From contig NZ_AZRK01000024.1 in NCBI RefSeq assembly GCF_002895485.1, positions 1 to 64,000 of the forward strand: DNA of 64,000 nucleotides, in the 5' to 3' direction. Positions 1 to 64,000 of the stretch are shown here, in pieces. A program made the position numbers and the translations under genes. How positions within the stretch are numbered: position 1 is the first letter of the stretch; each line of letters begins with the position of its first letter. Below the pieces are notes generated by a model. That model made no database searches. It was not told the origin of the DNA and saw only the letters and a list, made by a program, of their open reading frames with translations. Source of the stretch: Petrotoga sp. 9PWA.NaAc.5.4 (lineage in GTDB: Bacteria > Thermotogota > Thermotogae > Petrotogales > Petrotogaceae).

Positions 1-91
1 CTTCTAAAGTCATTTTGTTTAGCAAATCTTCTACTCTGTCTTTTATATTATTGTTTATATCCTTACCTGTTTCGACTTTTTTATTGTTCAT
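1..91 (-). CDS. Partial GH3 beta-glucosidase-like protein (N terminus only)
   Basis: Only the first 30 codons lie in the window; the gene runs off the left edge. The peptide contains RVEDLLNKMTLE, the usual opening of glycoside hydrolase family 3 proteins (R-V-x-D-L-L-x-x-M-T-L-E-E-K). GH3 enzymes release terminal sugars such as glucose or xylose from beta-linked oligosaccharides. The start is an ATG (complement of 89-91) behind a good SD, TGGAGG, at about 99-104. It lies downstream of the GH31 gene on the same strand and shares its operator-like site, so joint control is likely. The substrate cannot be judged from this fragment. Confidence 0.7.
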   Translation of the reverse strand, partial: MNNKKVETGKDINNNIKDRVEDLLNKMTLE

Positions 92-217
92 TTTTCTGCC
101 TCCAAAAATTTTGTCTATTTTTCAAATTCAAATTGGAAAAACCTATCCCCCCATTTTAAAATTAAAAAACAATTAAAATATTAGTGATATTTAATTAATT
201 TTAAAATTCACATTTCA

Positions 218-246
218 ATTATATAAAGTTAAATTGATTATTGCCG
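218..246 (-). promoter_or_regulatory. Putative promoter of the GH3 gene (strong -10, weak -35)
   Basis: On the minus strand a perfect TATAAT lies at 218-223. Seventeen bases upstream the -35 position (241-246) reads CGGCAA, a poor match to TTGACA. The weak -35 next to the palindrome at 253-269 would fit a promoter that needs an activator, but this is inference. Confidence 0.45.
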
Positions 247-252
247 AATGTA

Positions 253-269
253 AGTTTATTCAATCAACT
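253..269. promoter_or_regulatory. Palindromic operator-like site, copy 1 (GH3 promoter)
   Basis: AGTTTATTCAATCAACT fits the dyad AGTTnATTnAATnAACT exactly. Near-identical sites lie at 2514-2530 (one difference) and 2389-2405 (inverted, two differences), both by the GH31 promoter. The distance from the site to the -10 hexamer is almost the same at both promoters (29 and 28 intervening bases). The size and symmetry suit a LacI- or ROK-type sugar regulator; the protein is not in the window. Confidence 0.55.
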
Positions 270-366
270 AATAATATAAGTAATTATCTACCACTCTTTT
301 TGATTATAGAGTTATTCCTTATTTTTTTGATTTTTTATTTGGCTATATCCACTTATTCGTAATATC

Positions 367-2334
367 CTACTTTTTTAAAAATGCAGGAATTTTATTTAAA
401 GGAACATAGAATTCTATCCATTGTCCTCCTTCATATTCTTTGTCTCCAGAGAATTCTTTCCATTTTGCTCCTTTTGGTAAGTATACTTTTTTGTTTCTTT
501 TTCCTTTTTCTGTTATTGGGGTTACCAATATATTTGGTCCAAACATGTATTGATCTCCTATTTCATATACTTTTTCATCTTCTGGAAAATCATAGAACAT
601 GGGTTTCATAATCGGTGTCCCTTCTTCATGGGCTTTTCTCATTTGTTCCATTATGTATGGTTTCATCTTTTCTCTTAGAAATAATAATTCTTTTATTATT
701 TCATAAGTCTCTTCTCCATATGACCATACTTCATTTGGACCTCCTACTAAGTTCATTGGATCATCAGGTTCATTAGGATTCGGTTTTTCCCCTTTATATT
801 TTCTGTTACCATGAAGCCTAAATATTGGTGAAAATACCCCAAATTGGAACCATCTTATTATTAATTCTCTGAACGTTGGATCATCTGGATCTCCACCATA
901 GAATCCTCCTATGTCTGTTGTCCACCAAGGTATACCACATATCGCCATGTGTAACCCAGCTTTTATTTGATTCTTTAACGATTCAAATGTCGAGGGGATG
1001 TCTCCTGACCATACTACCGTTCCATATCTTTGCACTCCATGCCATGCACATCTTATGAGATTTACTATCTCATTTTCTCCTTCGCTTTTTACCCCATCAT
1101 AGAATGTTTTGGCATAATAATATGGGTATATGTTACTTACCTCTAATCCGTTTCCTAAATAATATCTGACATTATCGTAATCGTATGTTTTCATCTCAGG
1201 TTCCGCTTCATCTAACCAAAACATCTTTATTCCATATTTATAATAGTTTTCTTTTACTTTGTTCCATACATATTTTTGCGATTCTGGGTTCATTGCATCA
1301 AAATGAGTACATGAGCCCCTGAATGTCATTAAGATGGGTTCGCTTCTTTCTGTTGTTACTAATAAGTTATTTTCTAACATTTCTTCAAAGTTTTCACTTT
1401 TTAAGTCTACCGTTGGCCATATGGAGACCATTAACTTTATTCCCAATTGGTTTAATTCGTCTACCATCGCTTTTGGATCGGGCCAATACTTTTTATCAAA
1501 TCTCCATTCCCCTTGCATTGGCCAGTGAAAGAAATCTATCACTATAACAGATAAAGGTAATTCTCTTTTTTTATATTCTCTTGCTACGCTTAATAATTCT
1601 TCTTGTGTCCTGTACCTTAATTTGCATTGCCAAAATCCAGCTGCCCATTCTGGTAACATCGGTGATCTTCCGTATAATTTTGTGTACTTTTTTATTATTT
1701 CTTCTGGCGTTTCTCCATATATGATTAAATAATCTATTTGCTTTGTCCCTTCAGCTACCCATCGTGTGTAATTGTTTACTAACTCCGCTCTACCTATTGC
1801 AGGATTGTTCCATACTATTCCATAATTTCTGTTTGATAGTAAAAAGGGTATACTTATTTGTGTGTTTTTTTGAGCTAGTTCTAAAACACTTCCTTTGAGA
1901 TTGAATTGTCCATTTGCATACTGACCCATCCCGTAGAACTTTTCTTCTTCGTAAGATTTAAATGTAAGTTGTATTTTGTATAGTTCGCTACTTATTGCTT
2001 TATATTCTCTTGCATGTAAAAGATCTGCATTGTTTACCCTTTTATCTATCCATAATTCTTCGAGTATCTTTTTTTCGTTTTCTTTTAAATAATTCACTGT
2101 TCCGTTTTCTAAAATTTCCGCTTTAATCTTTCCATTTGTTATAGTTGCTTTATTTTCCTTTATTTTAATATCACTTACTATCTCTTTTTGAGGCAGTAAC
2201 GTCCAATTTTGTTCAATGATATCTTTGTTTAGAGTAGCTCTAAATCTCAAACAATCTTCACCATATGGTTCAATCAATATAGTTTCTCTTTTACTTTTTA
2301 CCACTAATTGGTTTCTATTTTGAGTTATATGCAT
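367..2334 (-). CDS. GH31 alpha-xylosidase / alpha-glucosidase family protein
   Basis: A 655-residue glycoside hydrolase family 31 enzyme, expected to cleave terminal alpha-xylosyl or alpha-glucosyl units. The nucleophile motif is FWLDEAEPE (Asp375) and the acid/base motif is VVWSGDI (Asp445), in the form typical of the xylosidase-like branch. There is no signal peptide, so it probably acts in the cytoplasm on imported oligosaccharides. The ATG at 2334 is preferred because AAGGAG sits 8 nt upstream; a TTG two codons earlier is too close to that SD. It lies upstream of a GH3 gene on the same strand, which fits xyloglucan- or glucan-oligosaccharide use. The exact substrate is open. Confidence 0.88.
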   Translation of the reverse strand: MHITQNRNQLVVKSKRETILIEPYGEDCLRFRATLNKDIIEQNWTLLPQKEIVSDIKIKENKATITNGKIKAEILENGTVNYLKENEKKILEELWIDKRVNNADLLHAREYKAISSELYKIQLTFKSYEEEKFYGMGQYANGQFNLKGSVLELAQKNTQISIPFLLSNRNYGIVWNNPAIGRAELVNNYTRWVAEGTKQIDYLIIYGETPEEIIKKYTKLYGRSPMLPEWAAGFWQCKLRYRTQEELLSVAREYKKRELPLSVIVIDFFHWPMQGEWRFDKKYWPDPKAMVDELNQLGIKLMVSIWPTVDLKSENFEEMLENNLLVTTERSEPILMTFRGSCTHFDAMNPESQKYVWNKVKENYYKYGIKMFWLDEAEPEMKTYDYDNVRYYLGNGLEVSNIYPYYYAKTFYDGVKSEGENEIVNLIRCAWHGVQRYGTVVWSGDIPSTFESLKNQIKAGLHMAICGIPWWTTDIGGFYGGDPDDPTFRELIIRWFQFGVFSPIFRLHGNRKYKGEKPNPNEPDDPMNLVGGPNEVWSYGEETYEIIKELLFLREKMKPYIMEQMRKAHEEGTPIMKPMFYDFPEDEKVYEIGDQYMFGPNILVTPITEKGKRNKKVYLPKGAKWKEFSGDKEYEGGQWIEFYVPLNKIPAFLKK

Positions 2335-2388
2335 CAACAAATCTCCTTTTTAAAGAGATAAAATCACATTATTAAAAAAGTTACTTTT

Positions 2389-2405
2389 AGTTGATTGTAT
2401 AAATT
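2389..2405. promoter_or_regulatory. Palindromic operator-like site, copy 3 (GH31 leader)
   Basis: AGTTGATTGTATAAATT on the plus strand is the inverted form of the sites at 253-269 and 2514-2530, with two differences from the best copy. It lies between the GH31 -10 hexamer and the start codon. Binding here as well as at 2514-2530 could allow a repression loop of about 125 bp; this is inference. Confidence 0.4.
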
Positions 2406-2479
2406 AATTTATAACCCAAATCTTATTCTTTTTTCGTGAAAATATTAATTTATTAAATAGTTTAATTGTATGTAAAATA

Positions 2480-2508
2480 ATTATATATAATTTAACTTTT
2501 TAAGTCAA
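2480..2508 (-). promoter_or_regulatory. GH31 promoter
   Basis: On the minus strand TTGACT (2503-2508) and TATAAT (2480-2485) are separated by exactly 17 bp, a near-consensus sigma-70 promoter. The palindrome at 2514-2530 begins 6 bp upstream of the -35. Confidence 0.75.
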
Positions 2509-2513
2509 ACTTT

Positions 2514-2530
2514 AGTTTATCCAATCAACT
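2514..2530. promoter_or_regulatory. Palindromic operator-like site, copy 2 (GH31 promoter)
   Basis: AGTTTATCCAATCAACT differs by one base from the site at 253-269. Similarity continues beyond the palindrome (TTAGTTGATTG followed by AATAAACT-like sequence on the minus strand, and GTRATTAT on the other side), so the two promoters share about 35 bp of related sequence. It sits just upstream of the GH31 -35. Confidence 0.55.
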
Positions 2531-2685
2531 AATATTACGGGTGATTATAAACAATTATTTTTGTTTAGATAATATTTTCTTATTTTTTCTGAAAATTGTG
2601 AAAAATAATATTAAGAAAATAAAAGATTTTTGTTTTTAATTCAATTTGATTACTGTTAAACGATGCTGATCATTTTTATTTAGAA

Positions 2686-2714
2686 ATGAGAAATTTTTTT
2701 CATGGTGTTATAAT
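2686..2714 (+). promoter_or_regulatory. Putative hut operon promoter (extended -10)
   Basis: TGTTATAAT (2706-2714) is an extended -10 with a full TATAAT hexamer. Seventeen bases upstream ATGAGA matches TTGACA at 4 of 6 positions. It lies upstream of the repeat element at 2742-2950, so hut mRNA would carry that element in its 5' UTR. The -35 falls in what looks like a stray end of the same repeat (2678-2700). The remaining sequence from 2531 to 2677 is AT-rich without other recognisable signals. Confidence 0.5.
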
Positions 2715-2741
2715 TTTATTGATATACGTTATTATTAATTC

Positions 2742-2950
2742 TAAGAATTTTAGAAATGATAGTTTTCAGAAAATAAGATTTTGAATTTAAAATGGCGTCA
2801 GGGCGGAACCCTCTTTCCATTGCCGGCTAAAAGTACCAAAAACTAAAGAGATTAAGAATTAGTAAGAGTTAGAAGTGGGGAGATATTTTGTAAAAAAATC
2901 AACGCTAAAACATACACATAATAAGAATTTTGTAATTTCTAAAGTGGGTA
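2742..2950 (+). mobile_element. MITE-like element, copy 1 (upstream of hutH)
   Basis: A 209-bp copy in forward orientation. Its ends are TAAGAATTTTAGAAAT and, on the other strand, TACCCACTTTAGAAAT. It is flanked by an exact 9-bp direct repeat, TATTAATTC (2733-2741 and 2951-2959), read as a target-site duplication. The right end lies 27 nt before the hutH TTG. Confidence 0.75.
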
Positions 2951-2977
2951 TATTAATTCCATATGGAGGTCTTGAAT

Positions 2978-4504
2978 TTGAACAAAGTTTGCATAGATGG
3001 AAACAATCTAACTATAGAAGATGTAATCAAAGTAGCGAGAAATTTTTTTCAGGTTGATTTAGATAATTCCGTTTTAAAAAAGATTGATGATTCAAGAAAA
3101 GTTGTTGATAAATTTGTGAAGGAAGAAAAAATTGTATATGGTGTAACTACAGGTTTCGGAGAACTTTGCAATATTTTTATATCTAACGACAAAGCAGAAA
3201 TTCTTCAAAGAAATTTGATAAAAAGTCACGCATGTGGTGTTGGAAATCCTTTAGATATAGAAACTGTTAGAGCAATTATGTTATTAAGAGTCAATTCTTT
3301 GATAAAAGGATATTCTGGTATAAGGCTTTCAACTTTAAATACTTTAATTGAAATGATCAATAAGAAGGTACACCCTGTAATCCCTGAAAAAGGTTCATTA
3401 GGAGCAAGCGGGGATCTTGCTCCACTAGCACATATGGTTTTGCCCATGATAGGGGAAGGAGAAGCCTACTATAATGGTGAAAGGTTAAGTGGAAGAGAAG
3501 CAATGATATTAGCTGACATAGATACTGTTGATTTGATAGCAAAAGAAGGTCTTGCACTAATAAATGGAACACAAGTCATGACAGCTATAGCTGCTTTAAA
3601 TATATATGATAGTATTGAACTTTCGAAAATAGCTGATATTGTTTCTTCTGTAACTTTTGAGTCATTAAATGGGATTATTGACGCTTTTGATGAAAAAGTG
3701 CACAAGCTAAGGCCTCATAAAGGCCAAATAAATACTGCCAGCAATTTAAGAAGAATATTGGAAAATAGTAATATGGTTTCTCGTCAAGGTCAATTAAGGG
3801 TCCAAGATGCATATTCTCTAAGATGCATACCACAAGTACACGGTGCATCCAAGGATTCTATAAACTATGTAAAAGATGTTGTAGAAACTGAAATGAATTC
3901 TGTGACAGATAATCCTTTAATTTTTACAAATGAGGAAGAAGTTATATCTGCAGGAAACTTTCATGGTCAACCGATAGCTTTAAGCATGGATTTTTTATCA
4001 ATTGCCTTATCAGAAATTGCTAATATATCGGAAAGACGCATAGAAAGAATGGTGAACCCAACTCTTAGTGGGCTGTCTCCATTTTTAATCGAAAAAAGTG
4101 GTTTAAATTCTGGCTTTATGCTCGTTCAATATTCGGCTGCATCGTTGGTTTCAGAAAATAAAATTCTTTCACATCCTGCAAGTGTTGATTCTATACCTTC
4201 TTCTGCGAACCAAGAAGATCATGTTTCAATGGGTACAATCGCAGCACGAAAAACAAGAAATATTCTTAACAATGTAAGAAAGGTTCTTGCAATGGAGTTA
4301 TTGTGTGCTTGCCAAGCTCTTGATTTACGAGGAATAAAAGGATTAGGAAAAGGTACAAAAATAGTTTATGAAATGATTAGAGAACAAATTCCAAAAATTA
4401 CAGAAGACAAAATCATGTACGTAGATATCAATAAATGTGAAGAAATATTGAAATCTGGAAATGTTGTAAAAGAAGTGGAAAAAGAAATAGGTAAATTAGA
4501 ATAA
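2978..4504 (+). CDS. hutH: Histidine ammonia-lyase
   Basis: Catalyses histidine to urocanate plus ammonia, the first step of histidine breakdown. The MIO-forming Ala-Ser-Gly lies in GSLGASGDLAPLAH. I place the start at TTG 2978: GGAGGT at 2965-2970 is 7 nt upstream, and an in-frame ATG at 2963 overlaps that SD and has none of its own. With this start the protein has 508 residues and the Ala-Ser-Gly falls at 143-145, almost the position in characterised enzymes (142-144). The hutU SD follows within 15 nt, so the two are co-transcribed. Confidence 0.95.
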   Translation: MNKVCIDGNNLTIEDVIKVARNFFQVDLDNSVLKKIDDSRKVVDKFVKEEKIVYGVTTGFGELCNIFISNDKAEILQRNLIKSHACGVGNPLDIETVRAIMLLRVNSLIKGYSGIRLSTLNTLIEMINKKVHPVIPEKGSLGASGDLAPLAHMVLPMIGEGEAYYNGERLSGREAMILADIDTVDLIAKEGLALINGTQVMTAIAALNIYDSIELSKIADIVSSVTFESLNGIIDAFDEKVHKLRPHKGQINTASNLRRILENSNMVSRQGQLRVQDAYSLRCIPQVHGASKDSINYVKDVVETEMNSVTDNPLIFTNEEEVISAGNFHGQPIALSMDFLSIALSEIANISERRIERMVNPTLSGLSPFLIEKSGLNSGFMLVQYSAASLVSENKILSHPASVDSIPSSANQEDHVSMGTIAARKTRNILNNVRKVLAMELLCACQALDLRGIKGLGKGTKIVYEMIREQIPKITEDKIMYVDINKCEEILKSGNVVKEVEKEIGKLE

Positions 4505-4533
4505 CGAATTTGAAAAAAAGGAGGAAAAACATT

Positions 4534-6567
4534 ATGATCAACAATTTCGATATTTCTGATGCAATGATTATTAAATTAGATGATAAACTACCAGAAATGC
4601 CTAAATTTATCGAAGGTATCAGAAGAGCTCCTAAAAGGCCATTAAATCTTTCAAGACATGAAATTGAGATAGCTCTTGAAAACGCGTTGAGGTATATTCC
4701 AGAAAGTTTGCATAAAAAATTAGCACCAGAATTTTTAGAAGAATTGGTTACTCGTGGAAGAATTTACGGTTACAGATATCGACCTGAGGGAAATATTAAA
4801 GCCAAACCCATAGACGAATATAATGGAAGATGCATAGAAGGAAAAGCCTTTCAAGTTATGATAGATAACAATTTGGATTTCGATGTAGCCTTATATCCAT
4901 ACGAATTAGTAACCTATGGTGAAACAGGTCAAGTATGTCAAAATTGGATGCAATATAGATTGATAAAAAAATACCTTGAAGTTTTAAGCGATGAGCAAAC
5001 TTTGGTTGTTGCCTCTGGTCATCCTTTAGGATTATTTCGATCTACAAAAAATAGTCCAAGGGTAATAATCACAAACGCTTTGATGGTAGGAATGTACGAT
5101 GATCAAGAACATTGGATCAAAGCACAAGCTATGGGAGTAGCAAATTATGGTCAAATGACAGCAGGTGGTTGGATGTACATCGGGCCTCAAGGCATCGTTC
5201 ACGGTACTTACAACACTTTATTAAATGCCGGTAGACTGAAATTAGGAATCCCACAAGATGGTGATTTAAAGGGCCATTTGTTTGTAAGTTCTGGACTTGG
5301 AGGAATGAGTGGTGCTCAAGCAAAGGCAATAGAAATAGCAAGAGGCGTTGGTATAATAGCTGAAGTTGATTATTCAAGGATAGAAACACGACTAAAACAA
5401 GGGTGGATAAAAACTGTAAGCGATAATTTGGATGAAATATTTGATCTCACTTTTAAACACTTAGAAAATAAAGACCCCTTCTCAATAGCATACTATGGAA
5501 ATATAGTAGATTTACTTGAATATATAGTAAATAAAGGCATAAAAGTAGATTTACTCTCTGATCAAACATCCTGTCACGCTGCTTATGAAGGAGGATACTG
5601 TCCTCAGGACTTAACTCACGAAGAAATGAATATATTGTTAGAAGAAGATAGAAACAAATTCGTTGAATTAGTAAATAAATCTTTGAAACACCACTTTGAA
5701 TTAATAAAATTACTTGTTGAAAGGGGTACTTACTTCTTTGACTATGGAAATAGTTTTATGAAAGCTGTTTTCGATGCGGGAGTAAAAGAAATAGCGAAAA
5801 ACGGAAGGGATGAAAGTGAAGGATTTATTTTTCCTTCCTACGTCGAAGATATAATTGGACCTGTGTTGTTCGATTATGGTTATGGACCTTTCAGATGGGT
5901 TTGTTTAAGTGGAAAGAAAGAAGACTTGTTAAAAACAGATAAAGCAGCTATGGAATGTATAAACCCAAACAGAAGAGGTCAAGATAGAGATAATTATATT
6001 TGGATCAGAGATGCAGATAAAAACAATCTTGTAGTAGGAACTCAAGCTAGAATTCTTTACCAAGATGCTTTGGGTAGAATGAATATAGCTCTTAAATTTA
6101 ACGATATGGTTAGAAAAGGAGAAGTGGGACCCATCATGATTGGAAGAGACCATCATGACGCCGGAGGTGCCGATTCGCCTTTTAGAGAGACTTCAAATAT
6201 TAAAGATGGAAGCAATATAATGGCAGACATGGCAACACATGATTTTGCAGGAAATGCAGCAAGAGGAATGAGTTTAGTGACGCTTCACAATGGTGGAGGT
6301 GTAGGAATAGGCAAGGCCATAAATGGAGGGTTTGGCTTAGTTTTAGATGGAAGTGAAAGAGTTGATAAGATAATAAAAGATGCTATAGCTTGGGATGTAA
6401 TGGTAGGAGTTGCAAGAAGATCGTGGGCACGAAACACGGCCTCTATAGAAACTTGCATAGAATACAATAAAGAATTTAAAAACAGTGACCACATAACTTT
6501 ACCCTTTATAGCAAACAAGGATATGATAAAAGATTTGGTTAATGAATATTATAATAAGCTTTTTTAA
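4534..6567 (+). CDS. hutU: Urocanate hydratase (urocanase), long form
   Basis: Converts urocanate to 4-imidazolone-5-propionate using tightly bound NAD. The dinucleotide-binding segment SGLGGMSGAQAKA is near residue 255 and the C-terminal signature reads YGPFRWVCLSG (Cys457). The 677-residue length matches the long urocanases of eukaryotes and some anaerobes, not the roughly 555-residue form of Pseudomonas and Bacillus. The ATG at 4534 is chosen because AGGAGG (4519-4524) lies 9 nt upstream; an in-frame TTG at 4510 precedes that SD. It follows hutH closely in one operon. Confidence 0.94.
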   Translation: MINNFDISDAMIIKLDDKLPEMPKFIEGIRRAPKRPLNLSRHEIEIALENALRYIPESLHKKLAPEFLEELVTRGRIYGYRYRPEGNIKAKPIDEYNGRCIEGKAFQVMIDNNLDFDVALYPYELVTYGETGQVCQNWMQYRLIKKYLEVLSDEQTLVVASGHPLGLFRSTKNSPRVIITNALMVGMYDDQEHWIKAQAMGVANYGQMTAGGWMYIGPQGIVHGTYNTLLNAGRLKLGIPQDGDLKGHLFVSSGLGGMSGAQAKAIEIARGVGIIAEVDYSRIETRLKQGWIKTVSDNLDEIFDLTFKHLENKDPFSIAYYGNIVDLLEYIVNKGIKVDLLSDQTSCHAAYEGGYCPQDLTHEEMNILLEEDRNKFVELVNKSLKHHFELIKLLVERGTYFFDYGNSFMKAVFDAGVKEIAKNGRDESEGFIFPSYVEDIIGPVLFDYGYGPFRWVCLSGKKEDLLKTDKAAMECINPNRRGQDRDNYIWIRDADKNNLVVGTQARILYQDALGRMNIALKFNDMVRKGEVGPIMIGRDHHDAGGADSPFRETSNIKDGSNIMADMATHDFAGNAARGMSLVTLHNGGGVGIGKAINGGFGLVLDGSERVDKIIKDAIAWDVMVGVARRSWARNTASIETCIEYNKEFKNSDHITLPFIANKDMIKDLVNEYYNKLF

Positions 6568-6666
6568 CTTTAAAAATGATTATTTTTTATAGAAAATAAG
6601 CTTTTGAATTTAAAATGTTTCGAGGCTGAGTACTATTTCCCAGATTTTAAAATTTTAAAATGATTA
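6562..6666 (+). mobile_element. MITE-like element, copy 2, internally deleted (upstream of ftcD)
   Basis: About 105 bp with a recognisable left half (AGAAAATAAGCTTTTGAATT and onward) and a right end TAATCATTTTAAAAT on the opposite strand; the middle is lost. The left end overlaps the hutU stop codon (6565-6567). The right end is 26 nt before the ftcD GTG. Forward orientation, same as the gene. Confidence 0.5.
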
Positions 6667-6692
6667 TGATAAGTTAAATTGGAGGAATAAAA

Positions 6693-7598
6693 GTGAAAAA
6701 ATTGATAGAATGTATCCCAAATTTCAGTGAAGGAAGAGATAAAGAAAAGATAGAACGTATCGTTGATGAAATTAGAAAACAAAATGGAATTAAATTGTTG
6801 AATTATTCTTACGATAAAGACCATAATAGGAGTGTCGTCACCTTTGTTGGGGAACCCGAGGAAGTTATAGAAGCTGCTTTCAATAGCTGCAAAAAAGCAT
6901 GTGAGTTGATCGATTTGAGAATACACAAAGGAGAACATCCTCGAATGGGAGCAACCGATGTTATACCCTTAGTACCTATAAAAAACGTTACTATGCAAGA
7001 GTGCATAGAATATTCAAAAACATTAGCAAAAAGAATAGCTGAGGAATTAAATATTCCAGTATTTTTATATGAAAAATCAGCTATGACTCCTGAAAGAGAG
7101 GATCTATCAAATATAAGGAAAGGCGAATTTGAAGGAATGTTTGAAAAAATGAAAAAAGAAGAATGGAAACCAGATTATGGTCAGGATAAGCCACATGAAA
7201 GTGCTGGAGTCACAGCAGTCGGAGCACGAATGCCTTTAATTGCTTTCAACATTAACTTAAACACGAATAATATAGAAGTAGCCAAAAAGATAGCAAAAGC
7301 CGTTCGAGGAAAAAGTGGAGGATTTAAATATTGTAAATCTCTCGCATTTGAGATCAAAGAAAGAAATATTGTACAAGTCTCGATGAACATGGTAGACTAT
7401 ACAAAGACACCTCTTTATAGAGTCTTTCAAGTAATAGAAAACGAAGCAAATAGATATGGTGTTAGTGTAATTGGAAGTGAAATTGTTGGATTGATTCCAT
7501 TGAATGCAATTGCGGACATAGCAGATTATTTTTTGAAACTCGAAAATTTTAATTACGACCAGATTTTAGAGAATCAAATTTATGGTGATGAACTATGA
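6693..7598 (+). CDS. ftcD: Glutamate formimidoyltransferase
   Basis: Transfers the formimino group of N-formimino-L-glutamate to tetrahydrofolate, releasing glutamate. The protein has 301 residues, the transferase part only, without a fused cyclodeaminase domain. The motif HKGEHPRMGATDV holds His82, which matches the catalytic His number I recall for the mammalian enzyme. The start is GTG with GGAGG 7 nt upstream. It overlaps hutI by four bases (ATGA). Its presence means the pathway goes through formiminoglutamate and THF, not a HutG/HutF route. A formimino-THF cyclodeaminase would be needed elsewhere in the genome. Confidence 0.93.
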   Translation: MKKLIECIPNFSEGRDKEKIERIVDEIRKQNGIKLLNYSYDKDHNRSVVTFVGEPEEVIEAAFNSCKKACELIDLRIHKGEHPRMGATDVIPLVPIKNVTMQECIEYSKTLAKRIAEELNIPVFLYEKSAMTPEREDLSNIRKGEFEGMFEKMKKEEWKPDYGQDKPHESAGVTAVGARMPLIAFNINLNTNNIEVAKKIAKAVRGKSGGFKYCKSLAFEIKERNIVQVSMNMVDYTKTPLYRVFQVIENEANRYGVSVIGSEIVGLIPLNAIADIADYFLKLENFNYDQILENQIYGDEL

Positions 7599-8875
7599 AA
7601 AAAGAGGAAGCTACGTTAGTTCTTAAAAATATTTCAAACTTAATAACTTTAAAAGGTCCCAATAGAGCAAGAATAAAAAGAGAGATGTCAGAAACGGGAT
7701 TAATTAACAACGGAATTATCGCAGTAAAAAATGACAAAATAATATATGTTGGACAAGGTACCTTACCTAAAAATATAAAAACAACGGCTGAAACAAAAAT
7801 AATTGATTGCAAAGGAAAAACTGTAACTCCAGGACTAATTGACTCACATACACATTTAATACATGCGGGCTCAAGAGAATATGAACTTTTTGAAAAAATA
7901 AAGGGTATAAAATACTTGGAAATTCTTGAATCAGGTGGAGGAATCTATGATACCGTTGAGGCTACTAAAAAAGCATCTTTTAAGGAATTATACGAAAAAG
8001 CCGAAAAAAGTCTAAATATAATGCTAAGTTATGGAGTTACTACTATAGAAGCAAAAAGTGGTTATGGGCTCGATGATTTTGAAACAGAATTAAAGCAATT
8101 GGAAGTTATGAAAGAGTTGAACAAAAACCACCCTGTAGACATAGTACCTACTTTTTTAGGAGCCCATGCTGTTCCTAAAAAATATAGAAACAACAGTGAC
8201 GATTTTGTTGAAAAACTATTAAAAGAAATGATTCCATTCGTTTCTGAAAAAAGGTTAGCTAAATTTTGTGATGTGTTTTGTGAAAAAGGAGTATTTACAG
8301 TAGAGCAAAGTAGAAAAATTCTATCAGAAGCTAAAAAATTTGGGTTACTTCCTAAAATTCATGCAGACGAAATAGAAAGTACTGGAGGTGCTGAATTAGC
8401 AGCTGAATTAGGTTGTATATCAGGTGATCATTTGGTAGGAGCAAGCTATAATGGTTTAAAAATGATGGCAGAAAAAGGAGTAATTGCAAATCTCTTACCT
8501 ACAACTACATTTTTTCTTCAAAGTGAAAAATATGCAAAAGCAAGAAAAATGATTGATTTAGGAATACCTGTTACACTTTCTACAGACTATAATCCTGGAA
8601 GTTCTCCCACAGAAAATCTACAATTAGTAATGAGTTTTGGAGCCATTAAATTAAATATGACACCGCAAGAAATAATTAATTCTGTGACTATAAATGCTGC
8701 TGCTTCCTTAAAACTGGAAAATCAAGTTGGAAGTATTGATGAAGGAAAAAATGCTGATATATCAATTTTTGACACACCAAGTTTAGAGTATTTAATATAT
8801 CATTTTGGGATAAATCATACTTATATGGTTATAAAAAATGGGAAAATAGTATATAATAAAAATCCCATCCTATAA
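7595..8875 (+). CDS. hutI: Imidazolonepropionase
   Basis: Hydrolyses 4-imidazolone-5-propionate to N-formimino-L-glutamate. It is an amidohydrolase-fold metal enzyme of 426 residues, close to the family norm. Expected metal and substrate motifs are present: DSHTHLIHAGSR (His85, His87), LGAHAVP, IHADE (His256), SGDHL (His279) and STDYNPG (Asp331). The start codon overlaps the ftcD stop (ATGA), indicating translational coupling, and the SD is weak. The hut operon ends here; no clear terminator follows, and the next promoter (8944) belongs to a small RNA. Confidence 0.95.
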   Translation: MKKEEATLVLKNISNLITLKGPNRARIKREMSETGLINNGIIAVKNDKIIYVGQGTLPKNIKTTAETKIIDCKGKTVTPGLIDSHTHLIHAGSREYELFEKIKGIKYLEILESGGGIYDTVEATKKASFKELYEKAEKSLNIMLSYGVTTIEAKSGYGLDDFETELKQLEVMKELNKNHPVDIVPTFLGAHAVPKKYRNNSDDFVEKLLKEMIPFVSEKRLAKFCDVFCEKGVFTVEQSRKILSEAKKFGLLPKIHADEIESTGGAELAAELGCISGDHLVGASYNGLKMMAEKGVIANLLPTTTFFLQSEKYAKARKMIDLGIPVTLSTDYNPGSSPTENLQLVMSFGAIKLNMTPQEIINSVTINAAASLKLENQVGSIDEGKNADISIFDTPSLEYLIYHFGINHTYMVIKNGKIVYNKNPIL

Positions 8876-8943
8876 AATAAGATAAATGTATTTAATATTT
8901 ACATAGCATTTACTTAATATTAACTATAAAATATGAATAACTC

Positions 8944-8972
8944 TTGACAATATTCTAAAAATGTGATATTAT
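8944..8972 (+). promoter_or_regulatory. Strong promoter of the small RNA
   Basis: TTGACA (8944-8949) and TATTAT (8967-8972) with a 17-bp spacer: a consensus -35 and a -10 one base off. No ORF with a start and SD follows, so it should drive the structured RNA at about 8980-9186. Confidence 0.75.
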
Positions 8973-8979
8973 TTTAATA

Positions 8980-9186
8980 AGGATCTGAGAGAAGGGGTGT
9001 TGAAGTAGTAAGAAAGGGTGCTCAGATTCTCAATTGCCCCTTTAGAACGGGGTGAGAGTTGTAGGTTAAGGAAGGTGTAGTGTGTTTAGTAACGGGAGTG
9101 TTGTTACATGGGGTTCCTGCATGGCTACGCAAAGATAAAGAGTAAAACCTTGCGTATGATGTGTAGCTTGCAGGAACCCATTTTTG
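8980..9186 (+). ncRNA. Candidate small structured RNA, about 205 nt, family unknown
   Basis: The segment is clearly richer in G than its surroundings, has its own promoter, and ends in a long terminator. Visible helices are 8983-8989 with 9021-9027 (7 bp), 9028-9032 plus 9037-9040 with 9049-9057, and 9111-9121 plus 9124-9128 with 9163-9179. G-rich GGGTG-like motifs recur near 8995, 9015, 9051 and 9073. No open frame is supported. I do not recognise tmRNA, RNase P RNA, SRP RNA or 6S RNA: there is no tRNA-like end, no SRP loop, and the 5' and 3' ends do not pair. It lies between hutI and the convergent uppP. Confidence 0.6.
9111..9185 (+). terminator. Rho-independent terminator of the small RNA
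   Basis: GGGTTCCTGCA (9111-9121) pairs perfectly with TGCAGGAACCC (9169-9179). The helix continues through GCTAC/GTAGC, and the right arm is followed by ATTTTT. There is no U-run in the other direction, so it serves the plus strand only. Confidence 0.85.
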
Positions 9187-9187
9187 T

Positions 9188-9934
9188 TTATATTACAACA
9201 ATTGTCAATATTCCAACTATAAAACAATAATAAGAAAAATATTTTAGTTTTCCTGCTATAACTGTTTTTTGAAGTAAAAATAATCCAAATAATCCTGCTA
9301 TAAAAGCCGATAAAGTTCCTATTATAATTGAGAAATCAAAATAAACTTGGTTAATTTCTAATATTCCTGCTCCAAATGTAACCGGTAAACTCATTAAAAA
9401 GGAATATTTGACTGCATCTTCTCTTTTTGTCTTCATTAATAATGCTCCAAATAAAGTTGCACCACTTCTTGAAATTCCCGGGAAGATCGCTATTGCTTGC
9501 ATTATACCTATAATCAAGGCATCTATATAAGAGATTTCTCTCAAAGTTTTCTTTCCTTTTAAAGAATCGGAAATAAATAACAATATTCCAGTTATCAACA
9601 AAAAAATGCCTACAAGAGTAGTTGAAGAAAAAGCACTTTCAATCTTTGATTCCACTGTAAAACCAACTAAAACTGCCGGTATAGAAGAAACTATCAACTT
9701 CATAATTAAAGAAAGAGACGACTTTTCCCATTTGAACAATCCAACAATTAAACCGATTACTTCTTTCCACACAAAAATCAATACCGCAAAAAAAGTTGCC
9801 AAATGGAGAAGAGCGAAATAGGGTACATTCGTCTCTATCTCCATAAAATTAGAGAAAATTACTAAGTGTCCCGAACTTGAAACAGGTAAAAACTCCGTCA
9901 AACCCTGAACAATACCGAGTATAATGTTTTTCAT
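9188..9934 (-). CDS. uppP: Undecaprenyl-diphosphatase (BacA/UppP family)
   Basis: A membrane phosphatase that recycles undecaprenyl diphosphate to the monophosphate carrier for peptidoglycan and other envelope polymers. Both family signatures are visible: GLTEFLPVSSSGH at residues 11-23 and PGISRSG near residue 155. The 248 residues are strongly hydrophobic with several membrane spans, slightly shorter than E. coli UppP. The ATG has an AGGGGGT SD. It is a single-gene unit with its own promoter at 9981-10009. Confidence 0.93.
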   Translation of the reverse strand: MKNIILGIVQGLTEFLPVSSSGHLVIFSNFMEIETNVPYFALLHLATFFAVLIFVWKEVIGLIVGLFKWEKSSLSLIMKLIVSSIPAVLVGFTVESKIESAFSSTTLVGIFLLITGILLFISDSLKGKKTLREISYIDALIIGIMQAIAIFPGISRSGATLFGALLMKTKREDAVKYSFLMSLPVTFGAGILEINQVYFDFSIIIGTLSAFIAGLFGLFLLQKTVIAGKLKYFSYYCFIVGILTIVVI

Positions 9935-9980
9935 CGTGTGAATTACCCCCTGAGACCTAAATATTTATTCAATGATAAAA

Positions 9981-10009
9981 ATTATATCAAAAATTTTTCA
10001 TTAGTACAA
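9981..10009 (-). promoter_or_regulatory. uppP promoter
   Basis: On the minus strand TTGTAC (10004-10009) and TATAAT (9981-9986) with a 17-bp spacer. Confidence 0.6.
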
Positions 10010-10025
10010 TTTTTTATAGTTTCTT

Positions 10026-11243
10026 TCAATCTTCTGCTACTTTAACTAATTTTTCTTCTTTTCTTTTTTCGCTTTTAGTCAAAAGTTTGTTAGGTAAGAT
10101 CAAATTCAAAACGATTCCTACAAGTGAACTAAGTGCTACTCCCGCCATTTCGAAGGTGCCTACCTTAATTTTCACTCCTCCAAGACCTATGGTTAACATT
10201 ATAGCAATTATCATCAATACTTTTGGGTTATCGAAATTTACTCTTGATTTGGCAAGTGTCTTTACTCCCACTGAAGCTATCATACCAAAAAGTATAAAAC
10301 TAACTCCTCCTATTACTGCATTTGGAATTGTTTGAAGAAATAAACCCGCATGATTGAAAAAAGAAAATATTATTGCAAGAACAGCTGCTATTCTTAAAGT
10401 TTGAGGATTATAATTTTTTGTAACTGCTAATACACCAGTATTTTCTCCGTATGTTGTATTAGGAACCGATCCTATAAAACCTGCAACCATAGTAGCTAAA
10501 CCATCTCCTATGAGTGTTCTATTTAAACCAGGATCTTTTATAAAATCTTTTCCAACTACATTTCCATTTGTTGTAATATCTCCAATATGTTCCATAAAAG
10601 TAGCAAGTACTACTGGAGCGATCATTAATATTGCGTCTAATCTAAATTTTGGGAGAATAAAATTAGGGATTCCAAATATCATATCTGTTTGTAACAATGA
10701 AAAATCAACTGTCCCAGATATTGCGGCAACCATATAACCTGCGAATATTCCTAAAATTACTGATAGATTACTCAAAAAACCTTTTGTTAAAGTCGCAATC
10801 AACAAAGCAGTTGTTAGTGAAACTAAAGCAATTCCCCAATTTTCAGATGCCATACTTACTGCAGTTGGCGCAAGAGTCATACCTATTATAATGATCATTG
10901 TACCAATTACATACGGTGGAAAAAGTTTTGAAACTTTATCAATCCCTACTTTTTTCACAATTAACGCAAATAATAAGTACAAAGAACCCGCTACTATTAC
11001 CCCACCTGCTGCATACGCATAATCACCAGTTTGTGAAAAAACAGCGATCAAAGGAGCTATAAATGCGAAACTTGAACCCAAAAATACAGGAACTTTAAAT
11101 TTCGTACAAAAATGAAATATTAAAGTTCCAACACCGGCAGAAAATAAAGCAACTTTTGGATCTAATCCTACTAATAAAGGAACAAGAACAGTTGCACCAA
11201 AAGCAGCTAACAAATGTTGAAATCCTAAGATGAAGTTTTTCAT
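10026..11243 (-). CDS. uraA: Uracil permease, NCS2 family
   Basis: A 405-residue nucleobase:cation symporter-2 protein that would import uracil at the inner membrane. It opens FILGFQHLLAAFGATVLVPLL, like UraA/PyrP, and carries the family TM3 region GSSFAFIAPL and the conserved acidic segment ATFMEHIGDITTNG. About 12-14 membrane spans are expected. The ATG has AGGAGG about 9 nt upstream. The gene lies alone behind a 663-bp non-coding region with a repeat copy and an orphan terminator hairpin. Uracil is preferred over xanthine from overall similarity to UraA. Confidence 0.88.
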   Translation of the reverse strand: MKNFILGFQHLLAAFGATVLVPLLVGLDPKVALFSAGVGTLIFHFCTKFKVPVFLGSSFAFIAPLIAVFSQTGDYAYAAGGVIVAGSLYLLFALIVKKVGIDKVSKLFPPYVIGTMIIIIGMTLAPTAVSMASENWGIALVSLTTALLIATLTKGFLSNLSVILGIFAGYMVAAISGTVDFSLLQTDMIFGIPNFILPKFRLDAILMIAPVVLATFMEHIGDITTNGNVVGKDFIKDPGLNRTLIGDGLATMVAGFIGSVPNTTYGENTGVLAVTKNYNPQTLRIAAVLAIIFSFFNHAGLFLQTIPNAVIGGVSFILFGMIASVGVKTLAKSRVNFDNPKVLMIIAIMLTIGLGGVKIKVGTFEMAGVALSSLVGIVLNLILPNKLLTKSEKRKEEKLVKVAED

Positions 11244-11267
11244 AAAATCCCTCCTGTTAAGTAATTT

Positions 11268-11459
11268 TACCCACTTTATAAATTATAAAAACCTTATTTT
11301 ATGTATGTTTTAACGTTAAATTTTTTATAAAATACCTCCATAACTCTAATCCTTACTAAATATGAATTTTAAACTTTTTCGTTACTTGTAATGAAGGAAA
11401 AGATAGAGAGTTTTGCCCCAAAATCCTTATAAATTCAAATGCTTGTTTCTAAATCCCTA
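11268..11459 (-). mobile_element. MITE-like element, copy 3 (upstream of uraA)
   Basis: About 190 bp in reverse orientation, so its gene-facing end points to uraA, 24 nt before the ATG. The ends are TACCCACTTTATAAAT and, on the other strand, TAGGGATTTAGAAAC. Direct repeats TAAGTAATTT flank it (11258-11267 and 11458-11467); depending on the exact end, 8-10 bp of this is target duplication. Confidence 0.7.
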
Positions 11460-11575
11460 AGTAATTTCTTCACTTATTTTATTTTAAAAATTCTAATTTT
11501 GATTAACCGATTTTACTTTCAAGACTTTCGGTATCTTGAATCAAAAGATTTAGAAAAATTCTTTAATTTCGACTC

Positions 11576-11613
11576 AAAAAAATACCTGCCTTTTAAAAAA
11601 GACAGGTATTTTT
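11576..11613. terminator. Bidirectional terminator hairpin, orphan
   Basis: AAAAATACCTG and CAGGTATTTTT form an 11-bp stem whose A/T ends give a U-run on either strand. No gene ends here: uraA starts 330 bp away on the minus strand and the plus-strand gene starts downstream. It could be an attenuator of a long uraA leader or end an unannotated short transcript. Confidence 0.65.
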
Positions 11614-11857
11614 AAAATCGCGTAAACTCTCAAGATTTTTTTCTTGATTTAAGATAAATTTAATGGGATTTTTTTGTTTTTTATTTATTTTTGATATACA
11701 TTGTATAATCAAATTTTCTCACCCCTATATCTTGGGTTATTTTATCATAACTTTCTTTTATTTTATTTTATCAAAAAGTAAAAATTAAATATAAAATATA
11801 TCTTTTTGGTTAATGAATTTGATTAGAAAAGATTATCAAGCAGATTCCTAATAAATC

Positions 11858-11866
11858 TGATATAAT
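11858..11866 (+). promoter_or_regulatory. Extended -10 promoter of the CYTH-like gene
   Basis: TGATATAAT fits the extended -10 (TGn plus a perfect TATAAT). No good -35 is seen at 17 bp. It lies 40 bp upstream of the TTG start. Confidence 0.5.
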
Positions 11867-11906
11867 AGAATTAGATTAATTCTAAGAAATAACGAAGGAG
11901 ATAAAA

Positions 11907-12458
11907 TTGCAAATAGAAAATGAAAAAAAATACAGGATTAAAAACGAATATACTTTTAAAAAGATAATATCCAAAAGTTTTCAAAAATCGCTTATCTTTC
12001 AGTGGTATGATGAAAATGGTGTGAGAACAAGGTTGGAAAAGAAAGACATAGAAGAAATTTGGACTTTAAATATTAAAAAAGAGTTAGAAAAAGGTATCAG
12101 AGAAGAGGAAGAAAAGCTTTTAAATTCTAAGGAAGTAAATTTAGATAAATTAAAATCTCAACGAATGGTAATTAAAAACAGATATCTTTTGAATAGTGAC
12201 CCTGAAATAATAGTAGATGAAATATTAAATCCAAATAATTGCATAAAATACAAAAAAGCACTTTCTAAAATAAAGTACCTTTTAGAAATAGAAGAAAAAA
12301 GCAAAAAAGTAGATTTAGATAAGTTTTTGAGATCTTTCCTTGAAGAATTATATAATGATTTGGAAGATTTGACATATCAAGATGGCTACAATAACTCAGA
12401 TTTTGCTGGAGAACACAACTGTGATTTGTATAATATTATAAAAGGAATAAATGAATAA
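11907..12458 (+). CDS. CYTH-like (triphosphate tunnel) protein, probable
   Basis: A 183-residue protein of uncertain function. It starts MQIENEKKYRI, which contains the E-x-E-x-K motif that opens CYTH/triphosphate tunnel metalloenzymes. It then shows spaced basic and acidic strands as in that fold: VRTRLE near residue 35, WTLNIKK near 50, MVIKNRYLL near 90 and YLLEIEEKSKK near 125. Family members include adenylate cyclases, thiamine triphosphatases and polyphosphatases; which applies here is unknown. The TTG start has GGAG 6 nt upstream. It precedes rsmI by 100 nt on the same strand. Confidence 0.55.
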   Translation: MQIENEKKYRIKNEYTFKKIISKSFQKSLIFQWYDENGVRTRLEKKDIEEIWTLNIKKELEKGIREEEEKLLNSKEVNLDKLKSQRMVIKNRYLLNSDPEIIVDEILNPNNCIKYKKALSKIKYLLEIEEKSKKVDLDKFLRSFLEELYNDLEDLTYQDGYNNSDFAGEHNCDLYNIIKGINE

Positions 12459-12558
12459 AATTTTTGAGTATCTTTTACCCTTTATAGTTAAAGATTTTCG
12501 AAAAACGATGGGCTGAATTAAGCGGTTTTTGTTCGAGGGATTTTCCAAGGAGGGAAGT

Positions 12559-13239
12559 ATGGGAAAACTTGTTTTAGTAGGAACTCCCATAGGTAATTTA
12601 GAAGACATAACTTTAAGAGCTTTAAAAATCTTAAAAGAAGCTGATTTGATAATAGCAGAAGATACAAGAATCACTTTGAAATTAATTAATCATTATGATT
12701 TAGGCAAAAAAGAATTATTTTCTTTTAACGAAGCGAGTTCAGAAAGAAAAATTGATGAAGCAATAAACTTAATAAAAAATCATAATCTCACAGCGTTAGT
12801 AACGGATGCAGGAATGCCGGTTGTAGCAGATCCCGGTTTTAATTTAGTAGATAAATGTTGGAAAGAAAGAATTGAAGTGGATATTGCTCCTGGTCCTTCC
12901 GCCGTCACAACCGCTTTAGCTGTAAGTGGTTTTCCTGGATCAAAGTTTTTATCCCTTGGTTTTCTTCCAAGAGATAAAAAATTGAGAAGACTTTTAAAAG
13001 AAATAAAGGAGATAAACTATCCAATAGTATTTTTTGAATCTCCCAATAGAATATTAAAGACACTCAAAGAGATTTACGAAAGTTTTGGAGATATTGACAT
13101 ATTTATTGCAAGGGAGATAACAAAAATTTATCAGGAATTTTTTAAAGGAACGATCACTGAGGGAATATATCTATTAGAGAATAAGGGTGAAGTGAAAGGA
13201 GAGCTAACTGTTGTTATTTCAACAACCCGAAGAATTTAA
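12559..13239 (+). CDS. rsmI: 16S rRNA (cytidine1402-2'-O)-methyltransferase
   Basis: Methylates the ribose of C1402 in the ribosomal P site using S-adenosylmethionine. This 226-residue protein has the tetrapyrrole-methylase fold with the RsmI signatures GTPIGNLEDIT at the N terminus, TDAGMPVVADPG near residue 85 and APGPSAVTTAL near 115. It lacks the short C-terminal extension of longer homologues. The ATG at 12559 follows AGGAGG with a 5-nt spacer. Its 3' end overlaps xseA by 29 bp, so the two are probably translated together. Confidence 0.93.
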   Translation: MGKLVLVGTPIGNLEDITLRALKILKEADLIIAEDTRITLKLINHYDLGKKELFSFNEASSERKIDEAINLIKNHNLTALVTDAGMPVVADPGFNLVDKCWKERIEVDIAPGPSAVTTALAVSGFPGSKFLSLGFLPRDKKLRRLLKEIKEINYPIVFFESPNRILKTLKEIYESFGDIDIFIAREITKIYQEFFKGTITEGIYLLENKGEVKGELTVVISTTRRI

Positions 13240-14614
13240 ATTTGGTTCTATTCAAGAGTTAATTGAATATTTAAACGATATTTTTGTAAATTCGCCTCTT
13301 TATGCTCAAGAAATTGAAGTTATAGGAGATATAACTCATTCTCGTTATAGCAAAACAGGTGATTTATACATAGAATTATCTCAACAGGTAGGAAATTCAA
13401 ATTATTCAATAACTATATACTTTAATCGAACATTAGTGAGTTATGTTCTCCAACATTGTCAAGTTGAAAATGAAAAAGAATTGGTAAATAAGCGTTGGAG
13501 ATTTCAAGGCAAAGTAAGCTTTTGGAAAAGAGATGCAAGATATACAATAATAGGAGATTCTATCATACCTATAGGTGATTCAGAGATTGAAAAGAAAAGA
13601 AAGGAAATACTTAAAGTATTGGAAAAGCATAAATTACTCAGAACCATTGAACATGACCTAATAGAATTAGAGCCTATTAAAAAAATTGCGGTAATTTCTT
13701 CTCCTACGGCTGCAGGTTTTGGAGATTTCCAAAAAAATATCAGTCATGCAAGGTATATACCTATAGTACATTTATACGAAGCTCCAATGCAAGGAGCAGA
13801 TACAGTTCCTGGCATAAAACGTGCGTTACTTGCAATATCAAAATCAAAAATAAATTATGATGTCGTCGTTATAATTAGAGGTGGTGGTTCTAAAAGTGAT
13901 TTGATGTACTTTGATGATTTAGAATTGGGCTACCTAATAGCCAAGTTTAACGAAAAGATTCCTGTTTTGACAGGGATAGGCCACGAACAAGATTCTACTA
14001 TTCCTGATTATGTAAGTTGGAAGAATTATTCAACTCCAACTGAGGTTTCCAGAGATATTGTAAATCAAATAAACACATATACAGATAACATCGAAACACT
14101 TGAAAAGACTATAATATTAACTTTTAATTCGATCAGCTCAAAAACAGAAGCTTTACTTTCTTACAATACTTTAAACAATATAAAATATTATTTAGGAAAA
14201 GAAATAACAACCAATTCCAAAAAAATTAGCGATACATACCAAAGAATAAATAACTTAGTTAATATAATATTTGAAAATAGTGAAAAAGAAGCCAATATAA
14301 GCAAAATTTCAGAGATCCAAAGATTTTTAGATTATTATATTAGAAGTTATATTCAAAACTTAGAATCTAAAAGCTCTACTATAATATCTCAAATGAAAAA
14401 TACATTTGAAGTTTCTGAAAGAAAATTAATAACTACTTTTCAAGATTTAACGAGATCGAGCCCATTTGCAGCATTTTTGAATAATGGAGTATTGGTTAAA
14501 AAAGGTGAAGAAATAGTAGACAGCATAAAAAACCTTAACGAAAAAGACGAAGTGAAATTAATATTCAAAGACGGAGAAGCGGAGGCAGAAATTCAAAAAA
14601 CTGAAAAATGGTAA
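13211..14614 (+). CDS. xseA: Exodeoxyribonuclease VII large subunit
   Basis: The catalytic subunit of exonuclease VII, which degrades single-stranded DNA from both ends. The 467-residue protein has an N-terminal OB-like segment (IEVIGDITHSRYSKTGDLYIEL) and the catalytic region with KKIAVISSPTAAGFGDF, IIRGGGSKSDLMYFDD and GIGHEQDSTIPDYVSW. The rest is a long helical region and a short C-terminal beta segment. The start is TTG within the end of rsmI, with AAAGGAGAG about 7 nt upstream. Its partner xseB lies 245 bp downstream, separated by a repeat element. Confidence 0.92.
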   Translation: MLFQQPEEFKFGSIQELIEYLNDIFVNSPLYAQEIEVIGDITHSRYSKTGDLYIELSQQVGNSNYSITIYFNRTLVSYVLQHCQVENEKELVNKRWRFQGKVSFWKRDARYTIIGDSIIPIGDSEIEKKRKEILKVLEKHKLLRTIEHDLIELEPIKKIAVISSPTAAGFGDFQKNISHARYIPIVHLYEAPMQGADTVPGIKRALLAISKSKINYDVVVIIRGGGSKSDLMYFDDLELGYLIAKFNEKIPVLTGIGHEQDSTIPDYVSWKNYSTPTEVSRDIVNQINTYTDNIETLEKTIILTFNSISSKTEALLSYNTLNNIKYYLGKEITTNSKKISDTYQRINNLVNIIFENSEKEANISKISEIQRFLDYYIRSYIQNLESKSSTIISQMKNTFEVSERKLITTFQDLTRSSPFAAFLNNGVLVKKGEEIVDSIKNLNEKDEVKLIFKDGEAEAEIQKTEKW

Positions 14615-14619
14615 ATATT

Positions 14620-14829
14620 TAGGTACTTTAGAAATGAAAATTTTCAGAAAATAAGCATTTGAATTTAAAATGGGTCCAGGGCGGAGCCCCCTTCCATCTC
14701 TCGGTACAAGTACCGAAAAAGTTAAAAGAATTAAGAATTAGTAAAGATTAAAGCTATGGAGGTATTTTTGAAAAAATTTAAAACTAAAATATTGACAAAA
14801 CTTAAGTTTTAAAATTTTTAAAGTAAGTA
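14620..14829 (+). mobile_element. MITE-like element, copy 4 (between xseA and xseB)
   Basis: A well-preserved 210-bp copy in forward orientation. The ends are TAGGTACTTTAGAAAT and, on the other strand, TACTTACTTTAAAAAT. A 13-bp direct repeat, AATGGTAAATATT, flanks it (14607-14619 and 14830-14842); the left copy contains the xseA stop codon. It has the inner hairpin TCGGTAC/GTACCGA. The right end lies 30 nt before the xseB ATG. Removing the element and one repeat would leave xseA and xseB about 22 bp apart. Confidence 0.8.
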
Positions 14830-14859
14830 AATGGTAAATATTAGATGTGAGGTGTGAAA

Positions 14860-15117
14860 ATGCAAGACATAATAAAGTTGACAGAAAAAGAGATCAAAGA
14901 AATGAGCTTCAAAAAACAACTGGAACTACTTGAAAGAATTAACGATTACTTTCAAAATGAACAAGAAGACTTGGATATAGAAAATGCTCTTGAGATTTAT
15001 AAAAAAGCATTAGAAATACTTACTTACGCTCGAGAAAAATTAATCACCTTGAAGGAAGAAAAAATACAAATCGATGCAAAATACGAAAAGATAAAAAATC
15101 AATTAACAGGTGAATAA
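14860..15117 (+). CDS. xseB: Exodeoxyribonuclease VII small subunit
   Basis: An 85-residue, highly charged helical protein. The segment MSFKKQLELLERINDYF followed by IENALEIYKKALEILTYAREKL follows the XseB pattern (MSFEEALxxLExIVxxLE...LEEALxLYExG...). XseB helices coat the XseA stalk in the holoenzyme. The ATG at 14860 is preferred over a GTG two codons earlier because GAGGT ends 6 nt before it. Position after xseA supports the call despite modest sequence signal. Confidence 0.8.
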   Translation: MQDIIKLTEKEIKEMSFKKQLELLERINDYFQNEQEDLDIENALEIYKKALEILTYAREKLITLKEEKIQIDAKYEKIKNQLTGE

Positions 15118-15126
15118 AACAATTTA

Positions 15127-15152
15127 GGGTGAATTAGATACTTAATTCACCC
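15127..15152. terminator. Terminator hairpin between convergent xseB and metH
   Basis: GGGTGAATTA (15127-15136) pairs with TAATTCACCC (15143-15152), a perfect 10-bp stem. It includes the metH stop codon. The flanks are T-rich in both directions but the U-runs are imperfect, so termination may be bidirectional and moderate. Confidence 0.6.
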
Positions 15153-17460
15153 ATTCTTTACAAATTCTAAGACCTTCACTTGCATCCTTTGCATACGCAT
15201 CGCATCCAAACGTTTCTGCTAATTTTTTATTCATAGAAGCCCCACCGGCAATTACCTTAACTTTTATATTTAAAGGTTTTAATGTTTTTACAACTTCTTC
15301 TATTTTACCAACCGTAGTAGTCATCATTGCAGATAATCCCAGAATTTCTGGTTTATACTTTTTAACCGCTTCTACTATTGCTGAACTTTCAACATCTTTT
15401 CCAAGATCAATTACTTCAAAATTACCGCTCCTTAAGACCGAGGCTACTATATTTTTGCCTATATCGTGTATATCGCCTTCTACAGTTGCTAATACTACTT
15501 TTGCTCTCTTAAAAGTTGACTCAGGTATCATTTCGTTCAAGTAATCAAAAATTGGTTTTACTGTTTCTGCAGCTAAAAGTAATTCAGGGAGGTATAACTT
15601 TCCTTTCGAATACAAATCACCTATTTCCTGCATAGCTTTACCAAGAATATTTTGACTTACTTCTAAAGGATTTTTCGTTTCTAATTCTTCTTTTATTATT
15701 TTAAAAACATTTTCTTTATTACCGTTTAGAATGTTTCTTGTTAGCTCATTGTATTCTTCCGCCTTACTTTCAATAGAAATGTTGTTGTCTAACAAAAGAT
15801 TACCTTTTAATGTGTTCATTAAAAATTCGTCTTCAGGATTCATAATTGCAGATGTTAAGCCAGAATAAATAGCTCTTGATAAAAAAGCGGCATTTATATA
15901 GTTTCTATTAGGAAGACCAAAACTTAAATTTGAAAGACCTATGACTGTATTAAACCCTTCTTTTGAAAATAGGTTTATAGCTTCTAAAATTATTTTTGGA
16001 TCATTATTAGACGCCAAAGAAAGCACTAAAGGATCTATTATGAATCTATCTTTTTCAAAATTTCTTGATTGAATATATGACCATTTCCTTTGCAATAATT
16101 TAAACCGTTCTTCAGCAGTAGGTAAGATTTCTTTCTCAAGAGCTAAAATAATTAACAAACCACCATATTTTTCTATTAAATCTAATTTTCTGCCTAAATC
16201 TTTTTTCGTTAGTTTAGAAGAGTTAATGATAGGCCTTCCAGGATATTCTTTCAAAGCATATTCTAAAAAATCAATATTTTGTATATCAAAAGATATGGGA
16301 AATGATGAATATTTATCTAATTCTAAAATAACTCTTTTAAAATGTTCTTCGTTCAATACTTTTTCTATTCCTAAATTGAGATCAATTGCTGAAGAACCAG
16401 CTTGTTTCTGCGAGCTTGCTCTTTCTAAAACTCTTTTAAAATCAAAATTTTCTATCTCTTGCTGAAATTTTTGGTTACCAGCAGGATTTATTCTTTCTCC
16501 AATTACAGTAAAAGGTTTAAAATTCTTTAAATAAGTCCGCGAAGAATACATAACAGGTATATCTTTATATATTTTTTTTGGTCTTCTTTTTCCAACCATA
16601 TTTTTTATAACCTTTATATGTTTTGGCGAAGTACCACAACAACCTCCAATAATATTTACTCCCAAATTGATATAATCTTCTACATATATTCCAAATATCT
16701 CAGGGCTCATTTTATACTCTAAAGTCTTTCCATCATAAATAGGTTTTCCCGCATTAGGTTCTACAGATAAAAATTTGTTGGTAGTAAAAGACAACTTTTG
16801 AAAAACATTCAAAAGTTCTTTCGGGCCTAAAGTACAATTTATACCTAAAACATCAACATCTAAATCATTGAATACATTTGAGAATATTTCAACTGAAGTA
16901 CCAGTAACAGATCGAGCATTCTCTTCGAATGTCATATGCGCTATAACTGGTAGATCCTGTGTTATCTTTCTAATACCAAAAACAGCAGCTTTTAATTCTT
17001 TAATATCTGTCATAGTCTCTACTATGAATCCATCTACTCCAGCTTCATATAAAATTTTAGCTTGTAAATAATATTCATTTATGGCATCATCCATGGATAT
17101 ATTTCCCAAAGGTTCAGGATACTCGCCTAATGACGAAAGATCACCGAACACTAAAGTATCATTAAAAGTTGCTTTTCTAGCTATTTCTACCGCTTTAATA
17201 TTTATTTTTTCAAACCACTGTGGTAGATCAAGCTGTTTTAATTTTATTCTGTTAGCGCTAAATGTATTTGTTAAAATGATGTCCGCACCTGATTCAACAT
17301 ACTCTTTTTGCAAATTTAAGACAACTTCAGGATATTTTAGGTTTAATAACTCCGCAGGAAGATCTCCAAATCCTCTTTTAATAAACTCTGTTCCATAACC
17401 ACCATCTAATATTAATATTTTTTCGTTTAGCTTCTCAGCAAATTTTTTTCTATTCATCAT
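15142..17460 (-). CDS. metH: Cobalamin-dependent methionine synthase lacking the reactivation domain
   Basis: Transfers methyl from 5-methyl-THF to homocysteine through bound cobalamin. The 772 residues contain a homocysteine-binding TIM barrel (LDGGYGTEF at the start; zinc cysteines in GINCTLGP and GGCCGTSP), a pterin-binding domain (VIGERINPAG, AIDLNLG), a cap, and a B12 domain with EGDIHDIGKN (cobalt-ligand His665). It stops there, so the C-terminal adenosylmethionine-binding reactivation domain of E. coli MetH is absent; the adjacent upstream gene encodes it. The start is ATG at 17460 or the next ATG at 17457, overlapping the upstream gene and preceded by AGGGTGGT. Confidence 0.94.
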   Translation of the reverse strand: MMNRKKFAEKLNEKILILDGGYGTEFIKRGFGDLPAELLNLKYPEVVLNLQKEYVESGADIILTNTFSANRIKLKQLDLPQWFEKINIKAVEIARKATFNDTLVFGDLSSLGEYPEPLGNISMDDAINEYYLQAKILYEAGVDGFIVETMTDIKELKAAVFGIRKITQDLPVIAHMTFEENARSVTGTSVEIFSNVFNDLDVDVLGINCTLGPKELLNVFQKLSFTTNKFLSVEPNAGKPIYDGKTLEYKMSPEIFGIYVEDYINLGVNIIGGCCGTSPKHIKVIKNMVGKRRPKKIYKDIPVMYSSRTYLKNFKPFTVIGERINPAGNQKFQQEIENFDFKRVLERASSQKQAGSSAIDLNLGIEKVLNEEHFKRVILELDKYSSFPISFDIQNIDFLEYALKEYPGRPIINSSKLTKKDLGRKLDLIEKYGGLLIILALEKEILPTAEERFKLLQRKWSYIQSRNFEKDRFIIDPLVLSLASNNDPKIILEAINLFSKEGFNTVIGLSNLSFGLPNRNYINAAFLSRAIYSGLTSAIMNPEDEFLMNTLKGNLLLDNNISIESKAEEYNELTRNILNGNKENVFKIIKEELETKNPLEVSQNILGKAMQEIGDLYSKGKLYLPELLLAAETVKPIFDYLNEMIPESTFKRAKVVLATVEGDIHDIGKNIVASVLRSGNFEVIDLGKDVESSAIVEAVKKYKPEILGLSAMMTTTVGKIEEVVKTLKPLNIKVKVIAGGASMNKKLAETFGCDAYAKDASEGLRICKEWVN

Positions 17461-18007
17461 ACCACCCTATCATACAAACTGTACTTTTGCGAGGGAGCAT
17501 AATCCCTGTAGTTTTATTTACAGTTACAATATCCGTTTTAAGTAAACTGTTTATTATATCCCAATTTTTTCTAATATCTATATCAGAATAACCTGGAGAA
17601 AAGCGCAAAGTTCCTTTCCCATATCGCGCTCTCAATTTTTTATCAAAAGAATCATTAAGAGCTTCTATAGCTTCTGAACCCCATGCATCCATAAGCATAG
17701 AAGTGAGAAGATTAGAATTTGAAATGTATTTATCTATTTCTTCACCTAAGCTTGAAACAAAAAACGTTATACTTTTAACTCCTTTAAAGCTTTTTGGAAT
17801 CAAATCTTTTTCCATTTGGTCTATTCTAAAGGTATCATATATTAACTTAGGCTTTGATAACTTTAGCCCAATTTCATAAACCATGTTTATTTCTTCTTTA
17901 ACTCTTTCATTTATGGATAATTGTGTTCCTTTAAACCCAGCTCTGAATAAATAATATCGTTTCTGCGGCATAATCTCATAGGTTTCTGGTAAATATAGAT
18001 CAGACAT
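17450..18007 (-). CDS. Stand-alone methionine synthase reactivation domain protein
   Basis: A 185-residue protein matching the vitamin B12-dependent methionine synthase activation domain. Recognisable parts are AFRAGFKGTQ-like RAGFKG near residue 24, a region around DAWGSEAIEALND, and RFSPGYSDIDI near residue 137, the equivalent of the R-x-S-x-G-Y SAM-binding motif. It would bind AdoMet and re-methylate oxidised cobalamin on MetH. It overlaps metH by 11 bp, so the two should be made together. Splitting this domain into its own gene is known in Thermotoga. Confidence 0.88.
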   Translation of the reverse strand: MSDLYLPETYEIMPQKRYYLFRAGFKGTQLSINERVKEEINMVYEIGLKLSKPKLIYDTFRIDQMEKDLIPKSFKGVKSITFFVSSLGEEIDKYISNSNLLTSMLMDAWGSEAIEALNDSFDKKLRARYGKGTLRFSPGYSDIDIRKNWDIINSLLKTDIVTVNKTTGIMLPRKSTVCMIGWYDE

Positions 18008-18031
18008 ATTTATACCTCTTTTTTAATTTTA

Positions 18032-18835
18032 TCAATTCTCAAGAAAATCCGATAACTCACCTAAATGCTTCGCAACTAAGTCAGGTTTTATAGGAGAATT
18101 ATTTAAATCTTCCAATTTTGCTTCTCCAGTTAAAACTAAAGCCGTAAGAGTTTTTGCCCTAATACCTATTAATATATCAGTGTAAAGCCTATCACCTACC
18201 ATACAAGTCTCATACGGAAAAACTTTGAAACTGTCCATAATCATTTCTAATATTTTAGGTTCAGGTTTCCCAAATACAATGTCAGGTTCTTTATTACAAG
18301 CCTTTGAAATAGAGCTTGCTATTGCCGCAGTATCTGGAATAGGTCCATCTTCGCTGGGGCAATTCAAATCAGGATTTGTTGCGACGAAAAGAGCTCCCTT
18401 ACTTACAAAAATAGAGGCTTTTGCAAGTTTTTCATAAGTCAACGTCTTATCAAAAGTTACAACAACAATTTGAGGAGATTCTTCTACAATTTCATGCCCA
18501 AATCTTTTATATTCTTCGATGATAGAAGGTGTTCCAACCAAATAAATCTTTTTTGCTCCAAATTCATTTTTTAAATACTCTGCTGTAGCAATCCCAGCTG
18601 TATATATTTCATTTTCTGTAATAGGATATCCTAATGAATCAAATTCTTCTAAATACTCTTTTTTAGATTTGTTCGAATTATTGGTTAAAAATACAAGTTT
18701 TTTATTGTGTTTTTTCAAAAGATTTGAAAATCTTTGAGCCCCCTCAACAAGTTTTTTACTGACATAAAATGTGCCATCTATATCTAAAACAAATAATTTT
18801 ACTTTCTTTAGGCTTTTTATTTTGCCTTTGTCCAT
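18032..18835 (-). CDS. NagD-like HAD-superfamily phosphatase
   Basis: A 267-residue HAD hydrolase of the type IIA (NagD / p-nitrophenylphosphatase) group. Motif I is VLDIDGT (Asp18, Asp20), motif II FLTNNS, and motif IV MVGDRLYTDI; a Lys in FGKPEP supplies motif III. It should dephosphorylate small phosphate esters in the cytoplasm; the true substrate is unknown. The ATG has AAGGAG 10 nt upstream. It precedes the metH reactivation gene by 24 nt on the same strand and is probably its operon leader, though no link in function is evident. Confidence 0.87.
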   Translation of the reverse strand: MDKGKIKSLKKVKLFVLDIDGTFYVSKKLVEGAQRFSNLLKKHNKKLVFLTNNSNKSKKEYLEEFDSLGYPITENEIYTAGIATAEYLKNEFGAKKIYLVGTPSIIEEYKRFGHEIVEESPQIVVVTFDKTLTYEKLAKASIFVSKGALFVATNPDLNCPSEDGPIPDTAAIASSISKACNKEPDIVFGKPEPKILEMIMDSFKVFPYETCMVGDRLYTDILIGIRAKTLTALVLTGEAKLEDLNNSPIKPDLVAKHLGELSDFLEN

Positions 18836-18862
18836 ATATAAAAATCTCCTTATTTCTTATTT

Positions 18863-18937
18863 TATTACTTTCTCTAAAAATTTAAAACTTAAGTTTTGTC
18901 AACATGATGGTTTAAAATTTTTTCAAAAATACCTTCC
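18863..18937 (-). repeat. MITE-like element, copy 5, gene-facing end only
   Basis: About 75 bp matching the gene-facing end of the family in reverse orientation (TATTACTTTCTCTAAAAATT, then AAACTTAAGTTTTGTCAA and TTTTTTCAAAAATACCTTCC). The rest is lost. The end lies 27 nt before the phosphatase ATG. From here to 19172 I see only AT-rich sequence without other clear signals. Confidence 0.55.
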
Positions 18938-19172
18938 CAATCACACACACCAAATTTTGCAATCTCATTCAATTACGCAAAGGTGCTTAATTTATTTTTC
19001 TATATTTTACCATATATTTTATTTAATGTCGTTCTTTTTATTTAACATACAATTAATAATTAGAATTGCTAATTTTATTTTGAAGTTTTACAATATTTTT
19101 TGGAATATTACTCTAATATCTAAGCTGCTTTGTTAAATCAATTTTTATAAAGTGAAAAGGAGATGATAAATT

Positions 19173-20600
19173 ATGAAAAAAGACAATATTACTCAAAATA
19201 ACGACTTTTTAGGAAAAGAAAGTCTTGGAAAACTTATGTTTAAACTCACCTTACCCGCAGTTACAGCACAGGTTATAAATATGTTTTATTTTATAGTTGA
19301 CAGAATTTATATAGGTCATATTCCAAATATTGGTGCATTAGCTTTAACAGGTGTAGGAATCACAACTCCGTTGATACTTGCTATATCAGCATTTGCAGCT
19401 TTAGTTTTCATGGGAGGAGCTCCTCGGGCTTCTATAAAAATGGGGGAAGGTGATTACAAGACAGCGGAAAAAATTATGGGCAATTCATATGTACTATTGA
19501 TAATCATTTCATTAATTTTAACTACTTTTACCTTAATTTTTGGAAAAAATATGTTGTATATCTTTGGAGCGAGTGAAAATACTATTGAGTATGCCTTTTC
19601 TTATATGCAAATATATGCCTTAGGCACAATTTTTGTTCAATTGACTCTTGGCATGAATGCGTTTATTACAGCTCAAGGTTTTGCAAAAACTGGTATGTAT
19701 ACAATACTAATAGGTGCTGTACTCAATATTATTTTAGATCCTTTGTTTATCTATGCGTTTGAATTAGGAGTAAGGGGAGCAGCTATTGCTACAGTTATTT
19801 CACAAGCATGTGCTGCAACGTGGGTAATAACTTTTCTTAAAAGCAAAAGAAGCATTTTGCATCTTAAAAAGGAAAATTATAAATTAGAAAAAAATATCAT
19901 TCTTTCTATATTAGCGTTAGGGTCTGCTCCTTTTATTATGCAGCTTACAGAAAGTATTTTATATGTAAGTTTCAATTCAAGCCTTCTCAAATATGGTGGA
20001 GACATAGCTGTAGGAGCAATGACAATACTATCTTCTCTGATGCAATTTACGATGTTACCACTTATGGGATTTACCCAAGGAGCTCAACCTATAATAAGTT
20101 ATAATTTTGGTGCAAAAAATGCTGATCGTGTGAAAGGCGCATTCAAACTATTATTAAAAATTAGTGTAATATACTCAACGATTTTATGGACTTTGATTAT
20201 GCTATTTCCTCATGTGTTTGTAGGAATGTTTACCAACGACACTGCCCTAAGAGAATTTTCAGTATGGGCAATTCACATTTATATGGCTGTTTCTATACTT
20301 TTAGGAATACAAGTAGCTTGTCAACAAACTTTCATCGCTATTGGAAATGCTAAAACCTCATTGTTTTTAGCATTATTACGTAAAGTAATATTGTTAATAC
20401 CTCTAATATACATATTACCGATATTTTTTGAAAATAAGGTAATGGCAGTATATTTAGCTGAGCCCGTATCAGATACAGTAGCCGTCATAGTTACAGTCTC
20501 ATTGTTCACAATACAGTTCAGAAAAGCGTTAAAAGAATTGAGGGAATCAGAAAATCTTCCTGAAAAGTTTGAAAAGAAATATCAACAGCAAGAATCTTAA
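19173..20600 (+). CDS. MATE family multidrug/metabolite exporter
   Basis: A 475-residue polytopic membrane protein of the MATE group, which exports cationic compounds using Na+ or H+ gradients. It shows the paired MATE repeat: LPAVTAQVINMFYFIVDRIYIGH at the start, then LGSAPFIMQLTESILYVSFN and GFTQGAQPIISYNFGAKN in the second half. Twelve membrane spans are expected. The nearest family looks like MepA/DinF-type exporters. The ATG follows AAAGGAGATG. It is a single-gene unit with its own terminator. Substrate unknown. Confidence 0.88.
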   Translation: MKKDNITQNNDFLGKESLGKLMFKLTLPAVTAQVINMFYFIVDRIYIGHIPNIGALALTGVGITTPLILAISAFAALVFMGGAPRASIKMGEGDYKTAEKIMGNSYVLLIIISLILTTFTLIFGKNMLYIFGASENTIEYAFSYMQIYALGTIFVQLTLGMNAFITAQGFAKTGMYTILIGAVLNIILDPLFIYAFELGVRGAAIATVISQACAATWVITFLKSKRSILHLKKENYKLEKNIILSILALGSAPFIMQLTESILYVSFNSSLLKYGGDIAVGAMTILSSLMQFTMLPLMGFTQGAQPIISYNFGAKNADRVKGAFKLLLKISVIYSTILWTLIMLFPHVFVGMFTNDTALREFSVWAIHIYMAVSILLGIQVACQQTFIAIGNAKTSLFLALLRKVILLIPLIYILPIFFENKVMAVYLAEPVSDTVAVIVTVSLFTIQFRKALKELRESENLPEKFEKKYQQQES

Positions 20601-20631
20601 TAAGGAATTAAAATTTAATAAAGATCTAACT

Positions 20632-20659
20632 AAAATCCTCTTTTTTAAGAGGATTTTTT
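20632..20659 (+). terminator. Terminator after the MATE gene
   Basis: AAAATCCTC (20632-20640) and GAGGATTTTTT (20649-20659) form a 9-bp hairpin followed by a U-run, 31 bp after the stop codon. Confidence 0.85.
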
Positions 20660-20760
20660 ATTTATTTTTTACCATGAAATATTTTTCATGAAATTTTTTT
20701 CATATCAGTTTTAATTGCTTCTATTCTCCTCTCATTGCCTCTAATCTTTTCTAATCGGTT

Positions 20761-20790
20761 TTGACTTTTAAGGTATATTTAATTTATAAT
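20761..20790 (+). promoter_or_regulatory. Promoter of the amino-acid fermentation operon
   Basis: TTGACT (20761-20766) and a perfect TATAAT (20785-20790) with an 18-bp spacer. It is the best promoter upstream of the transaminase, and lies ahead of the small repeat copy at 20825-20915, which would therefore be in the 5' UTR. Confidence 0.65.
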
Positions 20791-20824
20791 TAAAATGGGG
20801 TTATAAAAAAGGAATAATCTCTCA

Positions 20825-20915
20825 CTGAGACTTTAGAAACAAGAATTTTCTCTTGAACAATGTCCTGAATTTAAATATCGATAAAGCTTAAGTTTTAAAA
20901 TTTCTAAAGATAATA
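20825..20915 (+). mobile_element. MITE-like element, copy 6, internally deleted (upstream of the transaminase)
   Basis: A 91-bp derivative retaining both ends: ACTTTAGAAAC on the left and AAGCTTAAGTTTTAAAATTT followed by CTAAAGATAATA on the right. Forward orientation, 32 nt before the ATG. No convincing target duplication remains. Confidence 0.6.
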
Positions 20916-20947
20916 TGTATTTTTTACAAAAAAGGAGGAAAGGCGAT

Positions 20948-22171
20948 ATGGAATTTGAAAATAAATTTTCTAAGGTTACAAAGAGTATGAAATCTAATAT
21001 TATTAGAGAATTGTTAAAAGATGCTGCCAACCCAAACATAATATCTTTTGGGGGAGGTGTGCCAGATCCAGAAACATTTCCAAGAAACGAATTAGCTGAA
21101 ATTTCTTTGAAAGTTTTAAAAGATGAATATAAATTTACTCTTCAATATGCTACAACTGAAGGAGATAATGAATTAAAAAAACAGTACATAAAATTACTCG
21201 AAAAACACGAACATATTGATTGGCTAAATTACGACAATATGCTTATTACTGTAGGATCTCAACAAGCTTTACATTTAATCAGCATGGTACTGCTTGACGA
21301 AGAATCTTATTGTGCGGTAGGAAAACCTGTATACTTAGGAGCAGCTAATGCTTTCAAACAAAGTTTTCCGAAGTTTTTAGAAATTCCTATAAAAGAAGAT
21401 GGAATGGATTTAGAATTTTTTGAAGCAAAATTAAAAGAACTTAAAAATAAACATGAAATTGAAAAATTAAAATTCGTATATGTCGTTCCTAATTTTCAAA
21501 ATCCTACAGGTGTAACAATGTCCTTAGAAAAAAGAAAAAAGTTATCTGAATTATCTAAAGAATATAACTTTTTGATAGTTGAAGATGATCCTTACGGATA
21601 TTTAAGGTTTGAAGGAGAAAAATTACCGAATATTTATTCTATGAATCCTGAAAGAACGCTCTTATTGAATACATTTTCAAAAATATTATCTCCAGGGTTG
21701 AGAATAGGAATAATTATTGGCCCAAAAGAATTGATAAGACAATTTACTATAGCTAAGCAAAGTGCAGATTTATGTTGTCCTTCTTTAACGCAAAGAATAG
21801 CGGCAAGATATTTAGAAAATCACGACATTATTAAAGAATTAGAACCATCTTTAAAGTTATATAAGTCAAAAAAAGATACGATGTTAGAAGCTTTAAAAGT
21901 TGAGTTCGAAAACACATCAAAAGTAAGTTGGACAAAACCTGAAGGAGGATTATTCATTTGGCTTACTTTTGATGAATCTACAAACACGATGGAAATGTTT
22001 GAAATAGCTAGAAAAAAAGGTGTTTTGTATGTTCCAGGAGAATCTTTCTATGTAAACGAAATAGAGAAGAATCATATGAGGTTGTCATTTTGTTTGCCTT
22101 CCCATGATGAAATAAAAGAAGGAATCAGAAGGTTAAGGTCAGTTGTTGAAGATTATAAAAAAGTTAAATAA
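20948..22171 (+). CDS. PLP-dependent aminotransferase (class I/II, LysN-like)
   Basis: A 407-residue fold-type I aminotransferase. The PLP lysine is Lys245 in NTFSKILSPGLRIG; SFGGGVPDPETFP at the N terminus and YVVPNFQNPTGVTMS are typical of the 2-aminoadipate/aromatic/branched-chain subgroup. Heading an operon with butyrate kinases, phosphotransbutyrylase and an OFOR, it probably deaminates branched-chain or aromatic amino acids to 2-oxoacids. The ATG at 20948 has AAAGGAGG about 9 nt upstream; an in-frame upstream ATG (20915) precedes that SD. Specificity is inferred from context. Confidence 0.88.
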   Translation: MEFENKFSKVTKSMKSNIIRELLKDAANPNIISFGGGVPDPETFPRNELAEISLKVLKDEYKFTLQYATTEGDNELKKQYIKLLEKHEHIDWLNYDNMLITVGSQQALHLISMVLLDEESYCAVGKPVYLGAANAFKQSFPKFLEIPIKEDGMDLEFFEAKLKELKNKHEIEKLKFVYVVPNFQNPTGVTMSLEKRKKLSELSKEYNFLIVEDDPYGYLRFEGEKLPNIYSMNPERTLLLNTFSKILSPGLRIGIIIGPKELIRQFTIAKQSADLCCPSLTQRIAARYLENHDIIKELEPSLKLYKSKKDTMLEALKVEFENTSKVSWTKPEGGLFIWLTFDESTNTMEMFEIARKKGVLYVPGESFYVNEIEKNHMRLSFCLPSHDEIKEGIRRLRSVVEDYKKVK

Positions 22172-22185
22172 CAGGGGGATTTTCC

Positions 22186-23270
22186 ATGAAAAGAATTTTG
22201 GTAATAAATCCAGGATCAACCTCAACAAAAGTTGCTATTTTTGAAGATGAAAAATCTATCGTTGAAGAAACTATAGAACATAATATATACGAAATAGAAA
22301 GATGCGAAAAGATAATGGATCAATTACCTTTTCGAAAAAAAGCTATTTTAAATTTTTTGAAAAAACATAATATTTCTATCGATGAATTAAACGCAATTGC
22401 AGCACGTGGAGGAATACTTCCCCCTTTGAAAAGTGGAACATATTTGGTAAATGAAAGTATGGTTGAATATTTAAAAAATCATTCAAAATTAGAACATGCT
22501 TCTAATTTAGCTGCAGTAATAGCTTATGAACTTTCAGCAAACAGTTTAAATAAACCTCCTGTATATATAACAGATCCTATCTCAGTAGATGAATTTATTC
22601 CAGAATCAAGAATTTCTGGCATACCAAATCTTGAAAGAAATAGTTTATTTCACGCTTTAAATATGAAAATGGTTGCAAGATTTGCAGCAAAAGAACTAAA
22701 CAAGAATTATTACGACTGTAATTTTGTTATTACACATTTAGGTGGTGGAATTTCTGTAGGAGCTCAAAGAAAAGGCATGATGATAGATGTTAACAATGCA
22801 AGCGATGAAGGCCCTTTTAGTGCCCAAAGAAGTGGTGAATTGCCAATGGGAGATCTTTTAAAATGGATTTTTAAAAACAAAGAGCAGTTTTCTAAAAATG
22901 CAATGAAGGCAAGATATGTTGGAAAAGGTGGTTTATTCGCATATCTTGGAACAAGTAGTTTAAGAGATGCTTTATTACAAGCTGAACATGATAATTATAC
23001 TAAATTAATTGTAGAAGCTATGGCCTATCAAATTTCAAAAGAAATAGGTGCAATGGCAGCAATTTTAGGAGGAAATATTGATGCAATAATAATTACAGGA
23101 GGCATGGCTCAAAGCAATTATTTTGTAGATATGATCAAAAAAAGAATATTTAAACTCGGACTTATTATGGTTTATCCTGGCGCTTACGAAATGCAAGGAC
23201 TTGCTAATGGAGCTTTAAGAATTTTAAACAATGAAGAAAAAGTCTTGGAATGGGAGGGAGAAAAAATATT

Positions 23271-23274
<4 letters not shown>
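22186..23274 (+). CDS. buk: Butyrate (branched-chain fatty acid) kinase 1
   Basis: Acetate/butyrate-kinase fold enzyme of 362 residues that makes ATP from butyryl- or branched acyl-phosphate. The ASKHA phosphate-binding motif [15 protein letters not shown] lies at the N terminus; VITHLGGGISVGAQRKG and AIIITGGMAQS are the expected adenosine-binding and second phosphate motifs. The ATG has AGGGGGA about 8 nt upstream and follows the transaminase stop by 14 nt. It overlaps ptb by four bases. A second paralogue follows ptb, so the operon carries two kinases for one transferase. Confidence 0.93.
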
Positions 23275-25255
<1,981 letters not shown>

Positions 25256-25268
25256 AAGAGGTAACTAT

Positions 25269-25949
25269 ATGCTAAGAGATATCATGAAAAATTATAATGT
25301 ACATATTTTTATAGGAATGTTTGGTTCTGGAAAAACAGAAATTTCTTTAAATATGGCTTTAAAATTAAAAAAGGAGTACAAAAATGTTGCTATAGCTGAT
25401 ATCGATGTAATAAGTCCTTATTTTAGAGTAAGAGATAAAAAGGATGAATTAAATAACTTAAATATAAAAGTAATAACTCCTCCTGAAAAATATTTACATG
25501 CTGACGTGCCTATAATATCAAGAGAAGTTGGAGGATATATAGCAAATCCGGAATTTAAAACCGTCCTGGATGTTGGTGGAAACGAAGAAGGCGCGACTGT
25601 TTTAGGTTCGTTGAGAAACTTCCTTATTCAATCAAAAAATGCAGTCTATTTTGTTGTAAATACCCATAGACCCTTTACAGAAAATAAAGAAAATATTAAG
25701 AAGTATTTTTATATCTTAGAATCTCTTGTAAGAACTAAAATAGATTACCTTGTTATTAATTCAAACATTCAAAATGAAACTACTCCCGAAATTATCAAAG
25801 AAGGAGAAGATATTATTGAATCAGTTTCCAAAGAAATAAACGTTCCTATAGCATTCACCGCTGTTTCTGAAAAATTAGAAAAAATTGTAGATACCAAATT
25901 TGAAAAATTCGTAATAAAAAGATTTTTTGAAAATTATGGACTATTTTAA
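25269..25949 (+). CDS. P-loop ATPase of unknown function in the OFOR operon
   Basis: A 226-residue NTP-binding protein with Walker A GMFGSGKT at residues 16-23 and a GG-rich segment VLDVGGNEEGATVLG near residue 100 in place of a classic Walker B. The mix AIADIDVISPYFRVRD and FVVNTHRPF resembles MinD/SIMIBI-class ATPases. It sits between buk and the OFOR subunits and is tightly spaced with both, so a role in assembling or maturing the iron-sulfur oxidoreductase is plausible but unproven. The ATG has GAGGT 6 nt upstream; an alternative ATG lies five codons in. Confidence 0.6.
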   Translation: MLRDIMKNYNVHIFIGMFGSGKTEISLNMALKLKKEYKNVAIADIDVISPYFRVRDKKDELNNLNIKVITPPEKYLHADVPIISREVGGYIANPEFKTVLDVGGNEEGATVLGSLRNFLIQSKNAVYFVVNTHRPFTENKENIKKYFYILESLVRTKIDYLVINSNIQNETTPEIIKEGEDIIESVSKEINVPIAFTAVSEKLEKIVDTKFEKFVIKRFFENYGLF

Positions 25950-25989
25950 TAGGAAACTCCATGAATTTATGAAGAATGGAGGTAGCATC

Positions 25990-26223
25990 ATGAGCGAACG
26001 AAGGTTTCTTATTGAAATCAACGAAGAAAGATGCAAAGGTTGCGGATTATGTATCGAAGTATGTCCAAAAAATGTTCTTGAATCTTCGAAAAAATTTAAT
26101 AGTAAAGGATACCATCCAAGTACCGTTAAAAATATAGAAAGTTGCATAGGATGTGGTTTTTGTTATCAAATGTGTCCTGATGTATGTATTACCGTAAAAG
26201 TTTTAGAAAAAGCACGAAGTTAA
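25990..26223 (+). CDS. 2-oxoacid:ferredoxin oxidoreductase, delta (ferredoxin-like) subunit
   Basis: A 77-residue two-[4Fe-4S] ferredoxin with CKGCGLCIEVCPK and CIGCGFCYQMCPD. It passes electrons from the TPP-containing catalytic subunits to free ferredoxin. The ATG at 25990 is set by GGAGGT at 25978-25983, 6 nt upstream; longer in-frame ATGs upstream overlap the P-loop gene. It is followed at once by the alpha subunit. Confidence 0.9.
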   Translation: MSERRFLIEINEERCKGCGLCIEVCPKNVLESSKKFNSKGYHPSTVKNIESCIGCGFCYQMCPDVCITVKVLEKARS

Positions 26224-26236
26224 GGAGTTGATAATA

Positions 26237-27301
26237 ATGGAAAAAACTGAAAAGATTTTAGTTAAAGGCACTGAGGCAATAGCTGAAGCCGCTATAAGAG
26301 CCGGATGCAGACTTTACTTCGGATATCCTATTACTCCTCAAAGTGAATTAACAGAATATATGGCAAGAAGACTTCCAGAAGTAAATGGAACTTTTTTACA
26401 AGCTGAAAGTGAGGTTGCTGTTGTCAACATGATTTATGGAGCTGCAAGTACAGGAAAAAGAGTAATGACTTCAACTTCTTCTCCAGGATTTTCTTTGATG
26501 CAAGAAGGTATCTCATATATAGCTGGTGCTGAATTACCTTGTGTCTTTGTAAATGTTGTTCGCGGTGGACCAGGTTTAGGAGATATACAACCTGCGCAAT
26601 CGGATTATTTTCAAGCAACTAAAGGTGGAGGCCATGGAGATTACAAACTTGTTGTTCTTAGTCCAGAATCTCTCCAAGAAGCCGTTGAATTAACCTCTCA
26701 TGCTTTTGATGTTGCCGATAAATATAGAATTCCTGTTTTAATATTGACAGACGGTTTATTAGGACAAATGATGGAGCCAGTATCTTTCCCGGATTTTAGA
26801 AATTTAGATGATTTGAACGATCATTCCAGTTGGGCGTTAATTGGAACAAACAATGAAAGAGCCCCACATAGGGTATCTTCTTTCGATTTAGATCCTGTAA
26901 ATTTAGAAAAAATGAATTTAAATCGTCATCAAAAATATAAAAAGATAACAGAAAGTGAGAAACTATATGAAGAGTACAAATTAAATGATGCAGAAATAGT
27001 AATAGTAGCATACGGTACTATGGGAAGAATAGTAAAATCCGTCGCTGATAAGGCAAGAGAAAAAGGGGTTAAAGCAGGTGTTTTCAGACCAATAAGTTTG
27101 TGGCCTTTTCCTTATGAAGAACTTGAAAAATGGAGTAAAACAGCGAAGTTATTTTTTGCAGTTGAAATGAGTTCTGGTCAAATGATTGAGGATGTTAAAC
27201 TGTCAATAAATGGTAAAAGACCTGTTGAATTTTATGGAAGGATGGGTGGAATCGTCCCTACACCAGGAGAAATCCTGGCTAAACTAATGGAGTTAATTTA
27301 A
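26237..27301 (+). CDS. 2-oxoacid:ferredoxin oxidoreductase, alpha subunit
   Basis: A 354-residue pyrimidine-binding alpha subunit (KorA/VorA class). GYPITPQSEL at the N terminus, the segment GGPGLGDIQPAQSDYFQATKG that shapes the active site, and a C-terminal transketolase-like domain (VAYGTMGRIVKS, GVFRPISLWPFP) are present. With the other three subunits it oxidises a 2-oxoacid to acyl-CoA and reduces ferredoxin. ATG 26237 has AAGGAG 9 nt upstream. With ptb-buk next door, branched-chain or aryl 2-oxoacids are the likely substrates. Confidence 0.92.
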   Translation: MEKTEKILVKGTEAIAEAAIRAGCRLYFGYPITPQSELTEYMARRLPEVNGTFLQAESEVAVVNMIYGAASTGKRVMTSTSSPGFSLMQEGISYIAGAELPCVFVNVVRGGPGLGDIQPAQSDYFQATKGGGHGDYKLVVLSPESLQEAVELTSHAFDVADKYRIPVLILTDGLLGQMMEPVSFPDFRNLDDLNDHSSWALIGTNNERAPHRVSSFDLDPVNLEKMNLNRHQKYKKITESEKLYEEYKLNDAEIVIVAYGTMGRIVKSVADKAREKGVKAGVFRPISLWPFPYEELEKWSKTAKLFFAVEMSSGQMIEDVKLSINGKRPVEFYGRMGGIVPTPGEILAKLMELI

Positions 27302-27318
27302 CTAAGGGTGGTGAAAAA

Positions 27319-28068
27319 ATGTCTACTTATACCGAAAGATTTAAAACACCAGTTTCTTTAAGTGAAAAAGAATTTACTTATTGTCCAGGATGTCATCACG
27401 GAATCGCTCATAGATTAATTGCTGAAGTAATAGATGAATTAAATATTCAAGGAAAAACTATCATGGTTGCACCAGTAGGTTGTTCGGTTTTTGCTTACGA
27501 CTTTTTTGATGTTGATGGGACAGTTGCGGCACATGGAAGAGCTCCTGCTGTTGCAACTGGAATAAAAAGGGCGAGACCACAAAATATTGTTTTCACTTAT
27601 CAAGGAGACGGTGACTTAGCTGCTATTGGCACAGCTGAAATAATTCATGCAGCAAACCGAGGTGAAAAAATAACTACAATTTTTATAAACAATGCCATAT
27701 ACGGAATGACTGGTGGACAAATGGCTCCAACTACGCTACTTGGTATGAAAACTACTACAACTCCGTATGGAAGAGACGAAACAAAAGACGGTTACCCGAT
27801 TAGAGTTTCAGAGGTCTTAAAAGAATTAAGAGGTGTGGCTTTTTTGGCCAGGACAAAAGTAACTACGCCTCAAGATGTCCTTAAAACAAAAAAATATATT
27901 AAGAAAGCATTTCAAGCACAAATTAATAATATTGGTTTTGGGTTAGTTGAAATATTATCGACATGTCCGACTAATTGGGGATTAACCCCTATTGAATCGA
28001 TGAAATGGTTAGAGGAAAATATGGTTAAAGAATACCCATTAGGTGTATTCATTGACAAAGTCGGATAA
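27319..28068 (+). CDS. 2-oxoacid:ferredoxin oxidoreductase, beta (TPP-binding) subunit
   Basis: A 249-residue thiamine diphosphate-binding subunit. The N-terminal YCPGCHHG motif, the TPP/Mg motif GDGDLAAIGTAEIIHAANRG...INNAIYGMTGGQMAPTT, and WGLTPIESMKWLEENM at the C terminus are typical. It lacks its own cluster domain, consistent with the separate ferredoxin subunit. SD GGGTGG lies before the ATG, 17 nt after the alpha gene. Confidence 0.93.
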   Translation: MSTYTERFKTPVSLSEKEFTYCPGCHHGIAHRLIAEVIDELNIQGKTIMVAPVGCSVFAYDFFDVDGTVAAHGRAPAVATGIKRARPQNIVFTYQGDGDLAAIGTAEIIHAANRGEKITTIFINNAIYGMTGGQMAPTTLLGMKTTTTPYGRDETKDGYPIRVSEVLKELRGVAFLARTKVTTPQDVLKTKKYIKKAFQAQINNIGFGLVEILSTCPTNWGLTPIESMKWLEENMVKEYPLGVFIDKVG

Positions 28069-28126
28069 ATAATTTCTTTTTTATATGAGTTTTTCCAAAA
28101 TAAAAAATAATTTGGAGGTGTTTAAT

Positions 28127-28669
28127 ATGTGTTATCACGGTTTGATAGCAGCTGGATTTGGAGGTCAAGGAGTTATGCTTTTTGGTCAGATATTATCTTT
28201 AGCTGCAATGATTGATGGAAAATATACAACGTGGCTCCCTTCTTATGGCCCTGAAATGAGGGGTGGAACGGCAAACTGTACAGTCATAATTTCTGATGAA
28301 TATATAGCTTCTCCCGTATTAGATGAACCCACAGAAGTCGTTGCCTTTAATATACCATCTATGCTTAAATTTGAAAAAAATTTAAAAGAAGAAGGATTAC
28401 TATTTATTAATTCATCAGTTATAGATAGAAAACCATCGAGAAAAGATATTCACGTTATTAAAATCCCTGCAAGCGAAATAGCCGATGAAATAGGAAACCC
28501 CAAAATTCTAAACATGGTAATGTTAGGCGCTTACTTAAAAGCAACAGAAGCTGTTTCTCATGATTCTATAAAAGAAGCTTTAGAAAGAAAATTAATCGGT
28601 AAGAAAAAAGATCTTTTAAAACTTAACTTAAAAGCTATAGAAGCTGGAATGAGAGAAGTAGTAAAATAA
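28127..28669 (+). CDS. 2-oxoacid:ferredoxin oxidoreductase, gamma subunit
   Basis: A 180-residue gamma subunit starting MCYHGLIAAGFGGQGVMLFGQ, with SYGPEMRGGTANCTVIISDE, the standard CoA-binding-side motifs of OFOR gamma chains. The ATG at 28127 has GGAGG 8 nt upstream; an in-frame ATG at 28085 lies before the SD. It completes the delta-alpha-beta-gamma set and ends the operon; a strong terminator follows directly. Confidence 0.92.
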   Translation: MCYHGLIAAGFGGQGVMLFGQILSLAAMIDGKYTTWLPSYGPEMRGGTANCTVIISDEYIASPVLDEPTEVVAFNIPSMLKFEKNLKEEGLLFINSSVIDRKPSRKDIHVIKIPASEIADEIGNPKILNMVMLGAYLKATEAVSHDSIKEALERKLIGKKKDLLKLNLKAIEAGMREVVK

Positions 28670-28670
28670 A

Positions 28671-28698
28671 AAATGCTGGTTTTACCCAGCATTTTTTA
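28671..28698 (+). terminator. Terminator of the fermentation operon
   Basis: AAATGCTGG (28671-28679) pairs with CCAGCATTT (28686-28694) and is followed by a U-run, directly after the gamma subunit stop and just before the convergent tRNA gene. Confidence 0.9.
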
Positions 28699-28705
28699 TT
28701 TTAAT

Positions 28706-28796
28706 TGGCGGAGAGAGTGGGATTTGAACCCACGGACAGCTTTTAACCGTCACACGCTCTCCAGGCGTGCGCCTTCGACCACTCGGCCATCTCTCC
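28706..28796 (-). tRNA. tRNA-Ser (anticodon GGA)
   Basis: On the minus strand the gene starts GGAGAGATGGCCGAGTGG, has a 7-bp acceptor stem paired with TCTCTCC, discriminator G, and an encoded CCA (28706-28708). The anticodon loop CTGGAGA gives GGA, reading UCC/UCU. A long variable arm and GGTTCAAATCC T-loop confirm a class II serine tRNA. Confidence 0.97.
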
Positions 28797-28826
28797 ATTA
28801 GTTCTATTAACTTATAACCGAGACTT

Positions 28827-28855
28827 ATTATATCATATTATAATAATCTCGTCAA
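28827..28855 (-). promoter_or_regulatory. tRNA-Ser promoter
   Basis: On the minus strand TTGACG (28850-28855) and TATAAT (28827-28832) with a 17-bp spacer, about 30 bp upstream of the tRNA 5' end. Confidence 0.75.
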
Positions 28856-28867
28856 CTATTAATTTGT

Positions 28868-29917
28868 CTATACTTTGGATAATCCTAAATTTGGTTCAAC
28901 GTCTAAATCTAAATCATCGAACATATTTCTTTGGTACTTCTCATAAGCAGCTCTTGCTATCATTGCTGCGTTATCTGTACAATATTTGAGTTGAGGATAA
29001 TAAATATTCAGTTCATCTCTATAAGTATTCAGTTTTTTTCTCAAGAGGGAGTTAGATGCGACTCCACCAGCTATAACAACATCTTTTATTCCGGATTTTA
29101 GAGCATATTTCGTAACTTTATGAACAAGAGTATCTATTATTGCTTCTTGAAAAGATGCTGCAATATCTTCAATCTTTGCTTTTCTTGAATCTTTTACAAA
29201 ATACAATACAGCAGTTTTCAATCCCGAGAAAGAAAAATCATAACCAACGTTGTACAAAGGTTTTGGAAATTTATAGATACTCTTACCGGACTTTGCTATC
29301 TGATCTATTATAGGCCCACCTGGATATTCTAAATTTAATATTCGAGCCACTTTGTCAAAAGCTTCACCAGCTGCATCATCTCTAGTTTCACCTATTATCT
29401 CAAAATCAAAGTAATCTTTAACCAATAAAATCATCGTATGACCGCCAGAAACTAACAATGTAACAAAAGGCGGTTTTAATTCAGGAAAATCAAGAAAATT
29501 TGCATATATGTGTCCTACTAAATGATTTACACCGATTAACGGAATATTTAAAGATATCGACATTCCTTTTGCAAAACTTGTTCCTATAAGTAAAGAACCT
29601 ATTAAACCTGGACCATAAGACACAGCTATTGCATTTAGTTGTGTAGGTTCAATTTGTGCTTCTTCAAATGCTTTTAAACTCAACTGATAAAGAAACTCCA
29701 CGTGTTTTCTCGCTGCAATTTCAGGGACAACTCCTCCAAAATCTTTATGAATATCTATTTGAGACACTACTAAATTAGAAAGCAACTCATTGTGACCCTT
29801 CAAAATTGAAACTGCAGTCTCATCACAAGAAGTCTCGATAGCAAATATTATAGGTTTCTTTTCTATACTAAGCCGTCTCCTTTCTTTGCAAAGCTGGTTT
29901 TTTGTTTGTAACAACAT
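28868..29917 (-). CDS. tsaD: tRNA N6-adenosine threonylcarbamoyltransferase
   Basis: Catalyses the last step of t6A formation on ANN-decoding tRNAs, together with TsaB, TsaC and Tsa[16 protein letters not shown], the iron ligands in [13 protein letters not shown] and the ASKHA motif [11 protein letters not shown] are clear. The start is uncertain. Family members begin 5-8 residues before IETSCDE, but the only ATGs (29923, 29917) lie inside clpX without SDs and add about 20 odd residues. A good GGAG (29877-29880) precedes an in-frame ATA at 29866, which would give [13 protein letters not shown]. The coordinates given use the ATG at 29917. Confidence 0.9.
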
Positions 29918-31097
29918 CTTCATCAACAACTATTTTATTGATTTTATTCTTCATTTCAGGTGCTTCATACATTATATCAAGCATTATTTCTTCAAATATT
30001 GTTTTTAGTGCTCTTGCACCTGTTCCTCTTTTAAGAGCCTTTGAAGCTATAACTTTTAAAGCTCCTTCAGTAACTTCAAGTTCTATACCTTCCAATTCGA
30101 GCATTTTTTCATATTGTTTCAATAAAGCGTTTTTAGGTTCCGTTGCAATTCTAATCAAATCATTTTCATCTAGATCTTCAAGAGTAGCGATCACAGGAAA
30201 TCTTCCAACAAACTCAGGAATTAAACCATATCTTATTAAATCATCTTGTATAATATTATTTAACAGTTCTCCTTCTCTTTGCTTGCTATTACTTTTTATA
30301 TCTGCACCAAATCCTAAAGAAGAATCCTTTATTCGATGTTTTATTATATCTGTCAATCCATCAAATGCTCCTCCAACAATGAAAAGAATTTTAGATGTAT
30401 CTACTTGTATAAACTCTTGATATGGGTGTTTTCTACCTCCCTGTGGAGGAACATTCGCAATAGTTCCTTCAACAATCTTCAAAAGCGCTTGTTGAACTCC
30501 TTCACCAGAGACGTCTCGTGTTATTGAAGGATTAGGCGACTTTCTGGCGATTTTATCGATTTCATCTATATATATGATTCCTTTTTCAGCCCTTTGCACA
30601 TCAAAATCGCAAGCTTGCAAAAGTCTTAAAATAACGTTCTCAACATCTTCCCCTACATAGCCCGCTTCCGTAAGAGTTGTGGCATCTGCAATAGCAAAAG
30701 GTACTTCCAAAATTTTTGCCAAGGTTTGAGCGATTAATGTTTTACCTGTTCCTGTAGGGCCTATCAATAATACGTTTGATTTGTCTAATTCTACTTCGGT
30801 AATGTTTTTACTAGAAAATATTCTTTTATAATGATTATAAACAGCAACCGATATTATCTTTTTGGCTTTTTCTTGACCTATAACGTATTTATCTAACTCT
30901 GATTTAATCTTTTGAGGTGTAGGCAGAGTTTTAACACTTTTTTGTTTTTCTTGATCTGCTTTATTCTTATTTTCCTCTACTAACTCACCAAAAAGATCTA
31001 TACATTCATCGCATATGTATATCCCATTTGGCCCAGCGACCAAAGCTCCAGCTTGACTAGAAGGTTTACCACAAAACGAACAATATTTTTCTGGCAT
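29868..31097 (-). CDS. clpX: ATP-dependent Clp protease ATP-binding subunit ClpX
   Basis: AAA+ unfoldase that feeds ClpP. The 409-residue protein has the N-terminal zinc site (Cys6, Cys9, Cys29, Cys32), Walker A GPTGTGKT, pore-1 loop GYVG, Walker [10 protein letters not shown], the RKH loop [10 protein letters not shown] and a sensor-2 region RGTGARALK. The ATG has AGGAGG 9 nt upstream. Its 3' end is close to or overlapping tsaD. clpP is elsewhere in the window (59904-60512), so the pair is not in one operon here. A stray repeat end lies 27 nt upstream. Confidence 0.97.
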
Positions 31098-31124
31098 TTA
31101 TTATTCCTCCTACTACATTAAACT

Positions 31125-31150
31125 CACTATCTTTAGAAATTATAAAATCC
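31125..31150 (-). repeat. Solo end of the MITE-like family (upstream of clpX)
   Basis: A short sequence with CTTTAGAAATTATAAAATCC matches the gene-facing end of the family in reverse orientation. It lies 27 nt before the clpX ATG, the same register as the longer copies. The rest of the element is not recognisable. Confidence 0.4.
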
Positions 31151-31199
31151 GCCTATTAAACTTGTTATTTATCTTTATTCTATCAAATCATTGTTAATT

Positions 31200-32093
31200 T
31201 TAATCTAACATACTCATATATTTATCACCGCTATCTGGCGCTATAGTAACTACTTTTCTACCTTTACCTAATCTATTTGCAACTTTTATTGCAGCTGCTA
31301 TGTTAGCTCCAGAAGAAATTCCTACGAATAATCCCTCTTCCTTTGCTAACATGTTTGTCATTTCAAACGCTTCCTCATCATTAATCTGTACTACTTCATC
31401 TACTAAATTAATATCTAAATTATCTGGAATAAAACCTGCTCCTATTCCTTGAATTTTGTGCTTTCCTGGTTGACCTCCCGAAATCACACATGAATTTTGT
31501 GGTTCAACAGCCACAATTCTAACGCAATCTAGAACTAACTTCTTAAGGGACCTTGCAACACCGGTAATAGTACCACCAGTTCCAACTCCTGCAACAAAAG
31601 CATCCAATGAATAATCCATCTGTCTTATTATTTCAGGTCCAGTTGTAACTTCATGAGCATAAGGATTTGCTGGATTAGAAAATTGATTCGGCATAAAACC
31701 TTTAGTTTCTTGAACTATTTCTAAAGCCTTGCTTATAGCTCCTTTCATTCCTTGATCAGCAGGAGTTAAAATCAACTCTGCACCTAATAATTTTAAAATC
31801 TTTCTTCTTTCTTCACTCATGCTTTCAGGCATCGTGAGTATTACTCTATAACCTTTACTTCTACCAATAGCAGCTAAAGCTATGCCAGTATTTCCGCTTG
31901 TAGGTTCAACTATGATGTTTTGTGTATCATTCAGCTGGTTATTAATTTCTGCATGTTTAATCATAAAAAAAGCTGGTCTATCTTTTACACTCCCAGCTGG
32001 ATTGTTCTTTTCTAATTTTACAAAAACCCTTCCCGGTTCAATAAGTCTTGACAAAGTAATTATAGGAGTATTACCTATTGCAGTATAAATCAA
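31200..32093 (-). CDS. cysK: Cysteine synthase (O-acetylserine sulfhydrylase)
   Basis: PLP enzyme that makes cysteine from O-acetylserine and sulfide. The PLP lysine is Lys37 in NPAGSVKDRPA; the substrate loop EPTSGNTGIALA and the PLP phosphate loop GVGTGGTITGVA are intact. At 297 residues it is slightly short at the N terminus but complete. The start is TTG with AGGAGG 8 nt upstream. cysE, which makes its substrate, lies 499 bp upstream on the same strand, separated by a nest of repeat copies. Confidence 0.94.
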   Translation of the reverse strand: MIYTAIGNTPIITLSRLIEPGRVFVKLEKNNPAGSVKDRPAFFMIKHAEINNQLNDTQNIIVEPTSGNTGIALAAIGRSKGYRVILTMPESMSEERRKILKLLGAELILTPADQGMKGAISKALEIVQETKGFMPNQFSNPANPYAHEVTTGPEIIRQMDYSLDAFVAGVGTGGTITGVARSLKKLVLDCVRIVAVEPQNSCVISGGQPGKHKIQGIGAGFIPDNLDINLVDEVVQINDEEAFEMTNMLAKEEGLFVGISSGANIAAAIKVANRLGKGRKVVTIAPDSGDKYMSMLD

Positions 32094-32121
32094 AGAAAAA
32101 TCCTCCTTTTAATCTATTCTC

Positions 32122-32331
32122 TACCTACTTTAGAAATTTCAAAACATAAATTTTGCCAATATTTTAGTTTTAAATTTTTTCAAAAATACTTCCGTAATTC
32201 TAATACTTACTAACTATGAATCTCTTTAACTTCTTTGCTATATGTAGTGAAAAAGAGGTGAGAGCTCCGCCCTGGCCTCGCTATAAATTCAAAACTTCAT
32301 TTTCTGAAAATTATTTTTTTCAAAGTCCTTA
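32122..32331 (-). mobile_element. MITE-like element, copy 7a (upstream of cysK)
   Basis: A full-size 210-bp copy in reverse orientation with the end TACCTACTTTAGAAAT 28 nt before the cysK TTG. Its inner hairpin reads TTTGCTA/TAGTGAA, different from other copies but still paired. The flanks show only a weak 9-bp match (5 of 9). Confidence 0.7.
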
Positions 32332-32530
32332 TCTAATACTTACTAACTATGAATCTCTTTAATTTCTTCGCTATAGGTAGTGAAAGAGAGGTGATGGTTC
32401 CGCTTTAGACCCAACTTTAAATCCAAAAGTCTGTTTTTAAAAAATCCTCATATATAAAATCCCTATTTTTTTGTCATAAACCTATTTTAAATCAAAATAT
32501 TATTTTCCGAAGACCTTCATTTTTAAAATC
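32332..32530 (-). repeat. Tandem partial copies 7b and 7c of the MITE-like family
   Basis: 32332-32465 repeats the hairpin-containing part and outer half of copy 7a, including TACTTACTAACTATGAATCT, with about 15 percent divergence; hairpin TTCGCTA/TAGTGAA. 32474-32530 is a further fragment of the outer end. From 32531 to 32592 only AT-rich sequence is seen. Confidence 0.6.
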
Positions 32531-32592
32531 TCTAATTTATTCACAGATAAGATAAGTCTTTAAGATAAAATCAGACTATAGTAAATATTATA

Positions 32593-33204
32593 TTATATAA
32601 CAAAATCCGAGTTAATATTATTTTCTAATTCATAAAAAGTAGAAGATGGGCAATTAATCTTCTTTATAGTTGCTGGTACACCTACTGCTACAGATTTTGG
32701 TGGAACATCCATCAAAACAACCGAATTTGCACCTATAACAGAGTCATCTCCTATGTATATCCTTCCCAAAATTTTTGCTCCTGCTCCAATCATCACATTT
32801 TTACCTACAATAGGATGCCGATTCCCTGTTGTTACATGTTTTGCTCCCAAAGTAACTCCATGATAGATTAAAGTACCACTGCCAACACTGGCAGTTTCTC
32901 CTATTACTACTCCAAAACCATGATCTATAACCACTCCAGGCTCTATCAAAGCCGCAGGATGTATATCCATCGAATGAAAAACCTTACTTAAAACATATAT
33001 AAAATATGCCAAAGGATAGATTTTATATCTATAAAAGAAATTAGCAAACCTATATGCCATTAATCCATGAAAAGAAACAGAAGTAAAAAATACTTTCCAC
33101 TTACTTTTGGCAACTGGATCTTTCTTTAAATACATTTCTAAATCTTGATTTAAATATCTAAATATTCTACCAAAATCCTTAGCAAAGTTCACCAAATATT
33201 TCAC
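32593..33204 (-). CDS. cysE: Serine O-acetyltransferase
   Basis: Makes O-acetylserine from serine and acetyl-CoA for cysteine synthesis. The 203-residue protein has an N-terminal helical domain and a left-handed beta-helix of hexapeptide repeats: IHPAALIEPGVVIDHGFGVVIGETASVG, then YHGVTLGAKH and GAGAKILGRI. The catalytic His of DHGFGVVIGE is present. The start is GTG with GGGGAG upstream. The size matches the short bacterial SATs. Confidence 0.93.
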   Translation of the reverse strand: MKYLVNFAKDFGRIFRYLNQDLEMYLKKDPVAKSKWKVFFTSVSFHGLMAYRFANFFYRYKIYPLAYFIYVLSKVFHSMDIHPAALIEPGVVIDHGFGVVIGETASVGSGTLIYHGVTLGAKHVTTGNRHPIVGKNVMIGAGAKILGRIYIGDDSVIGANSVVLMDVPPKSVAVGVPATIKKINCPSSTFYELENNINSDFVI

Positions 33205-33233
33205 TTCTTTTCACTCTCCCCGGAGAAATATAT

Positions 33234-33262
33234 ATTATATATAATATAACAAAATTTATCAA
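33234..33262 (-). promoter_or_regulatory. cysE promoter
   Basis: On the minus strand TTGATA (33257-33262) and TATAAT (33234-33239) with a 17-bp spacer, 30 bp upstream of the GTG. No cysteine T-box or SAM riboswitch motif is seen in the short leader. Confidence 0.65.
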
Positions 33263-33324
33263 CTTTCTCAATCCCATTATAAAGGATATTTTTTTCAATT
33301 AAGATATGTTTATTTTAAATATTG

Positions 33325-34200
33325 TTAACTTTTTCTCTCGGCAATATAATTTCCTAACAATATTAAAGTTGCTCCTATCAAAGAATAAACATTCGGAAAG
33401 TTTTTTAAAAGAATAGAATCAGCAATTACAGTCACTATAGGGATTAAAAACAAACTACTCGTGACTGTTCGACTTCCTAATACTTTTATTGCTTTCATCC
33501 ATAAAAAGTAAGCGATTGAAGAACACACAATACCTAAAAACAATAATGAGATAATTATAGAGGGTTTCAACCAAAGTTGATAAATTGGACAGCCGGGTAA
33601 AGTATTTTTTTCTAAAAATAGAAATGGTATAAAAAACAATGTGCCATACATAGTTAAATCTCTTGTAATAATTCCTTCATCTCGATCTTTAATTTTTTCC
33701 AAAAATAAAGTATATAAAATCCAAGAAAAAACGGCACCAAATGCAATTAAATCTCCTAAAGGATTTAATTCTAAAACAAAAGTCCCGTTTAAAATTAGTA
33801 CGGTAACTCCTATAAATCCTATGGTTGTTCCGAAATATCTAATTTTTGAAGAAAATTTTTTCTCAATCAAATCGTTTACTATCAAAAAGAATATAGGAGT
33901 TGAAGAAACTATAAGCGATGTATTTGTCGCTGTTGTAAAAGACAATGCACTGTTTTCAGCTATAAAATAAGTAGTTATTCCAAAAAAACCTGCAAAGATT
34001 AAACTTATTCTTTCTTTTTTAGTATATTTTATATCTTTCCGTACAAAAATTACTAAGATAATAGAAGCTATAGCAAACCTTAAAAATCCCAAAAAAATGG
34101 GAGGTATTACTTCAACAGCTACTTTAGTTGCAATAAAAGAAGTCCCCCATGCGATAATACATATCCACATGTAAATTAAACCTTTGTTTCTTTCAGGCAT
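33325..34200 (-). CDS. EamA/DMT-family transporter
   Basis: A 291-residue membrane protein with about ten spans arranged as two EamA repeats (WGTSFIATKVAVEVIPPIFLGFLRF in the first; FLGIVCSSIAYFLWMKAIKVLGS in the second). Such proteins export amino acids or metabolites at the inner membrane. Being just upstream of cysE on the same strand, cysteine-pathway metabolite export is possible, but cysE has its own promoter and the substrate is unknown. The ATG follows AGGAAGG. Confidence 0.85.
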   Translation of the reverse strand: MPERNKGLIYMWICIIAWGTSFIATKVAVEVIPPIFLGFLRFAIASIILVIFVRKDIKYTKKERISLIFAGFFGITTYFIAENSALSFTTATNTSLIVSSTPIFFLIVNDLIEKKFSSKIRYFGTTIGFIGVTVLILNGTFVLELNPLGDLIAFGAVFSWILYTLFLEKIKDRDEGIITRDLTMYGTLFFIPFLFLEKNTLPGCPIYQLWLKPSIIISLLFLGIVCSSIAYFLWMKAIKVLGSRTVTSSLFLIPIVTVIADSILLKNFPNVYSLIGATLILLGNYIAERKS

Positions 34201-34270
34201 TTATTCCTTCCTTTCCTGAATCCATTTTAATTTCAAAAGTTAATTTTTCAAATACAATCTGTTTAATAAA

Positions 34271-35335
34271 TTATTTTTTTATAAATTCTTGGACTAAAAA
34301 AATGGCTTTTTTACTATTTTTCGAGTCTTCTAACAACATTGTTTTTTCATTTAAATAAATCTTAATATGATCATCCATTCTTGCTAAAATAGATCTCAAT
34401 TTTCTTACGTGTATAGGAACTAAATATTGATTTTGAAAGCTATAAGGTAACTTAAAAGATATTCTCGCATTCTTTTCTTCTTTATATATATAACTATTAT
34501 TCTCTTTTAAAACTAAATAAGCAATGTTACTTTCTGAAAAAGTTGAATATAATTTACTTAGAACATTTTTTAAATCTTTTGTATTCATATCGACTTGTTC
34601 TATGAATTTTTCAAAAATCAATATATTTTTTGAAAATGACGGCTTAGAAGAGCATACTTTTATTAATACCCCAGGGTTTCTAAGAATTATGTTATATTTG
34701 TCAATTCCTAATTCAAGAATATTACTTTTTTTAAGTTGATTTAACGCTTTAACAATATGTCGTGCAGAAATAAAAGGAATTTCTCGATGAAAATCAACTT
34801 TCGTTTCAGAATAAAAAGTGTTTAACTTGTAATAATCTGAAAGATAGCCAAAAACAATTTTTTTGTCATGTGTAAGTATATCTATAATGTCCCCTTCATT
34901 AGCAGAAGCTGAAACAAAGTCCAATTTATCAATAAAGTAACCTAATTCCTTTTTACTAATAACAACGGATTCTCCCGATGTTTCGATACTAATTGCTTCC
35001 TCTTTTTCTATTTTGCTATTTAATCTCATCCCTTCAATTTCGAATATCATTTCTTTATCTTCTAAAGATATTTTTACTAAAGAATTTTCATTGGACTTAG
35101 TACCTTTGATAATTCCTTTTATATATTGAACAGGTATTGAAGCTATACCATCGAAAGGTAAAAATTCTTTAGTTGCACTTAAATAGAGTTTGGCACATCC
35201 ATCAGTAGCATAAATTTTTAAACCTTTGTCATAATAAAAATATACATTCCTGAAAGAAGGTTCTACCGTTCCACAGAAAGCATCAACAAATTTAGTTATT
35301 CTGTGTAATTCCTGAAAAGTTAACCAACCTTCCAT
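34271..35335 (-). CDS. DnaN-like sliding clamp protein (probable, diverged)
   Basis: A 354-residue protein of the size of the DNA polymerase III beta clamp and 5 nt downstream of polC. Three similar modules of about 115 residues can be traced, each mixing VxISxxxL-type strands. The last, VPIHVRKLRSILARMDDHIKI...IFLVQEF, matches the C-terminal clamp pattern (L...A..L........v.i....). Similarity is low, so it could be the main clamp or a specialised paralogue. The direct link to polC supports a clamp role. Confidence 0.55.
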   Translation of the reverse strand: MEGWLTFQELHRITKFVDAFCGTVEPSFRNVYFYYDKGLKIYATDGCAKLYLSATKEFLPFDGIASIPVQYIKGIIKGTKSNENSLVKISLEDKEMIFEIEGMRLNSKIEKEEAISIETSGESVVISKKELGYFIDKLDFVSASANEGDIIDILTHDKKIVFGYLSDYYKLNTFYSETKVDFHREIPFISARHIVKALNQLKKSNILELGIDKYNIILRNPGVLIKVCSSKPSFSKNILIFEKFIEQVDMNTKDLKNVLSKLYSTFSESNIAYLVLKENNSYIYKEEKNARISFKLPYSFQNQYLVPIHVRKLRSILARMDDHIKIYLNEKTMLLEDSKNSKKAIFLVQEFIKK

Positions 35336-35340
35336 AGTTT

Positions 35341-38300
35341 TTATCTCCCAAATAAAGAGATTTGATTTGTTTCTGGTAAATCTTTAAGTACTTCAAGTGC
35401 TTTCAAAGATTCGATATTGGTTTTATTACATCCTGTTTTGGCTATAAAATCTTCTATAGATTTGAATCCTTCTTCTCTTGTTTTTACAATCCTTTCTGCA
35501 GCCTTTTCTCCTAAATTAGGTATTTTGATAAATGGTACAAGAAGAGACTCTTCTTCAATAATAAATCTTTTGGAATCAGATTTATACAAATCAACCATTT
35601 TAAACTTGAAACCTCTCATCATCATCTCTAATGCCAACTCTAAAACGGTCATTTCATTTTTCTTTCGAACATCCAAATCGTTAGTGCGTAATTCATAAAT
35701 TCTTTTTTTGATAGCTTCTTTGCCAGAAAATATAACTTTTAAATTGAATTCATCACCTTTTACAGTAAAATAGGTAGCATAAAATGTTAACGGGTAGTAT
35801 ACTTTAAACCAAGCTATTCTAAATGCCATACTAACATAAGCTGCTGCGTGAGCTTTTGGGAAGAGATATTTGATTTTTTGGCAGGATACAATAAACCATT
35901 CTGGAACTTTTAAATTCCTCATTAATTCTTCATCGCTTTTATCTATTCCTTTACCTTTCCTAACCTTTTCCATAATAGAGAAAGCTTGTTTTGGTTCAGC
36001 TCCTTTAGTTAAAAGGTAATTCATAATATCGTCTCTACAAGCTATAACTTCGTTCAAAGAAGCAACATTGTTATCTATCCAATTTTTTGCGATACCTGCC
36101 CAAACATCTGTTCCATGAGACAATCCAGAAATTCTAACCAATTCAGCAAAACTTTTTGGCCTTGTATCTTCAAGCATTCTTCTAACAAATGTGGTACCAA
36201 ATTCAGGAATACCAAGTGTACCAACAGTTGTTCCCAATTCATCTTTTAGATCTATTTTAAGTTCTTTAGTTGATGAAAATAAACTAAGTGTCTTCTTATC
36301 GTCCATGGGTATACTCATGGGATCTACACCAGTTAAATCTTTCATCATCTTTATAAATGTAGGATCATCATGTCCAAGCGCATCCAATTTGACCAAATCA
36401 TCATGAATAACGTGGTAATCAAAATGAGTAGTTTGAATTTCCGCTTTAGAATCGTTAGCAGGATATTGAATTGGTGTATAATCATATATTTCTTTATCCT
36501 TTGGTACTATCATCAATCCTCCAGGATGCTGTCCAGTAGTTCTTTTAACACCTGTGATGGAATTTGCTATTCTAATAATCTCTGAATTTTTTAAAATACC
36601 TGAATTTTCACAATATTTCCTTGCAAACTCTAAAGCAGTTCTATCTGCTATAGTTGATATTGTACCTGCTCTAAATACATGGTCTTCTCCAAACATTTGC
36701 TCAATAAATTGATGAGCTTTTGCTTGATAATCGCCTGAAAAGTTCAAATCAATATCAGGTATCTTATCTCCTTCAAACCCCATAAAAGTTTCAAAAGGTA
36801 TAGATTGACCATCTTTATTTAATTCACTTCCACATTTTGGACATTTCTTAGATGGCAAATCATATCCGCAACCGTATGAGCCATCCTCGAAAAACTCAGT
36901 ATGTTTGCAGTTTGGGCATATATAATGAGGGGGCAAAGGATTAACTTCAGTTATACCAAGCATAGTAGCTACAAAAGAAGACCCAACAGAACCACGGGAT
37001 CCTACCAAATAGCCATCTTCAATGGATTTTTTGACAATCCTTTCCGCAATAAGATATAGAACAGAATAACCATGTTTTATTATAGAATCTAATTCTCTTT
37101 CTAACCTTTTTTCAACAATTGCTGGTAAAGGGTTGCCATATATCTCATATGCACGTTTAATAGCTGCTTCTCTAACTTCATTCTCTGCATTTTCTATTTT
37201 TGGAGGGTTTAATTTCTTAGACAAAGGTTTGATAATTTCAATTTGTTGAGCTATCTCATTTGTGTTTTTTATTACTATATTTTCTGCCACTTCTTCATTT
37301 CCAAATATTCTTTTTGCTTCATCTATTAATTCATCGGTTGTTCTTAAATATTTGTTTGCATTAATTATCTTCCTTTTATCAGCAAATCTTAAAGTATTAA
37401 GATAAACAATATCTTCTTTATCAAGATAATGTGCATCTGATACCATTACAAGAGGCATATTCAGTTCTTGACTTATATCATATATTGATTTATAAATTTT
37501 TATTATTTGATCTTCTGAAATATTTTTACTAACTTCAAGGGAATCTACGGGTAAAAGTTCTATATAATCGTAAAATTTAGCTATTTCGATTATTTCATCA
37601 TGTGAAGCACCTCTTAGGTAAGCTTCGATAATTTCTCCTTCTTCTGCTGAACTTCCTATCAATAAACCTTCTCTCATTTGAGACAATTCACTTTTAAGTA
37701 TTCTTGGAACTCGGTAAAAATATTTAACATGAGAGTTTGAAACAAGTTTATATAAATTTTTTAATCCTACTTTATTTTTTACTAAAATCGTCATATGAGT
37801 CGGCCTAATTCTCTTATAATCAATAAATTTTTTCAATCTTTCTAATTCCGATAGTTTCTCAACTTTCTTCTTTTTTGCCATCTCCAAAAGTTTTAAGAAT
37901 GCTAAGGCAGTAACATTGGCATCTTCATGAGCCCTATGATGTTCAAAATTACCAAGTTGTAATTCTTCAACTACTTTATCCAACGAATATCCTTTTAAAT
38001 TTAACAGAGATTTCGAAAGTGCCAAAGTGTCTATATAAGTCTGCTCAAAATGCTCATTATAAACCTTTTTAACCCATTCTCTTATAAATCTGTAATCAAA
38101 ATCAGCATTATGGGCAACCAAAACAGTGTTCTCAATAAAACTTAAAAATTTGGGTAACACTTCTTCTATAGTTTTTTCATTTTCTAACATCTCATTTGTT
38201 ATTCCTGTGATATGAGTAGTAAAACTCGATATAGACTTTTTAGGTTTAATTAAACTATGAAACCTTGAAACTATTTTCATATCTTTAATTTTTACAGCAC

Positions 38301-39501
38301 CTATTTCAATAATCTCATTTAAAGCAGGTTCTAAGCCGGTTGTCTCTAAATCAAACACTACGTATTCTGGTTCGTTGATCTTTTTATCTTCTTTAAGTAA
38401 ATTAATGATATTTACAAATTCGTCAATAACATAAGCTTCCATTCCAAAAATAGGCTTTATATTATTAACTGTAGCTTTGTCGTAAAAATCAGGTATACTT
38501 TGAACAACGCCGGTATCGGTAATAGCTATTGAATCATATCCCCATTTTTTAGCCTGTTTGACTATATCATCTATATCAAGCAACCCTTCCATAGCACTTA
38601 ATTTCGAATGTACATGCAGTTCTACCCTTTTTCTTGGAAAAGTATCTTTTCTTTCAAAAGGATTTTCATTTAATTTTTCCACACTCACTGGCTTAATAAC
38701 AAATTCGTTACTAAATGAATCGTAAAAAATATTTCCCTCAACTGTTAGATTATCTCCAATCGAAATATTTTCATTCAACAAAGAAGCCACGTTGTAAAAA
38801 GCCTTTATTATTGAAGAACTCTTTTTATCAGTTATATATAAAGCAATAACCGGTCCTTTTTCATTGTATTCTTTATTAAATATTTTACCAGTTACTACAA
38901 CTCCTCTTCCTTCAATTGAAGGAAGCATTGACAAAGGCATAGGAACCTTTTTAATTTCTTTTCCCATTACAACATTAGAACCACCAGAATGCAAACCCTC
39001 TTCATTATTTTCGTAATTTTGTGTATAACTTTGAAAGTCAGAAAAATTATTAGAAACTTGTGGTCTAATGTTTTCATCTATTACAATTTCAAAAAAAACA
39101 TTTTCACCTGTATATTTAAAAATAAAATTTTCAATTTGTTCTTTTTCTTTTAATAATCGATTCTTTACAATCGTAGAATATGTCCTAAATATGATTTTGC
39201 GATCATCGGTGTATTCAGGACGCAAAAATTTTAAATAATCCTTTAATGGATGTTTTATTACGAGGTTTTGCCAGTTTTCTATTAAATATTCAGGATTTTT
39301 ATTATGTGAAAATGATATCTTTGTTTTTTTCTTCAACAATCGCTCAAAAAAACTTTTCAAAATTTCTTCATTTATATCTTTATTGGAATCAAGGGTTTCT
39401 AAATTTATCTCCACTAAATCATCGTATATATTTATGTTTCCATCGATATTAAATGGCAAAAATCCTATATTTTCCAATAAAAACTCTTTAATATCTGGCA
39501 T
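35341..39501 (-). CDS. polC: DNA polymerase III alpha subunit, PolC type
   Basis: Replicative polymerase of 1386 residues with built-in proofreading. Order of domains: N-terminal domain; OB fold near 200-275 (RGVVVTGKIFNKEYNEKG); PHP part 1 from about 293 (VELHVHSKLSAMEG); DEDDh exonuclease from about 382 (FDLETTG, Asp384, Glu386); PHP part 2; a zinc motif (CPNCKH, KKCPKCG); the palm with PDIDLNFSG; and a C-terminal helix-hairpin-helix. The ATG at 39501 is chosen for AGGAGG 10 nt upstream; an ATG at 39528 lies before that SD. It overlaps ruvC by 14 bp. PolC outside Firmicutes is typical of Thermotogota. Confidence 0.96.
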   Translation of the reverse strand: MPDIKEFLLENIGFLPFNIDGNINIYDDLVEINLETLDSNKDINEEILKSFFERLLKKKTKISFSHNKNPEYLIENWQNLVIKHPLKDYLKFLRPEYTDDRKIIFRTYSTIVKNRLLKEKEQIENFIFKYTGENVFFEIVIDENIRPQVSNNFSDFQSYTQNYENNEEGLHSGGSNVVMGKEIKKVPMPLSMLPSIEGRGVVVTGKIFNKEYNEKGPVIALYITDKKSSSIIKAFYNVASLLNENISIGDNLTVEGNIFYDSFSNEFVIKPVSVEKLNENPFERKDTFPRKRVELHVHSKLSAMEGLLDIDDIVKQAKKWGYDSIAITDTGVVQSIPDFYDKATVNNIKPIFGMEAYVIDEFVNIINLLKEDKKINEPEYVVFDLETTGLEPALNEIIEIGAVKIKDMKIVSRFHSLIKPKKSISSFTTHITGITNEMLENEKTIEEVLPKFLSFIENTVLVAHNADFDYRFIREWVKKVYNEHFEQTYIDTLALSKSLLNLKGYSLDKVVEELQLGNFEHHRAHEDANVTALAFLKLLEMAKKKKVEKLSELERLKKFIDYKRIRPTHMTILVKNKVGLKNLYKLVSNSHVKYFYRVPRILKSELSQMREGLLIGSSAEEGEIIEAYLRGASHDEIIEIAKFYDYIELLPVDSLEVSKNISEDQIIKIYKSIYDISQELNMPLVMVSDAHYLDKEDIVYLNTLRFADKRKIINANKYLRTTDELIDEAKRIFGNEEVAENIVIKNTNEIAQQIEIIKPLSKKLNPPKIENAENEVREAAIKRAYEIYGNPLPAIVEKRLERELDSIIKHGYSVLYLIAERIVKKSIEDGYLVGSRGSVGSSFVATMLGITEVNPLPPHYICPNCKHTEFFEDGSYGCGYDLPSKKCPKCGSELNKDGQSIPFETFMGFEGDKIPDIDLNFSGDYQAKAHQFIEQMFGEDHVFRAGTISTIADRTALEFARKYCENSGILKNSEIIRIANSITGVKRTTGQHPGGLMIVPKDKEIYDYTPIQYPANDSKAEIQTTHFDYHVIHDDLVKLDALGHDDPTFIKMMKDLTGVDPMSIPMDDKKTLSLFSSTKELKIDLKDELGTTVGTLGIPEFGTTFVRRMLEDTRPKSFAELVRISGLSHGTDVWAGIAKNWIDNNVASLNEVIACRDDIMNYLLTKGAEPKQAFSIMEKVRKGKGIDKSDEELMRNLKVPEWFIVSCQKIKYLFPKAHAAAYVSMAFRIAWFKVYYPLTFYATYFTVKGDEFNLKVIFSGKEAIKKRIYELRTNDLDVRKKNEMTVLELALEMMMRGFKFKMVDLYKSDSKRFIIEEESLLVPFIKIPNLGEKAAERIVKTREEGFKSIEDFIAKTGCNKTNIESLKALEVLKDLPETNQISLFGR

Positions 39502-39979
39502 TTTTGAAATTCCTCCTAAAATTTGCATGGCAAAATGCTGCAGCTAAAGCATCTGATGCATCATCAGGTGTGGGAGTCTTTTCTAATTTCAAGATCAATT
39601 TTAAAGCACGTTGTATTTGACCTTTTTCTGCCCTACCATAACCTGTAACTGCCTGTTTTATTTGAAAAGGTGTGTACTCAAATATGGGTATATTTTCTTC
39701 TTCCAACGAAACCAAAATAACTCCTCTTGCTTCTCCTACCTGAATTGCAGTTGCAACATTTTTAAAAAAATATAACTCTTCCACAGCAGATTCGTCAGGT
39801 TTATATCTATCTATCAAACTTTTCATATCTTTTTTAATTTTTAATAATCTCTTGGGTAAATTAGCATCTTTATCTGTATATATAACCCCATAATCTATCA
39901 TACTAAAAGTGTTACCAACTTTTTGTATTACTCCAAACCCTATTCTACCATAACCAGGATCTATACCTAAAATAACCAT
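39488..39979 (-). CDS. ruvC: Holliday junction resolvase RuvC
   Basis: A 163-residue endonuclease that cuts Holliday junctions with RuvAB. Catalytic acidic residues are in GIDPGYGRIGFG (Asp7), AVEELYFFKN and the C-terminal TPDDASDALAAA. The ATG at 39979 follows TGGAG at a 9-nt distance and directly follows the pepP stop; an earlier in-frame ATG overlaps pepP and has no SD. It overlaps polC by 14 bp, so pepP-ruvC-polC-clamp form one unit. Confidence 0.94.
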   Translation of the reverse strand: MVILGIDPGYGRIGFGVIQKVGNTFSMIDYGVIYTDKDANLPKRLLKIKKDMKSLIDRYKPDESAVEELYFFKNVATAIQVGEARGVILVSLEEENIPIFEYTPFQIKQAVTGYGRAEKGQIQRALKLILKLEKTPTPDDASDALAAAFCHANFRRNFKNARY

Positions 39980-39981
39980 GG

Positions 39982-41220
39982 TTACATACTCCATAATTTT
40001 TCTATATCTTCTATCTCACGCGGTATATCTTTTGATAAGTTCTCACACCCATCTTCTGTTATTAACAAATCATCTTCAATTCTAATACCAATTTTTTCCT
40101 TAGTTATATATAAACCTGGCTCATTTGTAATAACCATTCCTGGTTTTAATTCAGTATTTTTATCCCCTACATCGTGAGTATCCAAACCCAAAAAATGACT
40201 TACAGAATGAAAATAGTAATTAGATAATTCATTAGAAGATTCAATCAAACCTAACTTTTTACATCCGTCGGCTAAACACTTTTTTGCTATTTCATTTAAA
40301 TCAAAAAGAGTCAAACCTGGTCTTGCTTGACGTTCTATTTCTTTCATTGTAGTCAGCACAACATTGTATACATCTTTTTGGCGTGTATTAAATTTTCTAC
40401 TGATTGGAAAAGTGCGAGAAATATCTGCACTATAATAATTGTATTGTGCTCCTAAATCAAGTAGTACCAAATCTCCTTCTTCTGTTTTGGAACTATTATC
40501 TGAATAGTGTAAAATGGTTGAATTTATTCCAGAAGCTATTATTGGTTTAAAAGCATAATCTTTTACTCCATTCTTTCTTAAAACAAAATCAAAGTAAGCC
40601 TGTAATTCATATTCATACATTCCAGATTGTGAATTTTTAATTAAATTTAAAAATGCATCCTTAGTTATTTCAATCGCATATTTTATATTTTTTATTTCAT
40701 CTTCATCTTTAAGCATTCGTAATCCATAAATTACTTTAGAAATATCTTTAATAATTATATATGGAAACATCTTTGATATCTCCTTAGATATCTCTACTTC
40801 TTTGGATGAGCTTTCCCAATCAACTCTTTTTAGATTTAAAAATACTTCTTCAATATCATTTCTTGATAACGTGTTCCCAAGGTAATTAATAAATTCATCA
40901 AGAAAAAGTACATCTTCTACTTTTAAACCACTTTTTTGAGAACAAAATTCTTTACTCGCTTTTTCCCCTATCCATCTTGCTAAAACTGGATCATTTCTTT
41001 CTATAAAGAGTTTTTCGTTAGTCTGGCCATCCACTTTTTGCATTACTAAAAAAGCATTTTCTATATCTAAATCGCTAAAATAATAAAAATTCCTATTAGG
41101 AGTAAATTCATAACTTTCATCTGCACTTTTTATAGGACTTTTTCCAGAACAAAAGATAATTAAATAGTTACCTTTCAAAATGTTAAAAAGTTTTTCTCTT
41201 CTGATTTTAGAGTTAGACAT
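39982..41220 (-). CDS. pepP: Xaa-Pro aminopeptidase (M24B family)
   Basis: A 412-residue metallopeptidase that removes N-terminal residues before proline. It has the N-terminal creatinase-like domain (ESYEFTPNRNFYYFSDLD) and the pita-bread catalytic domain with metal ligands in LLDLGAQYNYYSADISRTFP, SHFLGLDTHDVG, TNEPGLYI and GIRIEDDLLIT. The ATG follows AGAGGT at 8 nt. A 29-codon ORF ends just upstream. It leads the ruvC-polC group. Confidence 0.92.
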   Translation of the reverse strand: MSNSKIRREKLFNILKGNYLIIFCSGKSPIKSADESYEFTPNRNFYYFSDLDIENAFLVMQKVDGQTNEKLFIERNDPVLARWIGEKASKEFCSQKSGLKVEDVLFLDEFINYLGNTLSRNDIEEVFLNLKRVDWESSSKEVEISKEISKMFPYIIIKDISKVIYGLRMLKDEDEIKNIKYAIEITKDAFLNLIKNSQSGMYEYELQAYFDFVLRKNGVKDYAFKPIIASGINSTILHYSDNSSKTEEGDLVLLDLGAQYNYYSADISRTFPISRKFNTRQKDVYNVVLTTMKEIERQARPGLTLFDLNEIAKKCLADGCKKLGLIESSNELSNYYFHSVSHFLGLDTHDVGDKNTELKPGMVITNEPGLYITKEKIGIRIEDDLLITEDGCENLSKDIPREIEDIEKLWSM

Positions 41221-41226
41221 TAATAA

Positions 41227-41316
41227 TTACCTCTCTTTCAACACCTGTTTTAATGTTATTTTTGGAGTATCCTTCGCTTTTAAAGCGGTATTTAATAAAG
41301 CTCCCAATTTATTCAT
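41227..41316 (-). CDS. Small ORF (29 codons) immediately upstream of pepP
   Basis: An ATG-started frame of 29 codons, beginning MNKLGALLNTALKAKD and ending KQVLKER. Its stop lies 6 nt before the pepP ATG, and the pepP SD (AGAGGT) overlaps its last codons, so it could couple translation. Upstream are a weak SD (GAGTG) and TATAAT on the minus strand at 41334-41339. The peptide is basic with no signal or membrane segment. I do not recognise it; it may be a leader peptide or chance. Confidence 0.35.
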   Translation of the reverse strand: MNKLGALLNTALKAKDTPKITLKQVLKER

Positions 41317-41475
41317 AAAACTTTCACTCTTTTATTATATCACTTATAAAAAGGGATTTATTTTTTTTAAAGAAATTGTATTTTTAGACGATTATATAAT
41401 GTCTGAATTTATTATTATGAATTATTTTTCTTTTCATTAAAATAAAAACGTATATAAAAAGGAGATGAAAGTTCG

Positions 41476-42084
41476 ATGTTAGATGATGAAAATATTCGAT
41501 TAACTATAAAAGGTATAAAAAATGAAACTAAGGATATCCCACATGATAAGTATAAAAACTTTGAAGAAATGGTAAAGGATTACATTGAAAAAACCCAAGG
41601 TGTTTTGACAAATATCAAAATAAATGAAAAAGAAGTTCCTTTAAACTACTATAACGAAATAAAAGATGCTTTTTTTGAAGGTGGAGAAGAAGTTGAATTG
41701 GAATTTAGTTCCAAAAAGAAAGTTTTGAATGAGTTAATTTCTCAATCTTATGAGTATATTGAAAAAGTTAAAGAAAATCTTGAAAAAGTATCAAAAGAGG
41801 TCCTTTTAAATACCGATGAAGGACATAAAATGCTGATGAGTATTGCAGAAGGTATAGAAGCGATGTTAGATGTTATTGAACAAACTAAGAATTTTACAGG
41901 AGAAAAGTTTTATGAACCTGAAGAGCTTAAAAATGTTCAAAATATAGTTGTCAGTATAATCAATGCACAAAATAACAATGATTATTTAGAACTTTCAGAT
42001 ATTATGGAATTCAATTTTCAAGAAGTGTTAGATGTTTTTACAGAGTTATTAAACAAAGCAGAAAAAGTCCTCAGAGATTTTTGA
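41476..42084 (+). CDS. Conserved-looking protein of unknown function next to fliS
   Basis: A 202-residue acidic, mostly helical protein, not recognised. The N-terminal 75 residues have alternating strands (IRLTIKGIKN, VLTNIKINEKEVP, EVELEFSSKK); the rest is helical with coiled-coil character (YIEKVKENLEKVSKEV). No signal peptide or membrane segment. AAGGAG lies 11 nt before the ATG. It precedes fliS on the same strand, so a flagellar role is possible. Its last codons lie in a degenerate repeat copy (42056-42295). Confidence 0.75.
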   Translation: MLDDENIRLTIKGIKNETKDIPHDKYKNFEEMVKDYIEKTQGVLTNIKINEKEVPLNYYNEIKDAFFEGGEEVELEFSSKKKVLNELISQSYEYIEKVKENLEKVSKEVLLNTDEGHKMLMSIAEGIEAMLDVIEQTKNFTGEKFYEPEELKNVQNIVVSIINAQNNNDYLELSDIMEFNFQEVLDVFTELLNKAEKVLRDF

Positions 42085-42295
42085 AAAATAAGCGCTCGAA
42101 TAGTATGCAAAGCAATTTTTCGGGTGAGAGTGGTATCAGACTGAAAGACTGAGAGAGTGCAGAATAATTTCGTTGTACGTAGCGAAAAAGTTAAAGAAAC
42201 TCTTAATTAGTAGTATTAGAATTATAGAAGTATTTTTAAAAATAGGACGGTAAACTAACGGCAAAACTTAAACTTTATAACTTTTAAAGCGGGCA
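42056..42295 (+). mobile_element. MITE-like element, copy 11, degenerate (upstream of fliS)
   Basis: Forward copy, recognisable from GAAAAATAAGC (42083) through the hairpin TTTCGTT/TAGCGAAA, TCTTAATTAGTAGTATTAG and the right end AACTTTTAAAGCGGGCA. The left end is poor and would overlap the 3' end of the preceding gene. The right end lies 26 nt before the fliS ATG. Confidence 0.55.
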
Positions 42296-42321
42296 TAAAA
42301 CTTAAAAAAGGAGGATTTTAG

Positions 42322-42756
42322 ATGTACAGTACTCAAAATTCAAATACATATTTCGAAAATAGCATTAAAACTGCAAGCCCAGCAAAATTAATCGAATTAT
42401 TGTATAAAAATGCAATTGAAAGAATTGATAAATCCATAAAATTAATTGATGAGAAGAAATTTACTGAAGCAAACAAACAGATTTTAAGAATCGAAGATAT
42501 TGTTTTAGAATTAAATGTTTCTCTGAACATAGAAAAAGGAGGAGAAATTGCAAATAATTTGAGAGCTTTATATAATTACATATATAGAAGGTTAATTGAA
42601 GCAAATACAAAAAAAGATATAGAAATTTTAAAAGAAGTTAAAACATATTTAGAAGACCTTTTAAATACGTGGAAAGAAGTAATGAAAAAAGAGATAAACA
42701 CTGTAAAACAATTAAATGCTTCGACTTTGAATCCAAAGTTTGACATTCAATACTGA
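42322..42756 (+). CDS. fliS: Flagellar export chaperone FliS
   Basis: Binds newly made flagellin in the cytoplasm and prevents early polymerisation. The 144-residue, four-helix protein has YFENSIKTASPAKLIELLYKNAIERI at the N terminus and LRALYNYIYRRLIEANTKKD in the middle, the FliS pattern (A..S P..L...LY..a.....A). The ATG has AGGAGG 8 nt upstream, and a terminator follows at once. It implies a motile organism, although no other flagellar genes are in the window. Confidence 0.9.
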   Translation: MYSTQNSNTYFENSIKTASPAKLIELLYKNAIERIDKSIKLIDEKKFTEANKQILRIEDIVLELNVSLNIEKGGEIANNLRALYNYIYRRLIEANTKKDIEILKEVKTYLEDLLNTWKEVMKKEINTVKQLNASTLNPKFDIQY

Positions 42757-42770
42757 GGTTTTTTAATTTA

Positions 42771-42806
42771 TTTTCCTCTATTCTTATGAATAGAGGAAAA
42801 TTTTTT
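42771..42806 (+). terminator. Terminator after fliS
   Basis: TTTTCCTCTATTC (42771-42783) and GAATAGAGGAAAA (42788-42800) form a perfect 13-bp stem with a 4-nt loop, followed by TTTTTT. Confidence 0.92.
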
Positions 42807-42901
42807 ATAAAATACCTTATAAATCTTACCTTACAATTGATTCTTGACTATTTTAAATTCAAAACATTATTTTTGAAAAATCTCCATTCTTAAAATGCCT
42901 A
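42802..42901 (-). repeat. Fragment 14 of the MITE-like family (after fliS)
   Basis: About 100 bp in reverse orientation (TTTTTATAAAATACC, ATTTTAAATTCAAAACATTA and the outer end TTCTTAAAATGCCTA). The gene-facing end is missing and the fliS terminator abuts it. It is the one copy that does not face a start codon. Confidence 0.5.
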
Positions 42902-42971
42902 TTTTTAAGGTTAATATAGTATAATGTTAATCAATAAATACTAAAGGATTTGATAAAATCAGGGGGAAGTT

Positions 42972-44015
42972 ATGGATGATCTAAAAGAGCTAGCAAAAAA
43001 CATTTTAGAAACAACTTTTGTGCTGGATGCACACTTCGATTTACTTTACGATGTAGTAAATCAGAGAAATTTAGGAAATCATAGAGTTATGGAAAAAGAT
43101 CACCTTGGTAACTTTAAACAAGGCGGTTTAAACATTGTAGTTTCTTCTTTGTTCATAAATAATTCACTTGTTCCTGAAATATCTCTTCGTCAAGCTTTAG
43201 ATCAAATAAGTGCTCTTTATCAAGAATTAAAAGAGTCTTCCGAATATTTCATGCTTTGTAAAAACTATGATGATATAATAAAAGCAGAACAATGTAATAA
43301 AATAGGAATCATGTTATCTTTTGAAGGGGTAGAACCACTATATAATGATTTAGAGTTATTGGAAATTTTTTATCAATTAGGAGTTAGATTAGTTGGACTT
43401 ACATGGAGTAGAAGAAATTATGCGGGTGACCCGAGTAAATTTTTACATCCTGATGAGATAAAAAATAGTAATGGGTTATCTGACTTTGGAAAGGAATTGG
43501 TTAATAAAGCGCAAAACATGAAGATGATAGTTGATGTAAGCCATCTCAACGATAAAGGTTTTTGGGATGTAATTGAACTTGCTAAACAACCAGTGATTGC
43601 TTCACATTCAAATTGTAGAAAAATAGTTAATTTCGAGCGTAATTTGGATGATTCTCAAATAAAGGCTATTGCTTCAACAGGTGGTGTAATAGGTATAAAC
43701 GGTTTAAGCAGATTAGCTAGTGATGATAATGAAGCAGCAACTGTGAAAGATCTAGTACAAAATATTGAGCACATAGTTGATTTGGTTGGAATAAACCATG
43801 TTGGTTTGGGATTAGACTTTTGTGATCATTTAAAAAAATTTAACTCAAACTTTATTAATCAACATAAAACAAATGAAACATTTGATATTTTAGGAAACCA
43901 TTCCAATATTTTTATATTGGTGGAAGAACTTCTAAAAAGGGGTTATACTGTAAAAGATATTAGCAAAATTCTCGGGGAAAATTTTTTAAGAATCTATAAT
44001 GTTATTTTACATTGA
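42972..44015 (+). CDS. Membrane dipeptidase family protein (peptidase M19)
   Basis: A 347-residue zinc dipeptidase of the renal dipeptidase type. The metal motifs are VLDAHFDLLYD (His-x-Asp), LSFEGVEPL (bridging Glu), VDVSHLND and ASHSNCRK (His), and GLGLDFCDH (Asp). There is no signal peptide, so it probably works in the cytoplasm on dipeptides, consistent with peptide and amino-acid fermentation. The ATG has AGGGGGA 5 nt upstream. A TATAAT at 42920-42925 may be its promoter. Confidence 0.88.
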   Translation: MDDLKELAKNILETTFVLDAHFDLLYDVVNQRNLGNHRVMEKDHLGNFKQGGLNIVVSSLFINNSLVPEISLRQALDQISALYQELKESSEYFMLCKNYDDIIKAEQCNKIGIMLSFEGVEPLYNDLELLEIFYQLGVRLVGLTWSRRNYAGDPSKFLHPDEIKNSNGLSDFGKELVNKAQNMKMIVDVSHLNDKGFWDVIELAKQPVIASHSNCRKIVNFERNLDDSQIKAIASTGGVIGINGLSRLASDDNEAATVKDLVQNIEHIVDLVGINHVGLGLDFCDHLKKFNSNFINQHKTNETFDILGNHSNIFILVEELLKRGYTVKDISKILGENFLRIYNVILH

Positions 44016-44059
44016 TAAACATATAAATGCTATACTTCTACTAAAGGAAGGTTTATACA

Positions 44060-44929
44060 TTGAAGCTGAAAGTTGAGAATTTAACGAAATATTATGATAA
44101 AAGAAATAAAAATGGTGTTGAAAATATTAATTTTGAAGTTTCTAATGGTGAAATATATGGTTTGTTTGGTCCTAAAGGTTCTGGAAAAACTACTATTATA
44201 AAATGTATAGTTGGCTTATTAAAACCAACGAAGGGAATAGTTAAAATAGATGGTAATGAAACCGATTTTAGAACTTATAAAAGCATCGCTTATGTTCCTG
44301 AAATTTTTAGTTACTACAATAATGTTTCAGTCTTAGAGATTTTAAATGTAACGAAAAGAATTTATGATGTGAATGAAAAATACCTTGCAGATCTTACAAG
44401 AACCTTTGATCTAAAAGTACAAAAAAAGTTCGATGATCTTTCTCAAGAAGAAAAAAGTATTTTAAGTATTGTATTATCTCTTTCATATGAACCTGATTTA
44501 CTTATAATAGATGAAATAAATATCGAAATAAACGACGTGGCAAAAGAATTTTTCTATGAAATATTATTGGATATGAAACATAAGGATAAAACAATACTTT
44601 TAGCAACTTCATGTATGAGTCATGTACAAGCAGTTTGTGATAAAATAGGTATTATCAATGAAGGTAGCTTATTAGGTGAATATAGTGTTGAAAGTTTTTC
44701 TCAAAATTTAATCAAAAAAATTAGAATATATGGTTTAGAAAACACTGAGCTTCCTTTTAAAAACTTTAAAAGAATAGGCAGAAACGTTGAAATAGTAGTA
44801 AAGGAATCTTTAATAAAAGGTACACTTTCTAAAATTCTTAATTTAAGATATCGGGATTTAGAAATATTAACTCCAAAAGCTGAAGAGATTCTTGAACATT
44901 TTCTTGGAGGTAACGAGAATGTTATATAA
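44060..44929 (+). CDS. ABC transporter ATP-binding protein (atypical signature)
   Basis: A 289-residue ABC ATPase. Walker A is GPKGSGKTT near residue 38 and Walker B LLIIDEIN near 155. The signature motif is degenerate, DLSQEEKSIL in place of LSGGQ, and the catalytic Glu is kept. The C-terminal 80 residues are a linker-like extension. It overlaps the permease gene by 11 bp, so they form a pair. Start is TTG with AAGGAAGG upstream. Function unknown; such pairs often export drugs or lipids. Confidence 0.82.
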   Translation: MKLKVENLTKYYDKRNKNGVENINFEVSNGEIYGLFGPKGSGKTTIIKCIVGLLKPTKGIVKIDGNETDFRTYKSIAYVPEIFSYYNNVSVLEILNVTKRIYDVNEKYLADLTRTFDLKVQKKFDDLSQEEKSILSIVLSLSYEPDLLIIDEINIEINDVAKEFFYEILLDMKHKDKTILLATSCMSHVQAVCDKIGIINEGSLLGEYSVESFSQNLIKKIRIYGLENTELPFKNFKRIGRNVEIVVKESLIKGTLSKILNLRYRDLEILTPKAEEILEHFLGGNENVI

Positions 44930-45695
44930 TTATTTTAAAGCTAATTTTAAAATATTTGTATATTTTTTAATTATACTTATTGCTTTTATTGCTGCTTATA
45001 TGTTTTCTTTCAATTCAAAAACTATGCAAACGGTTCAAACAATTGTAAATATCCTTCCTGAGTTTATTTTTGATTTAGCTAATTTTAATAAAAACCTTAT
45101 AGTTACTCCTGAAGGGTATTTTGGGACAAATGGGTTACTTATTACCTATATATTCTTAACGTTTTTTGTCTCAAGTCTTGTGAACAACATTATCACAAAA
45201 GATTTTAGTAACAAAATTTATAATTTTGTACTAACCAAGCCTTTTCGAAGATTAAGAATCCTTTTAGAAAAGCTCTTTTCAATTATTATATATGAACTTT
45301 TAATTTCCTTTATCATCATGGGAGGCCTATTTTTATTTTATAAAATTATTATGGGATTTTCTTATACGCCAGTTTTTTTGCATATTTACGGTTTTTATTC
45401 GTTTGTTTTTCAAATCTTTATTACAGGTATTTGTTCTTTTTTAGCTATGAAAACTAACAGTCAAATAAAAGTTATACTTTACTCTATGATTATATCTGTA
45501 TCTTTTTATACCCTTTTCTCTTTTAAAAATGCTAATGAATCAATTGCAAAACTAAGCCCTTTTTATTATATGCAGATAGGACATATAATAGTTGGAGGTA
45601 ACAATATCTTAGTTATCTCAGCATTGGTAATAACTTCTGTATTATTATGTCTTATATCGTTTTTTATTTATAAAGATAAAGAAATGTGTTATTAA
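44919..45695 (+). CDS. ABC-2-type permease subunit
   Basis: A 258-residue membrane protein with about six spans, matching ABC-2-type permeases that work with a separate ATPase. The first span is near residues 8-28 and a large extracytoplasmic loop follows (IVNILPEFIFDLANFNKNL). The ATG at 44919 has GGAGG 9 nt upstream; an upstream in-frame ATG lies deeper in the ATPase gene. It is translationally coupled to the ATPase and completes a two-gene transporter with no visible substrate-binding protein. Confidence 0.8.
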   Translation: MLYNYFKANFKIFVYFLIILIAFIAAYMFSFNSKTMQTVQTIVNILPEFIFDLANFNKNLIVTPEGYFGTNGLLITYIFLTFFVSSLVNNIITKDFSNKIYNFVLTKPFRRLRILLEKLFSIIIYELLISFIIMGGLFLFYKIIMGFSYTPVFLHIYGFYSFVFQIFITGICSFLAMKTNSQIKVILYSMIISVSFYTLFSFKNANESIAKLSPFYYMQIGHIIVGGNNILVISALVITSVLLCLISFFIYKDKEMCY

Positions 45696-45742
45696 AACTT
45701 TTAAACGTTTTTTATTTTAGACAAAAATAAAGGAGTCTAAAA

Positions 45743-46432
45743 ATGCCAGGTTATTTAACTCATATTATTTTTGGGCAAAAAGTTTTTCCCAGTACTTTAA
45801 AAAACGTTAGAATGTTCAACTTTGGTCTTATGGGTCCGGATATTTTTTATTACGATATTTCTGATCCAAAGTATGAACTTATTGCGCAAACTTTACATGA
45901 AGTGGACCTATCAAAATTTATAAATGAAATGAAAAAAGAAAGTCCTGAATATGCTTTAGGTGTTTACTTACATTCATATTTGGACTTAAAAATGCATCCG
46001 AGAATAAATTTTTTAGAAAGAACCTTACATCTGTCTCACACAAAAATAGAGACAATAGTAGATGCTGCTATATTAAAAAAAGAATGGAAAACAACGGTCT
46101 TTAGAGTTAATAAGAATTTTTTCCCTCAAAAACTTCCTGCTCGTTTTATGAGAATTTTTGATGAAACTTTATACAATTATTATGAAATTGAAGATATAAA
46201 AATAAAGGATCTTTATAATACCTTTTTGAAAAATTTTAATTTTTTATATAAATTTTATCCTATAAAAGCAATAGGTTCACATGTTTTATATATTTGTACC
46301 TTAGGTAAATACAATTACAAAGATTATTTTATATTTAAAATGCCTTCTGAAGATATATTAAATGATTACGGAATTAATGTTATTTGGAAAGAATCATTAA
46401 GTGAAGTAAATGATTTAATTAAAAATTTTTGA
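45743..46432 (+). CDS. Zinc-dependent phospholipase C-like domain protein
   Basis: A 229-residue soluble protein without signal peptide. It fits the bacterial zinc-dependent PLC-like family: PGYLTHIIFGQ (His7), NFGLMGPDIFYYD, an early His in TLHEVD, and LGVYLHSYLDLKMHP near residue 75 with the H-x-x-x-D-x-x-x-H spacing used to bind zinc. The real substrate of this family in anaerobes is not known. AAAGGAG lies 8 nt before the ATG. It follows the ABC pair by 48 nt. Confidence 0.62.
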   Translation: MPGYLTHIIFGQKVFPSTLKNVRMFNFGLMGPDIFYYDISDPKYELIAQTLHEVDLSKFINEMKKESPEYALGVYLHSYLDLKMHPRINFLERTLHLSHTKIETIVDAAILKKEWKTTVFRVNKNFFPQKLPARFMRIFDETLYNYYEIEDIKIKDLYNTFLKNFNFLYKFYPIKAIGSHVLYICTLGKYNYKDYFIFKMPSEDILNDYGINVIWKESLSEVNDLIKNF

Positions 46433-46518
46433 TTTATTAATTCTTTAGCTGCTATTTTTAAAGTACTTTATCCAGACTAATCTTTATCAAAGGTACATAT
46501 TTAATAAATATGGAAATA

Positions 46519-46729
46519 TGTGGACTTTAGAAAATTCGAATTTTCTAAAAATAAGTTTTTGAATTTATAACGGGTTTAGGTTGTAGCTCTTTCCACTGTG
46601 TCGGCACAAGCACAGAATACATTAAAGAAATAAACAATTGATCAAAATTAGAATAGTGAAAGTATTTTATAAAAATTTAAACGCTAAAACATTGATAAAA
46701 TACAAATTTTATAATTTCTAAATTGAATA
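46519..46729 (+). mobile_element. MITE-like element, copy 12 (upstream of tdk)
   Basis: A 211-bp forward copy with ends GGACTTTAGAAAAT and, on the other strand, TATTCAATTTAGAAAT. Its inner region is diverged (GTGTCGGCACAAGCACAG). The right end lies 32 nt before the tdk ATG. Flanking 9-mers do not match well. Sequence between 46433 and 46518 holds only a small AAAGTACTTT palindrome near 46460. Confidence 0.65.
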
Positions 46730-46761
46730 TATTAAAAATATATAAGGAAGTGAAAATTCAT

Positions 46762-47355
46762 ATGAAAAGTGGTATATTAGTTATGATAGTCGGACCAATG
46801 TATTCAGGAAAAACTTCCGAATTATTATCTTTTATTGAAATATATAGTCTCGGTAAGAAAAAGTTTAAAGCATTTAAGCCAAAAATGGATTTTAGATACG
46901 ATAATAGTCGGATAGTCTCTCATTCTAATATTTCGGTTGCCGCATATAATATTTCTAAGGCTGAAGAGATCTACTCTTATCTTGACAAAGATGAAAAAGC
47001 TGTATTTATAGATGAAGTACAATTCTTTGATGAAGGACTTAGAGATATAGTTTTAAAACTTGTTTTTTCAGGAATAGATGTATATTGTGCTGGATTAGAC
47101 GTAAGTTATAAAAACAACCCATTTCCTGTCACATCTTTACTTATGGCTCATGCGGACACCATAATAAAAAAGAAAGCTGTTTGTCATGAATGTGGCGAAT
47201 ATACAGGAACTCTTTCATATAAAATAGTTGATAACGGGGGAGAAATTGATGTTGGAGGGTTTGAAAAGTATATCGCGGTATGTAAAGATTGTTACGTAAA
47301 ATTAAACAAAGAAAAAGGAAGGGATAAAAATGGAAGTATTGAAAGAAATTATTAA
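46762..47355 (+). CDS. tdk: Thymidine kinase
   Basis: Phosphorylates thymidine (and deoxyuridine) with ATP in the pyrimidine salvage route. The 197-residue type II kinase has the P-loop GPMYSGKTSEL, FIDEVQFFDEG, GLDVSYKNNPFP and the zinc-binding CHECG...CKDCY lasso. The ATG at 46762 has AAGGAAG about 11 nt upstream; it gives the usual family length. It overlaps the nitroreductase by 26 bp, so the two are coupled. Confidence 0.94.
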   Translation: MKSGILVMIVGPMYSGKTSELLSFIEIYSLGKKKFKAFKPKMDFRYDNSRIVSHSNISVAAYNISKAEEIYSYLDKDEKAVFIDEVQFFDEGLRDIVLKLVFSGIDVYCAGLDVSYKNNPFPVTSLLMAHADTIIKKKAVCHECGEYTGTLSYKIVDNGGEIDVGGFEKYIAVCKDCYVKLNKEKGRDKNGSIERNY

Positions 47356-47839
47356 CAGAAGAAGCATTAGGCAGTTTAAAAACAAAGAAGTGTCAAATGA
47401 AGTTATCGAAACTCTCCTTCATGCCGCAATGCAAGCCCCTTCCGCAAATAATGAGCAACCTTGGGAGTTTATTGTAGTTAAAAAAAGAGATCTTCTTGAA
47501 AAAATATCTGAGATCCATCCTTTTGCGAAGATGACCAGTCAAGCTAGTGTTGCCATTATAGTTTGTGGTGACCTTAACAAAGAAATCTCAAAGGGAAGAT
47601 GGGTTCAAGATTGTAGTGCAGCCACTGAAAACTTACTTTTAGAGGTGGTTCATCAAGGATTAGGAGCAGTTTGGGTTGGAGTATATCCACGAAAAGAAAG
47701 AGAAGAAGAAATTCGAAAACTTTTCAATTTACCTGAAAATATTATTCCACTATGTATCGTACCAATTGGCTATCCCAATGAAGAAAAAGACTACGAAAAT
47801 AGATTTAAAAAAGAGAGAATACATTACGATAGATGGTAA
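47330..47839 (+). CDS. Nitroreductase family protein
   Basis: A 169-residue FMN-dependent oxidoreductase. The N-terminal INRRSIRQFKNKEV, APSANNEQPWEF (FMN contact) and GLGAVWVGVYP are typical. Members reduce nitro compounds, quinones or flavins, or act in cofactor chemistry; the substrate is unknown. The ATG has AAGGAAGG upstream within the end of tdk. A strong terminator follows its stop directly. Confidence 0.9.
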   Translation: MEVLKEIINRRSIRQFKNKEVSNEVIETLLHAAMQAPSANNEQPWEFIVVKKRDLLEKISEIHPFAKMTSQASVAIIVCGDLNKEISKGRWVQDCSAATENLLLEVVHQGLGAVWVGVYPRKEREEEIRKLFNLPENIIPLCIVPIGYPNEEKDYENRFKKERIHYDRW

Positions 47840-47840
47840 A

Positions 47841-47866
47841 AAAAGGCCTTAAGAGGCCTTTTTAAA
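47841..47866. terminator. Bidirectional terminator between nitroreductase and aldo/keto reductase genes
   Basis: AAAAGGCCT (47841-47849) pairs with AGGCCTTTT (47854-47862) around a 4-nt loop, with A- and T-rich flanks on both sides. It overlaps the aldo/keto reductase stop and serves both convergent genes. Confidence 0.9.
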
Positions 47867-48686
47867 AATCATCGGGATTTGCTCCGAACCTTTTATTTTG
47901 ATTTAAACTATCAATTATTCTCATTTCTTCTTCAGTTAATTCAAAATCAAATATTTCAGCGTTTTCTTTTATTCTCTCCTTATGTACTGATTTTGGGATT
48001 GTAACTACTTCATGTTGTAGATCCCATCTTAGAACCACTTGAGAAGGCGTTTTGTGATGTTTTTTCGCTATTTCGATTATCTCAGGGATATCGTTCACTC
48101 TACCTCTCATAATCGGACTCCAAGCTTCCATCTGAATTTTGTTCTTCTTACAAAACTCCAGCAAATCTTTTTGCAACAGGTAAGGATGAAATTCAACTTG
48201 ATTGACCATTGGAACAATCTCGCAATTATCAATAATATCTTTAAGATGGTGGATCAAAAAATTACTTACTCCAATTGCTCTAACTCTTCCTTCTTTATAT
48301 ATTTTTTCTAATGCTTTCCAAGTTTCTATATATTTACCTCTTACTGGCCAATGAATTAAATAAAGGTCTAAATAATCAACACCAAGTCTTTTTAAAGAAT
48401 TTTCGAAACTTCTTAGAGTACTTTCATATCCTTGGTTTGTATTCCAAACTTTTGATGTAATAAAAAGTTCTTCTCGAGGTATTCGACTTTCTCTAATTGC
48501 TTTACCAACTTCCTCTTCATTTTCATACATTTCGGCAGTATCTATTAATCTGTATCCGATACTTAATGCATACTTTATTCCCTCTATAAGTTCGTTATCA
48601 TGGGCTTTATAAGTACCATAACCTAACCACGGCATTTTTACTTTGTTATATAATTCGGTTTTATCCATAATATTAGATATTTTCAT
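47862..48686 (-). CDS. Aldo/keto reductase
   Basis: A 274-residue NAD(P)H-dependent TIM-barrel reductase. The tetrad is visible: Asp in LIDTAEMYENE, Tyr in the same motif, Lys in FITSKVWN, and His in YLIHWPV. IPKSVHKERIKEN binds the nucleotide phosphate. The ATG at 48686 has GGAGG 11 nt upstream; translating further upstream would read into the repeat copy at 48716. Likely reduces short aldehydes or 2-keto compounds; the exact substrate is unknown. Confidence 0.92.
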   Translation of the reverse strand: MKISNIMDKTELYNKVKMPWLGYGTYKAHDNELIEGIKYALSIGYRLIDTAEMYENEEEVGKAIRESRIPREELFITSKVWNTNQGYESTLRSFENSLKRLGVDYLDLYLIHWPVRGKYIETWKALEKIYKEGRVRAIGVSNFLIHHLKDIIDNCEIVPMVNQVEFHPYLLQKDLLEFCKKNKIQMEAWSPIMRGRVNDIPEIIEIAKKHHKTPSQVVLRWDLQHEVVTIPKSVHKERIKENAEIFDFELTEEEMRIIDSLNQNKRFGANPDDF

Positions 48687-48715
48687 AGATATATCAACCT
48701 CCTTTATTAAATCAT

Positions 48716-48926
48716 TACTGTCTTTAGAAATTCTAAAATTCATATTTTATCAATAGTTTAGTGTTTAACTCTTTATAAAATACCTCAATAACTATAATCC
48801 TTACTAATTCCTAATTTCTTTATCTTTTTCGGTACCTGTACCGAAGAGTAGGTGAGAGGGCTTCGCCCTGAACCCATTTTAAATTCAAAATTCTATTTTT
48901 AAAAATGCTCCATTTCTAAAGTTTCT
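48716..48926 (-). mobile_element. MITE-like element, copy 8a (upstream of the aldo/keto reductase)
   Basis: About 211 bp in reverse orientation, end TACTGTCTTTAGAAAT 29 nt before the ATG. It has the perfect inner hairpin TTCGGTAC/GTACCGAA and the hairpin AGGGC/GCCCT. Flanking 9-mers TTAAATCAT (48707-48715) and CTAACTCAT (48927-48935) match at 7 of 9 positions. Confidence 0.75.
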
Positions 48927-48935
48927 CTAACTCAT

Positions 48936-49136
48936 TACTGTCTTTAGAAATTCTAAAATCCTTATTATCTGTATATTTTAGCGTTGATTTTTTACAAAAT
49001 ACCTCCCCGCTTCTAATCCTTACTAATTCCTAATTTCTTTACCTTTTTCGGTACCTGTACCGAAATGAAGAGGAGAGGGTTCTGCCTTGGATCCAACTTT
49101 AAATCCAACACGATTATGCATTTCTGAACCAATTTT
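48936..49136 (-). mobile_element. MITE-like element, copy 8b, in tandem with 8a
   Basis: About 200 bp, same orientation as 8a and starting with the same TACTGTCTTTAGAAATTCT. It also has TTCGGTAC/GTACCGAA. The far end is degenerate (ATTTCTGAACCAA). The 9-mer after it, CTAATTCGG, resembles the one between 8a and 8b (6 of 9). Confidence 0.65.
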
Positions 49137-49154
49137 CTAATTCGGTAACAATAT

Positions 49155-49511
49155 TCATTCTTCAATGAAAACTGCCGTTGCGACAGCATAATCTCTTTCG
49201 TGAGCAATAGATATTAAAATTTCTCCTCTACTTTTAAATTTTTCAAAAATGTAACTAATTGAATCTTCGTCTAAGTATGGTTCACCATTTTCTTTGTTAA
49301 GAACCGTGATTTCAGAATATGGTATGAACCTTTTGAAACATTTTATAATAGCTTCTTTGACTGCAAATCGTCCAGCAGCATACTCTTTCTTTCTTTTTTC
49401 GCCTTTGAAACTATCGTAAACTTCTTTTTCTTTTATAGAAAGTATTTTCTTTATATTGTTTTCATTTATTCTTTCCACTTTCACTATATCGACACCTATT
49501 GCTCTAATCAT
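49155..49511 (-). CDS. acpS: Holo-[acyl-carrier-protein] synthase
   Basis: Transfers 4'-phosphopantetheine from CoA to acyl carrier protein. The 118-residue AcpS-type enzyme has IGVDIVKVERI with the metal-binding Asp8, GRFAVKEAIIKCF with the second metal ligand Glu, and SIAHERDYAVATAV at the end. The ATG overlaps the 3' end of the FtsA-like gene by 8 bp, showing coupling. Family-normal length. Confidence 0.94.
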   Translation of the reverse strand: MIRAIGVDIVKVERINENNIKKILSIKEKEVYDSFKGEKRKKEYAAGRFAVKEAIIKCFKRFIPYSEITVLNKENGEPYLDEDSISYIFEKFKSRGEILISIAHERDYAVATAVFIEE

Positions 49512-51576
49512 TTATCAACACCTTCACATCGGCTCCTGGATTAATTTTCTGTAAAAAACTTTCCACTTTTTCACCATTTATATATATTTCATAAGATTTT
49601 ATCTCATTCACATTCAAAGAAAGATGATTGAAAATATCTATCAATTGAAGATCTTTTTGAACTTTTTTTATTGTGTAATTCGCACCGTTCATTATCTCTT
49701 CCTCAATATTAATAACTCTACCATCAAACATAACGTTAAATTCTTCTTTATTAAGCAAAATTTCTTTTCCATTTAAAAATACCTTTGTTTTTTCTATTTC
49801 TATATTCAAAAAATCTTTAAGCTTAGGTAATTCTATAGCTTTTGTTTCTAATGAATCTTCATTTTTTATCTTATAATCTTTCTCCAATATTTCACCATTT
49901 TTAACTATAACTGTACCTACAGAAACTTCGTAAGGAAGGTTATTTATTGTAAAATAAATCTTTTCATTTGAATTTTTGAAAATATCTTCGATTGTTGGAG
50001 AAACTGTTTGAATTATTTCTCCATCTTTAATTTTCTCTTCAAGATCTTCTACTTTTTTGCCGTTTTTGAATACTATCGGATAAGTAATTTTTGGTTCTCC
50101 GTTAAGGTAATATTTTATAGGAGTTATCACTTGTTTTATTGTTAATGAAACTGGTCCCCCATTTTCAGGTTCTTCTATTTCTATTTTATCTCCAGGTTTT
50201 ACAGGAGAATTAAAATCAGCAATATCTCCATTAATCCTAATTTTTGCAGTTCGTCCTTTTTCACCTTTAACTATCATTAATTTCCCATTTAATTCAAAAC
50301 CTATAGCAGGTGACGGAGCTCCAACTAACCTATCCATAGAATACCCTGCCTGTAATAATACTTGTAAAACATTCATGTCTTTTCCCATGAATAGTATATT
50401 GAAGTTTTGATGATTAATTTTTATATTGTTGAAAACACTTCCTTCTTTTTTTAAAGCAACGTTAACTATACCTAAGGGAGTTACATATTCGCTTCCTTCT
50501 AATTTCAAACATTCAAAAACAATTTTTTCTAAATTACTAGCAGTTTTCAATGAAACTCGTGATTTTGGGATCTGTAATTTTTCAGCTATTTTTTCAATAA
50601 ATCCCGGTACTTTTCCCCCTCCGCCAACTACCATAACGGCTGAAGGAGATCTGCCATTAAGATTAATTATTTCTTTGACAATTTTATCTGCTATGTTGTC
50701 TATAGTAGGATTTATTATCTTTAAAACTTCTTCTTTTGATATTTCTTGAGAATTATCAAGAATGTCTTTGTAAGTTATTGTTTCTTTTTCCGAAAGTTCT
50801 CTTTTTATCTTTTCTGCTACTTTAAAATCGACTAATAAACTTTCAGAAATGGCCTCGGTTATTTCGTCACCTGCTAACGGAACCATACCATAACCTATTA
50901 TTACCCCGTTATTTGAGATAGCTATATCACTTGTACCAGCTCCAACATCTACCATTACTATATTCAAGCTTCTTAAATCTTCAGGTACTACTAAACTTGT
51001 TGCAGCTATGGGTTCTAAAGTGATATGAAAAGGCTTTAAGCCAGACCTTTCTAAAACAGACATCATCGCTTCTACTACATTTCTTGGGAGAAAAGCGGCC
51101 AAAACTTTAACCTTTGCTTGGTTACCTTTTTGCCCTTCAAGATGTTTTATCCATTGACCATCAAGACTATAATATAAAACTGAATACCCAACACAATACA
51201 TACTTTCGTAATACTGAATCTTTTCTGTTGCCAGTTTAACAGCTTCAAGTTCCATATTTCTAACAATATCTTCACTTAAAAAACCTTGCGTGGATATATC
51301 AAGTTCATAAGTACCTATTGATGAAATAAGAAACCGTCCGGCTATAGCTATAGCCACTTCAGATAATTTTTCGCCACTTTTTTCTTCGAGCATTTGCTTT
51401 ACTTTATTAACGCTTTTTGCAACTTTACCAACGTCGTGTATTTGACCATCTAACATAGCTCTGTTTTCATGTTCTAATTCATAAAAATCTCTTATTACTA
51501 TCTTTTCATTTTCTTCGTCGTAATCAGCTAAAATACCTACTAATGTTCTTGTACCAATGTCAAGGCCAAAAATCAT
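49504..51576 (-). CDS. FtsA-like actin-fold protein with long C-terminal extension
   Basis: A 690-residue protein. The first 380 residues are an ASKHA/FtsA-PilM-type ATPase: FGLDIGTRTLVGIL (phosphate 1), MVDVGAGTSDIAI (phosphate 2), and VMVVGGGGKVPGF (adenosine), with an SHS2-type insertion (AIAGRFLISSIGTYELD). The remaining 300 residues carry repeated units of the form xFLNGKEI/xxYxINGExV...DGxxI, suggesting tandem beta-rich domains. There is no membrane segment or canonical FtsA amphipathic tail. Long FtsA-like proteins occur in clostridia and Thermotogota; function is unproven. It is coupled to acpS and 16 nt downstream of mutS2. Confidence 0.8.
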   Translation of the reverse strand: MIFGLDIGTRTLVGILADYDEENEKIVIRDFYELEHENRAMLDGQIHDVGKVAKSVNKVKQMLEEKSGEKLSEVAIAIAGRFLISSIGTYELDISTQGFLSEDIVRNMELEAVKLATEKIQYYESMYCVGYSVLYYSLDGQWIKHLEGQKGNQAKVKVLAAFLPRNVVEAMMSVLERSGLKPFHITLEPIAATSLVVPEDLRSLNIVMVDVGAGTSDIAISNNGVIIGYGMVPLAGDEITEAISESLLVDFKVAEKIKRELSEKETITYKDILDNSQEISKEEVLKIINPTIDNIADKIVKEIINLNGRSPSAVMVVGGGGKVPGFIEKIAEKLQIPKSRVSLKTASNLEKIVFECLKLEGSEYVTPLGIVNVALKKEGSVFNNIKINHQNFNILFMGKDMNVLQVLLQAGYSMDRLVGAPSPAIGFELNGKLMIVKGEKGRTAKIRINGDIADFNSPVKPGDKIEIEEPENGGPVSLTIKQVITPIKYYLNGEPKITYPIVFKNGKKVEDLEEKIKDGEIIQTVSPTIEDIFKNSNEKIYFTINNLPYEVSVGTVIVKNGEILEKDYKIKNEDSLETKAIELPKLKDFLNIEIEKTKVFLNGKEILLNKEEFNVMFDGRVINIEEEIMNGANYTIKKVQKDLQLIDIFNHLSLNVNEIKSYEIYINGEKVESFLQKINPGADVKVLIND

Positions 51577-51592
51577 AGGATACTCCTCCCTA

Positions 51593-53821
51593 CTACACTT
51601 CTATAATTGTAGCTCCAGTTCCGCCTTCCTCAGTTCTTGCAATTTTAAAATCTTTTACTAAAGGGAAGTTTCTAAGGTATTCCCAAATACCGATAGCTAA
51701 TTTGCCGGTACCTTTCCCATGAATTATTCTCCCCTCTTTTATTCCTGAAGCAATTAGATCAGAAATGAATTTTTCTATAACGGGAATAGCTTCATTTACG
51801 GTATAACCACGCACGTCTATTTCTGGATAAACTGCCTTTTTTTTACTTATCTTAAAATTAACGTTGTTTTTCGGTTCTTCTATATCCTTTTCTTCACCTA
51901 CTGGTTCTATATCGTTTAACTGATATGTTATTTCAATAGGTGAATTTTTTATTTGAACGGTTGCTTTAGATTCATCTATTTCTTTTATTATTCCTTGCAT
52001 ATTTCCAGGTACTTTAACTTTCATTCCGATTTTCAACTTAACGTTTGATTTTTTAGAAAGACTTTGTTTTTTAAAAAGTGAATCTTCCAACTCTTTAATT
52101 TGATTTGATAAGTTATCTGCGTTTTTTAGATTGTTTTTTAATCTTTCTAAGTCTTTTTCTTTAAGTGCGATTTTAACATCTTCTATAATTCTTTGAATCT
52201 CGTTTTTTATTTCTTTTATTTGTTTTTTTATCATAAAAAATTCTTTATCTAAACTCTCTATTTCTTTTTTTCTCAATTTTTCAAGTTTTTCTCCATATTC
52301 CTTTTTTAATCTGTCCAGTTCTTGTAACTGATTTTTCTGCTTCTCCCGATTCTCTTCATATTCTTTATACAAATATGAAAGTCTTTTTAAAATAATTTCA
52401 TTTTCTGTATGTTCTTTGTTTAAATTTCTTTTTGCATTTTCTATTATTTTTCTCTCTATACCTAATTTTTCTGCTATTTCTATAGCATGCGAAGCTCCTG
52501 GTACTCCTATTATCAACTTATATGTAGGCTTCAATGTTTCTAAATCAAAAGACATAGAGGCCGACGTCAGTCTATCTTCTTCCAAAGAAAAGGCCTTTAT
52601 TTCAGAAAGATGGGAGGTGACAAATAATATAGGTCCTATATCAAGTAAATGTCCCAATATCGCTTTACTCAAAGCAGAACCCTCTATAGGATCCGTCCCC
52701 GTGCCTAATTCATCTATAAGTACCAAAGAATTTGATGTCACATTTTCAACGATATGTTTTATATTAACCAAATGAGCTGAGAAAGTACTCAAATTTTCAG
52801 AAATATTTTGCTGATCACCTATATCAGTATATATCTCATCTATAAAAGGTAAATCTGCTTTTAAAGCCAGTACTGGCAAACAAGCATGTGCCATAAAGAA
52901 AGCAACTCCTATAGATTTTAACGAAACAGTTTTTCCTCCAGTATTCGGGCCAGTTATTATCATTCCATTTTTTTTAAGCTCTACATCTATAGGTACAACT
53001 TTATCTTGGTCAATAAGAGGGTGCCTCAACTCTTTTAAATCAATATTTTTATTGTCTTTTTTGGGTGTTACAAATATTGCATTCTTTTTTTTGGCGTATT
53101 TCGATTTTGCGATATTGACATCTATATATGAAATGACCTCTATATTATTTTTCAATTTTTCAAGATTTTTTTGTATATCAAAGGTTAGATTCGATAAAAT
53201 TTTTATTATTTCAACTTTTTCTTCTGATTCAATATTTATTAGTGCATCATTTAATTCGATAATATTCTCTGGTTCAACGAAAACTGTGGCTCCAGAATCG
53301 GATTTACCAACTGTTATTCCTCTTATAAGATTGCGGTTTTCAGATTTAACAGCAATACAAACTCTATTGTTTCTTTCAATAGGTTGATCTATAGCCAAAT
53401 ATTTATAATATCTATTTTTTATTTTATTAAATTCCGAATTTATCTGATTTTTAGTAGAAGCTATATTTTTTCTTATATTTTTTAGCTCAATTGTTGCATC
53501 ATCTTTTATTTCCCCATTTTCTGCAAAGATTCTAAAAATATTATCGATTAATTCTTTAAGAGGAAAGTATTTAATGATTTTTTCAGTAAGTAAATCGTCT
53601 ATTTCGCTGTAAAATTTATATGCTTCATTAGATTCGTATAAAAACGTTCCAATTTTTCTAAATTCTTTTCCTTCTAAATTTCCTTTATTATCAAGTTTTT
53701 CTATTATATCAATAATGTTAGGTACCGCGGAAATATCTTTCAACTCACCTTTAATAGCCAAATTAAAAAAAACACGAGAAATCATGATTTCTCGGTTTAA
53801 TATTTCATAATCTTTATACAT
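51593..53821 (-). CDS. mutS2: Endonuclease MutS2
   Basis: MutS-family ATPase with a C-terminal Smr nuclease domain; in bacteria it acts on recombination intermediates or collided ribosomes. Walker A is ITGPNTGGKT, Walker B LVLIDELGTGTDP, then a coiled-coil region and the Smr domain (EIDVRGYTVNEAI, IIHGKGTGKL). The first ATG (53821) gives 742 residues. However, the reading frame continues upstream to the OMP stop at 53923 and encodes KDLDLNEIVKEIANNSDTQ, which resembles the conserved MutS2 N terminus. No ATG, GTG or TTG lies in that part; an ATA at 53922 is the first codon. The true start is therefore uncertain. Confidence 0.9.
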   Translation of the reverse strand: MYKDYEILNREIMISRVFFNLAIKGELKDISAVPNIIDIIEKLDNKGNLEGKEFRKIGTFLYESNEAYKFYSEIDDLLTEKIIKYFPLKELIDNIFRIFAENGEIKDDATIELKNIRKNIASTKNQINSEFNKIKNRYYKYLAIDQPIERNNRVCIAVKSENRNLIRGITVGKSDSGATVFVEPENIIELNDALINIESEEKVEIIKILSNLTFDIQKNLEKLKNNIEVISYIDVNIAKSKYAKKKNAIFVTPKKDNKNIDLKELRHPLIDQDKVVPIDVELKKNGMIITGPNTGGKTVSLKSIGVAFFMAHACLPVLALKADLPFIDEIYTDIGDQQNISENLSTFSAHLVNIKHIVENVTSNSLVLIDELGTGTDPIEGSALSKAILGHLLDIGPILFVTSHLSEIKAFSLEEDRLTSASMSFDLETLKPTYKLIIGVPGASHAIEIAEKLGIERKIIENAKRNLNKEHTENEIILKRLSYLYKEYEENREKQKNQLQELDRLKKEYGEKLEKLRKKEIESLDKEFFMIKKQIKEIKNEIQRIIEDVKIALKEKDLERLKNNLKNADNLSNQIKELEDSLFKKQSLSKKSNVKLKIGMKVKVPGNMQGIIKEIDESKATVQIKNSPIEITYQLNDIEPVGEEKDIEEPKNNVNFKISKKKAVYPEIDVRGYTVNEAIPVIEKFISDLIASGIKEGRIIHGKGTGKLAIGIWEYLRNFPLVKDFKIARTEEGGTGATIIEV

Positions 53822-53922
53822 TTCAATTTTGCTTAATAATAAATTTTGCCCATATTGAGTGTCGGAATTATTTGCTATTTCTTTAACGATTTCGTTTAGA
53901 TCTAAGTCTTTGTAAGTTTTAT

Positions 53923-54429
53923 CTAAAATTTATAATTCACCCCTATTGTGATTGGTAAATAATTTACAATAACATCTGTTGGATAGTATCTCGTTTCATA
54001 TCCTACCGTAATGTAAAAATTTTTGTAATTAACTCCAATATTCAGCAATATTTCAGTGTTAAAGGTTTTAAATAAATCTTCGCTATGGACTCCTCCAAAG
54101 GCAGTGACTAAAAATCCCAACTCTTGAATAATTTGAGTATTATATTTCATATTTAAACCTAATGAAATACCCATCGCATCTGGAATAAAATCATAATCAA
54201 CAAGTTTGTAATTATAAAAAATTCCCACATATGGTCCATAAGAAACCTCTTGGCTATCAGAAGTAGGAATAAGAACAGATATCCTTGTTCCTAAGTAATC
54301 GTAACTTCCGTTTTCACTGTTTAAAGTATAAGAATAAGCATTATTAGTAGATAATTCTAAGGCATGAATTCGTAATGGTATAATTAATAAAATAAACAAA
54401 AATAATATAGGAATTTTTACCTTTTTCAT
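53923..54429 (-). CDS. Small outer-membrane beta-barrel protein with signal peptide
   Basis: A 168-residue protein with a clear signal peptide (MKKVKIPILFLFILLIIPLR, cleavage after HA near residue 23). The mature part shows alternating strands with aromatic residues (YGPYVGIFYNYKLVDYDF, FYITVGYETRYYPT) and ends in ...GVNYKF, a terminal Phe typical of outer-membrane barrels recognised by BamA. About eight strands are likely. In Thermotogota this would lie in the toga. The ATG at 54429 has AGGTGGG 8 nt upstream. It lies between dxs and mutS2 on the same strand; role unknown. Confidence 0.7.
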   Translation of the reverse strand: MKKVKIPILFLFILLIIPLRIHALELSTNNAYSYTLNSENGSYDYLGTRISVLIPTSDSQEVSYGPYVGIFYNYKLVDYDFIPDAMGISLGLNMKYNTQIIQELGFLVTAFGGVHSEDLFKTFNTEILLNIGVNYKNFYITVGYETRYYPTDVIVNYLPITIGVNYKF

Positions 54430-54474
54430 TGTATGTCCCACCTTTTTCTGATACAAAAATATAAATTTCTTTTC

Positions 54475-56319
54475 TTATCTTACTTTATTGTTATTAAAAA
54501 TTTTCTCATAATTCTTTCTTATTTTTTCTATGCTTAATCCACAGTATTCAAGTTGTTCTTTTCTACTTGCATGAGGTATAAACTCATCGTCTATACCGTA
54601 AGAATATACGTTTTTGTTTCTTATTTTGAAAATTTCTTCATTGAATCCGCCCTTCAAACTTCCTTCTTCATAAACTAAAATTGTTTCGGCTCTTTCTTTC
54701 AATTCTTTAATTATACGTATATCTAAAGGTTTCACACTTCTAACACCTATAATATTAACATCGTAAGTTTTTAAAGCTTCATAAACATTCTTAGAAAGGG
54801 TACCTACAGCTAAAACATAGACATTAGATTCTTTTTGTTTTTTTAAATATTTCCATTCATTATCTACTATCTGAAGTTTATCCAATATTTCTTTAATATC
54901 TACTTTCTCTCCATCTCTTGGAAATCTTATAAACCTTGGTTTGTTAATACCTTTTATTATAGAAGTATATACCATATTTGCTAAATCTTGCGCATCTAAA
55001 GGAGTCCATATCTCCACATTCGGAATCAATCGAGTATATGATATATCAAATACACCATGGTGAGTAGGCCCATCTTCTCCTACCAAACCTGCTCTGTCTA
55101 ATAAAAAAAGTACAGGAATCTCTTGTAGGGCTACGTCATGAATTAAAGAATCAAAAGCTCTTTGCATAAAAGTTGAATAAACATCAACTATAGGAAGAAT
55201 TTTTCCTCCTAACGAAACAGCAGCAGCAGTTGTTACAATACTTGCTTCTGTTATTCCCATATCTATAACTTTGTTATTATCTACATTTTGAAGAATATCT
55301 AACCCTGTCCCTTCAGCCATCGCACCTGTAAAAACAACAAATTGATAGTTCTTTAAATGTGCAAGTGTATATCCTACTACTTTGCTATAAGAAAGTTTTT
55401 CAGCGTTGCTTTTTGAAACCCCATGAAACTTAGTTGGATATGCTTCTGTTTCTTCAAACCCTTTACCTTTTTTTGTAACAACATGAAGCAACACAGAATT
55501 TTCTTTATAATCTTTTACAAAAGATAAAAATTCTTCCAATTTTTTAATATTATGTCCGTCTACAGGACCGTAATATTTAATACCCATATCTTCAAAAAAA
55601 GCTGCTGGTGAATTGTACAAAGAATATTTCAAACTATCTCTAACTCTTCTTAAAAGGTTTTCAAAATCTTTACCTACCTGATGGTGCTCTTCTAATGTAT
55701 CTTTTATAACCTTTTTAACTTCAGTATATTCTTTCTTTACTCTAAAATTATTTAAAAGCGTTGAAAGGGATCCTACATTCTTCGATATAGCCATGTTATT
55801 ATCGTTTAAAATTATTTTTATTTTAGCTCCTTGATAACTCAATTGATTTAATGACTCTAAAGCCATACCACAACCTAATGCCCCATCCCCAATTATGGAA
55901 ACTATATTTCGATTCACACCTTTTATTTTATCGGCTATAGCATACCCTAACGCCGCAGCTATAGATGTTCCAGCATGTCCAGCACCAAATCTATCAGCTT
56001 GCGACTCATGAATATTAGTATACCCACTTATTCCATCTTTTTTTCTTATATTTTTAAAATCTTTCCATCGACCAGTAAGAAGTTTATGAACATAAGATTG
56101 GTGACTTGTATCCCAAATAACAATATCTTCAAAAGGATCAAAAACTCTGTATAAAGCGATAGTTAATTCCACTACACCTAAATTAGAAGCTAAATGTCCA
56201 TTGTTGTTGTATACTACAGTGAATATATAATTTCTTATTTCTTTTGCTAATTCTTCTAATTCCTCATAATTCATGTTTTTTAAAGCTATATAAAGAGGCG
56301 TTTCTGTATCAAATTTCAT
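54475..56319 (-). CDS. dxs: 1-deoxy-D-xylulose-5-phosphate synthase
   Basis: First enzyme of the MEP isoprenoid pathway: pyruvate plus glyceraldehyde 3-phosphate to DXP, with TPP. The 614-residue protein has GHLASNLGVVELTIAL, TPP motif GDGALGCGMALESLN...LNDNNMAIS, the catalytic GITEASIVTTAAA and DRAGLVGEDGPTHHG. The start has no ordinary SD: only AATGAAAA precedes the ATG. A 16-bp perfect hairpin sits just upstream, with AAAGGGGG on its far side; folding would bring it to 10 nt. The MEP product IPP feeds undecaprenyl phosphate synthesis. Confidence 0.95.
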   Translation of the reverse strand: MKFDTETPLYIALKNMNYEELEELAKEIRNYIFTVVYNNNGHLASNLGVVELTIALYRVFDPFEDIVIWDTSHQSYVHKLLTGRWKDFKNIRKKDGISGYTNIHESQADRFGAGHAGTSIAAALGYAIADKIKGVNRNIVSIIGDGALGCGMALESLNQLSYQGAKIKIILNDNNMAISKNVGSLSTLLNNFRVKKEYTEVKKVIKDTLEEHHQVGKDFENLLRRVRDSLKYSLYNSPAAFFEDMGIKYYGPVDGHNIKKLEEFLSFVKDYKENSVLLHVVTKKGKGFEETEAYPTKFHGVSKSNAEKLSYSKVVGYTLAHLKNYQFVVFTGAMAEGTGLDILQNVDNNKVIDMGITEASIVTTAAAVSLGGKILPIVDVYSTFMQRAFDSLIHDVALQEIPVLFLLDRAGLVGEDGPTHHGVFDISYTRLIPNVEIWTPLDAQDLANMVYTSIIKGINKPRFIRFPRDGEKVDIKEILDKLQIVDNEWKYLKKQKESNVYVLAVGTLSKNVYEALKTYDVNIIGVRSVKPLDIRIIKELKERAETILVYEEGSLKGGFNEEIFKIRNKNVYSYGIDDEFIPHASRKEQLEYCGLSIEKIRKNYEKIFNNNKVR

Positions 56320-56379
56320 TTTTCATTACATAGGTTTTTAATTATAAAGTTAAAATTAAAAACCTATGTGGCCCCCTTT
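56320..56379 (-). promoter_or_regulatory. Hairpin-bridged Shine-Dalgarno site of dxs
   Basis: On the minus strand the order is AAAGGGGG (56372-56379), CC, then a perfect 16-bp inverted repeat with arms ACATAGGTTTTTAATT (56354-56369) and its complement (56328-56343) around a 10-nt loop, then AATGAAAA and the ATG at 56319. Unfolded, the SD is 52 nt from the start; folded, the effective spacing is 10 nt. No U-run follows the hairpin, so it is not a terminator. Confidence 0.65.
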
Positions 56380-56405
56380 CATAGAAATAGTTAAAATAGG
56401 GTTTG

Positions 56406-56840
56406 CTAAATCAATAAGAATTGGTCGCGAGCTAATCTATCCATAATTCCATTAACAAAACTCGCAGCTTTTTGAGTAGAATAAGTTTTTGTTAGTTCCG
56501 TAGCTTCATTTAGAATTACTTTAGTAGGAATCTCTTTTTTATTTGTTAATTCATATATGAAAATTCTCATAACTGTTTTTTCAACGCTACCGATTCTTTC
56601 TAAAGACCACCCTTCTGAATATCTTTCTATTATGTTATCATATTCTTGTTTATTTTGATATATATCTCTTATATAAGTTTTCGCTTCATCCATATTTTTT
56701 TCATCTAATTTTAGCCCTTCGGTAATCTTTTCAAAGGTGAAAAAAATATCTTCAAGTGAAGAATCTTTAATATCCATTTGAAATAGGCTCTCAAACACAA
56801 TTTTTCTCATCAATCTTTTCTGAAAAATAAAATCTTTCAT
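56406..56840 (-). CDS. nusB: Transcription antitermination factor NusB
   Basis: RNA-binding helical protein of 144 residues that acts with NusE (S10) in rRNA antitermination. The pattern RLMRKIVFESLFQMDI at the start, SLERIGSVEKTVMRIFIYEL, and PTKVILNEATELTKTYSTQKAASFVNGIMD are characteristic. It follows the Asp23-family gene by 2 nt and leads into dxs, with the bridged SD between them. Confidence 0.93.
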   Translation of the reverse strand: MKDFIFQKRLMRKIVFESLFQMDIKDSSLEDIFFTFEKITEGLKLDEKNMDEAKTYIRDIYQNKQEYDNIIERYSEGWSLERIGSVEKTVMRIFIYELTNKKEIPTKVILNEATELTKTYSTQKAASFVNGIMDRLARDQFLLI

Positions 56841-56842
56841 TA

Positions 56843-57283
56843 TTAATCCTTTTTCTCCTCTTCTTCCTCCTCTTCATCATCGTCATCTTTTTCCTCAGCC
56901 TTTTCCTTTTCCTCATTTTCGCCTTCCTGAACTTCTTCGTACTCTTCTATTTCCTCAGGTTTTAAAAGTGTATCTATAGTTACATCAACGTTTGAAACAT
57001 ATACTTCTGCTATCTTTTCGAGTTCTTCTTTTATAATTTTTTGGATTTCTTTTGTAAAACTAACTATATTTTCTCCGTACTTTGCAGGAACTTTCAATGA
57101 TAAACTAACACTTGCGTCATCGTTGATAACAACTTTTATACTTTTTTGTAATTCCTTTTGAATTTTGCTATCAAAAATCTTTTTTTCTTTCAAATGGCCT
57201 TCCACACTTTTATAAACTAAATCTTTTAACACATTTTCTGAAATACTAATTTCGCCATAATCATTTTCTTCATTTAACGGCAT
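56843..57283 (-). CDS. Asp23/Gls24 family protein with acidic tail
   Basis: A 146-residue Asp23/Gls24 (DUF322) family protein, about 105 residues of core (GEISISENVLKDLVYKSVEG, DDASVSLSLKVPAKYGENI, VSNVDVTIDTLL) followed by a tail of almost only Glu, Asp and Lys. Such proteins are small envelope-stress or cell-size factors found next to nusB in many Firmicutes. AAGGAGG lies about 9 nt before the ATG. The function is not known in detail. Confidence 0.82.
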   Translation of the reverse strand: MPLNEENDYGEISISENVLKDLVYKSVEGHLKEKKIFDSKIQKELQKSIKVVINDDASVSLSLKVPAKYGENIVSFTKEIQKIIKEELEKIAEVYVSNVDVTIDTLLKPEEIEEYEEVQEGENEEKEKAEEKDDDDEEEEEEEKKD

Positions 57284-57345
57284 TTAAACCCCTCCTTACA
57301 TTTTATTTATTAAAATTGTTACCATAGATTTTTTCTATACAAATT

Positions 57346-57354
57346 ATTATATCA
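57346..57354 (-). promoter_or_regulatory. Extended -10 promoter of the Asp23-nusB-dxs group
   Basis: On the minus strand TGATATAAT fits an extended -10. Seventeen bases upstream only TTAAAA is found, a weak -35 inside the end of mutS. Confidence 0.45.
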
Positions 57355-57359
57355 TAAAA

Positions 57360-59813
57360 TCAAAACATTTTTAATTGGTTTTCAGGAACTTTGTACTTTT
57401 TCTTGCCTATTCCTTTAATTCTTTTTAACCGATTTTCTAAATCAGCTCGATCAGAAAGTTGATCTAATATCTCTTTCGACCTTTCAATTATTTCTGGAGG
57501 GAATCCTGCTAATTTTGCTATTTCTATTCCATAACTGTTATCACTCGTTCCATCTTCTATCTTATGTAAAAAAACAACCCCTCCCATTGTTTCCTGCACC
57601 TTTATTCTTTTAGCCATAACTTCTTCATAAATATTTGACATGTAAGTAAGTTCTGTATAATGTGTAGCAAAAATCGTATTACACTTCTTAACTTGAAATA
57701 AAAATTCAGATACTGCCCATGCAACAGATATACCGTCCAGTGTGCTTGTACCTCTTCCTACTTCATCTAATAAAACCAAGCTTTTATCAGTTGCTTTGTT
57801 TATTATGGTAGACATCTCCAACATTTCTACTAAAAATGTAGATTTACCTGTAACTATATCGTCTCTTGCTCCGATTCTTGTATAAATCCCATCATAAATA
57901 GGCAATTCAGCCTTTTCGGCAGGTACAAAACATCCTATTTGAGCCATTATGCTTATTAAGCCTATTTGGCGTATATAAGTAGACTTCCCACTCATATTTG
58001 GACCTGTTAATATTATATAAAATCGTCCCTCACCGAGAGATAAATCATTAGATGTAAAATCATCTACGAACCTTTCTACTATAGGATGCCTGCCATTTAT
58101 GATCTTAGTTTTTTTAGGATCTTCTATAAAAACAGGTCGAGTATAATTATACATGGAACTAACTTCTGCAAATGCTCTATAAACATCAAGTTCTGCAATT
58201 TTATCTGCAAGATTTTCTATTTTATCTACATATTTTGAAAGTTCGTTTAATATTTTACCATATATTTCTTTTTCTAATGCATTTATCTTTTCCTCTGCCA
58301 TAACCAATTTACGTTCTATATCATTTAACTCTTTTATAGTAAATCTTTCTGTATTAACCAAAGTTTGTTTCCTAATATAATATTCTGGTACTTTTGAAAC
58401 CTGTGATTTTGAAACTTCAATATAAAAACCATAGACTTTATTTCGTCCAACTTTCAAACTATTAATCTTTGAACTTTCTTTTTCTCTTTTTTCTATTTCT
58501 TCTAATACCGAATCTATGTTTTGAAGAATATTGCGATAATCATCTAATTCCTTTGAAACGCCTTCTTTGATAACCTTACCACTGCCTACCTCCAAAGAAG
58601 GTTCATCATATATAGATTTAGAAACAATTTCTTTAACTTCTTCCAATGTGTCAATATTTTCGAATAAATCTGCAAGACCAGAATTTGATCGAATTGATTC
58701 TATTAAGTATGGAACAACTTCCAACGAATCTTTTAAAGAGATCAAATCCTTAGGGGTAGCTTTTATCAAAGAAATTCTTGACGAAATTCTTTCTAAATCT
58801 TTCATTACAGACAAATATTCTTTAAGCTCTTGTAAGAGTAAAAAATCGTCCTTTAAAGATCCCACTTTACTTAACCTATACTCTATTTTTGCTTTGTCAG
58901 TTAGAGGAGAAACAATGAATTCTCTCAACTTTCTATTTCCCATACTCGTTTTTGTAACCTTTAAAATATCGTATAAAGTCTTACCTTTGTTTGAATTTGA
59001 AGGAAGAACACTTAAGTTTTCTATTGTATTAGCATCCAGTAACATGTGATCTTTGGTTTTAAAACGTCTTGGAAATTTCATATGCTTAATCTTTGAAAAT
59101 TGGGTGATTTCTAAATACTTCAAAACCGCATCTGCTACTTTTAACTCTTCATCTTCATAATCTAAAAGATCAAAACTCAAAACCTCATATGTTTCTTTAA
59201 AATGATCTATAAAATTATTAGAAAAATACCAATCATCTAGTAATTCCACATAGATATCGCTTAATATTTCCTTAATTTTCTTTACAAGATATTCAATCTC
59301 TTTAGAAACAAGAATTTGAACAGGTCCAAAGGACGATAAAAAGTCCAACAGTTCGCTTTCGTTAAAATCAAAAGTATCTAAATAAAACTCTCCTGTAGAA
59401 AAATCAAAAATAGCTATTATGTATGTATTTCTATACTTTGATATCAAAGCTGAAAATCTATTTGTTTCCTCAAGCATATTTTCTTCTACTATTGTACCTG
59501 GGGTTAAAACTCGAGTAACTTTTCTTTCCACAATACCTTTGGCAGTATGTGGATCTTCAACCTGTTCACAAATAGCAACTTTATACCCGCAATCCAACAG
59601 TTTTTTTAGATAATTATCTAAAGCGTGATAAGGTATACCAGCCATAGGATGACCGTTTCTTTTTGTCAAAACTATTTGTAAAATTTCACTAACTTTTTTA
59701 GCATCATCAAAAAAGGTTTCATAAAAATCCCCGAGCCTAAACAAAAGTATAGAATCCTTATATTCCTGTTTTATATCGAGATATTGTTTGATCATGGGGG
59801 TTATATTTTCCAT
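57360..59813 (-). CDS. mutS: DNA mismatch repair protein MutS
   Basis: Mismatch-recognition ATPase, 817 residues. The N-terminal mismatch-binding domain holds ILLFRLGDFYETFFDDA (the Phe-x-Glu type motif). ATPase motifs are ILTGPNMSGKSTYIRQ, LVLLDEVGRGTSTLDG and FATHYTELT. No MutL is in the window. The ATG at 59813 is set by GGAGG 7 nt upstream; an in-frame ATG seven codons earlier lies before that SD. It follows clpP, separated by a terminator. Confidence 0.96.
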   Translation of the reverse strand: MENITPMIKQYLDIKQEYKDSILLFRLGDFYETFFDDAKKVSEILQIVLTKRNGHPMAGIPYHALDNYLKKLLDCGYKVAICEQVEDPHTAKGIVERKVTRVLTPGTIVEENMLEETNRFSALISKYRNTYIIAIFDFSTGEFYLDTFDFNESELLDFLSSFGPVQILVSKEIEYLVKKIKEILSDIYVELLDDWYFSNNFIDHFKETYEVLSFDLLDYEDEELKVADAVLKYLEITQFSKIKHMKFPRRFKTKDHMLLDANTIENLSVLPSNSNKGKTLYDILKVTKTSMGNRKLREFIVSPLTDKAKIEYRLSKVGSLKDDFLLLQELKEYLSVMKDLERISSRISLIKATPKDLISLKDSLEVVPYLIESIRSNSGLADLFENIDTLEEVKEIVSKSIYDEPSLEVGSGKVIKEGVSKELDDYRNILQNIDSVLEEIEKREKESSKINSLKVGRNKVYGFYIEVSKSQVSKVPEYYIRKQTLVNTERFTIKELNDIERKLVMAEEKINALEKEIYGKILNELSKYVDKIENLADKIAELDVYRAFAEVSSMYNYTRPVFIEDPKKTKIINGRHPIVERFVDDFTSNDLSLGEGRFYIILTGPNMSGKSTYIRQIGLISIMAQIGCFVPAEKAELPIYDGIYTRIGARDDIVTGKSTFLVEMLEMSTIINKATDKSLVLLDEVGRGTSTLDGISVAWAVSEFLFQVKKCNTIFATHYTELTYMSNIYEEVMAKRIKVQETMGGVVFLHKIEDGTSDNSYGIEIAKLAGFPPEIIERSKEILDQLSDRADLENRLKRIKGIGKKKYKVPENQLKMF

Positions 59814-59847
59814 TTTAATTCCTCCATAATTCATTTTTATGAAAAAG

Positions 59848-59875
59848 AAGGACGCATACCTTGCGTCCTCTTTTA
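59848..59875 (-). terminator. Terminator after clpP
   Basis: AGGACGCA (59849-59856) pairs with TGCGTCCT (59862-59869). On the minus strand it is followed by TCTTTTTC, so it ends the clpP transcript before mutS. The plus-strand side also has a T-rich run. Confidence 0.8.
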
Positions 59876-59903
59876 AAAAGTTACATTCGCCAATAAAATT
59901 ATA

Positions 59904-60512
59904 TTATTTCGAATTCCCCATACTTTCACTCTTTGTAGTAATTACTTTGTCAACCAAACCATATTCTAAAGCTTCCTGAGCATTCATAAAGAAATCTCTA
60001 TCCGTATCCTTTTCTATTTTTTCTAATGGCTGACCTGTATGCTTGCTCAAAATATTGTTTAGATCATTTCTAAGTCTTAATATCTCTCTCGCATGAATTT
60101 GTATATCTACTGCGGTACCTTCTGCGCCTCCCCATGGTTGATGAATCATTATACGAGAATTTGGTAAAGAATATCTCTTACCTTTTGTACCTGCTGTTAA
60201 TAAAACCGCTCCCATCGAGGCCGCTTGACCAATACATATTGTTGATATGTCTGGTTTAACATATTGCATAGTATCGTATATTCCCAACCCCGCAGTAACA
60301 GAACCTCCAGGAGAATTAATATAAAGAAAAATATCTTTGTCTGGATCCTGAGACTCCAAAAATAAAAGTTGAGCAATTATAACATTAGCAACATCATCGT
60401 TTATTGCCGAGCCTAAAAACACTATTCTATCTTTTAATAACCTTGAATAAATATCGTAGGCTCTTTCATACCTTCCTTCTGTTTCTATAACCACCGGCAT
60501 TGGTATCGCCAC
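59904..60512 (-). CDS. clpP: ATP-dependent Clp protease proteolytic subunit
   Basis: Serine protease that forms a double heptameric ring with ClpX or ClpC caps. The 202-residue protein has catalytic Ser99 in GQAASMGA, His124 in IMIHQPWGG, and the Asp of the DTDRDFF segment. The GTG start at 60512 has AAGGAAGG 8 nt upstream; an in-frame ATG follows four codons later. It lies 2 nt after the RemA-like gene, so the two are co-transcribed. Confidence 0.96.
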
Positions 60513-60514
60513 AT

Positions 60515-60811
60515 TTATCGCCTTCCTTTTCTCACTTTTTCTAAAACTTTGTCTGTCGCAAGCGGTGTTAAGATTATTTGCCCACTATCCATATATATAA
60601 CAGTTTTTACTCCCTTGCCATAAGTTGCATCAATCAAACTTGTAGAACCTTTTATAAAAATCTCACCGCTTTCTTCCTCTTCGGCTTGAGTAATAATATC
60701 TATACCCTGATATATCTTTTTTATCTTTCTAAATTGTATAAAATTTTCTGGTAATATCGAATGGATCCTTTCTGCAGGGATAAATACACCTTTTCCTACT
60801 GGAACAAACAT
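60515..60811 (-). CDS. RemA/DUF370-like small regulator
   Basis: A 98-residue protein. [21 protein letters not shown] and [28 protein letters not shown] match the RemA (DUF370) pattern, where the conserved core is LIDATYGRRTRAVIxMDSxHIxLS. RemA is a DNA-binding regulator of matrix genes in Bacillus. Here the protein is about 10 residues longer because of an acidic insertion ([13 protein letters not shown]). It has an SD (AAAGGAGG) and leads directly into clpP. Role in this organism unknown. Confidence 0.65.
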
Positions 60812-61002
60812 GATTGTTCCTCCTTTACTCTCGTCCTGAACCTCTATGTTTTTACAAACTTAATTTTAACATATTCATATTTGAATTTATAAACTTCCCT
60901 TTATTTTACTTTACTTTGATTATACAAAAAAAATATTGTTTTTTTATTAATTTTTTCTTAATTACTGTTTATTTAATAAATTAGAGGTGTTTATATTTAT
61001 AT

Positions 61003-62511
<1,509 letters not shown>

Positions 62512-62525
62512 TTATTTGTTTTTTA

Positions 62526-62742
62526 TACTCACTTTAGAAATTCCAAAATCCTTATTATATGTATATTTTAGCGTTGATTTTTTTTACAAAATACCTTCCC
62601 GCCTCTAATCCTTACTAATTCTTAATTTCTTTGCCTTTTTCGGTACTTGTACCAAAGGAAGGGGGGAGAGGGCTCCGCCCTGGACCCGCTTTTAAAATCA
62701 AAACCTCGTTTTTAGAAAATTTCTCATTTCTAAAGTCCCTAT
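62526..62742 (-). mobile_element. MITE-like element, copy 9 (upstream of glpK)
   Basis: A 217-bp copy in reverse orientation with ends TACTCACTTTAGAAAT and, on the other strand, TAGGGACTTTAGAAAT. It has an exact 9-bp duplication, TGTTTTTTA (62517-62525 and 62743-62751). The hairpin TTCGGTAC/GTACCAAA and the AGGGC/GCCCT hairpin are present. The gene-facing end is 26 nt before the glpK TTG. Confidence 0.8.
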
Positions 62743-62751
62743 GTTTTTTAT

Positions 62752-62800
62752 ACTCACTTATAAATCAAAAATCTTCATTTTTAGGGTTTTATATTGTTTA
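62752..62800 (-). repeat. Deleted tandem copy 9b of the MITE-like family
   Basis: Directly after the second TGTTTTTTA a new element end starts, TACTCACTT, then passes to inner sequence (ATAAATCAAAAATCTTCATT) with most of the element missing. It suggests two insertions at one target. Confidence 0.5.
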
Positions 62801-62818
62801 TATAAAAAGAAGTTCATT

Positions 62819-63760
62819 CTAAATTATTGTTTCAAATATTTTTACCATCGCTATAGATATAATCGCAGCTATCGACGGGGTTCCAATCCAACCAATTACT
62901 ACTTTTAATATAGTTTTATTGTTGAAAGTCCGTGTTCCTGTTGCTAATCCAACACCGATTATGGCTCCTATAATTGCTTGTGCAATGCTAACAGGTATAC
63001 CTATCAAAGAATAAAACCATAATGTAATTGCCGTAGCTAAAATCGAAATTAGAGATGAAAAATGATCTAGTTCTACAATATCTTTGCCAACGGTGTTTAA
63101 TACTTTGCGGTTTGTCATTAAAATACCAACACCTATTGAAACTCCGCCTATCAAAGCTAAAATAAACGGTGAGTATAAAATGTTTACGTACACTCCTGTA
63201 ACGTTAGCAACATTATTTGCACCTAAGGAATAAGAACTATAAATTATAACAACCCAACTTAATATTTTAATGAATACATCCTGATATATAACGTTTATAA
63301 GATTCTTAAAAACTAACGCTAAAATCCTATAACAAACGACAGCAATTATTAAGGCTCCAAATGGAGTTAAAAGCCAAGAAATGAAAATATCTTTTAGTAT
63401 GTTAAGGTTAATTTCTCCTTTTAAAATACTCATTCCAACTAAAGACCCAACTACTGCTTGCGTCGCTGAAGCAGGAAGAGCTAAATTACTCATTATTATA
63501 ATGGTTAAAAAAGCACATATCATAGATAAAGAAAGTGAAATTAAATCTAACTTAACTAAATTAGATAAAGTATTAAACCCTTTATTTCCTCCAATAATAG
63601 AACCTAAAACAACAAAAATACTTGAAGCTACTAGTGCTTTTCTATAAGAAATCAATCCCGAAAGAACAGGTGGTCCTAATATGCTCGGTGAATTGTTTGA
63701 ACCGAGAGCCCATCCCAAAAGTAATGCGGGAATTAAATATAAAAAGCTTACTTCATTCAT
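62819..63760 (-). CDS. PiT family inorganic phosphate transporter
   Basis: A 313-residue polytopic membrane protein. The inverted PiT repeats are clear: WALGSNNSPSILGPPVLSG at the N terminus and YSLGANNVANVTGVYV in the second half, with PASATQAVVGSLVG and VSIAQAIIGAIIGVG as the paired P-x-S-x-x-x-A/x-x-G motifs. It imports phosphate with cations at the inner membrane. It follows a repeat copy and precedes glpK on the same strand. The N terminus diverges from GANDxAN to GSNNSPS. Confidence 0.88.
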   Translation of the reverse strand: MNEVSFLYLIPALLLGWALGSNNSPSILGPPVLSGLISYRKALVASSIFVVLGSIIGGNKGFNTLSNLVKLDLISLSLSMICAFLTIIIMSNLALPASATQAVVGSLVGMSILKGEINLNILKDIFISWLLTPFGALIIAVVCYRILALVFKNLINVIYQDVFIKILSWVVIIYSSYSLGANNVANVTGVYVNILYSPFILALIGGVSIGVGILMTNRKVLNTVGKDIVELDHFSSLISILATAITLWFYSLIGIPVSIAQAIIGAIIGVGLATGTRTFNNKTILKVVIGWIGTPSIAAIISIAMVKIFETII

Positions 63761-63811
63761 AGTTATATACCTTCCTATTGAAATTTTTTATAAAACATTA
63801 ATTAATAAAAA

Positions 63812-63953
63812 TACTCACTTTAGAAATTTTAAAACTTAGTTTTTTCAAAAATACCTATATGGTTCTGATACTTACAATTTTTGGTTTCTTTAACTTCTTT
63901 GGTACTTGTATCCTTAAAATACTTATTCAAAAATTTTCATCGCTAAAGTGCTA
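63812..63953 (-). mobile_element. MITE-like element, copy 10, internally deleted (upstream of the PiT gene)
   Basis: A 142-bp copy in reverse orientation with ends TACTCACTTTAGAAAT and, on the other strand, TAGCACTTTAGCGATG. The flanking 9-mers are TAATAAAAA (63803-63811) and TAGTAAAAA (63954-63962), one mismatch. It is 51 nt before the PiT ATG, the only copy outside the 24-32 nt register. The last bases of the window (63963-64000) show nothing recognisable. Confidence 0.7.
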
Positions 63954-64000
63954 TAGTAAAAAATAGAATAAAAAACAAAAGACCATATCCTTTAATAAAG

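Follow-up and report, generated by a model that had tools for sequence, protein, structure and literature searches.

A probable stand-alone small RNA gene between hutI and uppP in Petrotoga sp. 9PWA.NaAc.5.4 and its homologue in Defluviitoga

The interval between hutI and uppP in Petrotoga sp. 9PWA.NaAc.5.4 raises the question of whether it holds a gene of its own or mainly the 3' end of the operon that precedes it. In the window (the whole 64,000-nucleotide stretch analysed, positions 1 to 64,000 of contig NZ_AZRK01000024.1) the genes for urocanase, glutamate formiminotransferase and HutI lie upstream on the same strand, and uppP (BacA) and a xanthine/uracil permease gene make up the convergent side. 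The features of the locus are as follows.

7595-8875, plus strand: hutI, imidazolonepropionase-type amidohydrolase, the gene upstream of the sRNA
8944-8972, plus strand: sigma-70-type promoter, TTGACA-17-TATTAT (-35 at 8944-8949, -10 at 8967-8972, TG upstream of the -10)
8979-9187, plus strand: predicted sRNA of about 209 nt, G-rich and non-coding, recognised from sequence, fold and the Defluviitoga homologue
8981-9029, plus strand: H1, the 5' hairpin, GGAUCUGAG (8981-8989) pairing with CUCAGAUUC (9021-9029) around a 31-nt G-rich loop
9031-9061, plus strand: H2, CAAUU (9031-9035) with AGUUG (9057-9061), inner helix GCCCC (9036-9040) with GGGGU (9049-9053)
9065-9084, plus strand: conserved Shine-Dalgarno (SD)-like box GUUAAGGAAGGUGUAGUGUG, consensus GUURAGGAAGGUGNNNUGUG, between H2 and the terminator
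9089-9107, plus strand: proposed helix H3, GUAAC (9089-9093) with GUUAC (9103-9107), 9-nt loop
9111-9187, plus strand: intrinsic terminator, 11-bp stem with inner GCUAC/GUAGC, U-tract at 9181-9187
9188-9934, minus strand: uppP (bacA), the convergent neighbour, whose stop codon adjoins the sRNA terminator

The basic anatomy proposed for this locus in the first-pass annotation, namely a near-consensus promoter, about 205 nt of G-rich non-coding sequence and a very strong terminator of 11 + 5 bp, is borne out. The promoter hexamers stand at 8944-8972 with the expected 17-nt spacing, and a transcription start near 8979-8980, downstream of TATTAT, is predicted from them. Taken by itself, the promoter match lacks significance, because sites of this grade (at least 11/12) occur 6 times in the 64-kb window against about 3.4 expected from shuffles of such AT-rich DNA. 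The body of the RNA (8979-9108) consists of 35% G and 9% C in a window with a GC content of 30%, and equally G-rich 130-nt windows account for 0.016% of those on either strand of the 64 kb. The predicted RNA of about 209 nt has a fold energy of -63.4 kcal/mol (z = -2.97), and there is no conserved reading frame among the three available sequences, i.e. the window RNA and the two relatives described below. The terminator combines a perfect 11-bp stem, GGGTTCCTGCA (9111-9121) pairing with TGCAGGAACCC (9169-9179), with an inner helix GCTAC/GTAGC and a T5GT3 tail; it is the sole instance in the 64-kb window of a stem 9 bp or longer with T4 after it, a combination found 0 times in shuffles. A simple terminator scanner missed the stem, since it allows loops of no more than 8 nt. 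The T-tract is immediately followed, on the opposite strand, by the stop codon of uppP, the convergent gene (9188-9190; the junction spans 9181-9190), and hence the sRNA and uppP lie tail-to-tail in an extremely tight arrangement. A search of its own genome indicates that the sRNA gene is present in a single copy. With its own promoter, an intrinsic terminator and no need of a neighbouring gene, it thus has the anatomy of a stand-alone bacterial sRNA gene.

The earlier remark that the RNA matches no recognisable housekeeping RNA also agrees with our searches. A scan of the window RNA against Rfam 15 at gathering thresholds returned no family, and a permissive scan returned HgcG only, at chance level (E = 0.92, with 10.5 bits where the cut-off is 77). 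An RNA model (R1) searched against 103 genomes of the class gave convincing scores in the window genome and in the two genomes of Defluviitoga only; neither the remaining 18 Petrotogaceae nor the 82 additional genomes from the class held a convincing copy. The best of the other matches had an E-value of 0.019, and these lay in coding sequence or were without a terminator; of six weak class matches five are in coding sequence, and the sixth, from the same order (L208), is intergenic without a comparable terminator. Relaxing the filters of R1 over the 21 family genomes added nothing. Inspection of the hutI and uppP flanks in a further genus, which we take to be Petrotoga, likewise revealed no copy of the RNA. 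Blastn against 150 relatives yielded nothing beyond short matches attributable to chance, most of them at the AT-rich promoter end; searches of plasmids, phages and viral contigs recovered no relative of the RNA, and a contig search with UppP reached distant phyla only.

The homologue in Defluviitoga is a new line of evidence. It is present in Defluviitoga tunisiensis (G003, locus L170; region 1,478,540-1,478,750 of G003) and in a sister species (G009, locus L171), in both on the uppP side of the equivalent region and on the same strand as the window RNA. Both copies are preceded by a promoter, TTGACA-17-CATAAT, laid out as in the window, and the order of parts is alike in the two genera: promoter, 5' hairpin, second hairpin, box, terminator. 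The Defluviitoga box is GUUGAGGAAGGUGCUUUGUG, so that the motif common to the genera reads GUURAGGAAGGUG(N3)UGUG. The Defluviitoga terminator stem is CGGGUUCCUGUACGU/ACGUACAGGAACCCG, of which 9 bp (GGGUUCCUG/CAGGAACCC) are identical to the window; the U-tract is weaker, TATTTATTTG as against T5GT3 in the window. As a cross-check, a covariance model was built from the two Defluviitoga sequences alone, with the terminator stem as its sole structure. This model recovered the window RNA as its single match in the 64 kb (40.2 bits, E = 1.1e-6), on the same strand and beside uppP. The HutI and UppP proteins of the window genome are about 75% identical to those of Defluviitoga and of the presumed Petrotoga genus alike, and we place the window genome in a genus separate from both.

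The two Defluviitoga RNAs are about 95% identical over their 3' three quarters and have diverged at the 5' end. This high 3' identity cannot be taken as a sign of selection, since the entire SDR-uppP segment shows unusual similarity between these species: third-position divergence is 7-11% in the SDR gene and uppP and 31% in the upstream permease gene. The evidence of probable constraint on the RNA comes from comparing the two genera. The jump in identity between the Defluviitoga species falls inside the RNA gene itself, at about position 8590 of L170, and looks like a recombination boundary, suggestive of the exchange of a segment between the species.

The 5' hairpin is shorter than H1 in Defluviitoga and is formed by GGAGU/ACUCC in D. 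tunisiensis and GGAGC/GCUCC in the sister species, which is a compensatory change. At the position of H2 both have a hairpin CUUGUUG/CAACAAG. At the spacing of H3 they can form GUUUC/GAAGU, with two A-U/U-A swaps; H3 is put forward as a proposal since it was recognised from the same sequences and is absent from the minimum-energy folds of the Defluviitoga RNAs. In the alignment 18 of the 18 modelled pairs are kept and 3 are changed on both sides (2 of them in H3), a count made on the same three sequences from which the structure was drawn; in a control with the partners slid by 1-3 columns 34-48% of the pairs are kept. A loop-loop contact between the H1 loop and the 5' arm of H2, at -13.3 kcal/mol in the window RNA and equalled in 3% of shuffles, was also considered, and was dropped because the Defluviitoga RNAs stand at 42% and 14% of shuffles.

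The first-pass annotation had further suggested that repeated GGGTG-type motifs could bind SD-like or C-rich targets or a protein, and this part is not supported as worded. The repeats are specific to the window genome and absent from the Defluviitoga RNAs; what is conserved instead is one SD-like box, and among the G-rich blocks AGGAAGGUG alone is common to the window RNA and its relatives. The box is predicted to be 74-86% unpaired in the window RNA and 23-50% unpaired in the Defluviitoga folds. Sites complementary to its 13-nt core with at most 1 mismatch are not enriched over a reversed-pattern control, and wherever an off-target site could be attributed to a gene, it lies antisense to that gene. 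The idea of a stand-alone structured sRNA of no known family is thus upheld, by the null Rfam result and by a Defluviitoga homologue that has a promoter and a terminator of its own beside a different upstream gene, and the functional hint attached to it is not.

Taken together, these results make it very probable that the stretch encodes a genuine small non-coding RNA from a gene that stands alone. On the strength of the gene anatomy, the best-supported reading is a trans-acting, probably protein-assisted regulatory RNA, and we consider it rather more probable than its alternatives combined that this is an autonomous sRNA gene of about 209 nt which uses its own promoter and terminator and acts in trans through the SD-like box. 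As both Hfq and CsrA are encoded in the genome but no target was found, we infer the regulatory mechanism, as we do the transcription of the RNA and its action in trans. Transcription would proceed from its own housekeeping-type promoter and end at the strong intrinsic terminator. The working part would be the GUURAGGAAGGUG box between hairpin 2 and the terminator, presented and protected by the hairpins; this box may pair with C/U-rich stretches of target RNAs, and the U-tailed terminator is a candidate Hfq site.

This reading must be weighed against the rival one that the stretch is mainly a long 3' UTR and terminator of the hut operon, with the promoter-like site being fortuitous or a minor internal start. 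We found no terminator between hutI and the sRNA promoter, nor any other up to 9111, and therefore hut transcripts probably do end at the sRNA terminator; the frequency of comparable promoter matches in the window is also compatible with a chance site. However, in Defluviitoga the gene upstream of the RNA encodes an ABC-transporter permease rather than HutI (with an SDR gene separating the RNA from uppP), and promoter, body and terminator are nonetheless kept, which indicates that the RNA is independent of hutI and constitutes an autonomous sRNA gene rather than just a hut 3' UTR. The unusual G-rich body and the conserved box would moreover be unnecessary for termination, and we regard the 3' UTR explanation as unlikely. 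A similarly low probability attaches to a role in titrating CsrA, whereby GGA segments of the RNA would bind the protein and free its mRNA targets. Besides the presence of CsrA, this is favored by an AGGA within the conserved box and by candidate second sites, as the H1 loop has AGGA in one Defluviitoga species and GGGA in the other, and a GGGA occurs in the H3 loop of the window RNA. Nevertheless, there are only 4 GGA in 209 nt, one of them within the terminator stem, the second site is placed differently in the two genera, and large CsrB-type RNAs carry many more.

Two related proposals take the resemblance of the box to an SD sequence at face value. In one, which we hold to be quite improbable, base-pairing of the box with the 16S rRNA 3' end would let the RNA either bind 30S subunits or drive the synthesis of a very short peptide that starts at a downstream GUG. 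Against an assumed anti-SD sequence, not taken from the genome of Petrotoga sp. 9PWA.NaAc.5.4, the box yields -11.4 kcal/mol in both Defluviitoga RNAs and segments of the window RNA about -11.5 kcal/mol, with nearby genes at -9 to -13, and a GUG follows the box by a few nucleotides in 3 of 3 RNAs. However, the peptides in the GUG frame share little beyond the residues encoded by the terminator stem, the changes between the two Defluviitoga species in this frame are mostly non-synonymous, and the short ORF was rejected for this want of amino-acid conservation. Slightly more improbable still is an abundant, lineage-specific Petrotogaceae RNA that mimics the SD sequence and binds the 16S rRNA 3' end or 30S subunits; to our knowledge, SD mimicry as a global control of translation is not established for any bacterial sRNA. 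Finally, the RNA could take the functional place of 6S RNA, or of some other abundant housekeeping RNA that in this lineage escapes Rfam, given that 6S RNA exceeded the Rfam cut-off in none of the 21 Petrotogaceae genomes searched. But its separate hairpins do not form a rod with a central bubble closed by the 5' and 3' ends, and the RNA is absent from most of the family, so that this is the least probable of the alternatives. The Rfam result in itself suggests that Petrotogaceae may lack 6S RNA, or have one invisible to the model.

In its general layout the RNA proposed here as a trans-acting regulator resembles the Hfq-associated intergenic sRNAs of, for example, Escherichia coli: a single-copy intergenic gene of 50-250 nt with a sigma-70-type promoter, an unpaired conserved segment and a U-tailed intrinsic terminator, in a genome that encodes Hfq. 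It has no sequence or Rfam relation to these RNAs, and unlike in them the conserved segment is purine-rich and SD-like. With the CsrA-sequestering CsrB/RsmZ RNAs it shares its G-richness, some GGA in loops or linkers and an encoded CsrA; it differs from them in its few GGA, whose positions are not conserved, in place of many GGA in loops. Like 6S RNA (RF00013) it is about 200 nt long and stand-alone, and it differs in having neither an Rfam match nor the bubbled rod. It is therefore best described as a new lineage-restricted sRNA family of Petrotogaceae, recognisably common to Defluviitoga, and not as a new kind of system.

Few sRNAs have been described in Thermotogota. A multi-omic study of T. 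maritima listed 12-13 putative ncRNAs for which no secondary structure was definable, and did not mention 6S RNA (PMC3636130). These are of the same phylum, non-coding and outside known RNA families like the window RNA, which differs in being structured and whose model finds nothing convincing outside Petrotogaceae. A structured sRNA gene common to two Thermotogota genera, one of which includes the sequenced isolate D. tunisiensis L3, offers a concrete case for asking whether sRNAs are partners of Hfq or CsrA in thermophilic Thermotogota.

The surroundings of the locus vary among relatives. In Defluviitoga an operon encoding a DUF3798 protein, an ABC ATPase and two BPD_transp_2 permeases (L170, 3558-8467) lies between hutI and the sRNA; the window genome has no such operon between hutI and uppP. 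In the presumed Petrotoga genus hutI is followed not by the sRNA but by an apparent tRNA gene with its own terminator (L172, about 2305-2395; also L175, L176, L178 and L179). In the window the RNA gene is flanked by two imperfect direct repeats of 19-20 nt, AACTATAAAATATGAATAA and AACTCTTGACAATATTCTAA (8922-8958 and 9197-9233), which are 80-84% identical and are possibly due to chance in AT-rich DNA or the trace of an insertion.
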